Origin: Acidimicrobiales bacterium
GTDB lineage: Bacteria > Actinomycetota > Acidimicrobiia > Acidimicrobiales > Bog-793
DNA length: 64,000 nucleotides
Assembly (NCBI GenBank): GCA_035533595.1
Contig: DATLTN010000027.1
Coordinates: 1-64,000 of the forward strand
Direction of reading: 5' to 3'
The notes below the pieces were generated by a model, which searched no databases, had not been told where the DNA came from, and worked only from the letters and a program-made list of their open reading frames with translations. Below, piece after piece: positions 1-64,000 of the stretch; position 1 is the first letter of the stretch; every line of letters starts with the position of its first letter. A program made the position numbers and the translations under genes.

Positions 1-161
1 GCTTCGGTGGTGGTCCGGGCGAGATCGGGCTGCACGGAACCGATCAGCCGACGAGCGTCGGCGCCGACGTCAGCCACGGCTGCCTGCGGGTCTCGAACGC
101 GACGATCAGCGAGCTCGCCCGTGTGCTGCCCCTCGGGACGCCGGTGATCATCAGCCGGTAA
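1..161 (+). CDS. L,D-transpeptidase catalytic domain, C-terminal fragment
   Basis: The reading frame enters from the left edge and stops at 159-161. The 52 visible residues hold the YkuD active-site signature: an HGT motif followed by SHGCLRVSN, containing the catalytic Cys and its His/Arg partners. Enzymes of this family make 3-3 cross-links in peptidoglycan or attach proteins to it, outside the membrane. The N-terminus, with any signal peptide or binding domains, lies outside the window, so the protein's type cannot be named further. The domain assignment itself is secure from the motif. Confidence 0.88.
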   Translation, partial: FGGGPGEIGLHGTDQPTSVGADVSHGCLRVSNATISELARVLPLGTPVIISR

Positions 162-321
162 CGCCCGTCGCAAACCGGCGACACCTCGCGGGCGCCCGTC
201 GCCTGTCGCGACCCTCCCAGCCGGGCAAGAGCCGCGGCGGTGCAGGTCGGGCGGCTCCTCGCCGGTGCTATCGTCAGCCTGCCTCGACCGCAGGTGCCCC
301 CGTGCGCGTGCCGCCGGACGA

Positions 322-394
322 AGGGCAGTAGCTCAATTGGTAGAGCACCGGTCTCCAAAACCGGCGGTTGGGGGTTCGAGTCCCTCCTGCCCTG
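322..394 (+). tRNA. trnW: tRNA-Trp (anticodon CCA)
   Basis: A complete cloverleaf can be drawn by eye. The acceptor arm AGGGCAG (322-328) pairs with CTGCCCT (387-393), followed by discriminator G394. The D-arm is GCTC/GAGC. The anticodon stem CCGGT/ACCGG encloses the loop CTCCAAA with anticodon CCA. The T-arm is GGGGG/CCCTC around TTCGAGT. The 3' CCA is not encoded. A tRNA-Trp directly before secE-nusG is a common bacterial arrangement. Confidence 0.96.
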
Positions 395-422
395 CTCGAC
401 ATCAACCGCCGAAAGATCTCCC

Positions 423-755
423 GTGAATCGACAGACCAAGCGAATGCTGCAGCGACAGGGCCAGCTGGGGGCCGACGGCTCCCCTGCGGCTCCGCCGCGT
501 CGCCCCACCGGGCCGGGCGCGCCCGGCGGCCCCTCCCGGCGGCCGCCCTCCGAGAACCGCGCTAGCATTTTCACCCGGATCGCCCAGTACCTGCGCGAGG
601 TACGGGTCGAGCTTTCGAAGGTCCTTTGGCCGAAGCGGCCCGAGGTCGTGAACTACTCGACAGTGGTGATCACGACGCTCGTGCTGCTGGCGCTGTTGAT
701 CTTCGGGTTGAACTTCGTCTTCGCGAAAGGCGTGCTCCAACTCTTCAAGTCCTGA
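423..755 (+). CDS. secE: Preprotein translocase subunit SecE
   Basis: A 110-residue protein with a GTG start 28 bases after the tRNA-Trp. The first half is a low-complexity Pro/Gly/Arg-rich cytoplasmic tail. It is followed by the conserved amphipathic segment with the SecE motif VELSKVLWPKRPEV (about 62-75) and a single membrane helix at about 79-103. SecE clamps SecY in the inner-membrane SecYEG channel. Only the single-helix form typical of most bacteria is present. nusG follows after 30 bases, so the two are probably co-transcribed. No strong ribosome-binding site precedes the GTG, so the exact start is the uncertain part. Confidence 0.93.
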   Translation: MNRQTKRMLQRQGQLGADGSPAAPPRRPTGPGAPGGPSRRPPSENRASIFTRIAQYLREVRVELSKVLWPKRPEVVNYSTVVITTLVLLALLIFGLNFVFAKGVLQLFKS

Positions 756-785
756 GCGCGCAATGAACCCGAGCAGGCGGCCCTC

Positions 786-1529
786 GTGCCGCGGAGCATG
801 GCAATGACCTCGACATCTGACGAGAACGACCCGAGCGAGACGGCGGCGCTGCTCGACGCGCCCGCACCCGACGAGGAGGTCGAGGCCGAAGGGGAGTCCA
901 CGCTCGGCGACGAGCTCGACGAGCTCCTCGCCGAAGAGGGGGAGGACGAGGCCCCCGTCGTCCGCCCGCCGAGCCCCTATGACCGCCCCGGCTACTGGTA
1001 CGTCGTGCACACCTACGCCGGCTACGAGAACAAGGTGAAGTCCAACCTCGAGAGCCGGATCTCCTCGATGAATATGGAGGACCGGATCTTCGAGGTCATC
1101 ATCCCGATGGAGGATGTCGTCGAGTTCAAGGGCGGCCGCAAGGTCACCGTCCAGAAGAAGGTCTTCCCGGGCTACCTGCTCGCACGTGCCGACCTCGACG
1201 ACGACGCCTGGTCGGTCATCCGCCAGACGCCGGGCGTCACCGGTTTCGTCGGCCCCGGCACCAAGCCCACGCCGCTCAGCCGCGCCGAGGTGGAGAGCAT
1301 CCTCCAGGTGCGCGACGACAGCGTCGAGGGCGGCGCCCCCAAGCAGCGCCGCGCCCGCCTCGAGCACGAGATCGGCGAGACGGTGCGGGTGAAGGAAGGC
1401 CCCTTCGCCGACTTCACCGGCCAGGTGGCCGAGATCAACGAGGACCAGCTGAAGTTGAAGGTGCTCGTGAACATCTTCGGCCGGGAGACCCCGGTCGAGC
1501 TCGAGTTCAGTCAAGTCGCGAAGCTCTAG
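786..1529 (+). CDS. nusG: Transcription termination/antitermination protein NusG
   Basis: A 247-residue NusG that binds RNA polymerase, modulates pausing and links transcription to Rho or to the ribosome. An acidic, disordered N-terminal extension occupies about the first 60 residues. The NGN domain begins near the WYVVHTYAGYE motif, and the KOW domain covers the last 50 residues (VRVKEGPFADFTG). The GTG at 786 has a purine-rich site (aggcgg) a few bases upstream. In-frame ATG codons at 798 and 804 are alternatives. At about 180 residues the E. coli protein lacks the acidic extension, which is often seen in Actinobacteria. rplK follows after 18 bases. Confidence 0.95.
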   Translation: MPRSMAMTSTSDENDPSETAALLDAPAPDEEVEAEGESTLGDELDELLAEEGEDEAPVVRPPSPYDRPGYWYVVHTYAGYENKVKSNLESRISSMNMEDRIFEVIIPMEDVVEFKGGRKVTVQKKVFPGYLLARADLDDDAWSVIRQTPGVTGFVGPGTKPTPLSRAEVESILQVRDDSVEGGAPKQRRARLEHEIGETVRVKEGPFADFTGQVAEINEDQLKLKVLVNIFGRETPVELEFSQVAKL

Positions 1530-1547
1530 GAAAAGGACAGCACACCG

Positions 1548-1976
1548 ATGGCACGCAGGCGAGTAACCGCCGTCGTGAAGATCCAGCTGCCTGCGGGCGC
1601 GGCGACGCCGGCCCCGCCGGTTGGCACGGCGCTCGGACCGCACGGGGTCCAGACGATGGAGTTCGTGAAGCAGTACAACGCCGCCACCGAGAACATGCGC
1701 GGCACGGTCGTCCCCGTCGAGATCACGATCTACGAGGACCGCACCTTCACCTTCATTCTGAAGACGCCGCCGACGACGGTGCTCATCCGCGAGGCCGCCG
1801 GCCTCGAGAAGGGCGCCACGGCGACCGGACGTGAGAGCGTCGGCACGATCACCGACGAACAGCTCGCGGAGATCGCGAACACCAAGATGCCCGACCTGAA
1901 CGCCAACGACCTCGAGTCCGCCAAGCGCCAGGTCGAGGGAACTGCCCGCTCCATGGGCATCAGCGTCGCCCGCTAA
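1548..1976 (+). CDS. rplK: 50S ribosomal protein L11
   Basis: A 142-residue L11, the usual length. The N-terminal domain has the proline-rich motif [16 protein letters not shown], which faces 23S rRNA helices 43/44 and is the site acted on by thiostrepton-type drugs. The C-terminal domain binds the GTPase-centre RNA. L11 forms the base of the stalk that recruits EF-G, EF-Tu and the stringent-response enzyme. The ATG is preceded by an AAAGGA-type ribosome-binding site. rplA follows after 9 bases, the standard rplKA pair, in which L1 commonly represses both genes by binding the mRNA. Confidence 0.98.
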
Positions 1977-1985
1977 GGAGAGATC

Positions 1986-2711
1986 GTGGCCGGTAAGGGA
2001 AAGCGCTACGTCGACGCCGTCAAGCGGCTCGACCGGGACCAGCTCTACTCGCTCGTCGAGGCGGTCGACCTCGTGAAGAGCCTGGCGACCGCTCGTTTCG
2101 ATGAGACGGTCGAGTACGCGACGCGCCTCGGGGTCGACCCACGGCGCGCCGAGCAGATCGTGCGCGGCTCGCTGTCGCTGCCGCACGGCCTCGGCAAGGC
2201 GGTGCGCGTCGCGGTCTTCGCCGCCGGCGAGCAGGCCAACGAGGCCCGCACCGCGGGTGCCGACGTCGTCGGCTCCGACGACCTCGTCGCCCGCATCGAG
2301 AACGAGGGCTTCCTCGAGTTCGACGTGGCGATCGCCACCCCGGACCTGATGGCACAGGTCGGCCGACTCGGGCGCGTCCTCGGCCCCCGCGGCCTCATGC
2401 CGAACCCCCGCACGGGGACGGTGACCACCGACGTCGCGAAGGCCGTCGGCGAGTACAAGTCGGGCCGCGTCGAGTACCGCACCGACCGCGTCGGCAACGT
2501 GCACGTCCCGATCGGCAAGGTCTCCTTCGAGCGCGCGCAGCTCATCGAGAACGCGCTGGCGGTCCACGAGGAGATCCTCCGGGCCAAGCCGGCCGCCGCC
2601 AAGGGCCGCTACGTGCGCAGCATCACCCTCTCCTCGACGATGGGCCCCGGCGTGCGCGTCGACGCGACCCGCGTCAGCGCCGACGAAGAGGGCCTCGCCG
2701 CCTCGGCCTGA
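1986..2711 (+). CDS. rplA: 50S ribosomal protein L1
   Basis: A 241-residue L1 with a GTG start seven bases after a clear AGGAG (taaggagagatc). The L1 signature [16 protein letters not shown] is present in the middle of the protein, and the length matches the family. L1 binds 23S rRNA at the mobile stalk next to the E site and usually also acts as translational repressor of rplKA. In most actinobacteria rplJ follows closely. Here three unrelated genes lie in between (see the finding on interruptions). Confidence 0.98.
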
Positions 2712-2763
2712 CGCTCCCTCGGGTAATGGCGGGCACCAGCCGCTTCGCGAGAGAATCCCCACG

Positions 2764-3684
2764 GTGCGTGCCTTCCTGCTGCTCGTCGCCGCGGTCTGCG
2801 TGGCGATCGGCGGTACGCTCGCCATCCTCATCGGGGCCGGTGACACCAAGGCGGTCAGCTCCGGGGACATCAGCCGCCTGCTCGACGGCGTCCTCGCCTA
2901 TCCCGACGCGCAGTTCAACATGGCGCTCTACGACCCTGGCGACCCGGCCGCCGACTTCTACGAGACGCTCGACCTGAGCACCACCGCACGCGGCGCGACC
3001 CTCGAGGGCGCGGCGGGCAAGGTCAACGCCGAGTTCTTCCTCTACCTCGAGCGCGACCCGCTGCTCGAGGTCATCGGGGCGGGCCACAGCGCCTACTTCT
3101 GGGCCGACTTCTCGCTGCTGCGCCCGGCCTTCCCGACGCGCCGCGAGCAGGCGGCGCTCAAGTCGCTGCAGTCCGAGATCGGAAAGCGCTGGGTGCGCGT
3201 GCCCACCGGGCTGCTCGGGAGCGCGGCGCCGGCGACGCCGATCGGTGCCGTCGCGGAGCAGCGGCTCGTCAGCGCGCTCGAGCAGAGCGTGCGCGAGCAC
3301 GTCTCGCTCGGCGCCGCCACCAGCCCCGACGGTTACAACGGCGTCGTCGTGAGCGGGCCGCTCTCGTCGGTCTTCGACCCGTTGTTCTCCTCGATCGGCT
3401 CCCTCGTGCCGGCCTTCGGCCGCCTTGTCCCGGGCGCCTCCTTCCCGAAGCGCGTGCCCGGGGGCTACCGCCTCGGCTTCTACGCCGACCGCTCGGGGGT
3501 GCTCCGCCAGATCGACCTCCACGTCGACCGGGACACCGGCGTCGGCGTGCTCGTCAACCACTCCGACCTGCCGATCTATCCCCCCTACCGGGCGCTGCCC
3601 TTCCCGCGCGCCGCGCTCGGAAACCTCGTCGCGCTGGCGGGCGGCCTCGCTCCCGCGGGGCTGCTCGGCGGGGGCTTCCTCTAG
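2764..3684 (+). CDS. Exported protein of unknown function, LppX/LprG-like character
   Basis: A 306-residue protein with a GTG start. A hydrophobic N-terminal segment (about 3-24) looks like a signal peptide or anchor without a lipobox Cys. The mature part contains short patterns such as FWADFSLL and WVRVPTGLL. These resemble the 'probe is tethered, surface must be wet' strands of mycobacterial LppX/LprG lipid-carrier proteins, but I judge this by eye only. The C-terminus is hydrophobic and glycine-rich (about 285-306). It lies tail to tail with the next gene, 13 bases apart. Function is unknown; a cell-envelope role is an inference from the export signal. Confidence 0.6.
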   Translation: MRAFLLLVAAVCVAIGGTLAILIGAGDTKAVSSGDISRLLDGVLAYPDAQFNMALYDPGDPAADFYETLDLSTTARGATLEGAAGKVNAEFFLYLERDPLLEVIGAGHSAYFWADFSLLRPAFPTRREQAALKSLQSEIGKRWVRVPTGLLGSAAPATPIGAVAEQRLVSALEQSVREHVSLGAATSPDGYNGVVVSGPLSSVFDPLFSSIGSLVPAFGRLVPGASFPKRVPGGYRLGFYADRSGVLRQIDLHVDRDTGVGVLVNHSDLPIYPPYRALPFPRAALGNLVALAGGLAPAGLLGGGFL

Positions 3685-3697
3685 TACCGCGGCTGCC

Positions 3698-4120
3698 TCA
3701 GCGCCGCGGCGTCCGCGTCGGCCACCCGTCGACGATCCGGCAGGGGATGTCGGCGTTCTCGTCGAGGTGATAGCTGGCGCAGATGCGGTGGTAGCCGTCG
3801 GCGACGGTGAGCGGCAGGTCGTTCGGCAGTCCGCCGCGGACGAGCAGCACGGGCGAGAGGGGTTTGCCGCGCGCCACCTTCCGCAGGTCCGCCTGCACGT
3901 GCGGATTGACCTCCGGGAGGAGGGCGAGACGACTCGCCCGCAGCAGGTCCTTCGCCTTGCGGGTGATGAGCGGGGCGTCGCGTAGCGTCGCGACGAGGCG
4001 TTCCACGTCCGCCTCGGGGAGGAGCAGGCTGAGGTAGTCGCCGGCGGCAGGGAAGTCGTGCTCGTCGGGCTCCTTGCCCCAGTGCTCCGCCTTGGTCTTG
4101 CGTGCCATCGTCTTCGCCAT
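3698..4120 (-). CDS. Small ParB/sulfiredoxin-fold protein
   Basis: A 140-residue protein on the minus strand. Its second half resembles the ParB N-terminal (ParB/Srx) fold: a segment with PLTVADGYHRICASY (about 105-120), like the 'DGnHR' nucleotide-binding loop of that superfamily. There is no helix-turn-helix or dimerisation domain, so it is not a chromosome-partition ParB. Small stand-alone members of this kind are common in actinobacteria, and their function is not established. Two in-frame ATG codons (residues 1 and 5) are possible starts. It is convergent with the exported-protein gene and lies 32 bases downstream of the aquaporin gene on the same strand, so the two may share a transcript. 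Confidence 0.6.
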   Translation of the reverse strand: MAKTMARKTKAEHWGKEPDEHDFPAAGDYLSLLLPEADVERLVATLRDAPLITRKAKDLLRASRLALLPEVNPHVQADLRKVARGKPLSPVLLVRGGLPNDLPLTVADGYHRICASYHLDENADIPCRIVDGWPTRTPRR

Positions 4121-4152
4121 CTCGCCCCCTGTCGTCGTCCTTCGTCAGCGAG

Positions 4153-5022
4153 TCAGTCGCCGGTGACGCGGTGCGTCTCAACGACGAGCGTCCCGAGCGT
4201 GCCCTGGGCGGCGCGCGCCGCGGCGTGGTCGCCGCCGCGGCCCCGCAGCACCATGGCGACCCCGACGGCGACGAGCATCCCGATGGTCGGCCCCGCGAGG
4301 TAGACCCAGAAGTGGCGGAAGTCACCGGTCAGCGCTTCGGGGCCGAAGGAGCGCGCCGGGTTCATCGAGGCGCCGGTGAGCGGGCTCGACCACAGTCCCG
4401 CCGCCGCGATGTAGCCGGCCACCCCGACCGCCGAGAGCGGCCCGACGTTTTGGGCGCCCGACGCGGTGCCGAGGATCACCGTCACCAGCCCGAAGGTGAG
4501 GAGCGCTTCGACGAGCATCGCGTGCGGGTCGTTGAGGTGCGCACCCGGCTCGGTCGCGCCGAGCATGCCGACCTTGCCGAAGGTGACCCAGAGCAGCGCG
4601 CAGGCGCTGACGGCACCGGCCACCTGCGCGGCGACGTAGAGGGGGATCCGTCGCCAGGGGAACTCGCGCCGTAGCGCGAAGGCGATGCTCACGACGGGGT
4701 TGAGGTGCGCGCCGGAGACCGCCCCGGTGGCGAGGATGACACCCATCACGACGAGCGCGGGGGCGACGACGAGCGGCCCGCGCCCGAGGCCCCCCGGTAC
4801 CAGCGCGTTCACGACACCCCCGCCGGCGCCGGCGAGCACGAGCAGCAGGGTCCCCGCGAACTCGGCGGCGAGGCGCCGCCACTCGTAGGCGAGCTCGTCG
4901 AAGTCCCGGACCCACGGTGGCGCCGCGCCGAAGAGGGCCCGCGCGAGGGCGGGGGAGACCTCGTGCACCCGTGTCACCTCACCGCTCGCCACCGCAGCGG
5001 CCGGCGTCGTCTGCTCGCTCAT
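4153..5022 (-). CDS. MIP-family channel (aquaporin/aquaglyceroporin)
   Basis: A 289-residue membrane protein with six predicted helices in two homologous halves. The two pore half-helices carry HLNPVVSIAF (NPV in place of the usual first NPA) and MNPARSFGPE (second NPA, followed by the selectivity-filter Arg). The N-terminal 50 or so residues form a hydrophilic extension before the first helix. Members conduct water or small neutral solutes across the inner membrane. The NPV variant occurs in some bacterial members and does not by itself fix the substrate. The gene is divergent from rplJ, so their shared upstream region holds both promoters. Confidence 0.88.
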   Translation of the reverse strand: MSEQTTPAAAVASGEVTRVHEVSPALARALFGAAPPWVRDFDELAYEWRRLAAEFAGTLLLVLAGAGGGVVNALVPGGLGRGPLVVAPALVVMGVILATGAVSGAHLNPVVSIAFALRREFPWRRIPLYVAAQVAGAVSACALLWVTFGKVGMLGATEPGAHLNDPHAMLVEALLTFGLVTVILGTASGAQNVGPLSAVGVAGYIAAAGLWSSPLTGASMNPARSFGPEALTGDFRHFWVYLAGPTIGMLVAVGVAMVLRGRGGDHAAARAAQGTLGTLVVETHRVTGD

Positions 5023-5147
5023 TCGGGCTCCTCGTGGCGCAACACGGCGTTTCCGACCACGAAGCCTCGCACCCCCGGCCCCTCGGCGGACGGACCGTCC
5101 ACGGGCGGTCCGGAGCCTCCCGGGGATGCGCTAATCTCCTCGCCCGT

Positions 5148-5164
5148 ACGTGGTCTGACCACGT
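5148..5164. promoter_or_regulatory. Perfect 8-bp inverted repeat, GntR/FadR-type operator candidate
   Basis: The sequence ACGTGGTCTGACCACGT is an 8-bp perfect inverted repeat around one central base. It lies between the divergent aquaporin and rplJ genes. Its core TGGTCnGACCA has the form of operators bound by FadR-subfamily GntR regulators. A weak -10-like TAATCT lies just upstream (5132-5137). Whether it is a protein-binding site for either gene or the base of the rplJ leader RNA cannot be settled from sequence. Confidence 0.45.
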
Positions 5165-5295
5165 CGCCTGAGACATCCGGTGCGCCTTCGGGCGCTCAAT
5201 GGGCGCAGGCCCGCCTGACGAGGCGAAGCAGCTCTGCTTCCCCGCGCCGGCGTAATGCGCCACGACGACCGAACGGCGTCGTGAAGGGAGCGAGT
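5165..5295 (+). promoter_or_regulatory. Probable L10-leader mRNA structure upstream of rplJ
   Basis: About 130 non-coding bases immediately before rplJ are rich in potential pairing. They contain a hairpin with a TTCG loop (gcgcc-TTCG-ggcgc) followed by CAATGGGCGCAGG. This resembles the ribosomal-protein L10 leader found before rplJ in many bacteria, to which L10(L12)4 binds to repress its own synthesis. The resemblance is judged by eye; the kink-turn has not been drawn in full. Confidence 0.5.
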
Positions 5296-6138
5296 GTGGA
5301 GACGAGCCTGCGGGAGCCGCGCGCCGAGAAGGTCGCGGTCGTCGATGAGGTTCGAGAGCGGTTCACCTCCACTAGCGCGGCCATCCTCACCGAGTACCGG
5401 GGCCTGAAGGTGAAGCAGATGCAGGAGCTGCGGCGCGCGCTCACCGCGGCCGGCGGCGACTACCGCGTCTTCAAGAACACCCTCGTCCGCCGGGCGGCTC
5501 GCGAGGCCGGCCTCGACACGATCGAGTCGATGCTCGTCGGCCCGACCGCGATCGCCTTCGTCGAGGGCGATGTCGCCGCGGTCGCGAAGGTGCTGCGTGA
5601 CTTCGCCCGCGTCCACCCGAGCCTCGTCGTGAAGGGCGGGCTCATCGGCTCCAACCTCCTCGACTCGCGCTCCGCGGCGGCGCTCGCCGACCTCCCCTCG
5701 CGCGAGGTGCTACTCGCCCAGTTCGCCGGTCTGCTCGCAGCGCCGCTGCAGCGCTTCGCCGGCCTCCTCCAGGCGCTCCCCCAGAAGTTCGCCTACGGCC
5801 TGCGGGCGTTGATCGAGGAGCGCGGCGGCGAGGTCGACGCCTCCCCGGTGGCGGCCGCGGAGGAAACCCCCACCAGCGACGAGACCCCCGCGGCCGAGGA
5901 GGGCTCGGCTGCCGAGGAGGGCTCCGCCTCAGGCGATGCCCCGGTGGCCGACGCGGCGCCCGCAGAGGCGCCGCCCGAGGCGGACGCGGAGGCAGCGACC
6001 GAGGTCGCTCCCGACGCCGAGGCGGCAGACGCCGAGGCGCCCGAGTCCGAAGCAGAGACGACCGAGCAGGCGGCAGCGGAGGCCCCGGCGACAGAGCCGG
6101 CGGCGAGCGACGCGGCCGACAGCGGTCCGGACGCCTGA
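5296..6138 (+). CDS. rplJ: 50S ribosomal protein L10 with long acidic tail
   Basis: L10 anchors the L7/L12 dimers to the GTPase centre of the 50S subunit. The core (about residues 1-177) begins LREPRAEKVAVVDEVRERF and contains the typical YRGLKVKQMQELRR and FKNTLVRRA segments. A tail of about 100 residues made of Ala, Glu, Asp, Pro and Ser follows; ordinary L10 is 165-180 residues, this one is 280. The GTG at 5296 is chosen because a GAAGGGAG site precedes it by 5-8 bases; a GTG at 5281 is in frame but has no such site. rplL follows after 59 bases. Confidence 0.93.
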   Translation: METSLREPRAEKVAVVDEVRERFTSTSAAILTEYRGLKVKQMQELRRALTAAGGDYRVFKNTLVRRAAREAGLDTIESMLVGPTAIAFVEGDVAAVAKVLRDFARVHPSLVVKGGLIGSNLLDSRSAAALADLPSREVLLAQFAGLLAAPLQRFAGLLQALPQKFAYGLRALIEERGGEVDASPVAAAEETPTSDETPAAEEGSAAEEGSASGDAPVADAAPAEAPPEADAEAATEVAPDAEAADAEAPESEAETTEQAAAEAPATEPAASDAADSGPDA

Positions 6139-6197
6139 GCGCGCCGGCACCGACCGATTCGATTTTCACGATCTACTGAGAGGGAAAGGGAAGCGAG

Positions 6198-6584
6198 ATG
6201 GCGACGAAAGAGCAGATTCTGGACGGCATCGCCGAGATGTCGGTCCTTGAGCTTGCGGAGCTCCTGAAGGAGTTCGAGGAGCGCTTCGGCGTGACTGCGG
6301 CCGCCCCGGTGGCGGTGGCGGCTGCTCCCGCAGCTGGCGGCGGCGGTGCGGCAGAGGCGGCGGCGGAGGAGCAGGACGAGTTCGACGTCATCCTCACGGC
6401 TGCCGGCGACAAGAAGATCCAGGTCATCAAGGAGGTTCGGACGCTCACGAACCTCGGCCTGAAGGAGGCAAAGGACGTCGTCGACTCGGCGCCCAAGCCG
6501 GTTCTCGAGAAGGTCTCCAAGGAGGACGCCGAGAAGGCCAAGGCTCAGCTCGAGGCGGCCGGCGCCACGGTCGAGCTCAAGTAG
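6198..6584 (+). CDS. rplL: 50S ribosomal protein L7/L12
   Basis: A 128-residue stalk protein. The N-terminal dimerisation helices (about 1-33) bind L10. An Ala/Gly-rich flexible hinge (about 36-58) leads to the C-terminal factor-binding domain with EKTEFDVIL-like (here [20 protein letters not shown]) and VKEAKDVVD-type segments (here [13 protein letters not shown]). Each ribosome carries several copies that recruit the translational GTPases. A purine-rich site (gggaaagggaag) precedes the ATG. It shares a transcript with rplJ; a separate promoter for rpoBC lies downstream. Confidence 0.98.
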
Positions 6585-6655
6585 CTCTGTCACCCCGACC
6601 GTCGGTGGGGCGCTCTGCGCCTCCGCCGGTCGAGGGTGCGCGGGCCCCGGGGTGC

Positions 6656-6684
6656 TTGACCGCGCCACGGGGATCTCGTACCCT
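6656..6684 (+). promoter_or_regulatory. Predicted sigma-70-type promoter for rpoBC
   Basis: A -35 box TTGACC (6656-6661) and a -10 box TACCCT (6679-6684) are separated by 17 bases, in the 266-base gap between rplL and rpoB. Five of six -35 positions match the consensus. A long 5' leader of about 160 bases would precede rpoB. An imperfect GC-rich hairpin just after rplL (about 6592-6612) could serve as attenuator. Confidence 0.65.
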
Positions 6685-6850
6685 CCGACGCTGCGCGTTT
6701 GACGCGTAGCGTCGCTGGCTTCGCGCGCTATGCTCGTCGGTTGCTGTGCCCGTCCCGCGCGCTTTGCCTACTGCTTCTCTAACTTGACGCGCCCGCCGTT
6801 CTCCGCAGCATCCGCGCCCCGCTCGACCGCCACTCGCGAGGAGTAGACCT

Positions 6851-9800
6851 TTGTCCGCTCGTTCCCGCACTCCAGAACGCTTCTCGTTCGCGAACCTTGA
6901 CGAGGTTCTCCCTCTGCCTGACCTCGTGTCGGTGCAGCGGGACTCCTTCGACTGGTTCTTGTCGCATGGTCTCGCCGAGACCTTCGCCGACATCAGCCCG
7001 ATCGAGGACTTCACCGGGCAGCTTCGCCTGGAGCTGGAGTTCGATCCCGACGACCCCGACCTGCGGCCGCCGCCGAAGTTCACCATCGACGAGTGCAAGG
7101 CGAAGGACATGACTTACGCCGCGCCGATCTTCGTGCGCGCGCGCTTCATGAACGCCTCCACCGGTGAGATCAAAGAGCAGACCGTCTTCATGGGCGACTT
7201 CCCGATGATGACCCCGAAGGGGACCTTCATCATCAACGGCACCGAGCGCGTCGTCGTCTCCCAGCTCGTCCGCTCGCCGGGCGTGATCTTCCAGCCCGGC
7301 CGCGACGCGAAGACGATCGTCACGGGGACCATCCACCCCTACCGCGGCGAGTGGATCGAGTTCGACGTCGAGGCCAAGCCGAACCGCGACATCACCGCCG
7401 GGACCCGCGTCGCCCGCAAGCGCCGCCTCTCGCTCTTCGTGCTGCTGCGCGCCCTCGGCTACGAGGACGAGGGCTTCCTCGAGCGCTTCGTTCGCCATTT
7501 CGACTTCCTCACCGGTCAGTGGGAGAAGGAGCGCGAGCTCGTCCCCACCCGTGAGGACGCGCTCCTCGAGATCTACAAGCGGGCCCGTCCCGGCGAGCCC
7601 CTCTCGCTCGAGTCGGCGCGCGCCTACTTCGAGAACGCCTTCTTCAACCCGCGCCGCTACGACCTCACCCGGGTCGGCCGCTACAAGCTGTCGCGCAAGC
7701 TCGGCGCGGAGATCGAGAAGATCTCGAGCCTGCTCGGCACCGACCTCGAGCGGCCGGTCGAGGGGCAGGGCGTCCTCAGCCCCTCGGAGATCCTCGCCGC
7801 GTCGACCTACATGCTCCACCTCGCGAACGGCGAGCCGGGCTACCGCCTCGACGACCAGGACCACTTCGCCAACCGCCGCATCCGTTCGGTCGGCGAACTC
7901 ATCCAGAACCAGGTCCGCATCGGCCTGTCGCGCATGGAGCGGGTCGTCCGCGAGCGCATGACCACCCAGGACATCGAGGCGATCACCCCGCAGACCCTGA
8001 TCAACATCCGTCCCGTGGTGGCGGCGATCAAGGAGTTCTTCGGCACGAGCCAGCTCTCGCAGTTCATGGACCAGCACAACCCGCTCTCGGGCCTCGCGCA
8101 CAAGCGCCGCCTCTCGGCGCTTGGCCCCGGTGGCCTCAGCCGTGAGCGCGCCGGCTTCGAGGTGCGAGACGTGCACACCTCCCACTACGGCCGGATGTGC
8201 CCGATCGAGACCCCGGAGGGGCCGAACATCGGCCTCATCGGCCACCTCGCGACCTACGCGCGGGTGAACGACCACGGCTTCATCGAGACGCCCTACCGCA
8301 AGGTCGTCGACGGCCAGGTGACCGACGAGATCGTCTACCTCGCCGCTGACGAGGAGGAGGAGTACGTCATCGCGCAGGCCTCGGCGACGCTCGACCAGAA
8401 CCGTCGCTTCAGCGCCGACCGCGTCCTCGTCCGCCGCGGGCCGCAAGGCGCCGGGGTGCGCGTCGGCGCCACCTCCACCTCCTACGGCGCGACGAGCGAG
8501 ATCGACTACGTCCCGCCGGCCGAGGTCGGCCTGATGGACGTCTCGCCGAAGCAGATCGTCTCGATCTCGACGGCCCTCATCCCCTTCGTCGAGCACGACG
8601 ACGCCAACCGCGCGCTGATGGGCGCCAACATGCAGAAGCAGGCGGTGCCGCTCCTCGTCCCCGAGGCCCCCTACATCGGGACCGGTGTCGAGGCGCGCGC
8701 GGCGCGCGACGCCGGCGAGGTGGTCGTCGCCGAGGGCAACGGCACGGTCGTCGAGGTCTCGGGCGACCACCTCGTGGTCGAGTACGACGCCGGGCAGAAG
8801 GACCGCTACAACGCGGAGTTCGGCCGGCGGGTCTACCCGCTGTTCAAGTTCCGCCGCTCCAACCAGAACACCTGCATCAACGCGAAGCTCCTCGTCTCCG
8901 AGGGCGACGTGGTGAAGGCCGGCGAGGTCCTCGCCGACGGCCCCTCGACTGACTCGGGCGAGCTCGCCCTCGGCAAGAACCTGCTCGTCGCGTTCATGCC
9001 CTGGGAGGGTTACAACTACGAGGACGCGATCATCCTCTCCGAGCGGCTGGTGCGCGACGACGTCCTCACCTCGATCCACATCGAGGAGCACGAGGTGGAC
9101 GCCCGCGACACCAAGCTCGGTGCCGAGGAGATCACCCGCGACATCCCGAACCTCTCCGAGGAGATCCTCGCCGACCTCGACGAGCGGGGAATCATCCGCA
9201 TCGGCGCCGAGGTCGGCCCAGGCGACATCCTCGTCGGCAAGGTCACCCCGAAGGGCGAGACCGAACTCACCCCCGAGGAGCGGCTGCTGCGCGCGATCTT
9301 CGGTGAGAAGGCCCGCGACGTGCGCGACACCTCGCTCAAGGTGCCCCACGGTGAGGAGGGCACGGTCATCGACGTCCGCGTCTTCTCCCGTGACGACACC
9401 CACGAGCTCCCACCGGGCGTCAACCAGCTGGTGCGGGTCTACGTCGCCCAGAAGCGGAAGATCTCTGAGGGCGACAAGCTCGCCGGACGCCACGGCAACA
9501 AGGGCGTCGTCTCGAAGATCCTCCCCGTCGAGGACATGCCCTACCTCTCGGACGGCACGCCGGTCGACATCATCTTGAACCCCCTCGGCGTCCCCTCACG
9601 GATGAACGTCGGGCAGGTCCTCGAGAGCCACCTCGGCTACGCGGCCCGCTGGGGCTGGGGGGCGAACGGCCCCGAGCCGGGGACCAACCTCGCCGCGGTG
9701 CGCGGCACCGAGTACAAGACCCGCCCACGGACCGAGCCCGCGGTGTGGGTCTCGACGCCGGTCTTCGACGGCGCCCACTGGGACGAGGTCGAAGAGGCCG

Positions 9801-10425
9801 GTCGTCACTCGACGATCAAGGCGCTGTTCGAGAACCTGCACTCCGACTCGGTCCCCGGGACCGAGGTGCAGATCCGCCCGGACGGCAAGACGACGCTCTA
9901 CAACGGGCGCAGCGGTGAGGCCTACGACAACCCGATCAGCGTCGGCTACATGTACATCCTGAAGCTCGCGCACCTCGTCGACGACAAGATCCACGCGCGA
10001 TCGACGGGCCCGTACTCGATGATCACCCAGCAGCCCCTCGGCGGGAAGGCCCAGTTCGGTGGGCAGCGCTTCGGGGAGATGGAGGTCTGGGCGCTCGAGG
10101 CCTACGGCGCCGCCTACGCGCTGCAGGAGCTGCTCACCATCAAGTCCGACGACGTCCTCGGCCGCGTGAAGGTCTACGAGGCGATCGTGAAGGGCGAGAA
10201 CATCCCCGAACCGGGCATCCCCGAGAGCTTCAAGGTGCTCATCAAGGAGATGCAGTCGCTCTGCCTCGACGTCGAGGTCCTCGGCATCTCCGGGGAGAAC
10301 ATCGAGATGCGTGAGCTCGACGAGGACGTGTACCGCACCGCCGAGGAGCTCGGCATCGACATCAGCAGGCCCGAGCGCGGCTCGGATGAAGAGGACGCGC
10401 GCCGTGCGGCGGAGAGGAGCTTCTA

Positions 10426-10426
<1 letters not shown>
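6851..10426 (+). CDS. rpoB: DNA-directed RNA polymerase subunit beta
   Basis: A 1191-residue beta subunit of the core polymerase. The TTG start is supported by an AGGAG seven bases upstream (6839-6843) and by the N-terminus reading [25 protein letters not shown]. The rifampicin-binding segment runs from about residue 398 ([16 protein letters not shown]). D407, H417 and S422 correspond to E. coli D516, H526 and S531, so the known resistance positions are wild type. C-terminal catalytic regions such as [21 protein letters not shown]-type (here [17 protein letters not shown]) and [21 protein letters not shown] are intact. It ends TAATG, overlapping the rpoC start by one base. Confidence 0.99.
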
Positions 10427-14475
<4,049 letters not shown>

Positions 14476-14491
14476 GCTGACCACGCTCGAA

Positions 14492-14527
14492 GAAGCGGCC
14501 CCGGGGGAGGTTCCCCGGGGCCGCTTC
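14492..14527. terminator. Strong hairpin terminator after rpoC
   Basis: A perfect 15-bp stem, GAAGCGGCCCCGGGG (14492-14506) and its complement (14513-14527), closes a six-base loop 16 bases after the rpoC stop codon. No T-run follows, as is common for actinobacterial terminators. Being symmetrical, it can also end transcription of the convergent small gene at 14560-14781. Confidence 0.85.
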
Positions 14528-14559
14528 GCGTCGCGGCTCGTACCGCTTCTCGCCGCGCC

Positions 14560-14781
14560 TCAGCGACCGCCGAGCGCGCCGACCTCGGCACGGCCCGCGT
14601 TCGCGGGGCCGCGCGTCGCGACGTGCAGGCCGATCTCGACGAGCATCCACCCGGCCGCCTGCCGCAGACGGCGCGGCGCGGGCCGGGGCCGACGGGGGGC
14701 GCGGCGGACGGACGGGCGGGCGAGGGCCCGCAGCTCCTCGGGGCGGGTGCGGTTGAGGGCGATGAGCTGTTCAGGATGCAT
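14560..14781 (-). CDS. Small basic protein, unknown function
   Basis: A 73-residue, arginine-rich protein on the minus strand, convergent with rpoC. It starts MHPEQLIALNRTRPEELRAL and continues through a run of Arg/Pro/Ala to a short hydrophobic stretch (GWMLVEIGLHVA, about 44-55). The opening resembles short actinobacterial proteins beginning MHP-(E/Q)-x-I/L followed by an Arg-rich stretch, which have no assigned role. Support is limited to this resemblance, the isolated position and the terminator placed between it and rpoC. It may not be expressed. Confidence 0.5.
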   Translation of the reverse strand: MHPEQLIALNRTRPEELRALARPSVRRAPRRPRPAPRRLRQAAGWMLVEIGLHVATRGPANAGRAEVGALGGR

Positions 14782-15213
14782 CGGAGTGCCTTACTTCTCG
14801 CCGACCGGAGTCGGTGGGAGACCGGTACGAGGACCGGAGAACGGAGGAGAAGCGACGCCTCGCGTCAGCGGTGCTGACGGGGCGAACCGGGCGTGGCCCG
14901 GGGACCCTCTACGCCGTGTGGCGGATGCCGGAGAGGGCGCCCGACGTCATTCGCCAGGCTGCGGGCTTGCGGGAAGAATTCGACATCGGCACCTCCTCTC
15001 CTTCGCGGACGATGCTGACCGTCCGACGCCCGACAATAGCCGAGCTGCCAAGGCGGGGGGCGCTTCTCCTGTCGGCGCGGGACGCCCCATTAGCCTGTCG
15101 GCCGCGGTGGCACCGGCGCAGCTGGTCGGCCCCGCGCGTCGCCGAGCGGGCCGACCCCCCGGAAGGAGCACGAGGGTGTTGCGGGTTGTCTTACCGTCGA
15201 GTGGGAGGTGCCG
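14782..15213. other. 432-base gap without a gene
   Basis: The stretch lies between the small minus-strand gene and the ABC transporter operon. Frames open here are GC-driven and have no recognisable protein. Some short hairpins can be drawn, including CCGAC-CGGA-GTCGG near 14797-14810, but no motif of a known riboswitch (thiamine, guanidine or cobalamin) was recognised. The promoter of the transporter operon should lie here; I see no convincing -35/-10 pair. Confidence 0.5.
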
Positions 15214-15990
15214 TTGAGCGCGCCCGACGGCCTGTCGCTGCGGGGCGTGAGCAAGCGTTTCGCCGGCCCGACCGGCCTCGTCGAGGCGCTCGCCCCCGTC
15301 GACCTCGAGGTCGGGCGGGGGCGCTTCGTCACCCTCATCGGCCCGAGCGGCTGCGGGAAGACGACGCTGCTGCGCATCGTCGCCGGCTTGCTCACGGCCG
15401 ACCTGGGGAGCGTGTCGCTCTTCGGGGAGCCCGTCGAGCGGGCGCGCGCGAACAAGCGCATCGGCTTCGTCCCACAGAGCCTCGGCCTCCTGCCGTGGCG
15501 GACGGTGCTCGCGAACGTCCGTCTGCCGCTCGAGGTCAACCGCCGCGCCAACCGCCCGGCGCGCGACCCGGTCGCGATCCTCGAGGCCTTCGGGCTCGCC
15601 GACTACCTCGACTTCCGACCCGCCCAGCTCTCGGGGGGGATGCGCCAACGCGTCGCCATCGCAAGGGCCTTCGCCTTCTCCCCGCCGGTGCTGCTGATGG
15701 ACGAGCCCTTCGCCGCGCTCGACGAGCTCACCCGTGAGGTCCTCCGCCACGAGCTCCTCGCGCTCTGGCAGTCCGAGCAGACGACGGTGCTGTTCGTCAC
15801 GCACTCGGTGACCGAGGCCGTGCTGCTCTCCGACGAGGTGGTCGTGATGTCGCCGGCGCCGGGGCGGATCCGGGCGAGGATCCCCGTCGACCTGCCGCGG
15901 CCGCGCGGTGAGTTCATCGAACTCACCGAGGGCTTCCGGGCCCTCGAGCGCGAGGTGCGCCTGGCGCTGCGCGGCGAGGAGGCGGCATGA
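15214..15990 (+). CDS. ABC transporter ATPase, nitrate/sulfonate/pyrimidine-precursor type
   Basis: A cytoplasmic ATP-binding subunit of about 258 residues. Walker A is GPSGCGKTT, the signature is LSGGMRQRVAIARA, and Walker B is VLLMDEPFAALDE, followed by the switch His in FVTHS. The sequence is of the SsuB/TauB/ThiZ group. The TTG at 15214 is preferred because GGGAGG (15203-15208) lies five bases upstream; a GTG at 15208 overlaps that site. It overlaps the permease gene by four bases (ATGA). The same operon holds the permease and a lipoprotein binding subunit, so the importer is complete. Confidence 0.88.
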   Translation: MSAPDGLSLRGVSKRFAGPTGLVEALAPVDLEVGRGRFVTLIGPSGCGKTTLLRIVAGLLTADLGSVSLFGEPVERARANKRIGFVPQSLGLLPWRTVLANVRLPLEVNRRANRPARDPVAILEAFGLADYLDFRPAQLSGGMRQRVAIARAFAFSPPVLLMDEPFAALDELTREVLRHELLALWQSEQTTVLFVTHSVTEAVLLSDEVVVMSPAPGRIRARIPVDLPRPRGEFIELTEGFRALEREVRLALRGEEAA

Positions 15991-16856
15991 GCACCGAGGA
16001 CCCCCGCGGCTACCGCGCGGCCGAGCTCGGGAGCCTCGTCGGGGAGGGGCGCACGGTCGGCAGCTCGCTTGTCGCCCATCTCCGCCGCGCCCTCCCCGGC
16101 GCGGTCGGCCTCGCGCTCTTCGCCGGCTCCTGGCAGTTGGTCGCGCTCGCGCTGCGGGTCAGCACGCACGGCGCCTTCCCGACGCTCGGCGCGATCTGGG
16201 GGGCGCTCACCGGCGACCTCTCGGGCTACCTGACCAACGCCGGCTACACCCTCGAGGAGGTGGTGGTCGGCCTCGGGCTCAGCTTCGCCGTCGCCTTCTC
16301 GCTCGCCGTGGTGATGGTCTACGTGCCCGTGGTCGAGCGCGCGGTGATGCCGCTCGCGGTGATCCTCAACGTCACGCCGATCGTCGCCATCGCCCCCGGG
16401 CTGACGAGCCTCCTCGGCCTCGGGATGGCGCCGCGCTACGTCGTGACGGCCCTCATCGTCTTCTTCCCGCTGCTCATCAACTCGCTCGTCGGCCTCGGCA
16501 ACGTCGACCCCGAGTCCTACGACCTGCTGCGGACGCTCAACGCCTCGCGCACCGAGGTGCTCGTCCGGCTGCGCCTCCCGAGCAGCCTCCCGTACCTGTT
16601 CGTCGCGGCCCGGATCTGCTTCCCGCTCGCCACGGTCGGTGCGGTCGTGGCGGAGTTCTCGACGGCCGGGAGCGGGGGCGGCCTCGGCTCGGCGATCTCG
16701 GTCGCTGCGAACGCTGCCGCCTATCCGAGCGTCTACGCGGCGATCTTCTGCCTCGCTGTCGTGGGCCTCGTGCTCACGCTGTTCGTCAGCGCGGCGGAGC
16801 GGAGGCTCCTCGTGTGGCATCCTGGCCGCCGCCGCGAGCTCTCGGCGGCCCGCTGA
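15987..16856 (+). CDS. ABC transporter permease, SsuC/TauC type
   Basis: A 289-residue inner-membrane protein with about six to seven membrane helices. The cytoplasmic coupling loop, ending in a segment like NASRTEVLVRLRLPSSLPYLF (about 188-207), carries the EAA-type motif by which it contacts the ATPase. Length and pattern match permeases of the nitrate/sulfonate/taurine and pyrimidine-precursor group. Its start codon overlaps the stop of the ATPase gene, implying coupled translation. The binding protein follows after 55 bases. Substrate cannot be read from the sequence. Confidence 0.85.
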   Translation: MSTEDPRGYRAAELGSLVGEGRTVGSSLVAHLRRALPGAVGLALFAGSWQLVALALRVSTHGAFPTLGAIWGALTGDLSGYLTNAGYTLEEVVVGLGLSFAVAFSLAVVMVYVPVVERAVMPLAVILNVTPIVAIAPGLTSLLGLGMAPRYVVTALIVFFPLLINSLVGLGNVDPESYDLLRTLNASRTEVLVRLRLPSSLPYLFVAARICFPLATVGAVVAEFSTAGSGGGLGSAISVAANAAAYPSVYAAIFCLAVVGLVLTLFVSAAERRLLVWHPGRRRELSAAR

Positions 16857-16911
16857 GCGAGCGCAGCGTCGCGCCTTCAGCCGCCGCTCCCGTCCGACCG
16901 AAAGGCAAAAG

Positions 16912-17991
16912 ATGCGGTTCCTCAGACCCAGCGCTGCGCTCACCGCACTCCTCACCGTCGCCGGCCTCGTGACGGCCTGCGGGGCGTCGGCCAGCCCGGC
17001 ACGCCGCGCCCCCGCGGCAGTGAGCGCCGCGGAGTGCGCCGCGAACCGCGCCGCGGGGACGATCACCTTCGTCTCGCCCTTCGAGTTCGACGCCTCGGCG
17101 GGGATCCTCGACGTCTACGCCGCACAGCACCTCGGCTACTTCACCGCGCTCTGCCTGCGCGTCGCCTTCAACCCCAACCTCACCTTCGCCTCGCCCTACC
17201 CGCTCGTCTCCTCGGGCGCCGCCACCGTGACGGGCGAGGGGAGCGCAGCCGACGTCCTCCTCCAGGCGTCGAACGGCGTCGGCTTCACCGCGGTCGCCAC
17301 CTACGGGGACACCTCGGACTACGCGCTCCTCACCCGCGCCGGCATCTCCAAGCTCACCCAGCTCGCGGGGAAGAACCTCGGCTACCACACGACGCTGCCG
17401 GTGGTGATCACCGAGATGCTGCAGAAGGCGGGGGTCGACCCCGCGAAGGTGCACGAGGTGAACGACACCTCGTTCGATCCGACGGTGCTCGTGCACGGCC
17501 CCTACCAGGCGCTGCAGGCCTACCAGTCGAACGAGCCGTTCACCCTCGACGCGGCGGGAGACGCCAAGGACTTCAGGACCTGGACCCCTGCCGAGCTCGG
17601 GGTGCGCGGCACCTTCAACGTGCAGGTCGTGAACAGCCGCTTCCTGCGGGCCCACCGCCAGGCGGTCGCCGACTTCCTGCGCGCCGAGTTCCACGCCTTC
17701 GACTACTGCGCCGCGCACGCGCCGGCCTGTGTCGGCTACGTCGCCGCCGCGGCCGGCAAAAGCTACGACCGCGCGCACGCGCTGAAGGAGTGGAACTACG
17801 AGGTCGCGCTGAGCGAGCAGCACACCCTCTCCGGCCAGGGCGTGGGGGTGCAGAGCGCCGCGGAGTGGACGCCGGAGCTGCAGGCGCTCGTGGCGAACAA
17901 GCTCGTGAAGAAGGCGCCTTCCCTCGCGAGCGCGATGGACGCCTCGCTCGCCGCCTCGCTCTACCGCGGAACACAGCTCATCTGGCCCTGA
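16912..17991 (+). CDS. Substrate-binding lipoprotein, NMT1/SsuA family
   Basis: A 359-residue protein with a lipoprotein signal: a basic start (MRFLR), a hydrophobic core, and the lipobox VTAC with Cys at about residue 23. The mature part has the two-lobed pattern of NMT1/THI5-like and SsuA-like binding proteins, including SSGAATVTGEGSAADVLLQA and a central AGKNLGYHTTLPVVITEML segment. The ATG at 16912 has an AAAGG site upstream. Such proteins bring thiamine-precursor pyrimidines, sulfonates, nitrate, riboflavin or similar small molecules to the permease. No biosynthetic or catabolic neighbour indicates which one. Confidence 0.83.
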   Translation: MRFLRPSAALTALLTVAGLVTACGASASPARRAPAAVSAAECAANRAAGTITFVSPFEFDASAGILDVYAAQHLGYFTALCLRVAFNPNLTFASPYPLVSSGAATVTGEGSAADVLLQASNGVGFTAVATYGDTSDYALLTRAGISKLTQLAGKNLGYHTTLPVVITEMLQKAGVDPAKVHEVNDTSFDPTVLVHGPYQALQAYQSNEPFTLDAAGDAKDFRTWTPAELGVRGTFNVQVVNSRFLRAHRQAVADFLRAEFHAFDYCAAHAPACVGYVAAAAGKSYDRAHALKEWNYEVALSEQHTLSGQGVGVQSAAEWTPELQALVANKLVKKAPSLASAMDASLAASLYRGTQLIWP

Positions 17992-18034
17992 GCTGCGGGT
18001 TCGGGCCGCGTCGCGGCGGCCGGAGCGCCTCCGG

Positions 18035-18064
18035 TTGCCGGTAACCTTGCTGGACCGTTACTAT
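18035..18064 (+). promoter_or_regulatory. Predicted promoter for rpsL-rpsG-fusA-tuf-rpsJ
   Basis: A -35 box TTGCCG (18035-18040) and a -10 box TACTAT (18059-18064) are separated by 18 bases, about 70 bases before rpsL. The transcript would start near 18071. The position fits the start of the str operon after the transporter insertion. Confidence 0.6.
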
Positions 18065-18134
18065 TTCCACTCCGCGTCCCGCGGCCCTGCCGCGACGCGC
18101 CACCATCTGTGAAGGTCCTGAGAAGAGGTTTCGC

Positions 18135-18506
18135 GTGCCCACCATCGCTCAGCTCGTCCGGAAGGGCCGGTCGACAAAGCGTTCGAAGTCCAAGACGCCG
18201 GCGCTGCGAGGCGCCCCGCAGCGTCGCGGCGTCTGCACGCGCGTCTACACCACGACCCCGAAGAAGCCGAACTCGGCGCTGCGCAAGGTGGCACGCGTGC
18301 GACTGACGAGCGGCATCGAGGTCACCGCCTACATCCCCGGCGTCGGCCACAACCTCCAGGAGCACTCGATCGTGCTCGTGCGCGGCGGCCGGGTGAAGGA
18401 CCTCCCGGGCGTCCGCTACAAGATCGTCCGCGGCAGCCTCGACACGTCGGGGGTGCGCGACCGCGCCCAGGCCCGCAGCCGCTACGGCGCGAAGAAGGAG
18501 TCCTAA
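18135..18506 (+). CDS. rpsL: 30S ribosomal protein S12
   Basis: A 123-residue S12 with a GTG start and a GAGAAGAGG-like site upstream. S12 lies at the decoding centre and controls fidelity. The streptomycin positions are wild type: K43 in [13 protein letters not shown] and the Lys of [12 protein letters not shown] (residue 87). The length is typical. It overlaps rpsG by one base (TAATG). Confidence 0.98.
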
Positions 18507-18976
18507 TGCCCCGCAAAGGCCCCGCAGAGCGCCGCGAGCTGCTGCCCGACCCGGTCCACCGCTCGGTCCTCGTCACCCAGCTGATCAACAAGATCCTCTC
18601 GCGCGGCAAGCGCAGCCTCGCCGAGCGCGTCGTCTACGACGCCCTCGAGGTGGTGGGGGAGAAGACCGGCGGCGACGCGATCGCGACGCTGAAGCGGGCA
18701 CTCGACAACACCCGCCCCGAGCTCGAGGTGAAGTCGCGCCGCGTCGGTGGCGCCACCTACCAGGTCCCGATCGAGGTACGGCCGCGGCGCGCGACCACCC
18801 TCTCGATCCGCTGGCTCGTCGCCTACGCGCGTGAGCGCCGCGAGCGCACGATGGCGCTCCGCCTCGCGAACGAGATCCTCGACGCCGCGAACGGCCTCGG
18901 TGCCGCGGTGAAGCGCAAAGAGGACCTGCACAAGATGGCGGAGTCCAACAAGGCTTTCGCCCACTACCGCTGGTAG
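18506..18976 (+). CDS. rpsG: 30S ribosomal protein S7
   Basis: A 156-residue S7 that nucleates assembly of the 30S head and contacts the E-site tRNA. The family segment [22 protein letters not shown] is near the N-terminus and the C-terminus ends AFAHYRW, both as expected. The start overlaps the rpsL stop. Between rpsG and fusA (102 bases) a hairpin GGCGCGC/GCGCGCC (19013-19031) can form; it may regulate fusA or stabilise the message. Confidence 0.98.
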
Positions 18977-19078
18977 TCGGCTCCTCCCACCACCAGAACT
19001 TTCTCGCCTTCCGGCGCGCCTGTAGCGCGCCCGGTGGGTATCCACTTTTTCGAGACGCACGAGCAGGAAACTAGAGAC

Positions 19079-21172
<2,094 letters not shown>

Positions 21173-21287
21173 CCGCCTCCTAGGATTGACGGGTCGGCTC
21201 CGAACGAGCCCCCGAGCACGTTTTCCAGACAACCACACACCGGTCGGGCCACGGGGGCCCACCCTGAGCAACGGAGCTGCCGCACCA

Positions 21288-22475
21288 ATGGCAAAGCAGA
21301 AGTTCGAGCGCACGAAGCCGCACGTCAACGTCGGGACGATGGGCCACATCGACCATGGCAAGACGACGCTGACGGCCGCGATCACGAAGGTCCTCCACGA
21401 CCACAACCCGACCGTCGCCTTCACCGCGTTCGACCAGATCGACAAGGCCCCCGAAGAGAAGGCCCGTGGGATCACGATCTCGATCGCCCACGTCGAGTAC
21501 GAGACCGACAAGCGCCACTACGCGCACGTCGACATGCCGGGCCACGCCGACTACATCAAGAACATGATCACCGGCGCCGCCCAGGTCGACGGCGCGATCC
21601 TCGTCGTCTCCGCCGCCGACGGCCCGATGCCCCAGACCCGTGAGCACGTGCTGCTCGCCCGCCAGGTCGGCGTCCCGTCGATCGTCGTCGCCCGCAACAA
21701 GGCCGACATGGTCGACGACGAGGAGCTCCTCGACCTCGTCGAGCTCGAGGTGCGCGAGCTGCTGAACGAGTACGAGTTCCCCGGCGACGACACTCCCGTG
21801 GTGCGAGTCTCCGCGCTGAAGGCCCTCGAGGGCGACGCGGACGCCGCCGCCGGGATCATGCAGCTGATGGACGCGGTCGACTCCTTCATCCCCGAGCCCG
21901 TCCGCGACATCGACCGTCCCTTCCTCATGTCGGTCGAGGACGTGATGACGATCACCGGCCGTGGCACGGTCGTCACCGGCCGCATCGAGCAGGGGCAGGT
22001 GAAGGTCGGTGAGGAGGTCGAGATCGTCGGCCTGCGCACCACCCAGAAGACCGTGGTCACCGGCGTCGAGATGTTCCGCAAGCTCCTCGACTCCGGCCAG
22101 GCGGGCGACAACGTCGGCATCCTCCTCCGTGGCACGAAGAAGGAGGAGGTCGAGCGGGGTCAGGTGCTCTGCAAGCCGGGCTCGATCACCCCTCACACCA
22201 ACTTCGACGCCAACGTCTACATCCTCACCAAGGAGGAGGGCGGCCGTCACAAGCCGTTCTTCACCAACTACCGCCCGCAGTTCTACTTCCGCACCACCGA
22301 CGTCACCGGCACGATCAGCCTCCCCGAGGGGACCGAGATGATCATGCCGGGCGACAACACCGAGATGACGGTCGAGCTGCAGAAGCCGATCGCCATGGAT
22401 GAGGGCCTTCGCTTCGCGATCCGGGAGGGCGGCCGTACGGTCGGCGCCGGTCGTGTTGTGAAGATCCTCAAGTAG
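21288..22475 (+). CDS. tuf: Elongation factor Tu
   Basis: A 395-residue GTPase that delivers aminoacyl-tRNA to the ribosome. G1 is GHIDHGKT (19-26), the switch II segment is DMPGHADY and the base-specificity motif is NKAD. Domains II and III follow in full length, ending [10 protein letters not shown]. The ATG at 21288 gives the conventional N-terminus [20 protein letters not shown]; an upstream GTG-type extension has no family support. rpsJ starts two bases after the stop codon, so both are on one transcript. Confidence 0.98.
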
Positions 22476-22477
22476 TC

Positions 22478-22795
22478 ATGGCGGGCCAGCGGATCAGGAT
22501 CCGACTGAAGGCGTACGACCACGAGATCGTCGACCAGTCGACGAAGAAGATCGTGGAGACGGTGCTGCGCACCCAGGCCAAGGTCCGTGGACCGGTGCCG
22601 CTCCCGACGGAGAAGCACCGCTACACGGTGATCCGCTCGCCCCACAAGTACAAGGACAGCCGCGAGCATTTCGAGATGCGCATCCACAAGCGCCTCGTCG
22701 ACATCGTGGAGCACACCCCGAAGACGGTCGACTCGCTCCAACGCCTCGACCTCCCCGCCGGTGTCGACATCGAGATCAAGATACAGACCGCCTAA
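22478..22795 (+). CDS. rpsJ: 30S ribosomal protein S10 (3' end forms an attachment site)
   Basis: A 105-residue S10 of normal length, part of the 30S head and of the NusB-NusE antitermination complex. The sequence starts [19 protein letters not shown] and ends with IKIQTA. The last codons (AAG ATA CAG ACC GCC TAA) are repeated 1.3 kb downstream as AAG ATC CAG ACC GCC TGA. The ATA codon is unusual in this high-GC gene set. I infer that an integrated element replaced the 3' end while keeping the protein unchanged. rplC, its usual neighbour, begins 1622 bases downstream. Confidence 0.97.
22777..22793 (+). repeat. Left attachment repeat (attL) within rpsJ
   Basis: CAAGATACAGACCGCCT covers the last codons of rpsJ. 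It matches 24099-24115 at 16 of 17 positions; the single difference is ATA versus ATC. The stop codons after the repeats differ (TAA here, TGA in the other copy). Confidence 0.8.
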
Positions 22796-22802
22796 CGCTG
22801 AG

Positions 22803-22839
22803 AGTGGTTGGTGACCACGATGAGTGGTCACCAACCACT
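22803..22839. repeat. Perfect 16-bp inverted repeat next to attL
   Basis: AGTGGTTGGTGACCAC (22803-22818) and its exact complement (22824-22839) flank the loop GATGA. It starts eight bases after the rpsJ stop and ends where the integrase remnant begins. No T-run follows. Possible roles are an integrase arm site, a transcript hairpin that ends rpsJ, or a repressor site; sequence alone does not decide. Confidence 0.8.
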
Positions 22840-22841
22840 GA

Positions 22842-23354
22842 ATCATCGACCGCTTCGCCGGTCGGTACACGAACCCGAAGACGGCCCACCAGTACCGGGC
22901 CGAGCTTCGGGTTTTTTTCGCGTTTGCGGGGTGGGACGCCCTCGGGCGCTCACGGGCGCGATGGTCAACCAGTGGGTCGCGACGGCGCGAGCGAACAACA
23001 CCCGACGCAACCGCCTCGCGCGCATCTGCACCTTCCTGCGCTGGTGCGTGCGCCAGGGGGAGGCCGACCCCGCGCTCGTCGAGGAGCTGCAGAGCCGGGA
23101 GAACCCACTGCGGGCGACCCCGCCCCTGTACGGGAAGCCACAGGGCAAGTACCCGGCGCGCTGGCTCACCTACGACGAGGTCTACGGCAGTCTCCTCGGG
23201 GTCTGCGACGACTCCGACGTCGACCTTCGGGACGCGGTCCTGCTCCGTCTCGGGCTCGCGGGGATGCTGCGGGTTGCCGAAAATCGGCGGGCTCAGCGTC
23301 GGCTTGCTCGCTCGCGGGGGTCAGCGCTTCCGAACGTTCCTGATTCGTGAGTAG
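22842..23354 (+). pseudogene. Tyrosine recombinase (integrase) remnant, two frameshifts, truncated
   Basis: Three consecutive segments read as one integrase only if the frame changes. The first (from 22842, with no start codon and a stop just upstream) gives YTNPKTAHQYRAELRVFFAFAGWD. After a shift near 22930-22955 the second gives MVNQWVATARANNTRRNRLA, then LRWCVRQGEADPALVEEL and VLLRLGLAGMLRVAE. After a shift near 23280 the third gives IGGLSVGLLARGGQRFRTFL, to a stop at 23352-23354. These correspond to the core-binding domain and the start of the catalytic domain with its first Arg. The HxxR box and the Tyr nucleophile are absent. Confidence 0.8.
22872..22918 (+). terminator. Intrinsic terminator structure downstream of rpsJ
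   Basis: AACCCGAAG (22872-22880) pairs with CTTCGGGTT (22905-22913). An inner stem CGGCCC/GGGCCG (22882-22887 and 22897-22902) lies within it, and seven T residues (22912-22918) follow. It is the only textbook stem plus T-run I noticed in the window. It lies inside the integrase remnant, so it may be accidental in origin, but it would stop transcription coming from rpsJ. Confidence 0.7.
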
Positions 23355-23360
23355 CTACCT

Positions 23361-23786
23361 CTAGATTACGAGTTCGACCTCGACCCCGAGGCGACGGTAG
23401 GTGCTCTCCGCTCGGAGGTCCCGGCTGGCCAATACGACTTGATGTTCCAGTGCTGCGAGCGCAATCCAGCCGTCGTAGGTGGCTCCACCGGCGATGCCTG
23501 CGGTGGCGAAGAGCTCAACCGCGTTGGCAAGCAGGTGAGGGGATGGGGGTAGGGGCTCCGAAAAATTCGACTTCAGCAGCCTCACGGCGTCGCCTGGCAA
23601 GAGCCGAGCAGCTCCGGGGAGCCGAGTGAGCACGGCGTAGGTTTCGATCCAGGCGTGACCAGCGATTGATAGCCGACGTCCTGCTCGCCACTCGGTCGAT
23701 CGCTGATGCGCTTCATGATTGCGAAGCAAAAGCGGCAGGGCCAGGCTGGTGTCGACCGAGAGCGACGGATCAGCGACGGCCGGCAT
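23361..23786 (-). CDS. vapC: PIN-domain toxin, VapC family
   Basis: A 141-residue PIN-domain ribonuclease. The four acidic positions are visible: Asp in SLSVDTSLAL (about 12), Glu in WIETYAVLTRLP (about 48), Asp in ATYDGWIALAA (about 104) and Asp in ASRDLRAEST (about 121). VapC toxins cleave specific tRNA or rRNA sites and block translation until bound by their antitoxin. Its start overlaps the 3' end of the antitoxin gene by 17 bases, the usual antitoxin-first order with coupled translation. No catalytic residue appears missing, so it may be active. Confidence 0.9.
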   Translation of the reverse strand: MPAVADPSLSVDTSLALPLLLRNHEAHQRSTEWRAGRRLSIAGHAWIETYAVLTRLPGAARLLPGDAVRLLKSNFSEPLPPSPHLLANAVELFATAGIAGGATYDGWIALAALEHQVVLASRDLRAESTYRRLGVEVELVI

Positions 23787-24006
23787 CGATCAATGCAAAG
23801 ACATCGTCGTCACTTATGGGCCGGTCTCCCTCTGCGACGAGGTAGCCGCCCTCGTGTACGAGCTTCGCTGTGCGGCTGTGGGGGATGAGGGTCAGACCCG
23901 CGCCGTAGGACGAGATGTCCACCGTTGTTCCCGGTTCCAGCCCCAGCGCGTCCCGCAGTGGTTTCGGGACGACGATTCGGCCCGCGGAATCGATTGTCGT
24001 TTCCAT
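23770..24006 (-). CDS. vapB: AbrB/MazE-fold antitoxin, VapB family
   Basis: A 78-residue protein with the swapped-hairpin AbrB/SpoVT fold at its N-terminus (METTIDSAGRIVVPKPLRDAL and LEPGTTVDIS, about 1-40), which binds DNA and represses the operon. The C-terminal half (EGDRPISDDDVFALIDAGRR) is the flexible part expected to block the toxin. The ATG at 24004-24006 is the first start of the transcript. It lies 92 bases from the right attachment repeat. The pair is oriented against the ribosomal operons on both sides. Confidence 0.9.
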   Translation of the reverse strand: METTIDSAGRIVVPKPLRDALGLEPGTTVDISSYGAGLTLIPHSRTAKLVHEGGYLVAEGDRPISDDDVFALIDAGRR

Positions 24007-24098
24007 GGCATCAATCTACCATCGAGATGCCAATCCCGCCGCAGGCCACAGCCCCATAAGAGGGATCCGTGCAACGACGGGACAGGAGAACCTTGAAC

Positions 24099-24115
24099 CA
24101 AGATCCAGACCGCCT
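24099..24115 (+). repeat. Right attachment repeat (attR), ghost of the original rpsJ 3' end
   Basis: CAAGATCCAGACCGCCT followed by GA reads AAG ATC CAG ACC GCC TGA, that is KIQTA and a stop. This is the same as the rpsJ C-terminus but with the common ATC codon. It is likely the original chromosomal 3' end of rpsJ left behind after integration. Confidence 0.78.
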
Positions 24116-24148
24116 GACCGCGGCGCCGCTGGCGCGATCGGCAGGAAA

Positions 24149-24172
24149 GCGGGGCCGCTGCGGCGGCCCCGC
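24149..24172 (+). terminator. Hairpin after the ancestral rpsJ stop
   Basis: GCGGGGCCGC and its exact complement GCGGCCCCGC enclose the loop TGCG. It lies 31 bases after the TGA of the right attachment repeat. Before the insertion it would have followed rpsJ directly, so it may be the original rpsJ terminator. No T-run is present. Confidence 0.55.
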
Positions 24173-24220
24173 GCTGCGCTTACGGGCCGAGAAGGCCCCT
24201 GCGCAGGCTTCCGTACGAGG

Positions 24221-24229
24221 TGGTAAGGT
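24221..24229 (+). promoter_or_regulatory. Extended -10 promoter candidate for the rplC operon
   Basis: TGGTAAGGT fits an extended -10 element (TGnTAnnnT) and would start a transcript near 24236 with a leader of about 180 bases before rplC. No good -35 box is seen at the right distance. A promoter is needed here if transcription from rpsJ stops upstream. Confidence 0.4.
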
Positions 24230-24312
24230 CTTTCGCCCGCTGGTACGTGGCGAGCCAACAGACGTCCGGGCGTGCCCCAAGCTCTTGGGGGACCACCCGG
24301 CAAGTGAATGAG

Positions 24313-24342
24313 GCGCCTCGCGCGAGTTTCGCAGCGAGGCGC
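24313..24342 (+). promoter_or_regulatory. Stable leader hairpin upstream of rplC
   Basis: GCGCCTCGC (24313-24321) pairs with GCGAGGCGC (24334-24342), and inside it GCG pairs with CGC with one bulged A. The 12-bp structure lies 75 bases before rplC. A second short hairpin, CCCCAA/TTGGGG, lies at about 24276-24291. Together they could form a leader for control of the S10-type operon. Confidence 0.5.
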
Positions 24343-24417
24343 TGCCATGCGTATGGAGATGATGCACCGTCCGCACGCGGCGGCGCGGGTGGCGACAGGG
24401 ACGAGAGAGACGGACAG

Positions 24418-25062
24418 ATGGCAACCAAAGCGATCGTCGGCGAGAAGGTCGGCATGACGCAGGTGTTCGACGACGAGCACCGGGCCATTCCTGTCACGGT
24501 GCTGCGCGTCGAGCCGGTCCGTGTCGTGCAGGTGAAGACCAAGGAGAAGGAGGGCTACGAGGCCCTCCAGGTGACCTACGGCGTGCGCGCTGAGCACGCC
24601 CTCACCAAGCCTGAGTCGGGCCACTTCAAGAAGAACTCCGTGAGCCCTGGCAAGCGCCTCGTCGAGCTGCGCCTCGACGACACCTCCGGTTACGAGATCG
24701 GCCAGGAGATCGACGCCGGCATCCTCGCCGCCGGCGAGAAGGTCGACGTCACCGCGATCTCCAGGGGCAAGGGCTTCGCGGGCGGCATGGAGCGCCACAA
24801 CTTCAAAGGCCAGGGCGCCTCGCACGGCAACCACAAGCACCACCGTGCGCCGGGCTCGATCGGCGCCTGCGCCACGCCGGCGCGTGTCTTCAAGGGCACG
24901 AAGATGGCCGGTCACCTCGGCCACGAGAAGGTGACGACCCTCAACTTGGAGGTCGTCGCAGCCGATGCCGACCGCTCGCTCGTCCTCGTGAAGGGTGCCG
25001 TCCCCGGCCCCCGCGGTGCCCTCGTGCTGATCCGCAACGCGGTGAAGGGAGGCGGTCGATGA
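24418..25062 (+). CDS. rplC: 50S ribosomal protein L3
   Basis: A 214-residue L3 with ATG at 24418. The sequence starts MATKAIVGEKVGMTQVFDDE and contains the L3 signature near FKGQGASHGNHKHHRAPGSI, which reaches towards the peptidyl-transferase centre. Length is typical. It is the first gene of a long operon running to rplQ and truA. It overlaps rplD by four bases (ATGA). Confidence 0.98.
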   Translation: MATKAIVGEKVGMTQVFDDEHRAIPVTVLRVEPVRVVQVKTKEKEGYEALQVTYGVRAEHALTKPESGHFKKNSVSPGKRLVELRLDDTSGYEIGQEIDAGILAAGEKVDVTAISRGKGFAGGMERHNFKGQGASHGNHKHHRAPGSIGACATPARVFKGTKMAGHLGHEKVTTLNLEVVAADADRSLVLVKGAVPGPRGALVLIRNAVKGGGR

Positions 25063-25946
25063 CCGCGACGACGACGGAGCTTGCCGCGCCGGTCCTCGAG
25101 CGCCGCTCGATGTCGGGCGAGGTCCTCGGCTCGGTGCAGCTCGACCCCACGATCTTCGGTGTGGCGGTGAACGTTCCCCTCCTCCACCAGGTGATCACCG
25201 CCCAGCTCGCGAACCGCCGCTCCGGCACCCAGAGCACCAAGACGCGGGCCGAGGTCGCCGGCGGCTCCTCCAAGCCCTTCCGCCAGAAGGGCACGGGCAA
25301 CGCCCGTCAGGGCTCGATCCGCGCCCCGCACTACTCCGGTGGTGGCGTCGCGCACGGACCGAAGCCCCGCAGCTACGCCCAGCGCACCCCGAAGAAGATG
25401 GTGCAGGCCGCGCTGCGCTGCGCCCTCTCGGACCGTGCCCGTGCCGGCGAGCTCCGCCTCGTCGACGCACTGACCTTCGAGAGCCCGAAGACCAAGGACG
25501 CGATCGCGACGCTCGCCGCGCTCGAGTGCGAGGGTCGCGTGTTGGTCGTGCTCGCGAAGGGCGAGGACAGCGCGCTGCGCTCCTTTCGCAACCTCTCGTA
25601 CGTCGTGACGCTCCCGACCGACCAGCTGACCGCCTACGACGTGCTCGGTGCCGACGTCGTGGTCTTCACCGACGACACCATCCCCGGCGAGAACACGCCG
25701 CTCGAGACCAAGCCCGCCCGCGCCCGGCGCACCCCGGCCCCGAAGGCCGATGCCGCCGAGCCCGAGACCGCAGCCGATGTCGAGGCCGGCGAGGTCGAGG
25801 CCGCCGGCGAGGTCGAGACCGAAACCCCCGTGAAGGCCGCCGCCCCGGCGAAGGCCCCCAAGGCCAGCGCCACGCCGGCGCCCGGGGCCGAAGCGCCGGC
25901 GGCTGAGGTGGCCGAGGCCGGGATGAACGAGGAGGACGCGAAGTGA
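25059..25946 (+). CDS. rplD: 50S ribosomal protein L4 with acidic tail
   Basis: L4 lines the peptide exit tunnel and in some bacteria represses its own operon. The core, about residues 1-212, contains the family loop [20 protein letters not shown] and [15 protein letters not shown] tail of about 80 residues of Ala, Pro, Glu and Lys follows; most L4 proteins end near 205-220 residues, this one has 295. The tail ends [10 protein letters not shown] and overlaps the GTG of rplW. Confidence 0.96.
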
Positions 25947-26230
25947 GCGACCGCACCGTGCTGCTGCGCCCCGTGATCTCGGAGAAGTCCTACGGGCTGA
26001 TGGACGGGGGCGCCTACGTCTTCGTCGTCGACCCCCGCGCCTCCAAGTTGCAGATCCGCCAGGCGGTCGAAGAGGCCTTCTCCGTGCGGGTCGCCTCGGT
26101 CAACACCTTGAACCGCAAGGGCAAGCGCAAGCGCAACCGCAAGCGCGCGACCTTCGGCACCCGCCCGGACACCAAGCGAGCGATCGTCCGCCTTGCCGGC
26201 GACGACCGCATCGAGCTGTTCGAGAGCTAG
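25943..26230 (+). CDS. rplW: 50S ribosomal protein L23
   Basis: A 95-residue L23 starting at a GTG that overlaps the rplD stop (GTGA). L23 sits at the tunnel exit and is the docking site for trigger factor and SRP. The family segments [11 protein letters not shown] and [13 protein letters not shown] are present, followed by the basic tail expected for the family. Length is normal. Confidence 0.97.
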
Positions 26231-26241
26231 GAGCGAAGACG

Positions 26242-27078
26242 ATGGCAGTGCGCAAGCGCAAGCCGACCAGCCCCGGTCGGCGTTTCCAGTCGGTCTCCGA
26301 CTTCTCCGAGATCACCAAGAGCCGCCCCGAGCGCACGCTCGTCGTGCCGCTGCCCTCCTCGGGTGGGCGCAACAGCTACGGCCGCAAGACCGCCCGCCAC
26401 CGCGGCGGCGGCCACAAGCGGCAGTACCGGATCGTCGACTTCTGGCGGAACAAGGATGGCGTCCCCGCCAAGGTCGCGGCGATCGAGTACGACCCGAACC
26501 GCAACGCGCGAATCGCCCTGCTGCACTACTTCGACGGCGAGAAGCGCTACATCCTCGCCCCCCGCAACGTCGTGGTCGGTGACGTGCTGCAGTCGGGCCA
26601 GGGCGCCGAGATCCGCCCCGGCAACGCGCTGCCGATGCGCTACATCCCCGTCGGCTCGGTCGTGCACAACGTCGAGCTGAAGCCGGGCGGCGGCGGCAAG
26701 ATCGCGCGCGGCGCGGGGATGAGCGTCCAGCTCGTCGCCAAGGAAGGCTCCTTCGCCACCCTCCGCCTCCCTTCGACCGAGATGCGCCGGGTGCCGATCG
26801 ACTGCCGGGCGACCCTCGGCGAGGTCGGCAACGCCGAGGCCGAGCTGCTCTCGATCGGCAAGGCCGGCCGCAACCGCTGGAAGGGCGTCCGCCCTCAGAG
26901 CCGCGGTGTGGCGATGAACCCCGTCGACCACCCGCTCGGTGGCGGCGAGGGCAAGACCTCGGGTGGTCGCCACCCGGTCTCGCCCTGGGGCAAGCCGGAA
27001 GGACGCACGCGCCCGCGTCGCAAGTCCTCCGATTCGATGATCATCCGCCGTCGCCGCAGCCGCGGCGCCAGGCGCTGA
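26242..27078 (+). CDS. rplB: 50S ribosomal protein L2
   Basis: A 278-residue L2, the usual length. L2 is needed for subunit joining and supports the peptidyl-transferase centre. The conserved C-terminal region with [20 protein letters not shown] contains the family's essential His. The N-terminal half shows [21 protein letters not shown]. It lies 11 bases after rplW and 16 bases before rpsS. Confidence 0.98.
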
Positions 27079-27094
27079 GGCAACCGAGGATCCC

Positions 27095-27373
27095 ATGCCG
27101 AGGAGCTTGAAGAAGGGCCCGTTCGTCGACGACCACCTGTTGAAGAAGGTCGACGACCTGAACGAGAAGAACGAGAAGCGGGTCATCCGCACCTGGTCGC
27201 GGCGCTCGACGATCATCCCCGACATGGTCGGGCACACGATCGCCGTGCACGACGGGCGCAAGCACGTGCCCGTCTACATCACCGAGTCGATGGTCGGTCA
27301 CAAGCTCGGCGAGTTCGCGCCGACGCGCACCTTCCGTTACCACGCAGGCCAAGAGCGGGCGGCGAGGCGCTGA
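27095..27373 (+). CDS. rpsS: 30S ribosomal protein S19
   Basis: A 92-residue S19 starting [19 protein letters not shown], with the family segment [20 protein letters not shown]19 lies in the 30S head and touches the A-site finger of the 50S subunit. Length is normal. rplV starts one base after the stop codon. Confidence 0.98.
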
Positions 27374-27374
27374 G

Positions 27375-28135
27375 ATGACCGTGAAGACCAACGAGCGCCC
27401 CGGCACCCGCGCCGTGCTGCGCCACAGCCACATGTCGAGCACCAAGGCGCGCGAGGTCCTCGACCTCATCCGCGGCCTCGACTACGTCTCGGCGGCCCAG
27501 ACCCTCGAGTACACCGAGCGCGCCGCGAGCGTGCCGATCGCGAAGCTGCTGCGCTCGTGCGCGGCGAACGCCGAGCACAACGAGGGCCTCGACCCGACCG
27601 AGCTCTACGTGGCCACCTGCTACGCCGACGAGGGCGAGACGATGAAGCGCTGGCGGCCACGGGCACGCGGGCGCGCGACGCGCATCCGCAAGCGCACCTG
27701 CCACGTGACGATCATCCTCGCCCGCATGCCCGACGACCGCCTCGCCCGTCGCCGGGCGCGCGTCGCCGCCGACCTCGCCGACCGCCGCGCACGGCGCGTC
27801 GCCGGGACCCGCCGCCGCGACGAGCAGGTCGCAGCCGCCGCCGAGGTGGAGGGCCTCGAGGAGCTCGAGACGAGCGTGACCGACGAGGCCGTCGCCGAGG
27901 CGATCGAGGCCTCCCCGGAGACGACCGTCGCCGAGATCGAGGAGACGGTCACGAGCGAGGAGAGCGTCCCCGCAGAGGACGCGACCGCAGAAGCCGAGAG
28001 CGCAGCACCCGAGGCCGAGGCGACCGCCGACGCCGGGGAGGCTGCAGCCGGGGAAGACGCAGCAAAGGCCGGGGAGGACTCCCCGGCCGTGGAGGAGGGC
28101 GCCACCGACGCCGCCTCCGAGGAGGGAGAAGGCTG

Positions 28136-28136
<1 letters not shown>
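27375..28136 (+). CDS. rplV: 50S ribosomal protein L22 with very long acidic tail
   Basis: L22 lines the exit tunnel at its constriction. The core is about 118 residues and contains the beta-hairpin region ending [19 protein letters not shown] basic helical segment follows (about 119-148), then about 100 residues dominated by Glu and Ala, to a total of 253. Ordinary L22 is 110-120 residues; actinobacterial versions are often extended, and this one is at the long end. Overlaps rpsC by one base (TGATG). Confidence 0.95.
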
Positions 28137-29082
<946 letters not shown>

Positions 29083-29083
<1 letters not shown>

Positions 29084-29514
29084 TGTTGATGCCAAAGAAG
29101 GTCAAGTACCGCAAGCAGCAGCGCGGCCGGCTGACCGGCACCGCGAAGGGCGGCCAGACGGTCGACTTCGGCGACTTCGGGATCCAGGCCCTCGAGCCGG
29201 CGTGGATCACCGCCCGCCAGATCGAGGCGGCCCGTATCGCGATGACCCGCCACGTCCGTCGTGGTGGGAAGGTGTGGATCCGGATCTTCCCGGACAAGCC
29301 CGTCACCCAGAAGCCCGCCGAGACCCGCATGGGCTCGGGCAAGGGCAACCCCGAGCACTGGGTCGCCGTCGTGCGCCCCGGGCGGATCCTCTTCGAGCTC
29401 GCGGGCGTCGACGAGGCGCTCGCCCACTCCGCGCTCGAGCGCGCGATCCAGAAGCTCCCGATGAAGGCACGCGTCGTCTCCCGTCTGGGCGTCGGCCAAG
29501 AGGTCGAGGCGTAA
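29083..29514 (+). CDS. rplP: 50S ribosomal protein L16
   Basis: A 143-residue L16 starting [19 protein letters not shown], as the family does. L16 positions the A-site tRNA and is needed late in 50S assembly. The signature [19 protein letters not shown] is present. The ATG overlaps the rpsC stop codon. rpmC follows after two bases. Confidence 0.98.
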
Positions 29515-29516
29515 CG

Positions 29517-29741
29517 ATGACCAAGGCGACCGAACTCCGAGAACTGTCGAGCGACGAGCTCGCAGACCACCTCGAGGAGTCGAAGAAGGAACTGTTCAAT
29601 CTGCGTTTCCAGCTCGCGACGGGCCGGCTCGACAACGTGACCCGGATCCAGACCGTCCGCCGGGAGATCGCGCGCTTGCGCACGCTGCTCGGCGAGCGCG
29701 ACCGAGCGGTAACCGCCGGTGCATCCGGCAAGGAGGCGTGA
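29517..29741 (+). CDS. rpmC: 50S ribosomal protein L29
   Basis: A 74-residue L29 made of two long helices, with the family segment [17 protein letters not shown]29 lies next to L23 near the tunnel exit. The ATG at 29517 gives [19 protein letters not shown], close to the usual N-terminus. Its stop overlaps the rpsQ start (TGATG). Confidence 0.96.
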
Positions 29742-30022
29742 TGGCCGAGGCCGAAGCGACCGAGAACGGTCGCGAGAACCGCCGCAAGGTCCGTGAGGGC
29801 CTGGTGGTCTCCTCCGCGATGGAGAAGACCGCGGTCGTCGCCGTCGTCGAGCGTGTCCGTCACGCCCGGTACTCGAAGACGGTGCAGCGAACCAAGCGCA
29901 TCTACGTGCACGACGAGGAGAACGCGCTCGCGGTCGGCGACCGCGTGCGCGTCGCCGAGACGCGCCCGCTCTCGCGCCTCAAGCACTGGCGCCTCGTCGA
30001 GGTCCTGGAGCGTGCCCGATGA
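29741..30022 (+). CDS. rpsQ: 30S ribosomal protein S17
   Basis: A 93-residue S17 with the OB-fold core [20 protein letters not shown] and [19 protein letters not shown]. The ATG at 29741 is preferred over the GTG at 29738 because AGGAGG lies at 29731-29736. S17 binds 16S rRNA early in assembly. The 15-residue N-terminal extension is acidic. It overlaps rplN by four bases. Confidence 0.96.
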
Positions 30023-30387
30023 TCCAGCAGGAGTCCCGTCTCCGGGTCGCCGACAACTCCGGTGCCAAAGAGGTCCTCTGCATCAAGGTGCTCGGCGGCA
30101 GCCGTCGCCGCTACGCGCGCATCGGCGACGTCTTCATCGCGACGGTGAAGGACGCCGTGCCCGGCGCCGCGGTGAAGAAGGGCGACGTCGTGCGCTGCGT
30201 CGTCGTGCGCGCGAAGAAGGAGAAGCGCCGTCCCGACGGCAGCTACATCCGCTTCGACGAGAACGCCGCGGTGCTCATCAACGAGCAGCTGCAGCCACGT
30301 GGCACGCGCATCTTCGGCCCCGTCGGCCGCGAGCTGCGCGACAAGCGCTTCATGCGCATCGTCTCACTCGCACCGGAGGTGATCTGA
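30019..30387 (+). CDS. rplN: 50S ribosomal protein L14
   Basis: A 122-residue L14, exactly the usual length, starting [22 protein letters not shown]14 sits at the subunit interface and contacts L19. The family segment [19 protein letters not shown] is present. Start overlaps rpsQ (ATGA); stop overlaps rplX (TGATG). Confidence 0.98.
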
Positions 30388-30692
30388 TGCGGATCAAGAA
30401 GGGCGACCGAGTGCAGGTCCTCTCGGGCAAGAACCGCGGCAAGACCGGCGAGGTGATCCGTGCGCTCCCCAAGGAGCAGAAGGTCCTCGTCGCCGGCGTG
30501 AACATCGCCAAGCGCCACACGCGCCCGGCGCGCGCCACGATGCAGGGCGGGATCATCGACAAGGACATCCCGCTCCCCGTGGCCGCGGTGGCGATCCTCT
30601 GCTCCAAGGACGGCCCGACGCGGGTCCGCTACGAGTTGGGCAAGGACGGCAAGAAGCAGCGCGTCTGCGCGAAGTGCGGGGGGGCGCTGTGA
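30387..30692 (+). CDS. rplX: 50S ribosomal protein L24
   Basis: A 101-residue L24 starting [21 protein letters not shown], the KOW motif of the family. It initiates 50S assembly. The C-terminus has a Cys-x2-Cys pair (CAKCGGAL), which actinobacterial L24 proteins often keep. It overlaps rplE by four bases (GTGA). Confidence 0.97.
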
Positions 30693-31264
30693 GCCCGGCA
30701 ACGGCACAGGTCGAGCGCCCGCGGCTGCGGGTCCGCTACGACAACGAGGTCCGCGCGCAGCTGCAGGCCGACCTCGGCCTGCAGAACGTGATGGAGGTCC
30801 CCCGCTTCTCCAAGATCGTGGTGAACATCGGGGTCGGCCGCGCCACCCAGCAGCAGAGCCTGCTCGACGGTGCGGTGCGCGACCTCGAGCGCATCACCGG
30901 CCAGAAGCCGGTCGTCACCCGCGCCCGCCGCTCGATCGCGACCTTCAAGCTCCGCGAGGGCAACCCGATCGGCACGATGGTGACGCTCCGCTCGGACCGC
31001 ATGTGGGAGTTCTTCGACCGCCTCGTGAGCGTCGCGATCCCCCGCATCCGCGACTTCCGGGGCCTCTCGCCGCGCAGCTTCGACGGGCGCGGCAATTACA
31101 CCTTCGGGGTCACCGAGCAGCTGATCTTCCCGGAGATCGACTACGACAACGTCGACTCCACCCGGGGCATGGACATCACGATCGTGACGACCGCCCGTAC
31201 CGACGCCGAAGGAAAGGCCCTGCTCGACGCCTTCGGCTTTCCGTTCCGACGCGAGGTGCAGTAA
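30689..31264 (+). CDS. rplE: 50S ribosomal protein L5
   Basis: A 191-residue L5, which binds 5S rRNA and the P-site tRNA elbow. The family segments [17 protein letters not shown] and [18 protein letters not shown] are present. The GTG at 30689 overlapping the rplX stop is chosen; a GTG at 30674 would add five residues. Length is slightly above the usual 180 because of the N-terminus. Confidence 0.97.
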
Positions 31265-31266
31265 CT

Positions 31267-31452
31267 GTGGCGAAGAAAGCCCTTGTCCAAAAGCAGCAGC
31301 GCAAGCCGAAGTTCAAGGTGCGCGCCTACACGCGCTGCCGCCGCTGCGGCCGGCCGAAGGCCGTCTTCCGTCAGTTTGGCCTGTGCCGCATCTGCCTGCG
31401 CGAGCTCGTGCACGCCGGGGAGATCCCCGGCGTGACCAAGGCCAGCTGGTGA
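31267..31452 (+). CDS. rpsZ: 30S ribosomal protein S14, zinc-binding type Z
   Basis: A 61-residue S14 with a GTG start two bases after rplE. Four cysteines (C24, C27, C40, C43) form the zinc ribbon that defines the C+ or type Z form. The longer zinc-free form, used under zinc shortage in many actinobacteria, is not in this window. S14 is a 30S head protein that assembles late. Confidence 0.97.
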
Positions 31453-31465
31453 GGAGGGTCAGCCG

Positions 31466-31870
31466 ATGACGATGACCGACCCGATCGCGGACATGCTCAC
31501 CCGCATCCGCAACGCCAACACGGCGATGCACGACTCGGTGAAGATGCCCTCCTCGAAGCTCAAGACCGCGCTCGCCACGATCCTTGAGCGCGAGGGCTAC
31601 ATCAGCAGCTTCGAGACCTCGACCGAAGCGGCGCGTGCCGGATCGGTGCTCGAGATCCAGATGAAGTACACCGCCGAGCGGGCGCGTGCGATCGCCGGGC
31701 TGAAGCGGGTGTCGACGCCGGGGCTGCGCGTCTACGCGCCCGCCGACCGGCTGCCGCGCGTCCTCGGCGGCATGGGCGTCGCCGTGCTGTCGACGAGCGA
31801 GGGGCTGATGACCGACCGCGAGGCGCGCAAGCGCAAGGTCGGGGGAGAGGTGCTCTGCTATGTCTGGTGA
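31466..31870 (+). CDS. rpsH: 30S ribosomal protein S8
   Basis: A 134-residue S8 starting [21 protein letters not shown], the usual N-terminus. It binds the central domain of 16S rRNA and in many bacteria represses the spc operon by binding its mRNA. The C-terminal segment [18 protein letters not shown] is the family signature. A GAGGAGGGT-type site precedes the ATG. Confidence 0.98.
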
Positions 31871-31897
31871 GCTGAGCTCGCCGAGGGGGTGGCGCTG

Positions 31898-32443
31898 ATG
31901 TCGCGCATCGGCCGCAACCCGATCACCGTCCCCGCCGGCGTCGACGTGAACTTCGACGCCGAGCAGATCACGGTGAAGGGGCCGAAGGGCGAGCTCGCGC
32001 GCCGCGTCCCGGCGCCGATCACCCTGCGCCGCGACGACGAGACCACGAACCTCGTCGTCGAGCGCCCCGACGACGAGCGGGTGAGCCGCGCCCTGCACGG
32101 CCTCACCCGGACGCTCGTCCAGAACATGGTGACCGGGGTCACCGAGGGCTTCGCGAAGGAGCTCGAGATCGTCGGCGTCGGCTACCGCGCGAACGCGCGC
32201 AGCGACCGTCAGCTCGAGCTCGCGCTCGGCTTCTCGCACCCCGTCGTCTTCGACGCCCCCGAGGGGATCACCTTCGAGGTCCCGGTCCCGACGCGCGTCA
32301 CCGTGCGCGGGATCGACAAGGAGAAGGTCGGCCAGGTGGCTGCGGACATCCGCAAGCTCCGCAAGCCCGAGCCCTACAAGGGCAAGGGCGTGCGCTACCT
32401 CGGCGAGGTCGTCCGGCGCAAGGCCGGAAAGGCAGGCAAGTGA
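31898..32443 (+). CDS. rplF: 50S ribosomal protein L6
   Basis: A 181-residue L6 starting [18 protein letters not shown]6 consists of two similar domains and lies near the sarcin-ricin loop. The signature [19 protein letters not shown] is at the C-terminus. The ATG at 31898 has a GAGGGGG site eight bases upstream; the GTG at 31889 is less likely. Its stop overlaps rplR. Confidence 0.97.
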
Positions 32444-32805
32444 TGAGTCAGGCCGCGAAGCTCGACAGGCTGCGTCAGCGCCGCCACGACCGTGTCCGCA
32501 AGAAGGTGCACGGCACGCCGGAGCGCCCCCGTCTCGCCGTCTTCCGCTCGAACCGCCACATCGTCGCCCAGGTGATCGACGACGAGGCGGGCAGGACGAT
32601 CGCCGCCGCCTCCACCGTCGAGGCGGCGCTGCGCTCGAGCTCAGGCGGCAACGTCGACGCGGCGCGCGAGGTGGGCAAGCTCATCGCGACGCGCGCCAAG
32701 GACAAGGGTGTGCAACAGGTGGTCTTCGACCGTGGGAGCTCCCGCTACCACGGCAGAGTCGCAGCGCTTGCCGAGGCGGCGCGCGGCGAGGGATTGGAGT
32801 TCTAG
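32443..32805 (+). CDS. rplR: 50S ribosomal protein L18
   Basis: A 120-residue L18, which binds 5S rRNA with L5. The family segment [21 protein letters not shown] is followed by the C-terminal [20 protein letters not shown]. The ATG overlaps the L6 stop (TGATG); a GTG three bases earlier is also open. The stop overlaps the rpsE start (TAGTG). Confidence 0.97.
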
Positions 32806-33347
32806 TGCCCGACAACCAGTTCGAGGAACGGACGATCAAGGTCAACCGCGTCGCCAAGGTGGTGAAGGGCGGCCGCCGCTTCTCCTTCACCGCGCTGATG
32901 GTGATCGGGGACGGCCACGGGCGTGTCGGCCTCGGCTACGGCAAGGCCAAGGAGGCCGGACTGGCCGTGCAGAAGGGCATCGAAGAGGCGAAGAAGAACC
33001 TCTTCGAGGTGCCCCTCGCGGGTTCGACGATCACCCACCCGATCATCGGCAAGGCGGGCGCCGGGCGGATCCTGCTGAAGCCCGCCGCGCCCGGCACCGG
33101 CGTCATCGCCGGCGGCGCGGCGCGCGCCATCCTCGAGATGGCCGGCGTGCACGACATCATCGCCAAGTCCCTCGGCACGTCGAACTCGATCAACGTCGCG
33201 CACGCGACCATCTCCGGCCTGCGCCACCTCGTGCGCCCCGACGAGGTGGCGCGCCTGCGCGGCCTGCCCGAGGAGCACGTCGCCCCGGCCGGGGTGCTGC
33301 GCGCCTACAACGAGCGGCGGCGCGTCACGGCCGTCGAGGCGGGTTGA
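32805..33347 (+). CDS. rpsE: 30S ribosomal protein S5
   Basis: A 180-residue S5 starting at GTG. The double-stranded RNA-binding-like domain with [20 protein letters not shown] is followed by the S5 signature near [20 protein letters not shown]5 lies at the mRNA entry and affects decoding fidelity. Length is a little above the E. coli protein. rpmD begins one base after the stop. Confidence 0.98.
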
Positions 33348-33348
33348 G

Positions 33349-33618
33349 ATGGCTGACGACGCCCGCACCCTGAAGGTGACCCAGATCCGCTCCGGGATCG
33401 GCACCAAGCCGAAGCACCGCGCCACGCTGCGCGCCCTCGGGCTGCGCCGCATCGGCCACGAGAACCTGCTGCCCGACCGCCCGGAGATCCGTGGCATGCT
33501 GGCTCGCGTACCCCACCTGGTGTCGGTCGAAGAAGTTGCCGGCGCAGAGAAGGCGCCGGCCAAGCGTTCGGCCCGGGCCGCGAAGCCGAAAGCCGACGTT
33601 GACGAAGTGAGCGCCTGA
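33349..33618 (+). CDS. rpmD: 50S ribosomal protein L30 with C-terminal extension
   Basis: The first 60 residues are a standard L30 ([20 protein letters not shown] and [16 protein letters not shown]). A tail of about 28 residues rich in Ala, Lys and Asp follows, to 89 residues in total. The stop overlaps rplO by one base (TGATG). Confidence 0.95.
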
Positions 33619-34106
33619 TGAGACTCCATGACCTTGCGCCCGCCCCCGGCTCGAGCCGCGACCGTCGCCGCGTCGGGCGCGGCATCGCCGGCAAGGGCGG
33701 CAAGACCGCCGGCCGTGGCACCAAGGGCCAGCACGCTCGCAACACGGTGAAGCCGGGCTTCGAGGGCGGCCAGCTCCCGCTCACCCAGCGCGTCCCGAAG
33801 CTGCGCGGCTTCGCCAACCCGTTCCGCGTCGAGTACAACGTCGTCAACCTCGACATCCTCGAGGCCCTCGAAGACACCGAGATCACACCCGAGTCGCTGC
33901 GCGCCGCGGGGATCGTGCACCACAAGGGCATGGTGAAGGTGCTCGGTGGCGGCGAGATCCACCGCAAGCTCGCCGTCTCGGCGCACGCCTTCTCGGCCTC
34001 CGCCCGCCGCGGCATCGAAGCCGCTGGTGGGACGGTGACGGTCGTGCCGTCCGTCTACGGCGACCGTCGCCCGCCAGTGCGGGGCAACGCGCTGGCCAAC
34101 CGGTAG
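33618..34106 (+). CDS. rplO: 50S ribosomal protein L15
   Basis: A 162-residue L15 starting [22 protein letters not shown], with the glycine-rich RNA-binding segment [17 protein letters not shown]. The C-terminal globular domain contains [18 protein letters not shown]15 is a late-assembly 50S protein. secY follows after a 42-base gap in the usual order. Confidence 0.97.
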
Positions 34107-34148
34107 GTTGGCGCCGCTCGTGCGACGCAGCGCCCGCGGGGGCTTCTG

Positions 34149-35441
34149 ATGCCAGGCACGATCCGAAACATCTTCCTCGTCCGGGACCTCCGCAACAAGG
34201 TCCTGTTCACGCTCTTGATGATCGGCGTCTACCAGCTGGGGGCGAACATCCCCGTGCCGGGCGTCTCCTTCACCAAGATCGAGACCCTCGCCAAGACCTC
34301 GAACTCGGGGCTGCTGGGCTTCCTCAACCTCTTCTCCGGAGGCGCGCTCGCGCGCGCCGCGGTGCTCGGTCTCGGGATCATGCCGTACATCACGGCGTCG
34401 ATCATCGTGCAGCTCCTCGGCACGGTGATCCCGAAGTTCGCGGAGTGGCGGGAGCAGGGCGCCGTCGGCCAGCGCAAGCTCACACAGGCGACCCGCTACC
34501 TCACCGTCGCGCTGGCGCTGATGCAGTCGTCGGGCATCGTCTTCCTGCTCCACTCGGGTCAGCTCTTCTCGTCGAGCGCGACCACCTCGACCGACCTCAT
34601 CCCCGACTTCAGCGCGCCGCACGTGCTGTTCATCATTCTCACCCTCACCGCCGGCACCGCCTTCGTGATGTGGCTCGGAGAGAACATCACCCAACGCGGC
34701 ATCGGCCAGGGGATGTCGATCCTCATCTTCTCCAACGTCGTCGCGACGATCCCCCTCGACCTCGACTACATCAAGGAGTCCAAGCACGCGGCCGGGGTGG
34801 TGATCATCATCCTCGTCTGGGCGCTCCTGCTCGTCGCGATCGTCACCGTCGAGCTCGGCCAACGGCGCATCCCCGTGACCTTCGCGCGGCGCGTCCAGGG
34901 GCGGCGGATGTACGGCGGGCAGAGCACCTACATCCCGCTCAAGGTGAACCAGGCGGGCGTGATCCCGATCATCTTCGCGAGCTCGCTGCTCTACATCCCG
35001 GTGCTCCTCTCCTCGGTCCTGCCGTGGGCCGGGGTGCACAACTGGGTGACGAACAACCTGCTCTCGCCGACCAACGGCGTCTACCTCATCCTCTACGGCC
35101 TGTTCATCGTGGTCTTCACCTTCTTCTACGTGCAGGTGCAGTTCGACCCGTACCAGCAGGCGGACACGATCAGGAAGCAGGGCGGCTACATCCCGGGCAT
35201 CCGCCCCGGGGCGCCGACCGAGGCCTACCTCTCGCACATCCTCAACCGCATCACCCTCGCCGGCGCGTTCTTCCTCGCGGCGGTGGCGCTTATCCCTTCG
35301 GCGATCCTCGCCGCCTGGCACATTCAGGGCATCCCGTTCTTCGGAACCACGCTGCTCATCAGCGTGGGCGTCGCGCTGGAGACCAACAAGCAGATTGACA
35401 GCCAGCTGACGATGCGTAATTACGAGGGCTTCCTCCGCTAG
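34149..35441 (+). CDS. secY: Preprotein translocase subunit SecY
   Basis: A 430-residue inner-membrane channel with ten predicted helices. It shows SecY signature regions such as GIMPYITASIIVQLLGTVIP (second helix) and GQGMSILIFSNVVATIP. The cytoplasmic loop with RRIPVTFARRVQGRRMYGGQSTYIPLK-type sequence (here shortened for display) binds the ribosome and SecA. SecE is encoded at the left end of the window. It is directly followed by adk: the stop TAG is next to the adk GTG. Confidence 0.98.
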   Translation: MPGTIRNIFLVRDLRNKVLFTLLMIGVYQLGANIPVPGVSFTKIETLAKTSNSGLLGFLNLFSGGALARAAVLGLGIMPYITASIIVQLLGTVIPKFAEWREQGAVGQRKLTQATRYLTVALALMQSSGIVFLLHSGQLFSSSATTSTDLIPDFSAPHVLFIILTLTAGTAFVMWLGENITQRGIGQGMSILIFSNVVATIPLDLDYIKESKHAAGVVIIILVWALLLVAIVTVELGQRRIPVTFARRVQGRRMYGGQSTYIPLKVNQAGVIPIIFASSLLYIPVLLSSVLPWAGVHNWVTNNLLSPTNGVYLILYGLFIVVFTFFYVQVQFDPYQQADTIRKQGGYIPGIRPGAPTEAYLSHILNRITLAGAFFLAAVALIPSAILAAWHIQGIPFFGTTLLISVGVALETNKQIDSQLTMRNYEGFLR

Positions 35442-36149
35442 GTGCGACGGGGCGCGCGGCTCATCGTCCTCGGAAAGCAGGGCGCGGGAAAAGGGACGCA
35501 ATGCCTGCGCCTCTCGCACCACTACGCCATCCCGCACATCTCGACCGGCGACATGCTGCGCGCCAACGTGCGGGCCGGGACCCCCCTCGGCCTCGAGGCT
35601 CGCCACTACATGGACGCCGGCGACCTCGTCCCCGACGAGCTGCTCCTCAAGATGGTGGGGGAGCGCCTCGAGATGGACGACAACGACGAGCGCGGCTTCG
35701 TCCTCGACGGCTTCCCGCGGACCCTCGTGCAGGCGGAGAAGCTCGACGAGCTCCTCCAGCCCGTCTCCCTCGACGCGGTGGTCAACCTGCACGTCTCGAC
35801 GCGCGTCGTCCTCGCGCGCCTCTCGGCGCGCCGGGTCTGCGCGGACTGTGGGGCGAACTACTCGACGGCGAACCGCCCGCGCGTCGACTGGATCTGTGAC
35901 GTCTGCGGCGGCGAGGTCATCCAGCGCGAGGACGACACCGAGGCCGCGATCCGCCGCCGCCTCGACCTCTACGAGGAGGAGACCGCCCCGCTCATCAACC
36001 GCTACAAGGCCAAGGCCCTTCTCTTCACGGTGCGCGGCGACGGCGAGCCCGACGAGATCACCGAGGAGATCGTGACCGGCATCGACGAGCGCCTCGACGC
36101 CGCCGACGGCAACGAGGGGTCGGCAGCCGCCGAGGGGGACGAGGATTGA
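35442..36149 (+). CDS. adk: Adenylate kinase, zinc-binding LID form
   Basis: A 235-residue kinase that interconverts ATP and AMP with two ADP. The P-loop GKQGAGKGT is at residues 11-19. The LID domain has four cysteines (C133, C136, C152, C155) forming a structural zinc site, as in Gram-positive enzymes. The acidic C-terminal tail of about 20 residues is an extension. The GTG start directly abuts the secY stop. Its end overlaps the map start by four bases. Confidence 0.96.
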   Translation: MRRGARLIVLGKQGAGKGTQCLRLSHHYAIPHISTGDMLRANVRAGTPLGLEARHYMDAGDLVPDELLLKMVGERLEMDDNDERGFVLDGFPRTLVQAEKLDELLQPVSLDAVVNLHVSTRVVLARLSARRVCADCGANYSTANRPRVDWICDVCGGEVIQREDDTEAAIRRRLDLYEEETAPLINRYKAKALLFTVRGDGEPDEITEEIVTGIDERLDAADGNEGSAAAEGDED

Positions 36150-36886
36150 TCCGCAGCCCGGAGGAGATAGCGAAGATGCGCAAGGCGGGCCGCGTCGTCG
36201 CCGAGATCATCGACAAGACGCGCGCCGCGATCCGTCCCGGGGCGACCACCGCCGACATCGACCGGGTCGCCCGCGAGGTGATCGAGCGCCGCGGCGCCCG
36301 CTCGAACTTCCTCAACTACCACGGCTTCCCGGCGGTGATCTGCACCTCGCCGAACGAGATGATCGTGCACGGCATCCCTGGCGACTACCTGTTGAAGGAC
36401 GGCGACATCATCTCGATCGACCAGGGGGCGATCATCGAGGGCTACCACGGCGACGCCGCCTACACCGCCGGCGTCGGCGAGATCAGCCCGCTCGCGCGGC
36501 GCCTCATCGAGGTCACCGAGGCCTCCCTCGAGGCGGGTATCGAGGAGATGCGCCCCGGCAAGCGCCTGCACGACATCGGCCGGGCCGTCCAGGAGGTCGC
36601 CGAGCAAGCGGGCTTCTCGGTGGTGCGGAACTACGTCGGGCACGCGATCGGCACCGCGATGCACGAGGAGCCGCAGGTCCCGAACTACTGGCCGGGGACG
36701 CCGGGCCCGAAGCTGAAGGTGGGCAACGTCTTCGCGATCGAGCCGATGGTGAACGTCGGCGGCCCCGAGACCCGCGAGCTCGCTGACGGCTGGTCCGTCG
36801 TCACCGCGGACGGCAGCCTGTCGGCGCACTTCGAGCACACGATCGTGGTCACCGACGACGGGCCGGAGGTGCTCACCCGCCCGTGA
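36146..36886 (+). CDS. map: Methionine aminopeptidase, type I
   Basis: A 246-residue enzyme that removes the initiator Met from new proteins. The pita-bread fold motifs are visible: FLNYHGFPAVICTSPNEMIVHG, DGDIISIDQGAIIEGYHGD with the two metal-binding Asp, VGHAIGTAMHEEP with the metal-binding His, and VFAIEPMVN with a Glu ligand. The TTG at 36146 overlaps the adk stop codon and gives the usual start IRSPEEIAKMRKAGRV. No extra N-terminal zinc-finger domain is present, so this is the short form. Confidence 0.96.
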   Translation: MIRSPEEIAKMRKAGRVVAEIIDKTRAAIRPGATTADIDRVAREVIERRGARSNFLNYHGFPAVICTSPNEMIVHGIPGDYLLKDGDIISIDQGAIIEGYHGDAAYTAGVGEISPLARRLIEVTEASLEAGIEEMRPGKRLHDIGRAVQEVAEQAGFSVVRNYVGHAIGTAMHEEPQVPNYWPGTPGPKLKVGNVFAIEPMVNVGGPETRELADGWSVVTADGSLSAHFEHTIVVTDDGPEVLTRP

Positions 36887-36912
36887 CGGAGCGCCTGCTC
36901 AGGCGCTATGAT
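36883..36912 (+). promoter_or_regulatory. Predicted promoter for infA-rpmJ-rpsM-rpsK-rpsD-rpoA
   Basis: A -35-like GTGACG (36883-36888) and a good -10 box TATGAT (36907-36912) are separated by 18 bases at the very end of map. The transcript would start near 36919 with a leader of about 110 bases before infA. The only sizeable gap inside the operon is here, which supports an internal promoter. Confidence 0.55.
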
Positions 36913-37028
36913 GACTCTTCGCCTCTTGCGGCGCTTGTAGTGCGCGCCGCCGGGGCAACGAAACGGTACCCCCCGGAAGCACTTGCGGGGATCAATGAAC
37001 CGACCGACGAGGACTCCGCGTCCCTGTC

Positions 37029-37271
37029 GTGTCCAAGGAGGACGAACTGCCGAAGCCGAAGGAAGACGCGATAGTGCTCGAAGGCACCGTCTCCGAGCCG
37101 CTGCCGAACGCCATGTTCCGCGTCGAGCTCGAGAATGGCCACAAGGTGCTCGCCCACAGCTCGGGGAAGATGCGCATGCACCGCATCCGCATCCTGCCGG
37201 GCGACAAGGTGCAGGTCGAGATCACCCCCTACGACCTCAGCCGCGGACGGATCACCTACCGCTACAAGTAG
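37029..37271 (+). CDS. infA: Translation initiation factor IF-1
   Basis: An 80-residue IF-1 with a GTG start. The OB-fold core [40 protein letters not shown]-type sequence matches the family (residues about 15-60). IF-1 blocks the A site during initiation. The N-terminus is extended by about eight residues relative to the usual MAKKDVIE-type start. It belongs to the alpha operon downstream of map. Confidence 0.97.
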
Positions 37272-37332
37272 CCGCCGAGCATCTGACGGCGTCAGCCCTG
37301 CCGGAACGGCAGCTACCCCGAGGGATTTCGAG

Positions 37333-37446
37333 ATGAAGGTACGACCGAGCGTGAAGCCGATGTGCGAGAAGTGCAAGACCATCCGCCGCCATGGGGTGGT
37401 CATGGTGATCTGCGAGAACCCGCGCCACAAGCAGCGGCAGGGCTGA
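37333..37446 (+). CDS. rpmJ: 50S ribosomal protein L36, zinc-binding form
   Basis: A 37-residue L36 starting [20 protein letters not shown]. Its zinc ligands are C11, C14, C27 and H32, so it is the C+ form. It binds the 50S near the GTPase centre base. rpsM starts three bases after its stop codon. Confidence 0.97.
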
Positions 37447-37449
37447 TCG

Positions 37450-37827
37450 ATGGCGAGACTCTCCGGCGTCGACATCCCCCGCGAGAAGCGGCTCGAGATC
37501 GCGCTCACCTACATCTACGGCATCGGCCCGACCAAGGCCAAGGAGATCTGCGCGGCCGCGGAGGTCAACCTCGACACCCGCGTCCGTGACCTCACCGACG
37601 AGGAGGTCGCCCGCCTCCGCAGCTACATCGACGCCAACCTGAAGGTCGAGGGAGACCTCCGCCGCGACGTCGCCCAGGACATCAAGCGGAAGATGGAGAT
37701 CGGCTCGTACCAAGGGATCCGCCACCGCCGGGGCCTCCCCGTGCACGGCCAGCGGACCCACACCAACGCCCGCACCCGCAAGGGGCCGAAGAAGACCGTC
37801 GCCGGGAAGAAGAAGGTGCGCAAGTAG
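37450..37827 (+). CDS. rpsM: 30S ribosomal protein S13
   Basis: A 125-residue S13 starting [21 protein letters not shown]. It lies at the top of the 30S head and bridges to the 50S. The C-terminal segment [21 protein letters not shown] is the family signature. rpsK follows at the next base after the stop. Confidence 0.98.
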
Positions 37828-38232
37828 ATGGCGAGACCCACAGCCCGTCCCGGCGGCCGCAGGCCGCGCCGGCGTGAGCGCAAGAACGTCACCCACGGCG
37901 TCGCGCACATCAAGAGCTCGTTCAACAACACGATCGTCTCGATCACCGACCACGAGGGCAACGTGATCGCGTGGGCCTCCGCCGGTAACGTCGGCTTCAA
38001 GGGTTCGCGCAAGTCGACCCCCTTCGCCGCCCAGATGGCCGCCGAGCAGTGCGCGCAGCGGGCGATGGAGCAGGGCGTGCGCCGCGTCGACGTCCTCGTG
38101 CGCGGCCCGGGTTCCGGTCGCGAGACCGCGGTGCGCTCGCTCGCCGCCACCGGCATCGAGGTGACCGGCATCAAAGATGTGACCCCCATCCCGCACAACG
38201 GCTGCCGCCCCAAGAAGCGGCGCCGCGTGTAG
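37828..38232 (+). CDS. rpsK: 30S ribosomal protein S11
   Basis: A 134-residue S11, which lies on the platform near the mRNA exit. The family region [20 protein letters not shown] and the C-terminal [20 protein letters not shown] are present. The start is the first base after the rpsM stop. rpsD follows after 20 bases. Confidence 0.98.
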
Positions 38233-38252
38233 CGGCCGAAAAGGAGACGAAG

Positions 38253-38879
38253 ATGGCCCGCTACACCGGACCGGTGTGCCGCCTGTGCCGCCGAGAGAAG
38301 GTCAAGCTGTTCCTGAAGGGACCGAAGTGCGAGAGCACCTCGTGCCCGGTGGAACGCCGCCCCTACCCCCCGGGTGACCACGGTCGTGACCGCACCCGCC
38401 AGGGGTCGGAGTACCAGACCCAGCTGCGCGAGAAGCAGAAGGCGCGCCGTATCTACGGCGTCTTGGAGGTGCAGTTCCGCAACCTCTACGAGGAGGCGAA
38501 CCGCCAGAGCGGCATCACCGGCGAGAACCTGCTGCGCATGCTCGAGCTACGCGTCGACAACATCGCCTACCGGGCCCGCTGGGGCTCGTCGCGCAACCAG
38601 GCCCGCCAGCTCGTCACCCACGGCCACATCACCGTGAACGGCAAGCGCGTCTCCATCCCCTCGGCGCGGGTGCGCATCGGCGACGTCGTCGCGCTGAAGC
38701 CCGCCGACGAGGAGATGATCGTCGTCCGGCAGAACCTCGACCTCGTCGACCGCCAGGTCCCGAACTGGCTCGAGGTGGGCGAGAACGCCCTCAACGTCAC
38801 TGTGCGGAGCCTGCCGGTCCGCGAGCAGATCGACACCCAAGTTCGCGAGCAGCTCATCGTCGAGCTGTACTCCAAGTAA
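38253..38879 (+). CDS. rpsD: 30S ribosomal protein S4, zinc-binding form
   Basis: A 208-residue S4, a primary 16S rRNA binder. The N-terminal zinc site uses C9, C12, C26 and C31, marking the C+ form. The S4 RNA-binding motif, about residues 97-160, contains VDNIAYRARWGSSRNQARQL. A GGAGACGAAG site precedes the ATG. In many bacteria S4 represses the alpha operon in which it lies. Confidence 0.97.
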   Translation: MARYTGPVCRLCRREKVKLFLKGPKCESTSCPVERRPYPPGDHGRDRTRQGSEYQTQLREKQKARRIYGVLEVQFRNLYEEANRQSGITGENLLRMLELRVDNIAYRARWGSSRNQARQLVTHGHITVNGKRVSIPSARVRIGDVVALKPADEEMIVVRQNLDLVDRQVPNWLEVGENALNVTVRSLPVREQIDTQVREQLIVELYSK

Positions 38880-38913
38880 CCCAAAAAGCGGAAGAAGCGA
38901 GGAGCAACCCCTG

Positions 38914-39855
38914 ATGCTCATCATCCAGCGGCCGACCGTCGAGGCCATCGACGAGGAGGAAGGCAACCGGCAACGGTTCGCCATCGGACCGCTCGACCCC
39001 GGATTCGGTCACACGCTCGGCAACTCCCTTCGTCGGACGTTGCTCTCGTCGATCCCCGGCGCGGCGGTCACCCAGGTCCGCTTTGACGACGCCCTCCACG
39101 AGTTCACCTTCCTCCAGGGGGTGAAGGAGGACGTCTCGGACATCATCTTGAACCTGAAGGACCTCGTCATCACCTCCGAGTCGGACGAGCCGGTGACGCT
39201 GCGCGTCGACGTGCGCGGCCCGGCCGAGGTGACCGGCGCCGACCTGAAGGCGACCTCGGACATCGAGGTCCTGAACGCCGACCTGCACCTCGCGACGGTG
39301 AACGCCAAGGGCCGCCTCGCGATGGACGTGACGATCGAGCGCGGCAAGGGCTACGTCTCCGCGGAGCGGAACAAGCAGTCCTCGACGATCGGCGTGATCC
39401 CCGTCGACTCGATCTTCTCGCCGGTGCGCCGGGTCTCGTTCACCGTCGAGCCGACGCGCGTCGAGCAGTCCACCGACTTCGACCGCCTCGTCCTCGACGT
39501 CGAGACCGACGGCTCGCTCACGCCGCGCGCCGCCCTCGCCTCGGCCGGCCAGACGCTGCGCACCCTCGTGCGCCTCGTCGCCGAGCTCACCGAGGACGCC
39601 GAGGGGCTCGAGCTGGGCGACGTCGCCACGACGACCTCCGGCTCGCCCGACCTCGACCAGCCGATCGAGGACCTCGACCTCTCCGAGCGTCCCCGCAACT
39701 GCCTGAAGCGCGCGCAGATCAACACGATCGGCGAGCTCATCGAGCGCACCCACGACGACCTGCTGGCGATCACGAACTTCGGCCAGAAGAGCCTCGACGA
39801 GGTCATCCAGCGCCTCGACGAGCGCGGCCTGTCGCTCGCAGGCGGCGGTTACTGA
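38914..39855 (+). CDS. rpoA: DNA-directed RNA polymerase subunit alpha
   Basis: A 313-residue alpha subunit. The N-terminal assembly domain (about 1-230) has [20 protein letters not shown]. The flexible linker is acidic. The C-terminal domain (about 245-313), with [20 protein letters not shown], binds UP elements and activators. Length is typical for the phylum. Its stop overlaps the rplQ start (TGATG). Confidence 0.98.
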
Positions 39856-40208
39856 TGCCGGGCACCCCGAAGAAGGGGCGCCGCTTCGGCGGCGACGCCG
39901 CCCACCAGAAGGCGATGTTCGGCAACCTCGTCGCGAGCCTCATCGCCGCCGAGGCGATCGTCACCACCGAGGCCAAGGCCAAGGCGCTGCGACCGATCGC
40001 GGAGAAGATCATCACCAAGGCGCGCGACGGCGGAGTGCACAACCAGCGCCAGGTGGTCGCCTACATCCGGGACAAGGACATGGCGCACAAGCTCTTCGCC
40101 GAGATCGGCCCGCGCTACGCGGACCGGCAGGGCGGTTACCTCCGGATCCTGAAGCTCGGCCCGCGCCCGGGGGACAACGCCCCGATGGCCCGCGTCGAGT
40201 TCGTCTGA
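39855..40208 (+). CDS. rplQ: 50S ribosomal protein L17
   Basis: A 117-residue L17 starting [21 protein letters not shown], with the family segment [20 protein letters not shown]. It lies near the tunnel exit. It is the last ribosomal gene of this operon. The PRC-barrel gene starts 22 bases downstream. Confidence 0.97.
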
Positions 40209-40230
40209 CCAAAGCACCCGGCGCCTCCCG

Positions 40231-40827
40231 GTGAGCGAGGCGCGCATCGACTTCGGCACCCCGGCTGCCTGCCGTGGCGCCGACGTCGGCCAGCTCAGTC
40301 GGCTCCTCTGTAGCGCCGCGAGGGGGCACGCCACCCACGCCGTGATCTCTCCCGACGACGCCGGGGTCGCGCCCCGCCTCGTCGAGTTCTCGCACGTCAG
40401 CTCCGCGAACGGCAAGGTTGACCTCGACTTCCCCGCCGCCGAGCTCGCCGGCTTCCCAGAGGCGGTCCACTACGAGGTGCCGCCACCTCTGACGACGAGG
40501 CAGATCATCGCCAGCAACCTCGCCGGCGGCCGCTACGGCCTCGGCTTCCAGATCCCGCCGCTCGCGGCGCGCGAGGTGGTCCCGCCGGGGGAGGCGCCAC
40601 TCGACGCCTACACCAGGGTGCAGGCCACCGACGGCCCCGCCGGGCGGCTCGACGGCGTCATCGTCGAGATGACGAGCGGAGCGCTCGTCGCCCTCGTCGT
40701 CCACCACGGCCACCTCTTCTCGCGGCGCCAGGTCGCGGTGCCGATCGCCCTCGTCACCGACTACGGCGACGGCATCTCGCTCTCGGTCACCCGCGAGTCC
40801 CTCGACGACGCCGCAAGAGAGCTTTGA
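40231..40827 (+). CDS. Two-repeat PRC-barrel-like protein, unknown function
   Basis: A 198-residue protein with a GTG start. The second half has a PRC-barrel pattern, a beta strand pair around DGPAGRLDGVIVEMTSGALVAL followed by FSRRQVAVPIALVTDYG (about 130-185). The first half has a weaker copy around CRGADVGQLSRLLC and HATHAVISPDDAG (about 14-48). PRC barrels occur in RimM and in photosynthetic reaction centres, where they bind RNA or protein surfaces. No function is known for this gene. It sits between rplQ and truA and overlaps truA by four bases, so a link to RNA or ribosome metabolism is possible but unproven. Confidence 0.6.
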   Translation: MSEARIDFGTPAACRGADVGQLSRLLCSAARGHATHAVISPDDAGVAPRLVEFSHVSSANGKVDLDFPAAELAGFPEAVHYEVPPPLTTRQIIASNLAGGRYGLGFQIPPLAAREVVPPGEAPLDAYTRVQATDGPAGRLDGVIVEMTSGALVALVVHHGHLFSRRQVAVPIALVTDYGDGISLSVTRESLDDAAREL

Positions 40828-41660
40828 GCGAGGCCGCGCCGCAGCTCGCGCCCCAGCCGGTGCGCGTCGTCCTGCACTGCTCGTACGACGGGAGCGGCTT
40901 CCACGGCTTCGCCACCCAGCGAGGGCAGCGCACCGTGCAGGGGGCCCTCGAGGCGGCGCTCGAGCAGATCACCGGCGCTGCCGCAGAGACCGGCTGCGCG
41001 GGGCGCACCGACACCGGGGTGCACGCCGTCGCGCAGGTGGTGCACGCCGATGTCGATCCCGCCTACCTCGAGCGCCTCGGCCTCGCCGCCGAGCCCTTCG
41101 CCGAGGTGGTGCCGCTCAGCCGTTCGCTCTCGAAGATCCTCGCCCCCGACGTCGTCACCCGGCGCGCCTTCGTCGCCCCGGAGGGCTTCGACGCCCGCCG
41201 CAGCGCGACTGCCCGCCGCTACCGCTACGTGATCGACTGCGGCGACCGTCGCGACCCGCTCTACCGCGCCGCCTCGTGGCACCTCCCGGGGGAGCTCGAC
41301 CTCGCGGCGATGCGCGTCGCGGCCGATGCGCTCTGCGGTGAGCACGACTTCTCGGCGTTCTGCCGTCAGCCGAAGGGGCGCGAGCCGGGTCCGCTTCGGC
41401 GGCGGGTGATCGGCACGCGCTTCACCCGCGACGACGCGCTCGTCTGCTTCGAGATCGAGGCGAACGCCTTCTGCCACCAGATGGTGCGCTCGATCGTGGG
41501 GATGCTCGTCGCCGTCGGCCGCGGGCGGCGGACCGCCGCCGAGGTGGCGGCGCGCCTGCGCGCACCTGACCGCGGCGGCCTCCCCTCACCGGCGCCGGCG
41601 ATCGGCCTCTGCCTGATTGCGGTCGAGTACCCCGAGCACCTCGGCGGGGCCGTGCGCTGA
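40824..41660 (+). CDS. truA: tRNA pseudouridine(38-40) synthase TruA
   Basis: A 278-residue enzyme that isomerises uridines 38-40 in the anticodon stem-loop of tRNAs. The catalytic Asp lies in AGRTDTGVHAVAQV (about residue 61; here CAGRTDTG). Other family parts are YDGSGFHGFATQ at the N-terminus and FCHQMVRSIVGMLVAVGRG near the C-terminus. The TTG start overlaps the stop of the PRC-barrel gene. In related genomes rplM follows; here an 11-kb region lies between them. Confidence 0.95.
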   Translation: MSEAAPQLAPQPVRVVLHCSYDGSGFHGFATQRGQRTVQGALEAALEQITGAAAETGCAGRTDTGVHAVAQVVHADVDPAYLERLGLAAEPFAEVVPLSRSLSKILAPDVVTRRAFVAPEGFDARRSATARRYRYVIDCGDRRDPLYRAASWHLPGELDLAAMRVAADALCGEHDFSAFCRQPKGREPGPLRRRVIGTRFTRDDALVCFEIEANAFCHQMVRSIVGMLVAVGRGRRTAAEVAARLRAPDRGGLPSPAPAIGLCLIAVEYPEHLGGAVR

Positions 41661-41870
41661 GCAGCACTTCGGAGCCTCCCCGTCGGGGAGGTCTGTGGCG
41701 GAGGGCGCGGCACCCGCCCGGTGCGGCGAGCGCTTTGCCCTGGTCGTGCCGCCCGGGACGAAATGCGCCCGCGTGCGATTGGGACGAGATCGCCGCCCGC
41801 CCGCGGGCTCGCTCGGGTCGCCCGCGCAGCGCCGCGCTCCCCAACGCCCAGTTGGTCAGCACGTGACTGT

Positions 41871-41900
41871 ATATTGGATGCATTGATATTGGATGCATTG
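41871..41900 (+). repeat. Tandem 15-bp repeat, operator candidate
   Basis: ATATTGGATGCATTG occurs twice with no gap (41871-41885 and 41886-41900), ending 20 bases before the GTG of the first GlcG/HbpS-like gene. Each copy contains the palindrome ATGCAT and the octamer TGGATGCA. It is AT-rich against a GC-rich background. It resembles two adjacent sites for a GntR-type regulator, which is encoded two genes downstream. Confidence 0.75.
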
Positions 41901-41920
41901 AGGGACGAAGGGGTGACGCC

Positions 41921-42436
41921 GTGATCGAGCAGCGGGTGCTCAGCCTGCAGGACGCGCGTCGGGTGATCGACGCCGTGATCGCCCACGCGGAGCAGCACGA
42001 TCATGACGGCATCGCGGTGTTCGTCGTGGACAAGGCCGGTGACATCATCGCCTCCGCGCGCATGGACCGGCGCTCGGCGCGTTTCGGCAAGGCGGCGCAC
42101 CGCAAGGCCTACACCGGCGCGACCTTCGAGCGCGACACCGCCGGTGTGATCAAGTTCTGGAACGAGCAGGAGCAGCGGGGCCATCGGGGTCCGCACGACT
42201 GGAACGACCCGATGGTCACCACCCTCCCCGGCGGCATGGTGGTCGCCTTCGGTGACCAGGTGGTCGGCGGGATCGGGGTTGCCGGCGGCAACGCGCACAT
42301 CGGTGACGAGGAGTTCGCGGACGTCGCCTTCGCCGCGCTCGGTGAGGGCTTCCACCACTACATCGACTGGCCGCAGCGGGTCCGGCGTGACACCTCGGGC
42401 GCGCCGTCCGACGGACAAGACAGGGCGCGCTCCTAG
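41921..42436 (+). CDS. GlcG/HbpS-family protein (first copy)
   Basis: A 171-residue protein with a GTG start. The GlcG/HbpS (DUF336) core runs from the SLQDARRVIDAVIAHAEQ helix through VFVVDKAGDIIASARMD and AHRKAYTGATF to GGIGVAGGNAHIGDEEFADVAFAAL. Family members include a heme-binding extracellular sensor partner and a protein of the glycolate operon, but most have no known job. There is no signal peptide, so it is probably cytoplasmic. A second copy at 50534-51019 is highly similar, including RGHRGPHDWNDPM-type sequence (GHRGPHDWNDPM in both). The GntR gene is 52 bases downstream and likely co-transcribed. Confidence 0.8.
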   Translation: MIEQRVLSLQDARRVIDAVIAHAEQHDHDGIAVFVVDKAGDIIASARMDRRSARFGKAAHRKAYTGATFERDTAGVIKFWNEQEQRGHRGPHDWNDPMVTTLPGGMVVAFGDQVVGGIGVAGGNAHIGDEEFADVAFAALGEGFHHYIDWPQRVRRDTSGAPSDGQDRARS

Positions 42437-42488
42437 CTCTCGCACGGGACCTGCGAATTCAAAGAGTCTTGGCATCGAGGGAGTACAC

Positions 42489-43145
42489 GTGACCCAGTTC
42501 GTACGGCCGATCACGGCACACGAGGCGATTCTCGGCGAATTGCGGCGGCTGATCGTCTCTCGCGAGCTCCCCCCCGGCAGCAAGATCATCCAGGAACAGC
42601 TCGCGAACCAGCTGGGCGTGAGCCGCGTGCCGGTACGCGAGGCGCTGAAGCTCCTTGAGGGCGAGGGGCTGATCCGCACCGAGCCCCATCGCGGCACGTA
42701 CGTCGTCGAGGTCTCGCCCGAGGAGCTGCTCCAGATCGTGCAGCTGCGGGGCATCATCGAGACGGACGCGCTCGCGGTGTCATTGCCGGCGATCGGCGAC
42801 GACGAGCTGGGGACGATGGAAGCCTGCCTGGCGACGATGGACGCGGCCGCGGAGGTCGGCGACTCGCGCAGCCTCGGGCTCGCGAACCGGCGGTTTCACC
42901 TGGCGATCGTCGAACCGTCGGGTTGGGACCGCTACATCCGGCTGCTCAACCAGCTGTGGGACAACTCCGAGCCGTACTGGTCCTACACGAGCTCGGACCC
43001 CGAGGTGCACGCGCGCCGGAAGGCCGAGCACACTGCGATCCTTGCGGCGGTGCGCGCCCGCGACCTCGCCCTCGTCGCGGAGCTTCTCGACGCGCACCGC
43101 ATGGATGCGATCGAAACCACCATGGAGAGGCTCACCTCGCGCTGA
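42489..43145 (+). CDS. GntR-family transcriptional regulator, FCD (FadR-like) subgroup
   Basis: A 218-residue regulator. The N-terminal winged helix (about 1-75) includes IIQEQLANQLGVSRVPVREAL and LEGEGLIRTEPHRGTYV. The C-terminal FCD domain (about 80-205) has the scattered Asp/His positions that bind a metal and an organic acid (RRFHLAIVEPSGWDRY; EHTAILAAV; DAHRMDAIE). Such regulators usually repress catabolic operons until an acid effector binds. The GTG at 42489 has a GAGGGAG site upstream. It probably controls the surrounding island; candidate operators are listed separately. Confidence 0.9.
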   Translation: MTQFVRPITAHEAILGELRRLIVSRELPPGSKIIQEQLANQLGVSRVPVREALKLLEGEGLIRTEPHRGTYVVEVSPEELLQIVQLRGIIETDALAVSLPAIGDDELGTMEACLATMDAAAEVGDSRSLGLANRRFHLAIVEPSGWDRYIRLLNQLWDNSEPYWSYTSSDPEVHARRKAEHTAILAAVRARDLALVAELLDAHRMDAIETTMERLTSR

Positions 43146-43179
43146 CCCGGCCGGCTGATTTCGGCCGGATCGCAGTGCG

Positions 43180-43208
43180 TTGACATTTAATACCGTAAAC
43201 CGTATCCT
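43180..43208 (+). promoter_or_regulatory. Near-consensus promoter for the binding-protein gene
   Basis: TTGACA (43180-43185) and TATCCT (43203-43208) are separated by 17 bases. The -35 box is a perfect consensus match, and AT-rich sequence lies in the spacer. An operator-like TGTATTCA starts at 43208, overlapping the downstream edge. The transcript would start near 43215, about 70 bases before the GTG. Confidence 0.75.
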
Positions 43209-43284
43209 GTATTCAGTCGGGTTTACGACGGGGGACGACCGCGTCACTGCTGCTCTGGCGCGCGGTCAGAAATGGGGGAAAACG

Positions 43285-44592
43285 GTGCGTAAAAAGGCGA
43301 TGTCTGTGCTGGCAGCGTGCTTGGCCTTCGGGGGGGTGGTCGGCACCTCGGTGACGGCGGCCGCGTCGAGCCAGCCGCGTTTCAGTGGGTCACCGGTGGT
43401 CATTCCGTTGCTCAGCCCCTTCTCCGGGGGCTCCGCGTTCATCGGGCAGTTGGGCTACGCGATCGCCGTGCCCGCCGCCTACGAGATCAACAACGCCGGG
43501 GGGATCCTCGGCCATCAGCTCACGCTGGCGGAGATCGACACCAAGAACGACCCCGCTGACGCGCTCCCGTTGATGCAGCAGTTCCTCGCGACGCACTCCA
43601 ACGTGGTGGCGATCGCCGGTCCACAGAGCACCGAGGCGCCGACGCTCGTCCCGATCCTCAACAAGGACAAGATCGTGATGTTCGGCGGCGCGGGCGAGTC
43701 CGAGTTCAACCGCAGCCCGTACAACTTCTTCTGGCGCACCAACCCGCCGGACTCGGCGAACGGCATCTCGATGGCGATCTACGCCAAGCGGCTGGGCGAC
43801 CTGCGCGTCGCCACGGTCTTCGGCTCGGACCAGGGCTCCCAGGGCGACCTGCCGGGCGTGCTCACGGCGATCAAGGAACTCCACCTCGATCTCGTCTCAC
43901 AGGTCAACCTGCAGCCCGACCAGCCGTCGTACCAGTCCCAGGTGGCGCGGCTGATCTCCGAGCACCCGCAGGCGATCATGACCGAGACCGACCCGCAGTC
44001 TGCCGGCACGTTCTTCGGCGAGTGGTTCCAGCAGAACCCCAAGGCGACCAGCACCAAGCTCATCGGCACCGAGGCGAGCGCGCTCCCGACGTACATCCAG
44101 GCGGTGCAGGGCGCGATCGGCAAGAGCAAGTTCGCCCAGACCTTCGCCGGCGTGGTCGAGTCCGTGTCCAGCCCGAACCCCGCCACGAACCTTGAGAAGC
44201 AGGGACTCGTGGCGAACAAGTCGAAGATCCCGAACGCGCTCAGCTACCTGCAGAACCCCTTCTTCCTCGGGGGGTACGGGAGCTTCATCCTCGAGGCGCT
44301 CGCGATGACGGCCGCGCACTCGATCAAGCCGTCGGTCTACAACAGCTTCATCAACGGCGTCGGCAATCCCGGTCCGGGCAAGGTCGTCGTCTACAGCTAC
44401 GCGAAGGGCGTCCAGCTGCTGAAGCAGGGGAAGAAGATCCAGTACATCGGCCCGGCGGGCCCCTACAACTTCAACAAGTGGCACAACTCCTTCGCCGGGC
44501 AGGTGGCCGAGCAGTACCTCGCCAACGGATCAGTGAAGCCCCTTCCCAACGGGGTGGTCACCACCAGCCAGATTCAGAAGTACCCCGGCTGA
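43285..44592 (+). CDS. Branched-chain-amino-acid-type ABC binding protein (LivK type)
   Basis: A 435-residue periplasmic-type (extracellular) binding protein. The signal peptide has the basic start MRKK, a hydrophobic core and probable cleavage after TAAA-type residues (about 27-31). The mature part has the family pattern: PLLSPFSGGSAFIGQLGYAI, NNAGGILGHQLTLAEIDTKND and VVAIAGPQSTEAPTLVPIL. The GTG at 43285 has GGGGGA upstream; longer frames from 43180 overlap the promoter and are rejected. The family also carries amides, aromatic acids and short-chain compounds, so leucine uptake should not be assumed. Confidence 0.9.
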   Translation: MRKKAMSVLAACLAFGGVVGTSVTAAASSQPRFSGSPVVIPLLSPFSGGSAFIGQLGYAIAVPAAYEINNAGGILGHQLTLAEIDTKNDPADALPLMQQFLATHSNVVAIAGPQSTEAPTLVPILNKDKIVMFGGAGESEFNRSPYNFFWRTNPPDSANGISMAIYAKRLGDLRVATVFGSDQGSQGDLPGVLTAIKELHLDLVSQVNLQPDQPSYQSQVARLISEHPQAIMTETDPQSAGTFFGEWFQQNPKATSTKLIGTEASALPTYIQAVQGAIGKSKFAQTFAGVVESVSSPNPATNLEKQGLVANKSKIPNALSYLQNPFFLGGYGSFILEALAMTAAHSIKPSVYNSFINGVGNPGPGKVVVYSYAKGVQLLKQGKKIQYIGPAGPYNFNKWHNSFAGQVAEQYLANGSVKPLPNGVVTTSQIQKYPG

Positions 44593-44617
44593 TCCCTCCC
44601 GCGGATTGCAGCACTTG

Positions 44618-44669
44618 GTCGGGCCGCTGGGCTCCGGACGACGACGGTCGCCCCGGAGCCCAGCCCGAC
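44618..44669 (+). terminator. Long hairpin between binding protein and permease genes
   Basis: GTCGGGC (44618-44624) and TGGGCTCCGG (44628-44637) pair with CCGGAGCCCA and GCCCGAC (44653-44669), giving a 17-bp stem with a three-base bulge and a 15-base loop. It lies 25 bases after the stop. It probably lowers transcription into the permease genes or protects the 3' end of the binding-protein message, a common device in ABC operons. Confidence 0.7.
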
Positions 44670-44734
44670 GCCTTGGCCGCTGAGCGGCACGGCACCATCT
44701 CGCGCGATGCGCAGACAAGGGGAAGTAGCTGGCG

Positions 44735-45622
44735 GTGCAACTCCTAGCTTCGGGGATCGGCTTCGGGATCGTGAGCGGCGCCGTGCTCGCGCTCGGCGCG
44801 ATGGGCTTCTCGCTGCAGTTCGGGATGACGAACGTGCTGAATCTCGCCTACGGCTCGCTGATGAGCATGGGCGCGCTCGTCGCACTCCTGCTGAATGAGA
44901 ACGGGGTCTCGATCTGGGTCGCTGCCCTGCTCGCGGCGGTCGCCGTCGCCCTCACCTCGCTGCTCATCGGGAGCACGATCTACCGCGCCTTCGCCCGACG
45001 GGGGGCACGGCTGTTCACGATGGCGATCCTGTCGGTCGCGGTGTCCTTGATCGTCGACTTCGGGATGGGGGCGATCACCCGTAGCAACGTCTACCAGTTC
45101 TCCTTTCCGCAGGGCGCCATCCACGCCTTCCTCGGGATGACCTTCACGACGACCCAGCTGATCATCGTCGCCTCCGCTGCCGTCATCGTCGCCCTCCTCG
45201 AAGGGATGCTGCACTACACCAAGCTCGGCGTCGCGATCCGCGCCACCGCGGCGAACACCGCGCTCGCCCGAGCCTCGGGGATCCGCACCTCGCTCGTCGT
45301 GACGGTGACGTGGCTCACCTCGGGTGCGCTCTGCGGCCTCGGCGGGGTGGCGCTCGCCCTCAGCTACCTCACGGTCTCGTTCCAGACAGGGACGACGTTC
45401 CTCCCCTACATCCTCGCGGCGGTGATCGTGGCCGGCATCGGGGCCGTCGGGTACGCGGCCCTGTCGGCCCTCATCCTCGCGCTCGCCATCCAGATCTCAG
45501 GAGCCTTCGGCGCCGCCGAGTACAACGTGGTGATCGCGGTGGGGGTGCTCCTCGTGATGCTGATGGTGCGACCGCAGGGCTTCTTCGGTGAGCTCTGGGA
45601 GAAGGTCCAGGTGACCGCGTAG
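44735..45622 (+). CDS. ABC transporter permease, LivH type
   Basis: A 295-residue inner-membrane protein with about eight membrane helices, starting with the family pattern GIGFGIVSGAVLALGAMGFSLQFG (about 6-28). The coupling segment between helices carries GVAIRATAANTALARASGI (about 165-183), where it contacts the ATPase. It lies 142 bases after the binding-protein gene. Its stop overlaps the next gene by one base (TAGTG). A GTG start is used; no strong ribosome-binding site is seen next to it. Confidence 0.88.
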   Translation: MQLLASGIGFGIVSGAVLALGAMGFSLQFGMTNVLNLAYGSLMSMGALVALLLNENGVSIWVAALLAAVAVALTSLLIGSTIYRAFARRGARLFTMAILSVAVSLIVDFGMGAITRSNVYQFSFPQGAIHAFLGMTFTTTQLIIVASAAVIVALLEGMLHYTKLGVAIRATAANTALARASGIRTSLVVTVTWLTSGALCGLGGVALALSYLTVSFQTGTTFLPYILAAVIVAGIGAVGYAALSALILALAIQISGAFGAAEYNVVIAVGVLLVMLMVRPQGFFGELWEKVQVTA

Positions 45623-46728
45623 TGAGCTACTACCTGGCGACCATCGTCATCTACTTCGGCGTCTACGGCCTCGGCGCGCTCGCCCTCAACCTCCAGATCG
45701 GCCTCAGCGGGATCGCCAACTTCGGCTTCATCATCTTCGAGTCCGCCGGGGCCTACGCCGCGGCGATCACGAGCATCGGCCCCGCCTCGAACGGCCACGC
45801 GCTGAGCGAGACCTACTTCTGGGGGATCAATCTCCCCTTCCCGCTGCCGCTCCTCGCGGGCGCGTTGGCGGGCGGCCTGCTCGCGCTCATCATGGGCCCC
45901 GTCACGATGCGCAAGATGCGACGCGACTACCAGGCGGCGACGATGCTCGCGATCAGCATCATCGCCACGCAGGTGATCTCCAACGACATCCACATCTTCA
46001 ACGGGAACGCCGGGCTCGCGGCGGTGCCCTCGCCGCTCAGTGGCCACCTCAACGTCTCCACCGCAACCTATGACTGGATCTACGCGGGGTACGCGATGGT
46101 GCTCACGGCCATCGGCTACGTCATCTGCAAGCGGATCAGCATGTCGCCGTTCGGCAGGTCGCTGCGGGCGCTGCGCGACGACGACGACGCCGCGGCCTCG
46201 ATCGGCAAGTACGCCTGGGCGATGAAGATGAAGGTCTTCGTCGCCGGCGGGGCGATCGCCGGCCTCGCCGGCGCGTTGCTCGTCCAGTACATCGGTGCGT
46301 GGTCCCCTGCGGCGTGGCAGTACGCCGAGACCTTCGTGCTGTTGCAATGCGTCATCCTCGGTGGGATCGCGAACGACAAGGGCGCGCTCCTCGGCGCCTT
46401 CGTGGTCGGCGTCTTCCTCGCCGAGGCGCCCTCCTTCCTCCCGGCGATCGGCTACCCGGGGCTGATCAACAACCTGCAGTGGATCCTCATCGGGGTCGTC
46501 TACATCATCGTCTTGTGGTTCCGACCGCAGGGGCTGATACCCGAGCGAGGGAGCCTGCGACTGGCGGTCAACCCGGCCTTCGACGCGCTCACCGGCGGCT
46601 CGGACCGCCCCCGCCGGCTGCGCCGCCGCAGTGCCACCTCCCGCCCGGGCGTGGCGAGCACGGCCGACGCGACCGCGCCAGGAAGCGCTGCCGTCGCCAC
46701 CACCGGGCCCGCTGTCGGGCCGCGCTGA
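45622..46728 (+). CDS. ABC transporter permease, LivM type
   Basis: A 368-residue permease with about nine to ten membrane helices, the usual partner of LivH. Family segments include GLGALALNLQIGLSGIANFG near the N-terminus and FGRSLRALRDDDDAAASIGKYA (about 175-195), the cytoplasmic coupling loop. The last 50 residues are a hydrophilic extension rich in Arg, Ala and Thr. The GTG overlaps the upstream stop codon. Confidence 0.88.
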   Translation: MSYYLATIVIYFGVYGLGALALNLQIGLSGIANFGFIIFESAGAYAAAITSIGPASNGHALSETYFWGINLPFPLPLLAGALAGGLLALIMGPVTMRKMRRDYQAATMLAISIIATQVISNDIHIFNGNAGLAAVPSPLSGHLNVSTATYDWIYAGYAMVLTAIGYVICKRISMSPFGRSLRALRDDDDAAASIGKYAWAMKMKVFVAGGAIAGLAGALLVQYIGAWSPAAWQYAETFVLLQCVILGGIANDKGALLGAFVVGVFLAEAPSFLPAIGYPGLINNLQWILIGVVYIIVLWFRPQGLIPERGSLRLAVNPAFDALTGGSDRPRRLRRRSATSRPGVASTADATAPGSAAVATTGPAVGPR

Positions 46729-46729
46729 G

Positions 46730-47497
46730 GTGGCGATCGCGGAGGGCCTCGGCGTCGAGAAGATCGTCGTCACCTACGGCGGCGTGCGTGCCGTCGACGG
46801 CGTCTCGATCGACTTCCGAGCGGGGGCCGTGACCGGGCTGATCGGCCCGAACGGCGCCGGGAAGACGTCGCTGCTGAACGTCATCGCCGGCGCGCTGCGG
46901 GGGGCCGGTGGAACGGTGCGGCTGTTCGGCGAGGACGTGAGCCGTCTCTCGTCCGACGCGCGGGGGCGGCGGGGGATACTCCGCACCTTCCAGACGGCGC
47001 GCACCTTCGAGCGTCTGAGCGTCGTCGACAACCTCATCGTCGCCCAGCCCGAACAGCGCGGCGACCGCCTCCTCACGGCGTTGCTGCGGCCGCGCAGCTG
47101 GACGGCGCAGGAGCGGGCCGCTCGGGCCCGTGCCCTCGAGCTCCTCGACCTGTTCGGCATGACCAGCCACGCCGAGGTGCGCGCCGACCAGCTCTCCGGT
47201 GGCCAGCGCAAGATCGTCGACTACCTGCGGGCGCTGATGGCGAACCCGAAGGTGCTGCTCCTCGACGAGCCCTCGGTGGGCCTCGCGCCGGGGGTGCTCG
47301 AACGCCTCAGCCAGGACCTCGAGCGGATGAAGGGCGCGGGGGTCTGCATCGTGCTCGTCGAGCACGAGATGGAGTTCATCCGCAAGTCCTGTGACCACGT
47401 GGTCGCGATGGCCAACGGCTCGGTCGTCACCCAGGGGAGCTTCGAGACGGTCGCGGCGAACGACGACGTGCGCGCCGCCTACCTGGGCCGCCGATGA
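46730..47497 (+). CDS. ABC transporter ATPase, LivG type
   Basis: A 255-residue ATPase. Walker A is GPNGAGKTS (about 38-46), the signature is LSGGQRKIVDYLRAL and Walker B is VLLLDEPSVGLAPG, followed by the switch His in LVEHEMEF. The family's extended helical region precedes the signature. The GTG at 46730, one base after the LivM stop, gives a standard N-terminus; the longer open frame runs back into livM and is not used. It overlaps the LivF-type gene by four bases. Confidence 0.92.
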   Translation: MAIAEGLGVEKIVVTYGGVRAVDGVSIDFRAGAVTGLIGPNGAGKTSLLNVIAGALRGAGGTVRLFGEDVSRLSSDARGRRGILRTFQTARTFERLSVVDNLIVAQPEQRGDRLLTALLRPRSWTAQERAARARALELLDLFGMTSHAEVRADQLSGGQRKIVDYLRALMANPKVLLLDEPSVGLAPGVLERLSQDLERMKGAGVCIVLVEHEMEFIRKSCDHVVAMANGSVVTQGSFETVAANDDVRAAYLGRR

Positions 47498-48255
47498 GCG
47501 ACCGCCTGCGGGTCGAGGAGCTGTCCGCCGGCTACGCCGAGCCCGTCGTGCGCGGCGTCAGCTTCTCGAGCGCGCCGGGGGAGATCGTCGCCATCGTGGG
47601 CGCGAACGGTGCCGGCAAGAGCACGATCTTGAAGACGATCATGGGCGAGGCGCGCGCGCACTCCGGTCGCATCCTCTACGAGGAGGAGGAGGTGACCGGC
47701 CGCCACGCCGATTACCTCAGCCGTCTCGGCGTCGGCTACGTCCCGCAGCTGCACGACGTCTTCCCGGGTCTGTCGGTGATGGAGAACCTGAAGATGGGCG
47801 GTTACCTGTTGTCGCGGGCACTGCTCGGTCAGCGCATCGAGGCATCGCTGGAGCGCTTTCCGCAACTGCGTGCCAAGCGGGGCACGTCGGCGCACAAGCT
47901 CTCGGGGGGCGAGCGCAAGCAGCTCGCGCTCGCGCGGGCGCTGATGACCGAGCCGTCGCTCATCCTCCTCGACGAGCCGACCTCCAACCTCTCGCCGAAC
48001 ATCGCCGACGACCTGCTCTACCGCTACGTGCCATCGCTCGCCCAGGAGGGTCGCAGCGTCGTGCTCGTCGAGCAGCGCGTCGAGGCGGCGCTCACGAACG
48101 CGCACCGGGGGTGCCTGATCGGCGGCGGCACGATGCGCCGCGCGGGGACGGCGGCCGACGTCCTCGATTTCGTGCGGGAGCACGGGCTGCTCGTCGACAC
48201 GGCGAGCGAGCAGGCCAAGGGTGCCGGCGGTCGGCCGGACGAAAGCGAGGCGTGA
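47494..48255 (+). CDS. ABC transporter ATPase, LivF type
   Basis: A 253-residue ATPase, the second of the pair that powers LivH/LivM-type permeases. Walker A is GANGAGKST, the signature is LSGGERKQLALARA and Walker B is LILLDEPTSNLSPN. The C-terminus is extended by about 15 residues. The first RidA-like gene starts at the base after its stop codon, so transporter and enzymes are expected on one mRNA. Confidence 0.92.
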   Translation: MSDRLRVEELSAGYAEPVVRGVSFSSAPGEIVAIVGANGAGKSTILKTIMGEARAHSGRILYEEEEVTGRHADYLSRLGVGYVPQLHDVFPGLSVMENLKMGGYLLSRALLGQRIEASLERFPQLRAKRGTSAHKLSGGERKQLALARALMTEPSLILLDEPTSNLSPNIADDLLYRYVPSLAQEGRSVVLVEQRVEAALTNAHRGCLIGGGTMRRAGTAADVLDFVREHGLLVDTASEQAKGAGGRPDESEA

Positions 48256-49011
48256 ATGCACAGCTTCACCGAGGTCTTCCGGAGCTTCGATCCGATCCCC
48301 GTCGGCTACCGCAACGGCGCCCTCGTGACCGGGCTGCGCATCGACGGCCGCGACCCCGACAGTGGCGAGCTCGGCCACGGCATCGAGGCGCAGCTGGCCA
48401 ATGCCTACGAGAACCTCCGGCGCGCCGTCGAGGCGGCCGGTGGCAGCACCGACAACATCGGGCAGGTGAGCTTTTTCCTCGCGGACTTCGACGACCGCGC
48501 GGCGATCAACCCCCCCTGGGTCGCGATGTTCCCCGACGAGAACGACCGGCCCACCTACAAGTTCATGCCCGCCCCCCTCCCCGAGGGGGAGCTCGTGCAG
48601 ATGGAGTTCTACGCGGTGCTGGGCGAGCGGCGGACCGACATCCACCTCACGGGGGTCGCGCACGCGAACCCGATCCCGATGGCGGTGCGGATCGGCGCCT
48701 ACCTGTTCAGCTCGCGGGTGCTCGCCTATGACCCCGCGACCGCGCAGCCCGCCGAGGGCAACGAGGCGCAGGCGCGCTTTCTCTACGAGAACGTCAACGC
48801 GGTGATCGACGCCGCGGGGATGTCCTGGTCCGACGTCGTGCAAGGTCGCGGCTTCCTCGCCGACCTCGCCGAGGAGCCGCTGCTCGGGGGGCCGTGGGCC
48901 GAGCGCTTCCCCGACGCCGCCGCCCGCCCGCCGCTGCACCTCGTCCGCTACGGCGCCGGGGCGCTGCGCGTGATGCTTGAGATCGTCGCCGAAGAGGGAG
49001 CAGGCCAGTGA
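48256..49011 (+). CDS. Two-domain RidA-like protein, copy 1
   Basis: A 251-residue protein with two RidA (YjgF/YER057c) domains in a row (about 1-122 and 123-251). Domain 1 has the family pattern GLRIDGRDPDSGELGHGIEAQ, then LRRAVEAAGGSTDNIGQVSFFL and a final strand LVQMEFYAVLG. RidA proteins hydrolyse reactive enamines or imines, or deaminate related compounds. The catalytic Arg of classical RidA (in the segment before the last strand) is replaced here by the sequence RPTYKFM, so chemistry may differ. It is the first of three tandem paralogues and overlaps the second by four bases. Confidence 0.8.
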   Translation: MHSFTEVFRSFDPIPVGYRNGALVTGLRIDGRDPDSGELGHGIEAQLANAYENLRRAVEAAGGSTDNIGQVSFFLADFDDRAAINPPWVAMFPDENDRPTYKFMPAPLPEGELVQMEFYAVLGERRTDIHLTGVAHANPIPMAVRIGAYLFSSRVLAYDPATAQPAEGNEAQARFLYENVNAVIDAAGMSWSDVVQGRGFLADLAEEPLLGGPWAERFPDAAARPPLHLVRYGAGALRVMLEIVAEEGAGQ

Positions 49012-49778
49012 GTGGGTTGCACACGCTGTTCGAGGTCTATCCGGAGGCGGCACGGGCGACGCTCCCTCTCGGGCTGCGCGTCGAGGACCTCGTCGTCGCC
49101 GGCGGCATCAACGGTTGTGACCCGGAGACCGGTGAGCCGGTCGGCGGCCTCGAGGAGCAGGTCGCCGCGGCGTACCAGAAGATGGCCTTCCTGATGGAGA
49201 GCGCTGGGGGCTCCCTCGACAACGTCGGCCGCGCCGTGGCCTACGTCACCGACATTGAGCACCGTGAGCCGGTCAACGGCCAATGGTGGGAGGCGGTCTT
49301 CCCGGATCCGGCCGACCGCCCGGCGTACAAGGTCATCCTCGCCGAGCTCCCTCCGGGTGAGCTCGTGCGCCTCGACTTCGTGGGCGTGCTCAACGCGAGG
49401 AGGACGCGCTTTGACCTGCCGGGGATACCGGCGCGGGACCCGACGGTGCGCATCGGCGAGATGATCTTCAGCTCGCGCTGCCACGGCATCGACGGCGCGA
49501 CGGGCGAACTCGCCCCCGGTGGCCTCGTCCCCGAGGCGGCCCGGACCTTCCAGACGCTGCGCGAGCTCGCGGTGGCCGCCGGAGGCTCCCCTCACGACAT
49601 CGTGCAGCTGAACGCGTTCGGCAAGACCGCGGACTACATCGCGCCGGCGCGCGCGGAGTTCGCACGCGCCTTCGCCGACATCGACCCGAAGCCGGCCTTC
49701 AACCCGCTCGTGAACTTCATCACCCCGCGCTTTGAGATCAGCGTGGAGATGATCGCGGTCGTCGGGGGCCAACGATGA
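49008..49778 (+). CDS. Two-domain RidA-like protein, copy 2
   Basis: A 256-residue paralogue of the neighbouring gene, with two RidA domains (about 1-125 and 126-256). Domain 1 shows LVVAGGINGCDPETGEPVGG-type sequence (VVAGGINGCDPETGEPVGGL) and GGSLDNVGRAVAYVTDIE; domain 2 shows GGSPHDIVQLNAFGKTADYI and ends VEMIAVVG. The classical Arg position reads RPAYKVI. The GTG overlaps the upstream stop and the end overlaps the third copy. Sequence differences between the copies suggest divergence rather than recent duplication. Confidence 0.8.
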   Translation: MSGLHTLFEVYPEAARATLPLGLRVEDLVVAGGINGCDPETGEPVGGLEEQVAAAYQKMAFLMESAGGSLDNVGRAVAYVTDIEHREPVNGQWWEAVFPDPADRPAYKVILAELPPGELVRLDFVGVLNARRTRFDLPGIPARDPTVRIGEMIFSSRCHGIDGATGELAPGGLVPEAARTFQTLRELAVAAGGSPHDIVQLNAFGKTADYIAPARAEFARAFADIDPKPAFNPLVNFITPRFEISVEMIAVVGGQR

Positions 49779-50521
49779 CCGCGCCGATGCTGCGCGAGGT
49801 CTTCATCGACCCGCAGGGCGGTGCGCCGGCCGACGGGATGCGCATCGGCGACCTCGTCTTCGCGCCCCTGCTCCGGGCTCGACCGGCGGGCGGCCCGGCC
49901 GGCGAGGAGCGCACCCGTGCCCAGCTCGCCGAGGTGCTCGACACGATGGACCGCTTCCTCGACGCCGCCGGCGCGACGCGAGGCGACGTCGTGCGCGTCA
50001 CCTTCTTCCTCCGCGACGTGCTCGAGCGCCCGATCCTGAACGACGTCTGGGAGCGTTGGTACCCGGACGCCGCCGACCGGCCGCCGCACAAGTACGTGCC
50101 CGGTGTCCATCCCGACGGAGTGAACGTCGCGATCCAGGTGCTCGCCCTGTTGGGTGCCCGTCGCGAGGTGCTCGAGATCCCCGGCGTGCAGCACGGCGAT
50201 CCGATGTCGATGGGCGCCCTCACGGCGAACCTCGTCACCTCCTCGCGGCTGTTCGGCGCGCAGGAGGACCTCGACGACCAGATCACGCTGATCCTGGAGC
50301 GCGCCGCGATCCTCCTCGGCGGAGCGGGCGGCGGCCTCGGGAACCTCACGCAGGCGACGTTCTTCGTCGGGTCGGGGGAGATCGGCGAGGCGGTCCGCCG
50401 GCGCTGGGACGCCGAGCCGCCGGCGGAGGGCGCGCGGATGCACATCATCGAGGCGGATCTCGGGGGTGGCAACGGCTACCCGCGGGTGGAGATCCTCGGC
50501 CTCGTGGACCATCAAGAGTAA
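49775..50521 (+). CDS. Two-domain RidA-like protein, copy 3
   Basis: A 248-residue, more divergent paralogue. Domain 1 has MDRFLDAAGATRGDVVRVTFFLRD and RPPHKYV at the classical Arg position, ending VAIQVLALLG. Domain 2 has GGLGNLTQATFFVGSGEIGEA and is shorter at the end. The three copies are likely to form mixed or separate trimers, as RidA domains do, but two-domain chains could close a ring differently. It lies 12 bases before the second GlcG/HbpS-like gene. Confidence 0.75.
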   Translation: MTAPMLREVFIDPQGGAPADGMRIGDLVFAPLLRARPAGGPAGEERTRAQLAEVLDTMDRFLDAAGATRGDVVRVTFFLRDVLERPILNDVWERWYPDAADRPPHKYVPGVHPDGVNVAIQVLALLGARREVLEIPGVQHGDPMSMGALTANLVTSSRLFGAQEDLDDQITLILERAAILLGGAGGGLGNLTQATFFVGSGEIGEAVRRRWDAEPPAEGARMHIIEADLGGGNGYPRVEILGLVDHQE

Positions 50522-50533
50522 GGAGGTCGGCCG

Positions 50534-51019
50534 GTGATCGAACTGAAGACTCTCAGCCTCGAGGACGCGAACCGCGTGATCCAGGCCGTCTCGGCGGCGG
50601 CGCTCGAGGCCAACCCGCGGATGTGGCCGGGCCTCGGCATCGTCGTCGTCGACAAGTACGGCCAGATCATCGCGGCGGCCCGCATGGACGGCATGGCGCC
50701 GCGCTTCTTCCATGCTGCGCACCGCAAGGCGTACACCGCGGCGGTGATGGAGCGGGACACCGCGGGCGTCATCGAGTTCTGGAACCGACAGGAGAAAGAG
50801 GGGCACCGCGGCCCGCACGACTGGAACGACCCGATGCTCACGACGCTGCCCGGCGGCTACGTCGTACGCCACGGAAGCCAGATCCTCGGCGGCATCGGCG
50901 TGGCCGGCGGCACCACCTCACCGCACGGGGACGACGACTTCGCGGAGATCGCCATCTCGGCGCTCGGCGAAGGGTTCCGCCACACCCCGAACTGGGAGCC
51001 GAAGGTGCCCGGTGACTGA
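50534..51019 (+). CDS. GlcG/HbpS-family protein (second copy)
   Basis: A 161-residue homologue of the protein at 41921-42436, with the same core: SLEDANRVIQAVSAAALE, IVVVDKYGQIIAAARMDG, AHRKAYTAAVMERDTAGVIEFW and GGIGVAGGTTSPHGDDDFAEIA. A GGAGG site (taaggaggtcggccg) precedes its GTG. The two copies sit at the two ends of the transporter and RidA block. Heme binding, if any, cannot be concluded from sequence because ligand residues vary in this family. Confidence 0.8.
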   Translation: MIELKTLSLEDANRVIQAVSAAALEANPRMWPGLGIVVVDKYGQIIAAARMDGMAPRFFHAAHRKAYTAAVMERDTAGVIEFWNRQEKEGHRGPHDWNDPMLTTLPGGYVVRHGSQILGGIGVAGGTTSPHGDDDFAEIAISALGEGFRHTPNWEPKVPGD

Positions 51020-51024
51020 CTCCG

Positions 51025-51053
51025 TGGACGGCGTCGCGCGAATTGCATACAAT
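51025..51053 (+). promoter_or_regulatory. Predicted promoter with overlapping operator for the Rieske oxygenase gene
   Basis: TGGACG (51025-51030) and TACAAT (51048-51053) are separated by 17 bases. The -10 box lies within ATTGCATACAAT (51042-51053), whose complement reads ATTGTATGCAAT and shares TGTATGCA with the sites upstream of the other island genes. A repressor bound here would block the promoter. Confidence 0.65.
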
Positions 51054-51088
51054 ATGTTTGATCCGCAAAGGTAAGAGGGAGGAGCACC

Positions 51089-52390
51089 GTGCCGGTCTTC
51101 ACCGATGAGAGCGACATGCTCAATCACACTGGCCCCGGAACTCCGATGGGTGAGCTGCTGCGCCGCTTCTGGGTGCCGGTGCTGCTCGCCGAAGAGCTCC
51201 CGGGCCCGTGGAGCCCGCCCGTGCGGACGACGCTGCTCGGCGAGCGCCTCGTGGCCTTCCGCGACACCGAGGGGCGCATCGCCTTCCTCCAGGAGTTCTG
51301 CGCCCACCGTCGCGCCTCGCTGTTCTTCGGGCGCAATGAGAGCGAGGACTCGCCCGACCACAAGGCGGGCCTCCGCTGCGCCTACCACGGCTGGAAGTAC
51401 GACGTCACCGGGCAGTGCATCGACATGCCGAACGAGCCCGAGAACAGCCGCTTCAAGGAGCACGTGCAGATCACCTCCTACCCGGGGGTCGAGCGCGGCG
51501 GGGCGATCTGGGCCTACCTCGGCCCCCCGGAGCTGATCCCGGACCTGCCCGACCTCGAGTGGTGCGTCGTCCCGAGCGACTACCGCTACCTCTCCAAGCG
51601 CTTCGAGAGCGTCTGCTTCACCCAGGCGATGGAAGGCGGGATCGACTCGAGCCACGTCTCGTTCCTCCACGCCGACGCCGGGTACTGGCAGGGCTACGGG
51701 GAGCTCATCGATCCCGTGGTGATGACCCACGACACCGCTCCCCGCTTCTTCGTGGAGCCGACCGAGTACGGCCTGCTGATCGGTGCCCGTCGCGACGCGG
51801 CGGACGGCGGCTACTACTGGCGGGTGACGCAGTGGATCATGCCCGTCTTCCAGTACATCCCGAGGACCGGCGACGGCGCGATCGGCGGCCACGCGTGGGT
51901 GCCGATCGACGACACGCACTGCTGGGCCTGGAGCATCACCTACCACCCCGACCGTCCCCTCACCGACGCGGAGGTGCACTCCTGCACCGACGGCCTCGGC
52001 ATCCACGTCGAAGCCATCCCCGGCACGTCGTTCGCCGCGCAGAACGAGGAGAACGACTACAAGATCGACCGTCGCCTGCAGGCGCACATGCTCTCGCTGA
52101 GCGGGATCTACGGCGTCGGCGCTCAGGACCAGGCGATGCAGGAGAGCATGGGGCCCGAGTCCGACGCGAGCCGCGATCATCTCGGAAGCTCCGACGCCGC
52201 GATCATCGCGATGCGCAAGCGCCTCATCGCCGAGGCGCGCGCGCACGCCGAAGGCGGTGAGCCGACCGGCCTCGACCCGATGGTCCAGCGCGTGCGCTCG
52301 ACCTCCGCGTTCTTGAGCGAGGACCAGGACTGGACCGTCGCCACCGCGGAGCAGCGGCGAGCGGTCTCGCGTCACTACTCCGGGGTCTAG
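51089..52390 (+). CDS. Rieske non-heme iron oxygenase, large (alpha) subunit
   Basis: A 433-residue oxygenase of the phthalate 4,5-dioxygenase type. The Rieske [2Fe-2S] ligands are C71, H73, C97 and H100 (CAHRRASLFFG ... CAYHGWKYD), with 23 residues between H73 and C97, several more than usual. The mononuclear iron site shows D176-x2-H179-x4-H184 (DSSHVSFLH). Such enzymes add one or two oxygen atoms to an aromatic ring or demethylate, using electrons from a reductase. No reductase or small subunit is encoded nearby, so electrons must come from elsewhere. GTG start after AGAGGGAGGAG. Confidence 0.9.
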   Translation: MPVFTDESDMLNHTGPGTPMGELLRRFWVPVLLAEELPGPWSPPVRTTLLGERLVAFRDTEGRIAFLQEFCAHRRASLFFGRNESEDSPDHKAGLRCAYHGWKYDVTGQCIDMPNEPENSRFKEHVQITSYPGVERGGAIWAYLGPPELIPDLPDLEWCVVPSDYRYLSKRFESVCFTQAMEGGIDSSHVSFLHADAGYWQGYGELIDPVVMTHDTAPRFFVEPTEYGLLIGARRDAADGGYYWRVTQWIMPVFQYIPRTGDGAIGGHAWVPIDDTHCWAWSITYHPDRPLTDAEVHSCTDGLGIHVEAIPGTSFAAQNEENDYKIDRRLQAHMLSLSGIYGVGAQDQAMQESMGPESDASRDHLGSSDAAIIAMRKRLIAEARAHAEGGEPTGLDPMVQRVRSTSAFLSEDQDWTVATAEQRRAVSRHYSGV

Positions 52391-52522
52391 TTCCGCCCGG
52401 GGTGCGCACCGGCATCGCGGCGGGGAGCCGAGGCGCACCGCCGCCGTCTGCAGGCCTCGCCTTTGCAGTTGCTCGGCGCGCGAGCGTCGCCAGGCCGTGC
52501 CGCCGGCACGCGAAGGAGCACC

Positions 52523-52852
52523 GTGGCTGTTGATCTCGAGTTCGAAAAGTTCCGCGACTACCTCGCGATCCCCTACGTCGCGGTCATCTACTCGCTCGAG
52601 CGGGAGGACGGGGAGTGGGTCCGGCGGGCGGAGTACCCCGAGCTGCCGGAGTGTGCCGCGGAGGCGGAGTCGGCCACCGAGGCCATCGAGCTGCTCGAGG
52701 CCGAGCGCGTCCGGGTGATCGTCGAGATGGTCCGCCGCGGTGACGAGCCGCCGCGACCGCGACCGCCGCTGCGCTCGGGGGTCTCCGGGCTCTCCTCGTT
52801 GCCGTCGCGGGAGCTGTTCCTCATGGTCCAGTCCAAGGCCGCCGGGGCGTAG
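52523..52852 (+). CDS. Solitary HicB-like protein
   Basis: A 109-residue protein with a GTG start behind AAGGAG (52513-52518). Residues about 18-75 match the HicB antitoxin fold: VIYSLEREDGEWVRRAEYPE, LPECAAEAESATEAIELLEAE and the GDEPPRP turn. No HicA toxin gene lies on either side, and the C-terminal 35 residues do not show a helix-turn-helix. It may be an orphan regulator or a leftover of a module. Position between the oxygenase and rplM gives no functional hint. Confidence 0.65.
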   Translation: MAVDLEFEKFRDYLAIPYVAVIYSLEREDGEWVRRAEYPELPECAAEAESATEAIELLEAERVRVIVEMVRRGDEPPRPRPPLRSGVSGLSSLPSRELFLMVQSKAAGA

Positions 52853-52967
52853 GCGGCCAGCCCCCATGTCGGCGGCGGGTCCCCTCCGCCGGGCGATCGT
52901 CGCCCTCGCGACAAGGCGCGCGAGGCCGGTCAGCTCTCCGAGGCGGGGACCGCCGAAGCGGTCGCGA

Positions 52968-52996
52968 TTGCCCGCACCCCCCGGATCCCGTAAGCT
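52968..52996 (+). promoter_or_regulatory. Predicted promoter for rplM-rpsI
   Basis: TTGCCC (52968-52973) and TAAGCT (52991-52996) are separated by 17 bases, about 80 bases before rplM. It restores independent transcription of the rplM operon after the island. Confidence 0.6.
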
Positions 52997-53074
52997 CTCC
53001 TACCCGGTGCTTCGGCGCCAGATGGCGCGCGGATACGCCGGTGCCACGTTGCAATGAACACGGAGATTTCCCTG

Positions 53075-53524
53075 GTGCGAACCTTCTCACCAAAATCGAG
53101 CGACATCACGCGCGCCTGGCTCGTCGTCGACGCCGATTCCATGGTGCTCGGCCGCCTCGCCACCGAGGTGGCGCGGATCCTGCGCGGCAAGCACAAGCCG
53201 ATCTTCGCCCCGCACGTCGACACCGGTGACCACGTCATCGTCACCAACGCCGCGAAGATCGTGCTCACGGCCAACAAGGGCGAGCAGAAGATGGCCTACC
53301 GCCATTCCGGCTACCCCGGGGGGATCAGGGCCACGAGCTACGGCAACCTGCTCACCAACAAGCCCGAGGAGCTCGTGCGGCGCGCCGTGCGCGGCATGCT
53401 GCCGAAGGGCACCCTCGGCCGCCAGATGCTCAACAAGTTGAAGGTCTACGCCGGCCCGGAGCACCCGCACGCCGCGCAGGCACCCCAGCCGCTCGAGATC
53501 CCCGGCGCACGCCGGGCCTCGTAG
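53075..53524 (+). CDS. rplM: 50S ribosomal protein L13
   Basis: A 149-residue L13, an early assembly protein of the 50S. The GTG at 53075 gives [20 protein letters not shown], the usual actinobacterial N-terminus, with GGAG nine bases upstream; an ATG at 53054 would add seven residues. The family segments [19 protein letters not shown] and [15 protein letters not shown] are present. rpsI follows after ten bases. Confidence 0.96.
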
Positions 53525-53534
53525 GAGAAGCCAG

Positions 53535-53927
53535 ATGGCCAAGCCGCTCGTCCAGTCCACCGGTCGCCGCAAGGCGGCGGTCGCCCGCGTCCGCCTCCGC
53601 GACGGGGACGGCAAGATCACGATCAACCGGCGCCCCTTCGAGGAGTACTTCCCCTCCGCGACGGCGCGCATGCACGCCACCGAGGCGCTGCGCGTGTCCG
53701 CCCAGCAGGAGCGCTTCGACGTCGACGCGACGATCGACGGCGGTGGCATCTCCGGCCAGGCGGGAGCGCTCCGTCTCGGTATCGCCCGTGGCCTCATCGC
53801 GCTCGACCCCGAGCTGCGGGGGGCCCTCAAGAAGGCCGGCCTGCTGACGCGCGACGCCCGCGAGAAGGAGAGCAAGAAGTACGGCCTGAAGAAGGCCCGC
53901 AAGGCGCCGCAGTACTCCAAGCGCTGA
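53535..53927 (+). CDS. rpsI: 30S ribosomal protein S9
   Basis: A 130-residue S9 starting [21 protein letters not shown], with the C-terminal tail ending [11 protein letters not shown] that reaches the P-site tRNA. The signature [19 protein letters not shown] is present. Length is normal. glmM begins eight bases downstream. Confidence 0.98.
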
Positions 53928-53935
53928 TCGCGCCG

Positions 53936-55285
53936 GTGTCGGTCGTCTTCGGCACCGACGGCATCCGTGGGGTCGCCAACGAGGGCCTCACCCCCGAGAT
54001 CGTGCTCGCCCTCGGAAGGGTGGCGGCGCGGCACCTCGGGGGATCGAGCTTCCTCGTGGGCCGCGACACACGCCGCTCGGGCACACTGCTCCTCGCCGCC
54101 TTCGCCGCCGGCGTCGCCGCGGAGGGGGTGGACGTCATCGACCTCGGCGTGCTGCCGACACCGGGGATCGCCTTCCTCGCGCAGCAGCGCAACCTTCCCG
54201 CCGCCGTCGTCTCGGCCTCGCACAACCCCTTCCCCGACAACGGGGTGAAGCTGCTCGCCCGCGGCGGTCAGAAGCTCGACGACGCCACCGAGCGGTCGAT
54301 CGAGAACGACCTCGACATCCTCCTCTCCCGTCAGGCCCCCGGCGTCGCCGGCCCCGTCGGTGCGGGGGTCGGCGTGATCGTCGCCGAGCCCGCCGCGGCG
54401 CGGGACTACATCGAGGCCCTCGTCCACTCCTCCCACCTCGGCGGGGCGCGCTTCTCGGTCGTCCTCGACTGCGCGAACGGCGCGGCGAGCGCCGTCGCCC
54501 CCGTCGTCTTCGGAGCCCTCGGCCAGGAGCTGACGATCCTCGGCGCCGAGCCGGACGGCACGAACATCAACGCCGGGAGCGGCTCCACGGACCCCGCGGC
54601 GCTCGCCACCGAGGTGCTCGCGAGCGGCGCCGACGTCGGCCTCGGCTTCGACGGCGACGCCGACCGGCTGATCGCCGTCGACGCCAACGGCGAGGTCGTC
54701 GACGGCGACCAGCTGATCGCGCTCTTCGCCTTCGACCTCGACGAGCGGGGGGCGCTCGACAACCGCGCCGTCGCGATCACCGTGATGAGCAACCTCGGCC
54801 TGCGCCGCGCGCTCGAGGCGCGGGGGATCGGTGTTGTCGAGACCCCCGTCGGTGACCGCCAGGTGACCGACGCCCTCGAGTCCGGCTCGCTCGTGCTCGG
54901 CGGCGAGCAGTCGGGGCACATCGTCTTCTTCAAGGAGGCGACGACGGGGGACGGCATCCGCACCGGCATCCGCCTCCTCGAGCTGCTCGCCCGCAAGGGG
55001 CGCCCGCTCGGCGCGCTCGCTGCAGAGGCGATGACGCGCTTCCCCCAGGTGCTGCGCAACGTCGCGGTGCGCGAGCCGCGCCGCCTCGGCGAGGCGTCCG
55101 CGATCTGGAGAGAGGTCGCCGAGGTGGAGGCGAGCCTCGGTGGCAGCGGCAGGATCCTCGTGCGCGCCTCGGGGACCGAGGAGGCGGTGCGGGTGATGGT
55201 CGAGGCGGAGGGGCTCGAGCAGGCCGACGCCTGCGCAGCCCGCCTCGCCGCGGTCGTCGCCCGTGAGCTCGGCGCCGGCGGGTAG
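53936..55285 (+). CDS. glmM: Phosphoglucosamine mutase
   Basis: A 449-residue enzyme converting glucosamine-6-phosphate to glucosamine-1-phosphate for UDP-GlcNAc and peptidoglycan. The phosphorylated Ser is S95 in SASHNPFPDNG. The Mg-binding loop is GFDGDADR (about 236-243), and the sugar-binding segment is GGEQSGH. The N-terminus FGTDGIRGVAN is typical. Start is a GTG eight bases after rpsI. glmS, the preceding step of the pathway, is the next gene. Confidence 0.97.
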   Translation: MSVVFGTDGIRGVANEGLTPEIVLALGRVAARHLGGSSFLVGRDTRRSGTLLLAAFAAGVAAEGVDVIDLGVLPTPGIAFLAQQRNLPAAVVSASHNPFPDNGVKLLARGGQKLDDATERSIENDLDILLSRQAPGVAGPVGAGVGVIVAEPAAARDYIEALVHSSHLGGARFSVVLDCANGAASAVAPVVFGALGQELTILGAEPDGTNINAGSGSTDPAALATEVLASGADVGLGFDGDADRLIAVDANGEVVDGDQLIALFAFDLDERGALDNRAVAITVMSNLGLRRALEARGIGVVETPVGDRQVTDALESGSLVLGGEQSGHIVFFKEATTGDGIRTGIRLLELLARKGRPLGALAAEAMTRFPQVLRNVAVREPRRLGEASAIWREVAEVEASLGGSGRILVRASGTEEAVRVMVEAEGLEQADACAARLAAVVARELGAGG

Positions 55286-55330
55286 GCCGCGGCGCACGAT
55301 CGCAACGGCCTTCCTTTAACGTTCTAGGCC

Positions 55331-57172
55331 ATGTGCGGCATCATCGGCGTCACCGGCTCCTCCGCGCCCGCGGAGTTCCTCCTCTCCGGCCTCGAGGCCC
55401 TCGAGTACCGCGGCTACGACTCGGCGGGGATCGCCGTCGTCGGCCGGGACGGCATCTCTCGGATCCGCGCCGCCGAGCGGGCGAAGTCGATCGGGGCGCT
55501 CTCGCGCGGCCTCGCGGAGCTGCCCTTCCCGACGGGGACCGGCATCGGCCACACCCGCTGGGCGACGCACGGCGCCCCCACCGAGGAGAACGCCCACCCG
55601 CACCTCGACTGCAGCGGCCGGCTGGCGATCGTCCACAACGGGATCATCGAGAACCACCGCGAGCTCGCCGCGCCGCTGCGCGCCGCCGGCCACACCTTCA
55701 CCTCGGTGACCGACACCGAGGTCGTCTGCCACCTCGTCGAGGAGGAGATGGCCGCGGGCCGTTCGCTCACCGAGGCCGTCTCGGCCGTCACCCCGCGCCT
55801 GCGCGGCGGCTTCGCCCTCGCCTTCGTGCACGCGAGCGAGCCGGACACGATCGTCGCCACCCGCCGCAGCGCGCCGCTCATCGTCGGGGTCACCGACGAG
55901 CTCGGCGTGGTCGCCTCCGACATCGCCGCCCTCGTCGGCACCTCGCGGCGCCTCTTCGCCCTCTCCGACGACGAGATCGCCCGCATCCGTCCCGGCGAGC
56001 TCACCGTCACCCGCCCCGACGGCAGCGCCGTCGAGCCCCGCCCGCTCGAGGTGAGCTGGGACGTCGCCGCTGCCCAGAAGGGTGGCTTCGCCGACTTCAT
56101 GTCGAAGGAGATCCACGAACAGCCCGAGGCGATCACCGAGACCCTCCTCGGGAGGATCGGAGCGGGGGGCGCCACCGAGCTCGAGGAGCTCTCGATCGCG
56201 GACGAGACCCTCGGCGGGCTCCGGCGGGTGCTCCTCCTCGCCTGCGGCTCGAGCTACCACGCCGCGCTGCTCGGCCGCTCCTTCATCGAGCGCCTCGCCA
56301 GGGTGTCGGCCGAGGTCGAGATCGCGAGCGAGTACCGCTATCGCGGCGCCGTGCTCGAGCCAGGCACCCTCGTCGTCGCGGTCAGTCAGTCGGGCGAGAC
56401 CGCCGACACCCTCGCGGCGATGGCCGAGGCGCGCCGCCAGGGGGCGCTCACCATCGCGCTCACCAACGTCGTCGACTCGCTCATGTCGCGCGAGGCCGAC
56501 GGCGTCCTCTACACCCGCGCCGGCCCGGAGATCGGCGTCGCCTCAACCAAGTGCCACCTCGCGCAGATCGCCCTCCTACAGGTCTTCGCGCTGCACCTCG
56601 CGCGCCTGCGCGGCAGCGCGCCCGAGGGAGCGCTCGCCGAGCACGCCGCGGCGCTGTTGGCGCTGCCCGAGCTCGTTGCCGCCACGATCGCCCACGAGGA
56701 GGCGGCGCGCGCCGTCGCAGGGCGCTTCGCAGAGGTCGAGGACTTCTACTTCCTCGGCCGCCGCCTCGGCCTGCCGGTGGCCCTCGAGGGGGCGCTCAAG
56801 CTGAAGGAGCTCGCCTACGTGCGCGCCGAGGGCTACCCCGCGGGCGAGATGAAGCACGGGCCGATCTCCCTCATCGAGCCGGGCGTCGTCGTGGTCGTCG
56901 TCGCGACCCGCGACGACCTGTGGGAGAAGGTGATGCTCAACGTCGAGGAGATGCGGGCGCGTGGCGCGACCATCGTCGGTGTCTGCGAGGAGGGCGACGA
57001 CGAGACGGCGGGCCTCCTCGACGCGGCGCTCGAGGTGCCGGCCGCCCCGCAGATGATCGCGCCCCTCCTCGGCATCGTGCCGCTGCAGTTCTTCGCCCAC
57101 GAGGTGGCGACGCGCCGCGGCAACGACGTCGACCGTCCGCGCAACCTCGCGAAGGTCGTCACCGTCGAGTGA
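55331..57172 (+). CDS. glmS: Glutamine-fructose-6-phosphate aminotransferase
   Basis: A 613-residue enzyme that makes glucosamine-6-phosphate from fructose-6-phosphate and glutamine. C2 (MCGIIGVTG) is the nucleophile of the N-terminal glutaminase domain (about 1-240). Two SIS isomerase domains follow (about 285-420 and 455-600), with VSQSGETADTLAA and the C-terminal RNLAKVVTVE. The first SIS region includes the usual Ser/Thr-rich sugar-phosphate loop (ACGSSYHAA). A weak ribosome-binding site precedes the ATG, which nevertheless is fixed by the need for Cys at position 2. Confidence 0.97.
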   Translation: MCGIIGVTGSSAPAEFLLSGLEALEYRGYDSAGIAVVGRDGISRIRAAERAKSIGALSRGLAELPFPTGTGIGHTRWATHGAPTEENAHPHLDCSGRLAIVHNGIIENHRELAAPLRAAGHTFTSVTDTEVVCHLVEEEMAAGRSLTEAVSAVTPRLRGGFALAFVHASEPDTIVATRRSAPLIVGVTDELGVVASDIAALVGTSRRLFALSDDEIARIRPGELTVTRPDGSAVEPRPLEVSWDVAAAQKGGFADFMSKEIHEQPEAITETLLGRIGAGGATELEELSIADETLGGLRRVLLLACGSSYHAALLGRSFIERLARVSAEVEIASEYRYRGAVLEPGTLVVAVSQSGETADTLAAMAEARRQGALTIALTNVVDSLMSREADGVLYTRAGPEIGVASTKCHLAQIALLQVFALHLARLRGSAPEGALAEHAAALLALPELVAATIAHEEAARAVAGRFAEVEDFYFLGRRLGLPVALEGALKLKELAYVRAEGYPAGEMKHGPISLIEPGVVVVVVATRDDLWEKVMLNVEEMRARGATIVGVCEEGDDETAGLLDAALEVPAAPQMIAPLLGIVPLQFFAHEVATRRGNDVDRPRNLAKVVTVE

Positions 57173-57191
57173 TCGCCGCATCGGCCTGGAG

Positions 57192-57557
57192 ATGACGGCG
57201 GTCGGTCTCGACGTTCTCGAGATCGCCCGCTTCCGGCGCGCCCTCGAGCGCCAGCCGCGCCTCGCGGCGCGCCTGTTCACGGCGGGCGAGCTCGGCGACC
57301 TCGCCGGTCGCTCGGACCCCGTCCCCGGTCTGGCGGCGCGCTTCGCCGCCAAGGAGGCGACGATGAAGGCGCTCGGCGTCGGCCTCGGAGCGGTGGACTT
57401 CGCCGAGATCGAGGTCCTCCGCAGCCCCTCGGGGGCGCCGCAGCTGCGCACTCACGGGCGGGCCGCCGCGCTCGCCGCCGAGCGAGGGGTGCAGGAGTTC
57501 ACGCTCAGCCTCACCCACTCCAAAGGCGTCGCCGCCGCCGTGGTGCTCGTCCTGTGA
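57192..57557 (+). CDS. acpS: Holo-[acyl-carrier-protein] synthase
   Basis: A 121-residue enzyme that transfers phosphopantetheine from CoA to acyl carrier protein. The Mg-binding motif is VGLDVLEIARFRRAL at the N-terminus, with RFAAKEATMKALGVG in the middle. The C-terminus contains FTLSLTHSKGVAAAVVL. Length is typical. Its stop overlaps the GTG of the next gene by four bases. Confidence 0.95.
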   Translation: MTAVGLDVLEIARFRRALERQPRLAARLFTAGELGDLAGRSDPVPGLAARFAAKEATMKALGVGLGAVDFAEIEVLRSPSGAPQLRTHGRAAALAAERGVQEFTLSLTHSKGVAAAVVLVL

Positions 57558-58903
57558 GGCCGGTGCTGAGCGTCGCCGAGATGGCGGCGGTCGACGCCGC
57601 GGCGACGGCGCACACGCCCCTCGAGCAGCTCATCGCCCGCGCCGGGGCGGCGGTCGCCCAGCGCGCGCTCGCCCTGCTAGGTGGCGGCTACGGGCGGCGC
57701 GTCGTCGTCGTCGCCGGCAAGGGCCACAACGGCGACGACGGGCGGGTCGCCGCGCACCTCCTCGAGCGACGGGGCGTGCGGGTGCGCCTCCTCGACGCGG
57801 CCAGCGCCCCCCAGTCCCTCCCCGCGTGTGACCTCGTGATCGACGCCGCGTACGGCACGGGGCTGCGCGGCGGCTACCGCCCGCCCCGCCCCCCGGCCGG
57901 GACGGGGGTCCTCGCCGTCGACGTGCCCTCGGGCCTCGACGCCGACACCGGCGCCGCCGAGGAGTCGGTGCTCGCCAGCGCGACGGTGACCTTCGGTGCC
58001 CTGAAGGCGGGCCTCCTCCTCGGGGAGGGCCCGGCGCGCTCGGGCGAGGTCGAGGTCGCGCCGATCGGCCTCGACCTCGGGCGCGTCACGATGCAGCTCG
58101 TCGAGGACGGGGACCTCGCCCTGCTCCCGCCGCGGCCGCGCGAGGCGCACAAATGGCAACGCGCCCTCTACGTCGTCGCCGGCTCGCCGGGGATGCACGG
58201 CGCCGCCGAGCTCGCGGCGCGCGCCGCGCTGCGGGCGGGGGCGGGGATGGTGCGCCTCGGCTCGCCGGGCAACGCCCCCGACGCCCTCGGGGTCACCGAG
58301 GCGGTCGCCCGGCCGCTCCCCGCCGACGGCTTCGCCGAGGCGGTCCTCGAGGAGCTCGGCCGTTGCCAGGCGCTCGTGCTCGGGCCGGGCCTCGGGGCCG
58401 CCTCCGGGGTCGCGGCCGCGGTCGCACGCCTGCTCGCCTCCTCGCCGGTGCCGGTCGTCCTCGACGCCGACGGGCTGAACGCCCTTGGTCGGCTCGCCGG
58501 GGCGGTGGACGCCGCCGCGCCGCTCGTGCTCACCCCCCACGACGGGGAGTTCGCCCGCCTGGTCGGCGCCCCGCCGGGCCCGGACCGCGTCGCCGCGGCG
58601 CGTGCCCTCGCGGCGCGCGCCGGGGCGGTCGTCCTGCTGAAGGGCTCGACGACGGTGGTCGCCGACCCCGTGGGCGAGGTCCGCCTGGTGAACGCCGGCA
58701 GCGCCCGCCTCGCCACCGCGGGGACGGGCGACGTCCTCTCGGGGGTGATCGGCGCCCTCCTCGCTCGCGGCGTCGACCCCCTCGACGCCGCCGCGCTCGG
58801 CGCGCACGCGCACGGCCGCGCCGCCTCGCTCGGGCACGCCGAGGGCCTCGTCGCCGGCGACCTGCCGGCGCTCGTCTCGCGCGTCCTCTCGCAGCGCCAC
58901 TGA
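57554..58903 (+). CDS. nnr: Bifunctional NAD(P)H-hydrate epimerase / ADP-dependent dehydratase
   Basis: A 449-residue fusion that repairs hydrated NADH and NADPH. The N-terminal YjeF-N epimerase domain (about 1-190) has VVAGKGHNGDDGRVAA and VDVPSGLDADTG. The C-terminal kinase-like dehydratase (about 200-449) has LTPHDGEFARL, VLLKGSTTVVADP and the catalytic-region motif ATAGTGDVLSGVIGALLARG. Its stop overlaps alr by one base (TGATG). The fused form is the common bacterial arrangement. Confidence 0.95.
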   Translation: MRPVLSVAEMAAVDAAATAHTPLEQLIARAGAAVAQRALALLGGGYGRRVVVVAGKGHNGDDGRVAAHLLERRGVRVRLLDAASAPQSLPACDLVIDAAYGTGLRGGYRPPRPPAGTGVLAVDVPSGLDADTGAAEESVLASATVTFGALKAGLLLGEGPARSGEVEVAPIGLDLGRVTMQLVEDGDLALLPPRPREAHKWQRALYVVAGSPGMHGAAELAARAALRAGAGMVRLGSPGNAPDALGVTEAVARPLPADGFAEAVLEELGRCQALVLGPGLGAASGVAAAVARLLASSPVPVVLDADGLNALGRLAGAVDAAAPLVLTPHDGEFARLVGAPPGPDRVAAARALAARAGAVVLLKGSTTVVADPVGEVRLVNAGSARLATAGTGDVLSGVIGALLARGVDPLDAAALGAHAHGRAASLGHAEGLVAGDLPALVSRVLSQRH

Positions 58904-60126
58904 TGGTGCAGTACCGGCGCGCCTGGGCGGAGATCGACCTCGCCGCCGTGGCCCACAACGCCGCCCTGTTGCGCGCCGTGGTCGCACCGGCGGCGCTGTG
59001 CGCGGTGGTGAAGGCTGACGGCTACAGCCACGGCGCCGTCGCGATCGCCGAGGCCGCCGTCGCCGGCGGGGCGAGCGTGCTCGCCGTCGCGCTCGTCGAG
59101 GAGGGCCTCGCGCTGCGGGCCGCGGGGATCACCGCGCCCGTCCTCCTCCTCTCCGAGCCGCCGCCCGCCGCCATCGCCGCGGCGGTCGCCGCCGGCCTCA
59201 CCCCGACGCTCTACAGCACCACCGGGCTACGGGCCGCCGCTGCGGCGGCCGGCGCGGCGGGGCGGGTGGTCCCGGTGCAGGTGAAGGTCGACACCGGGAT
59301 GCACCGGGTCGGCGTTGCCCCCTCCGAGCTCGTCGCCCTTGCAAAGGAGCTGGCCCGCGAGCCGGACCTCCTCCTCGAGGGCCTGTGGACCCACTTCGCG
59401 GTCGCGGACGACCCCGCCGACCCCTTCACCGCCCTGCAGCTGGCGCGCTTCGAGGAGGCGCGCGCCGACCTCGCCGCGGTCGGCATCCAGCCGCGCCTGC
59501 TGCACGCCGCGAACTCGGCCGGCGCCCTCGCCCACCCGGCCAGTCGCTTCGATCTCGTCCGCTGCGGGATCGCGCTCTACGGCTACCCGCCGAGCGAGGC
59601 GCTCGCCCCCCTCGTCGGTGAGGCGAGCGGTGGCGGGGCCCTCGCGCCGGTGCTCTCGCTGCGCGCCGAGGTGCACGCGGTGCGGCGGCTCGCGGCGGGG
59701 GAGCGGCCGAGCTACGGCCGGCGCTACGCGCTCCCCGCCGACACCGTCGTCGCCACGGTGCCCCTCGGCTACGCCGACGGGGTCCCCCGCGCCTATTTCG
59801 ACGGCGGGGGGGAGGTGCTGATCGGCGGCCGGCGGCGGCGCCTCGCCGGCACGGTGACGATGGACCAGCTGCTCGTCGACGTCGGTGACGACCGTGGCGT
59901 GCACCCGGGCGACGAAGTGGTGCTCATCGGCCGCCAGGGCGACGAGGTGATCGACGCCGCCGAGTGGGCCTGCAAGCTGCACACGATCGCCTACGAGGTC
60001 CTCCTCGGCATCGGCCCGCGCGTCCCCCGCCGCCCGGTGGGCGTGGCCGGGGCGCCGGTCTACGCTCTGCCCGTGCACCGGGACGGGCACGGGCGCGCGC
60101 CCGGAGCCGATGAGTATGACGACTAG
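58903..60126 (+). CDS. alr: Alanine racemase
   Basis: A 407-residue PLP enzyme that makes D-alanine for peptidoglycan. The PLP Lys is in AVVKADGYSHGA (about residue 36), and the opposite Tyr region is VPLGYADGVPRAYF. The remaining family parts are HFAVADDP, LHAANSAGAL and the C-terminal MDQLLVDVGD. The ATG overlaps the nnr stop codon. The final 25 residues are an extension with several Gly and Arg, overlapping the start of the next gene. Confidence 0.96.
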   Translation: MVQYRRAWAEIDLAAVAHNAALLRAVVAPAALCAVVKADGYSHGAVAIAEAAVAGGASVLAVALVEEGLALRAAGITAPVLLLSEPPPAAIAAAVAAGLTPTLYSTTGLRAAAAAAGAAGRVVPVQVKVDTGMHRVGVAPSELVALAKELAREPDLLLEGLWTHFAVADDPADPFTALQLARFEEARADLAAVGIQPRLLHAANSAGALAHPASRFDLVRCGIALYGYPPSEALAPLVGEASGGGALAPVLSLRAEVHAVRRLAAGERPSYGRRYALPADTVVATVPLGYADGVPRAYFDGGGEVLIGGRRRRLAGTVTMDQLLVDVGDDRGVHPGDEVVLIGRQGDEVIDAAEWACKLHTIAYEVLLGIGPRVPRRPVGVAGAPVYALPVHRDGHGRAPGADEYDD

Positions 60127-60715
60127 CGCCACTGCGATGCTCGCCCTCCTCGAGGCCGAAGCGCTCGGCTGCGTCGACTGCCGCCTCGCCGAGGGGCGGA
60201 CCAAGGTCGTCTTCGGGGTGGGCAACCCGATGGCCCCGCTCGTCTTCGTCGGCGAGGGTCCGGGGCGCGACGAGGACCTCGCCGGAGAGCCCTTCGTCGG
60301 CCGTTCCGGCCGTCTCCTCGACCAGCTGATCGCCGAGGAGCTGGCGATGCGGCGCGAGGACTGCTACATCGCGAACGTCGTGAAGTGCCGCCCCCCGAAC
60401 AACCGCGACCCCCTCCCCGACGAGGTCGCGGCCTGCCACCACTTCCTCGCCGACCAGCTCGGCGCGATCGCCCCGAAGGTCGTCGTCACCCTCGGGAACT
60501 TCGCGGCGCGCGCCCTCCTGCACACCACCGAGGGGGTGACGCGCCTTCGCGGGCGGAGCTTCGCGTACGGCGAGGCGCTCCTCGTGCCCACCTTCCACCC
60601 GGCCGCGGCGTTGCGCGGCGGCGGGGTGGTGCTCGCCCAGATGCGCGCTGACCTCGTGCGCGCGAAGCATGCACTTGCCGGTGGCGGGGTACCAGGCGGA
60701 ACGGTGAAACCGTGA
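60116..60715 (+). CDS. udg: Uracil-DNA glycosylase, family 4 (Fe-S type)
   Basis: A protein of about 199 residues that removes uracil from DNA. Two Cys in GCVDCRLAEG and two more in the segment DCYIANVVKC (about 60-95) are the expected [4Fe-4S] ligands. The catalytic motif is GEGPGRDEDLAGEPFVGRSG, and the second motif is PTFHPAAALR. The ATG at 60116 lies nine bases after GGAG and is chosen over ATG 60110; both overlap the end of alr. The last four bases overlap tsaE. Confidence 0.93.
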   Translation: MTTSATAMLALLEAEALGCVDCRLAEGRTKVVFGVGNPMAPLVFVGEGPGRDEDLAGEPFVGRSGRLLDQLIAEELAMRREDCYIANVVKCRPPNNRDPLPDEVAACHHFLADQLGAIAPKVVVTLGNFAARALLHTTEGVTRLRGRSFAYGEALLVPTFHPAAALRGGGVVLAQMRADLVRAKHALAGGGVPGGTVKP

Positions 60716-61269
60716 ACCCGACCCTGCACATCGCCCTTTCCGACGCGGCCGCGACGCACGCGCTCGGGGGCGCCGTCGCGGAGGTCGTCGAGCGCGGCGA
60801 CGTCCTGCTGCTCGTCGGCGAGCTCGGCGCGGGGAAGACGACCTTCACCAAGGGCCTCGTCGCCGCCCTCGGCTGCGCCGACGAGGTGACGAGCCCGACC
60901 TTCACGCTGCTGCACTGCTATCCGAGCAACCCCCCGGTCGCCCACGTGGACTGCTGGCGGCTCTCCGAGCTCTCCGAGGTGGCCGACCTCGGCCTCGAGG
61001 AGGTGCTCGACGACGGCGGAGTGGCCGTGATCGAGTGGGGTGAGCTCGCCGCGCCGTTCCTCGGCCAGGCCGCGCTCACCCTCTCGCTCGAGCTCGTCGA
61101 GGACGAGGGGGGCACCGAGGACGGGGGCTCCACCCGCGTCGCCCGGCTGTCGACCGTCGGCGCCGACTGGGCGCGCCGCCGCGGCCACCTGCAGAGCGCC
61201 TGTCGGGCCGCGGGGCTCACCGTCGAGCTGCTCGACGGCGCCCCCGACGACGCCGTCGCGCAGTGGTGA
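60712..61269 (+). CDS. tsaE: tRNA threonylcarbamoyladenosine biosynthesis ATPase TsaE
   Basis: A 185-residue ATPase that works with TsaB and TsaD to put the t6A modification at position 37 of ANN-decoding tRNAs. The P-loop is GELGAGKTTF (about 39-48), and VTSPTFTLLHCY and HVDCWRLSE are typical. The C-terminal 40 residues are an extension. It starts at a GTG overlapping the stop of udg and belongs to the tsaE-tsaB-rimI-tsaD operon. Confidence 0.95.
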   Translation: MNPTLHIALSDAAATHALGGAVAEVVERGDVLLLVGELGAGKTTFTKGLVAALGCADEVTSPTFTLLHCYPSNPPVAHVDCWRLSELSEVADLGLEEVLDDGGVAVIEWGELAAPFLGQAALTLSLELVEDEGGTEDGGSTRVARLSTVGADWARRRGHLQSACRAAGLTVELLDGAPDDAVAQW

Positions 61270-61300
61270 GCGACCCGGCGATGCCGAACGGCGGCCGGCG

Positions 61301-62002
61301 GTGATCCTGCTCGCCATCGAGACCGCGACGATCGGCGTCGGCGTCACCCTCATCGAAGAGGCGGTGGTGCTCGCCACCTTCTCGGCGCGCCCGGGGCGCC
61401 GCCACGCGGAGACCCTGCACCCGGCGATCGCCTCCGTCCTCTCCTCGGTCGGGGCCTCGGTCGGCGACCTCGACGCGGTCGCCGTCGACGTCGGGCCGGG
61501 GCTGTTCACCGGGCTGCGGGTCGGCGTTTCCGCCGCGAAGGCGCTCACCTTCGCCCTCGGGGTGCCGGCGGTGGAGGCGACGAGCACCGAGCTGCTGCGG
61601 CGAGGCGCCCCCGTCGCGGGGCGGCCGGTGGTGCCCGTCGTCGATATGCGCCGCGGCGAGGTCGCCTTCGAGCTCCCCGGCGATGCCGAGATCCGCGTCA
61701 CGAGCCCGGACGAGCTCATCGCCGAGCTCAACAAGGAGATGGCCCTCGAACGGGCGCTGCTCGTCGGCGACGGGGCGCTCCGCCACGCAGAGGCGATCCT
61801 TTCCGCCGGCCCCGCCGGGGTGGAGATCGCCGACGACGCGCACGCCGCCCCCGACGCCACGGTGCTCGCCCACCTCGGCATCGAGCGGCTGCACCGCGGC
61901 GAGGTCTGCGACGCCTTCGCCCTCGCCCCCCGCTACCACCGCCAGGCCGACGTGCGCATCAGCTGGGCGACCCGTGACGACCCCCCGGGCGGCGCGAGGT
62001 GA
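61301..62002 (+). CDS. tsaB: tRNA threonylcarbamoyladenosine biosynthesis protein TsaB
   Basis: A 233-residue ASKHA-fold protein, the non-catalytic partner of TsaD. The N-terminus ILLAIETATIGVGVTLIEE and VDVGPGLFTGLRVGVSAAKAL are the family patterns. The GTG at 61301 follows tsaE by 31 bases. The stop overlaps rimI by four bases (GTGA). With TsaE and TsaD in the same operon, the t6A complex is complete except for TsaC. Confidence 0.94.
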   Translation: MILLAIETATIGVGVTLIEEAVVLATFSARPGRRHAETLHPAIASVLSSVGASVGDLDAVAVDVGPGLFTGLRVGVSAAKALTFALGVPAVEATSTELLRRGAPVAGRPVVPVVDMRRGEVAFELPGDAEIRVTSPDELIAELNKEMALERALLVGDGALRHAEAILSAGPAGVEIADDAHAAPDATVLAHLGIERLHRGEVCDAFALAPRYHRQADVRISWATRDDPPGGAR

Positions 62003-62568
62003 CCTTCCGCCTGCCCGGCCGCGCACGCACCGCGGCGCCGCCCTCGCCCGCGCGGGCGGTCGAGATCGTGCCGATGCGCCGCCGCCACGTCCGCCAGGTG
62101 GCGGCGATCGAGGAGCGCATCTTCCCCCGTCCCTGGTCGCCGGCGCTGTACTACTCCGAGCTCGCGATGCCGGCGACGCGGGTCTACCTCGTCGCCCTCT
62201 CGGGGGACACGGTGGTCGGCTACGCAGGCCTGATGCTCGTCGCCGGCGAGGGGCACATCACGACGATCGGCGTCGCGCCGGAGTTCCAGCGCCACAAGAT
62301 CGGCATGCGCCTCCTGCACCGCCTCGCGTCGGCCGCCCGCGAGCACGGGGCGGGCGCGCTCACCTTGGAGGTGCGCGTCTCCAACCACGGCGCGCAGGAG
62401 CTCTACCGCACCTTCGGCTTCGTGCCGGCGGGGATCCGCAAGAACTACTACGCAGAGGTGAACGAGGACGGCCTCGTGATGTGGGCGCACGGCGTCGACA
62501 GCGACGACTACACGATCCGCCTCGAGGAGATCGGTGTCCGCCTCGCGGCCGCGGAGCGCGGGGAGTGA
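61999..62568 (+). CDS. rimI: Ribosomal-protein-alanine N-acetyltransferase RimI
   Basis: A 189-residue GNAT-family acetyltransferase. The acetyl-CoA loop is in TTIGVAPEFQRHKIGMRLL, and the family's middle part is FPRPWSPALYYSEL. The C-terminal LEVRVSNHGAQELYRTFGF and GIRKNYYAEVNEDGLVM match RimI-like proteins. It is expected to acetylate the N-terminal Ala of S18, though actinobacterial RimI proteins may have wider targets. It overlaps tsaD by four bases. Confidence 0.92.
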   Translation: MTFRLPGRARTAAPPSPARAVEIVPMRRRHVRQVAAIEERIFPRPWSPALYYSELAMPATRVYLVALSGDTVVGYAGLMLVAGEGHITTIGVAPEFQRHKIGMRLLHRLASAAREHGAGALTLEVRVSNHGAQELYRTFGFVPAGIRKNYYAEVNEDGLVMWAHGVDSDDYTIRLEEIGVRLAAAERGE

Positions 62569-63623
62569 GCGATCTCGGCGCCCGAGGGCGCGCGATCCTC
62601 GCCGTCGAGAGCTCCTGTGACGAGACGGCGATGGCCGTCGTCACCGAGGAGCGGGTGGTCCTGTCCTCGGTGGTGTCGAGCCAGATCGACCTGCACGCCC
62701 GCTACGGCGGGGTCGTCCCCGAGCTCGCCGGGCGGGCGCACGTGGAGCGGGTCGTGCCCGTCCTGCACGAGGCGCTCGAGGGCGCGGGGCTCTCCCACCG
62801 CGGCCTGCCCCTCCACGACGGCGCGCCCGAGCTCGTCGCCGTGGCCGCGACCTGCGGCCCCGGCCTCGTCGGCTCGCTCCTCGTCGGTGTCTCCTTCGCG
62901 AAGTCCCTCGCGCTCTCCTTCGGCCTGCCCTACGTCGGCGTCAACCACCTCGAGGGCCACCTCTACGCCTCGCTGCTCGAGGATCCCAACCTCGCGCTCC
63001 CGGCGCTCGTCTGCCTCGTCTCCGGGGGACACACGCTGCTCGTCGCGATGCAGGCACCGGGCATCTACCGCATCCTCGGGGGGACCGTCGACGACGCCGC
63101 TGGGGAGGCCTTCGACAAGGTGGCCCGCTTCCTCGGCCTCGGCTACCCCGGCGGCCCGGAGATCGAGCGCTCGGCCTCCGCCGGCGACCCGCGCGCGATC
63201 GCCTTCCCGCGGCCGATGCTCGACGACGGCCTCACCCTCTCGTTCTCCGGGTTGAAGACGGCGGTCGTGCACCACGTCCGTCACCACCCCGAGATCGCGA
63301 CCCCCGACGTCGCCGCCTCGTTCCAGCAGGCGGTCGTCGACGTGCTCGTCCACAAGAGCCTCGCCGCCGCGGCCGCCTGCGGCGCCCGCTCGCTCTGCCT
63401 CGCCGGCGGGGTGGCGGCGAACACGCCGCTGCGCGAGCAGATGGCCGCCGCCGCGGCGGCGCGCGGCCTCGGCTGCTTCGTCCCCTCGCGGGCGATGTGC
63501 ACCGACAACGCGGCGATGATCGCGGCCGCGGCCCACATCCGCCTCGCGAGCGACGGCCCGAGCCCGCTCTCCCAGGGCGCGGAACCGAACCTCGCCTTCC
63601 CCGAGGAGCGCCTCGCCGGCTAG
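62565..63623 (+). CDS. tsaD: tRNA N6-adenosine threonylcarbamoyltransferase TsaD
   Basis: A 352-residue enzyme that transfers threonylcarbamoyl to A37 of tRNA. The N-terminus ILAVESSCDETAMAVV and the metal-binding His pair in GVNHLEGHLYASLLE are typical, as are CLVSGGHTLL and the Asp in SRAMCTDNAAMIA. The GTG overlaps the rimI stop. It ends the operon; the groES promoter follows directly. Confidence 0.97.
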   Translation: MSDLGARGRAILAVESSCDETAMAVVTEERVVLSSVVSSQIDLHARYGGVVPELAGRAHVERVVPVLHEALEGAGLSHRGLPLHDGAPELVAVAATCGPGLVGSLLVGVSFAKSLALSFGLPYVGVNHLEGHLYASLLEDPNLALPALVCLVSGGHTLLVAMQAPGIYRILGGTVDDAAGEAFDKVARFLGLGYPGGPEIERSASAGDPRAIAFPRPMLDDGLTLSFSGLKTAVVHHVRHHPEIATPDVAASFQQAVVDVLVHKSLAAAAACGARSLCLAGGVAANTPLREQMAAAAAARGLGCFVPSRAMCTDNAAMIAAAAHIRLASDGPSPLSQGAEPNLAFPEERLAG

Positions 63624-63636
63624 CGCAGGCCCGGGG

Positions 63637-63691
63637 TTGCCTGCCGGGCGCTTCATCAGTATCGTTAGCACTCAACAGGTAAGAGTGCTAA
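63637..63691 (+). promoter_or_regulatory. groES promoter with CIRCE operator
   Basis: A perfect CIRCE inverted repeat, TTAGCACTC (63665-63673), nine bases, GAGTGCTAA (63683-63691), is the binding site of the heat-shock repressor HrcA. A promoter TTGCCT (63637-63642), 17 bases, TATCGT (63660-63665) overlaps it at the last base. The element lies 22 bases before groES. This region should be repressed at normal temperature. Confidence 0.93.
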
Positions 63692-63713
63692 TGAGACCAA
63701 GGGAGGCCTCGGC

Positions 63714-64000
63714 ATGACGCTTCAGCCGCTGGAGGACCGGATCGTCGTCCGCCCGAGCGAGGCGGAGGAGACGACGGCATCGGGACTTGTGATCCCCGAC
63801 ACCGCCAAGGAGAAGCCCCAGCAGGGCGAGGTGCTCGCGGTCGGCCCCGGCCGACGCGCCGAGAACACCGGCGAGATCGTTCCGCTCGACATCGCGGTCG
63901 GCGACAAGGTCGTCTACTCAAAGTACGGCGGCACCGAGTTCACCGTCGACGGCGAGGAGCTGCTCATCCTCACGAGCCGCGACGTGCTCGCCAAGGTGGT
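63714..64000 (+). CDS. groES: Co-chaperonin GroES, 5' part
   Basis: The first 95 residues of GroES, cut by the right edge of the window. The sequence starts [20 protein letters not shown] and contains the mobile loop [18 protein letters not shown] and [16 protein letters not shown] full GroES is about 97-100 residues, so only a few codons are missing. It forms the lid of the GroEL cavity. An AGGGAGG site precedes the ATG, and a CIRCE operator lies upstream. groEL or another gene should follow. Confidence 0.97.

Follow-up and report, generated by a model that had tools for sequence, protein, structure and literature searches.

Three consecutive two-domain Rid genes lacking the classical arginine in a probable gene cluster for uptake and oxidation of an aromatic acid

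The RidA fold usually serves to detoxify reactive imines. In a 64,000-nt stretch of DNA from an Acidimicrobiales bacterium (the window), three consecutive forward-strand genes encode proteins with two Rid domains each: protein 1 (48256..49011, 251 aa), protein 2 (49008..49778, 256 aa) and protein 3 (49775..50521, 248 aa). A sequence-only reading of this DNA had described three adjacent genes for fused RidA pairs, and the open reading frames and the Pfam matches agree with it, as do AlphaFold predictions for proteins 1 and 3; the coordinates and the motifs that it gave (RPTYK, RPAYK and RPPHK) match the sequence exactly. Profile matches from Pfam, together with the fold from AlphaFold and Foldseek, place all three proteins in the Rid superfamily. 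PF01042 is their sole significant Pfam family (E-values of 5e-20, 5e-15 and 6e-13 for proteins 1, 2 and 3), with two matching stretches each in genes 1 and 2 and a single one, in the N-terminal half, in gene 3; the second domain of protein 3 (domain 3b) is without a Pfam match and owes its Rid identity to structure. Because all three score far under the cut-offs of the NCBIfam Rid models, they are to be regarded as diverged Rids. The genes overlap by 4 bases at both Rid–Rid junctions, and the first starts immediately (gap of 0) behind the stop of a gene for a LivF-type ABC transporter ATPase (47494..48255, forward strand, by Pfam), a spacing that would allow translational coupling behind the Liv-type transporter.

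The surrounding genes, all on the forward strand, form a cluster. It begins with a gene for an HbpS-like protein (41921..42436; PF03928, 4.6e-21) and a FadR-type GntR regulator (42252..43145; PF00392 and PF07729), the true start of which is probably downstream of the ORF start. These are followed by a periplasmic binding protein, two Liv permeases and a LivG-type ATPase (43180..47497; PF13458, PF02653 twice and PF00005), which complete the Liv-type transporter with the LivF-type ATPase, and by the three Rid genes. Behind them lie another HbpS-like protein of the DUF336/GlcG/EfgA superfamily (50534..51019; PF03928, 1.1e-21; PDB matches 4nkp, EfgA 6bws and HbpS 3fpv) and the alpha subunit of a Rieske ring-hydroxylating oxygenase (51089..52390; PF00355 and PF19301; PDB 9ina, 3.6e-114). 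Within the cluster there is no gene for a reductase, a ring-cleavage dioxygenase or a dehydrogenase. A small protein at 52463-52852, HicB-like by eye and without a Pfam hit, resembles one encoded at L070:15272-15604, near a Rieske paralogue (71% identical, contig C47) and with an adjacent cupin gene. The whole cluster (41921-52852) is flanked by truA (40824-41660) and by rplM-rpsI-glmM-glmS (53054 on), genes that are usually closely consecutive, and it looks like a catabolic island inserted in a ribosomal protein region. Elsewhere in the window, an ORF at 27375-28136 encodes a ribosomal protein L22-like product of 253 aa in total with a long acidic, Ala/Glu-rich C-terminal tail.

To place the catalytic residues, we aligned 32 Rid domains, among them the six window domains, E. 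coli RidA (in what we take to be its reference sequence; HI0719 is a close relative of it), the archetypal RidA of the same genome, 16 single-domain relatives and each domain of two triple-Rid proteins. At the column of E. coli R105, protein 1 has Y101 in its first domain and L227 in its second, and protein 2 has Y107 and F231; protein 3 has H105 and M222, with the gap placement in this last domain (ARMHII) uncertain by one or two residues. Arg at this column is thus found in 0 of the 6 window domains versus all 16 single-domain relatives. Both RidA sequences of the alignment have it too, and so do domains 1 and 2 of the triple-Rid proteins. The Arg that marks RidA and Rid1–3 is therefore missing from every window domain, as is the cleft Arg (Arg117) of the AmnE type, and its absence is a trait shared with Rid4–Rid7. 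In the models of proteins 1 and 3, the fifth core strand of every domain starts at the residue of this column, which supports the register of the alignment.

The sequence-only reading had reported the classical Arg as missing from the first domains and replaced by a segment reading RP-x-x-K. The absence holds in the first domains (Y/Y/H) and extends to the second domains (L/F/M), and shifting the alignment brings no Arg to the catalytic position. The Lys of the segment, on the other hand, is not a replacement: the triple-Rid proteins, from the same genome and from a genome of the same family, read RPARK and RPSRK and so hold both residues, which rules out the Lys as a displaced Arg. In these triple-Rid proteins (L025:7228-8337 and L029:7742-8878), the first two domains have the catalytic Arg and the third has Phe or Trp, so that each is a mixed fused Rid trimer.

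The nearest sequences to the window domains are single-domain Rids from Actinomycetota, Pseudomonadota and Bacillota, mostly in catabolic clusters, with 34-40% identity for domains 1a, 1b and 2a and 28-31% for the others. Many adjoin amidohydrolase, FAH, RraA or meta-cleavage genes, and sometimes Rieske genes. Relatives in catabolic clusters of the 2-aminomuconate-deaminase kind would be expected if the window proteins were ordinary Rid-type imine/enamine deaminases that hold the carboxylate by other residues. However, R105 is reported to be essential for imine hydrolysis, a Salmonella Rid7 without it was inactive (PMC4433059), and E120 is absent in all six domains as well, so we consider an ordinary deaminase very unlikely. 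In the domain tree, E. coli RidA and the RidA of the same genome group together and apart from the window domains; clustering with plain RidA, which would have told against the sequence-only reading, was not found. Plain RidA is excluded by this clustering and by the residues at the R105 column. The tree is otherwise poorly resolved, too poorly for dating the fusion; the first domains of proteins 1 and 2 group (96/78), and several window domains are on long branches.

At a strict cut-off, neither the 397 genomes searched within the order nor the 396 sampled across the phylum gave another strong match to a two-domain profile. A scan of genome contigs yielded 12 loci, but no two-domain match at any of them, and a plasmid search returned single-domain relatives only, with both halves of the query matching one domain. 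In the absence of a two-domain relative outside the same genome among the genomes searched, conservation rests on few sequences. Within the same genome, contig C73 (L026:7643-8482) carries a two-domain Rid gene that is 66% identical to protein 2 over 172 aa, has Y and H at the R105 column and adjoins FAH and amidohydrolase genes. Its frame is broken and a stretch is missing, through either decay into a pseudogene or an assembly error.

The broken frame of this copy and the long branches in the tree are what one would see if the window genes were relaxed duplicates drifting toward pseudogenes. Yet all three are intact, coupled frames with a third-position GC of 0.91-0.95, similar to that of neighbouring genes. 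Comparison of protein 2 with the C73 copy gave a dN of 0.24 and a dS of 0.65 (dN/dS ~0.38; NG86, 163 codons), which indicates purifying selection. Drift toward pseudogenes is thus highly improbable.

Single-chain structure prediction, a check that the earlier reading had proposed, was carried out with AlphaFold2 for proteins 1 and 3, and bore out the fused architecture: each modelled chain contains two complete tandem Rid folds (mean pLDDT of 89.8 and 89.0, respectively). In Foldseek searches, protein 1 matched single Rid structures and, over its whole chain, chorismatase 5ag3_B (TM 0.60). For protein 3, seven chorismatase chains (5a3k, 5ag3, 4bps) ranked above every single Rid, with TM 0.62-0.64 over ~270 columns; across both proteins, the rmsd of the chorismatase matches was 4.5-5.2. 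Since the solved chorismatase structures are Rid-like chains of two domains, a whole-chain match says that the packing of one half against the other resembles theirs.

These matches raise the prospect that the fold, once fused, became free to take on non-imine chemistry, such as enol ether hydrolysis of a chorismatase-like kind or, more loosely, an AtzD-like ring opening, in either case outside the classical cleft. Chorismatases of the FkbO/Hyg5 type do have two diverged Rid-like halves, but a match to solved chains of this build would be expected of any Rid with two domains. Chorismatases are also larger (~330 aa versus ~250 aa here) and share only 14-18% identity and a TM of ~0.6 with the window proteins. 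A profile of the three Rid proteins found no chorismatase among PDB sequences at E<0.01, and no Pfam family other than PF01042 is significant. AtzD cyanuric acid hydrolase and barbiturase are thought to derive from concatenated YjgF units; AtzD is described as having its active site in the central barrel (PMC3758960), and by this precedent concatenated Rid units can relocate an active site. AtzD, however, requires three units, each with a Ser-Lys dyad, whereas the modelled window chains have two, and neither AtzD nor barbiturase matches the window proteins. We therefore regard such chemistry outside the cleft as unlikely.

The pocket itself shows a further change. Seven residues line the pocket of TdcF: Tyr17, Gly31, Asn56, Asn88, Arg105, Pro114 and Glu120; Gly-31 is conserved because any side chain at this position would clash, in particular with Glu-120 (PMC1884159). 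In all three C-terminal domains of the window proteins, the Gly-31 position is occupied by Arg, within the motif SSR (R154, R157 and R158 in proteins 1, 2 and 3). The same Arg is found in the C-terminal domain of the C73 paralogue and, as R28, in domain 1a of protein 1, and in none of the 16 single-domain relatives. The C-terminal domains share only 19-27% mutual identity and 10 invariant columns, and this Arg is among them. The E120 position reads Q, M, R, S, A and R in domains 1a, 1b, 2a, 2b, 3a and 3b, so that the Glu of RidA and Rid1–3 is missing throughout. Glu120 is thus gone from the very C-terminal domains that carry the new Arg (M, S and R in proteins 1 to 3; S in the C73 copy), so that one change suits the other. 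Judged by alignment, this paired change is what would be expected of a pocket rebuilt around a new Arg. Its side chain presumably faces the cleft, as the homologous position does, and may bind a carboxylate. Arg105, Glu120 and Tyr17 are lost in all six domains and Asn88 is kept only in the first domains; given the loss of Y17, E120 and often N88, the clefts could also simply be dead.

The neighbouring oxygenase provides a clue to the substrate. Its closest PDB relative, 9ina, is the isophthalate dioxygenase identified in PMC12445078. Reading the chain against the published numbering with a 23-residue offset, we found that the carboxylate-binding R234 and H257 are kept, as are I246, I294, G172 and V178, while T175 is replaced by Ser, F249 by Thr and F333 by Val. 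The substrate of the Rieske oxygenase is therefore probably an aromatic acid whose two acidic groups are meta to each other, accommodated in a ring pocket of different shape. For the imported compound, the likeliest candidate is an aromatic (di)carboxylic acid or a nitrogen-containing analogue. O-demethylation was considered as the Rieske reaction on account of a LigXa-type C-terminal domain and the EfgA-like neighbour; dihydroxylation of the aromatic acid is the simpler reading, because the closest solved structure is an isophthalate dioxygenase. The gene cluster as a whole seems to serve the uptake and oxidation of an aromatic acid. A search with the Rieske oxygenase gave 17 matches (E<=1e-25) in this 2.8 Mb genome, which is apparently rich in ring-hydroxylating oxygenases.

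The HbpS-like protein encoded directly after the Rid genes (50534..51019) is a superfamily relative of EfgA, a formaldehyde sensor (PMC8153426). Taken with the loss of R105 and E120 from all six domains, this relationship would suit a non-catalytic complex for binding, scaffolding or sensing, such as one that carries or protects a reactive Rieske product while its HbpS-like partner acts as an aldehyde or redox sensor. But the homology to EfgA (6bws) is distant (E 7e-7), and a new conserved Arg at a pocket position goes beyond mere loss of function; we hold a non-catalytic role to be unlikely.

The linkage of fused Rid and HbpS-like genes recurs. Contig C11, from the same genome, has Rieske, triple-Rid and HbpS-like genes next to one another; two genomes of the same family have triple-Rid and HbpS-like genes followed by EutA-like and cupin genes; and three of the five HbpS-like genes of the window's own genome are in Rid-fusion loci. 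The association is thus repeated rather than a single accident. The loci in the two related genomes (L029:6622-11850 and L030:675-4835) share the order triple-Rid, HbpS-like, EutA-like and cupin, with an amidohydrolase gene preceding the Rid gene in L029, and this set may be a conserved module that has not yet been described. A close Rieske homologue on a Phyllobacterium plasmid (L083) is likewise flanked by homologues of the EutA and cupin genes. A literature search for clusters of Rid, Rieske and HbpS genes found nothing specific.

Several known systems share parts of this arrangement. The single-domain catabolic Rids, including AmnE (PDB 6izh), have the fold and the link to aromatic catabolism in common with the window proteins. 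AmnE is a 2-aminomuconate deaminase of an aromatic meta-cleavage pathway and a homohexamer of two back-to-back trimers (PMC6742747); 2-amino-5-carboxymuconate 6-semialdehyde deaminase is likewise a Rid protein of such a pathway (PMC6449761). AmnE is a precedent for one particle with six Rid domains, in two trimers, and six is also the number that the three two-domain chains would supply. In contrast to the window genes, which encode two domains each and lack the Arg, AmnE (R117) and the relatives with RPARH keep it and have one domain per gene. Rid4–Rid7 resemble the window domains in lacking the catalytic Arg; Rid4 and Rid7 have Trp in its place, and Rid5 and Rid6 a variable residue (Niehaus et al. 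2015, PMC4433059); compared by description, they are single-domain proteins that keep the Glu, whereas the window chains have two domains and have lost it. The 3x-RidA and other tandem Rid fusions of the same survey also place several Rid domains in one chain, with three fused domains in 3x-RidA versus two here; the survey describes 3x-RidA as linked trimers, and notes two-domain fusions as rare and omits them (PMC4433059).

We tentatively favour, at somewhat less than an even chance, the view that the Rid genes encode a diverged, heteromeric, two-domain catabolic Rid assembly with a rebuilt pocket that acts on a Rieske-derived intermediate. In this mechanism, the three Rid chains would assemble together, their six domains forming two Rid rings by analogy with AmnE. 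The rebuilt clefts would bind a carboxylated intermediate formed after the Rieske step, with the Arg at the Gly-31 position replacing R105, and the Rid assembly would then hydrolyse or deaminate the bound intermediate. The stricter proposal of an enzyme of three unlike two-domain chains and six distinct domains, which has given up the classical Arg site and uses the new Arg for a new reaction on the Rieske product, is possible but doubtful. Since the Arg is lost in all six domains and the genes belong to what seems to be an aromatic-acid cluster, these Arg-less domains probably have a job other than imine detoxification.

Rid domains without the Arg have been described before, as have fused Rid proteins, and the 2015 survey of the family left its Arg-less subfamilies without a known biochemical function (PMC4433059); we found no published report of the two combined in three coupled genes. 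The locus offers a concrete case of Arg-less Rids, with a defined operon of uptake system, oxygenase and HbpS-like partner, a clear swap of residues and a testable assembly of three chains. If the proposed function is true, a new catabolic enzyme would have arisen from the Rid trimer by gene fusion and duplication, and Arg-less Rid domains would gain a function open to assay.
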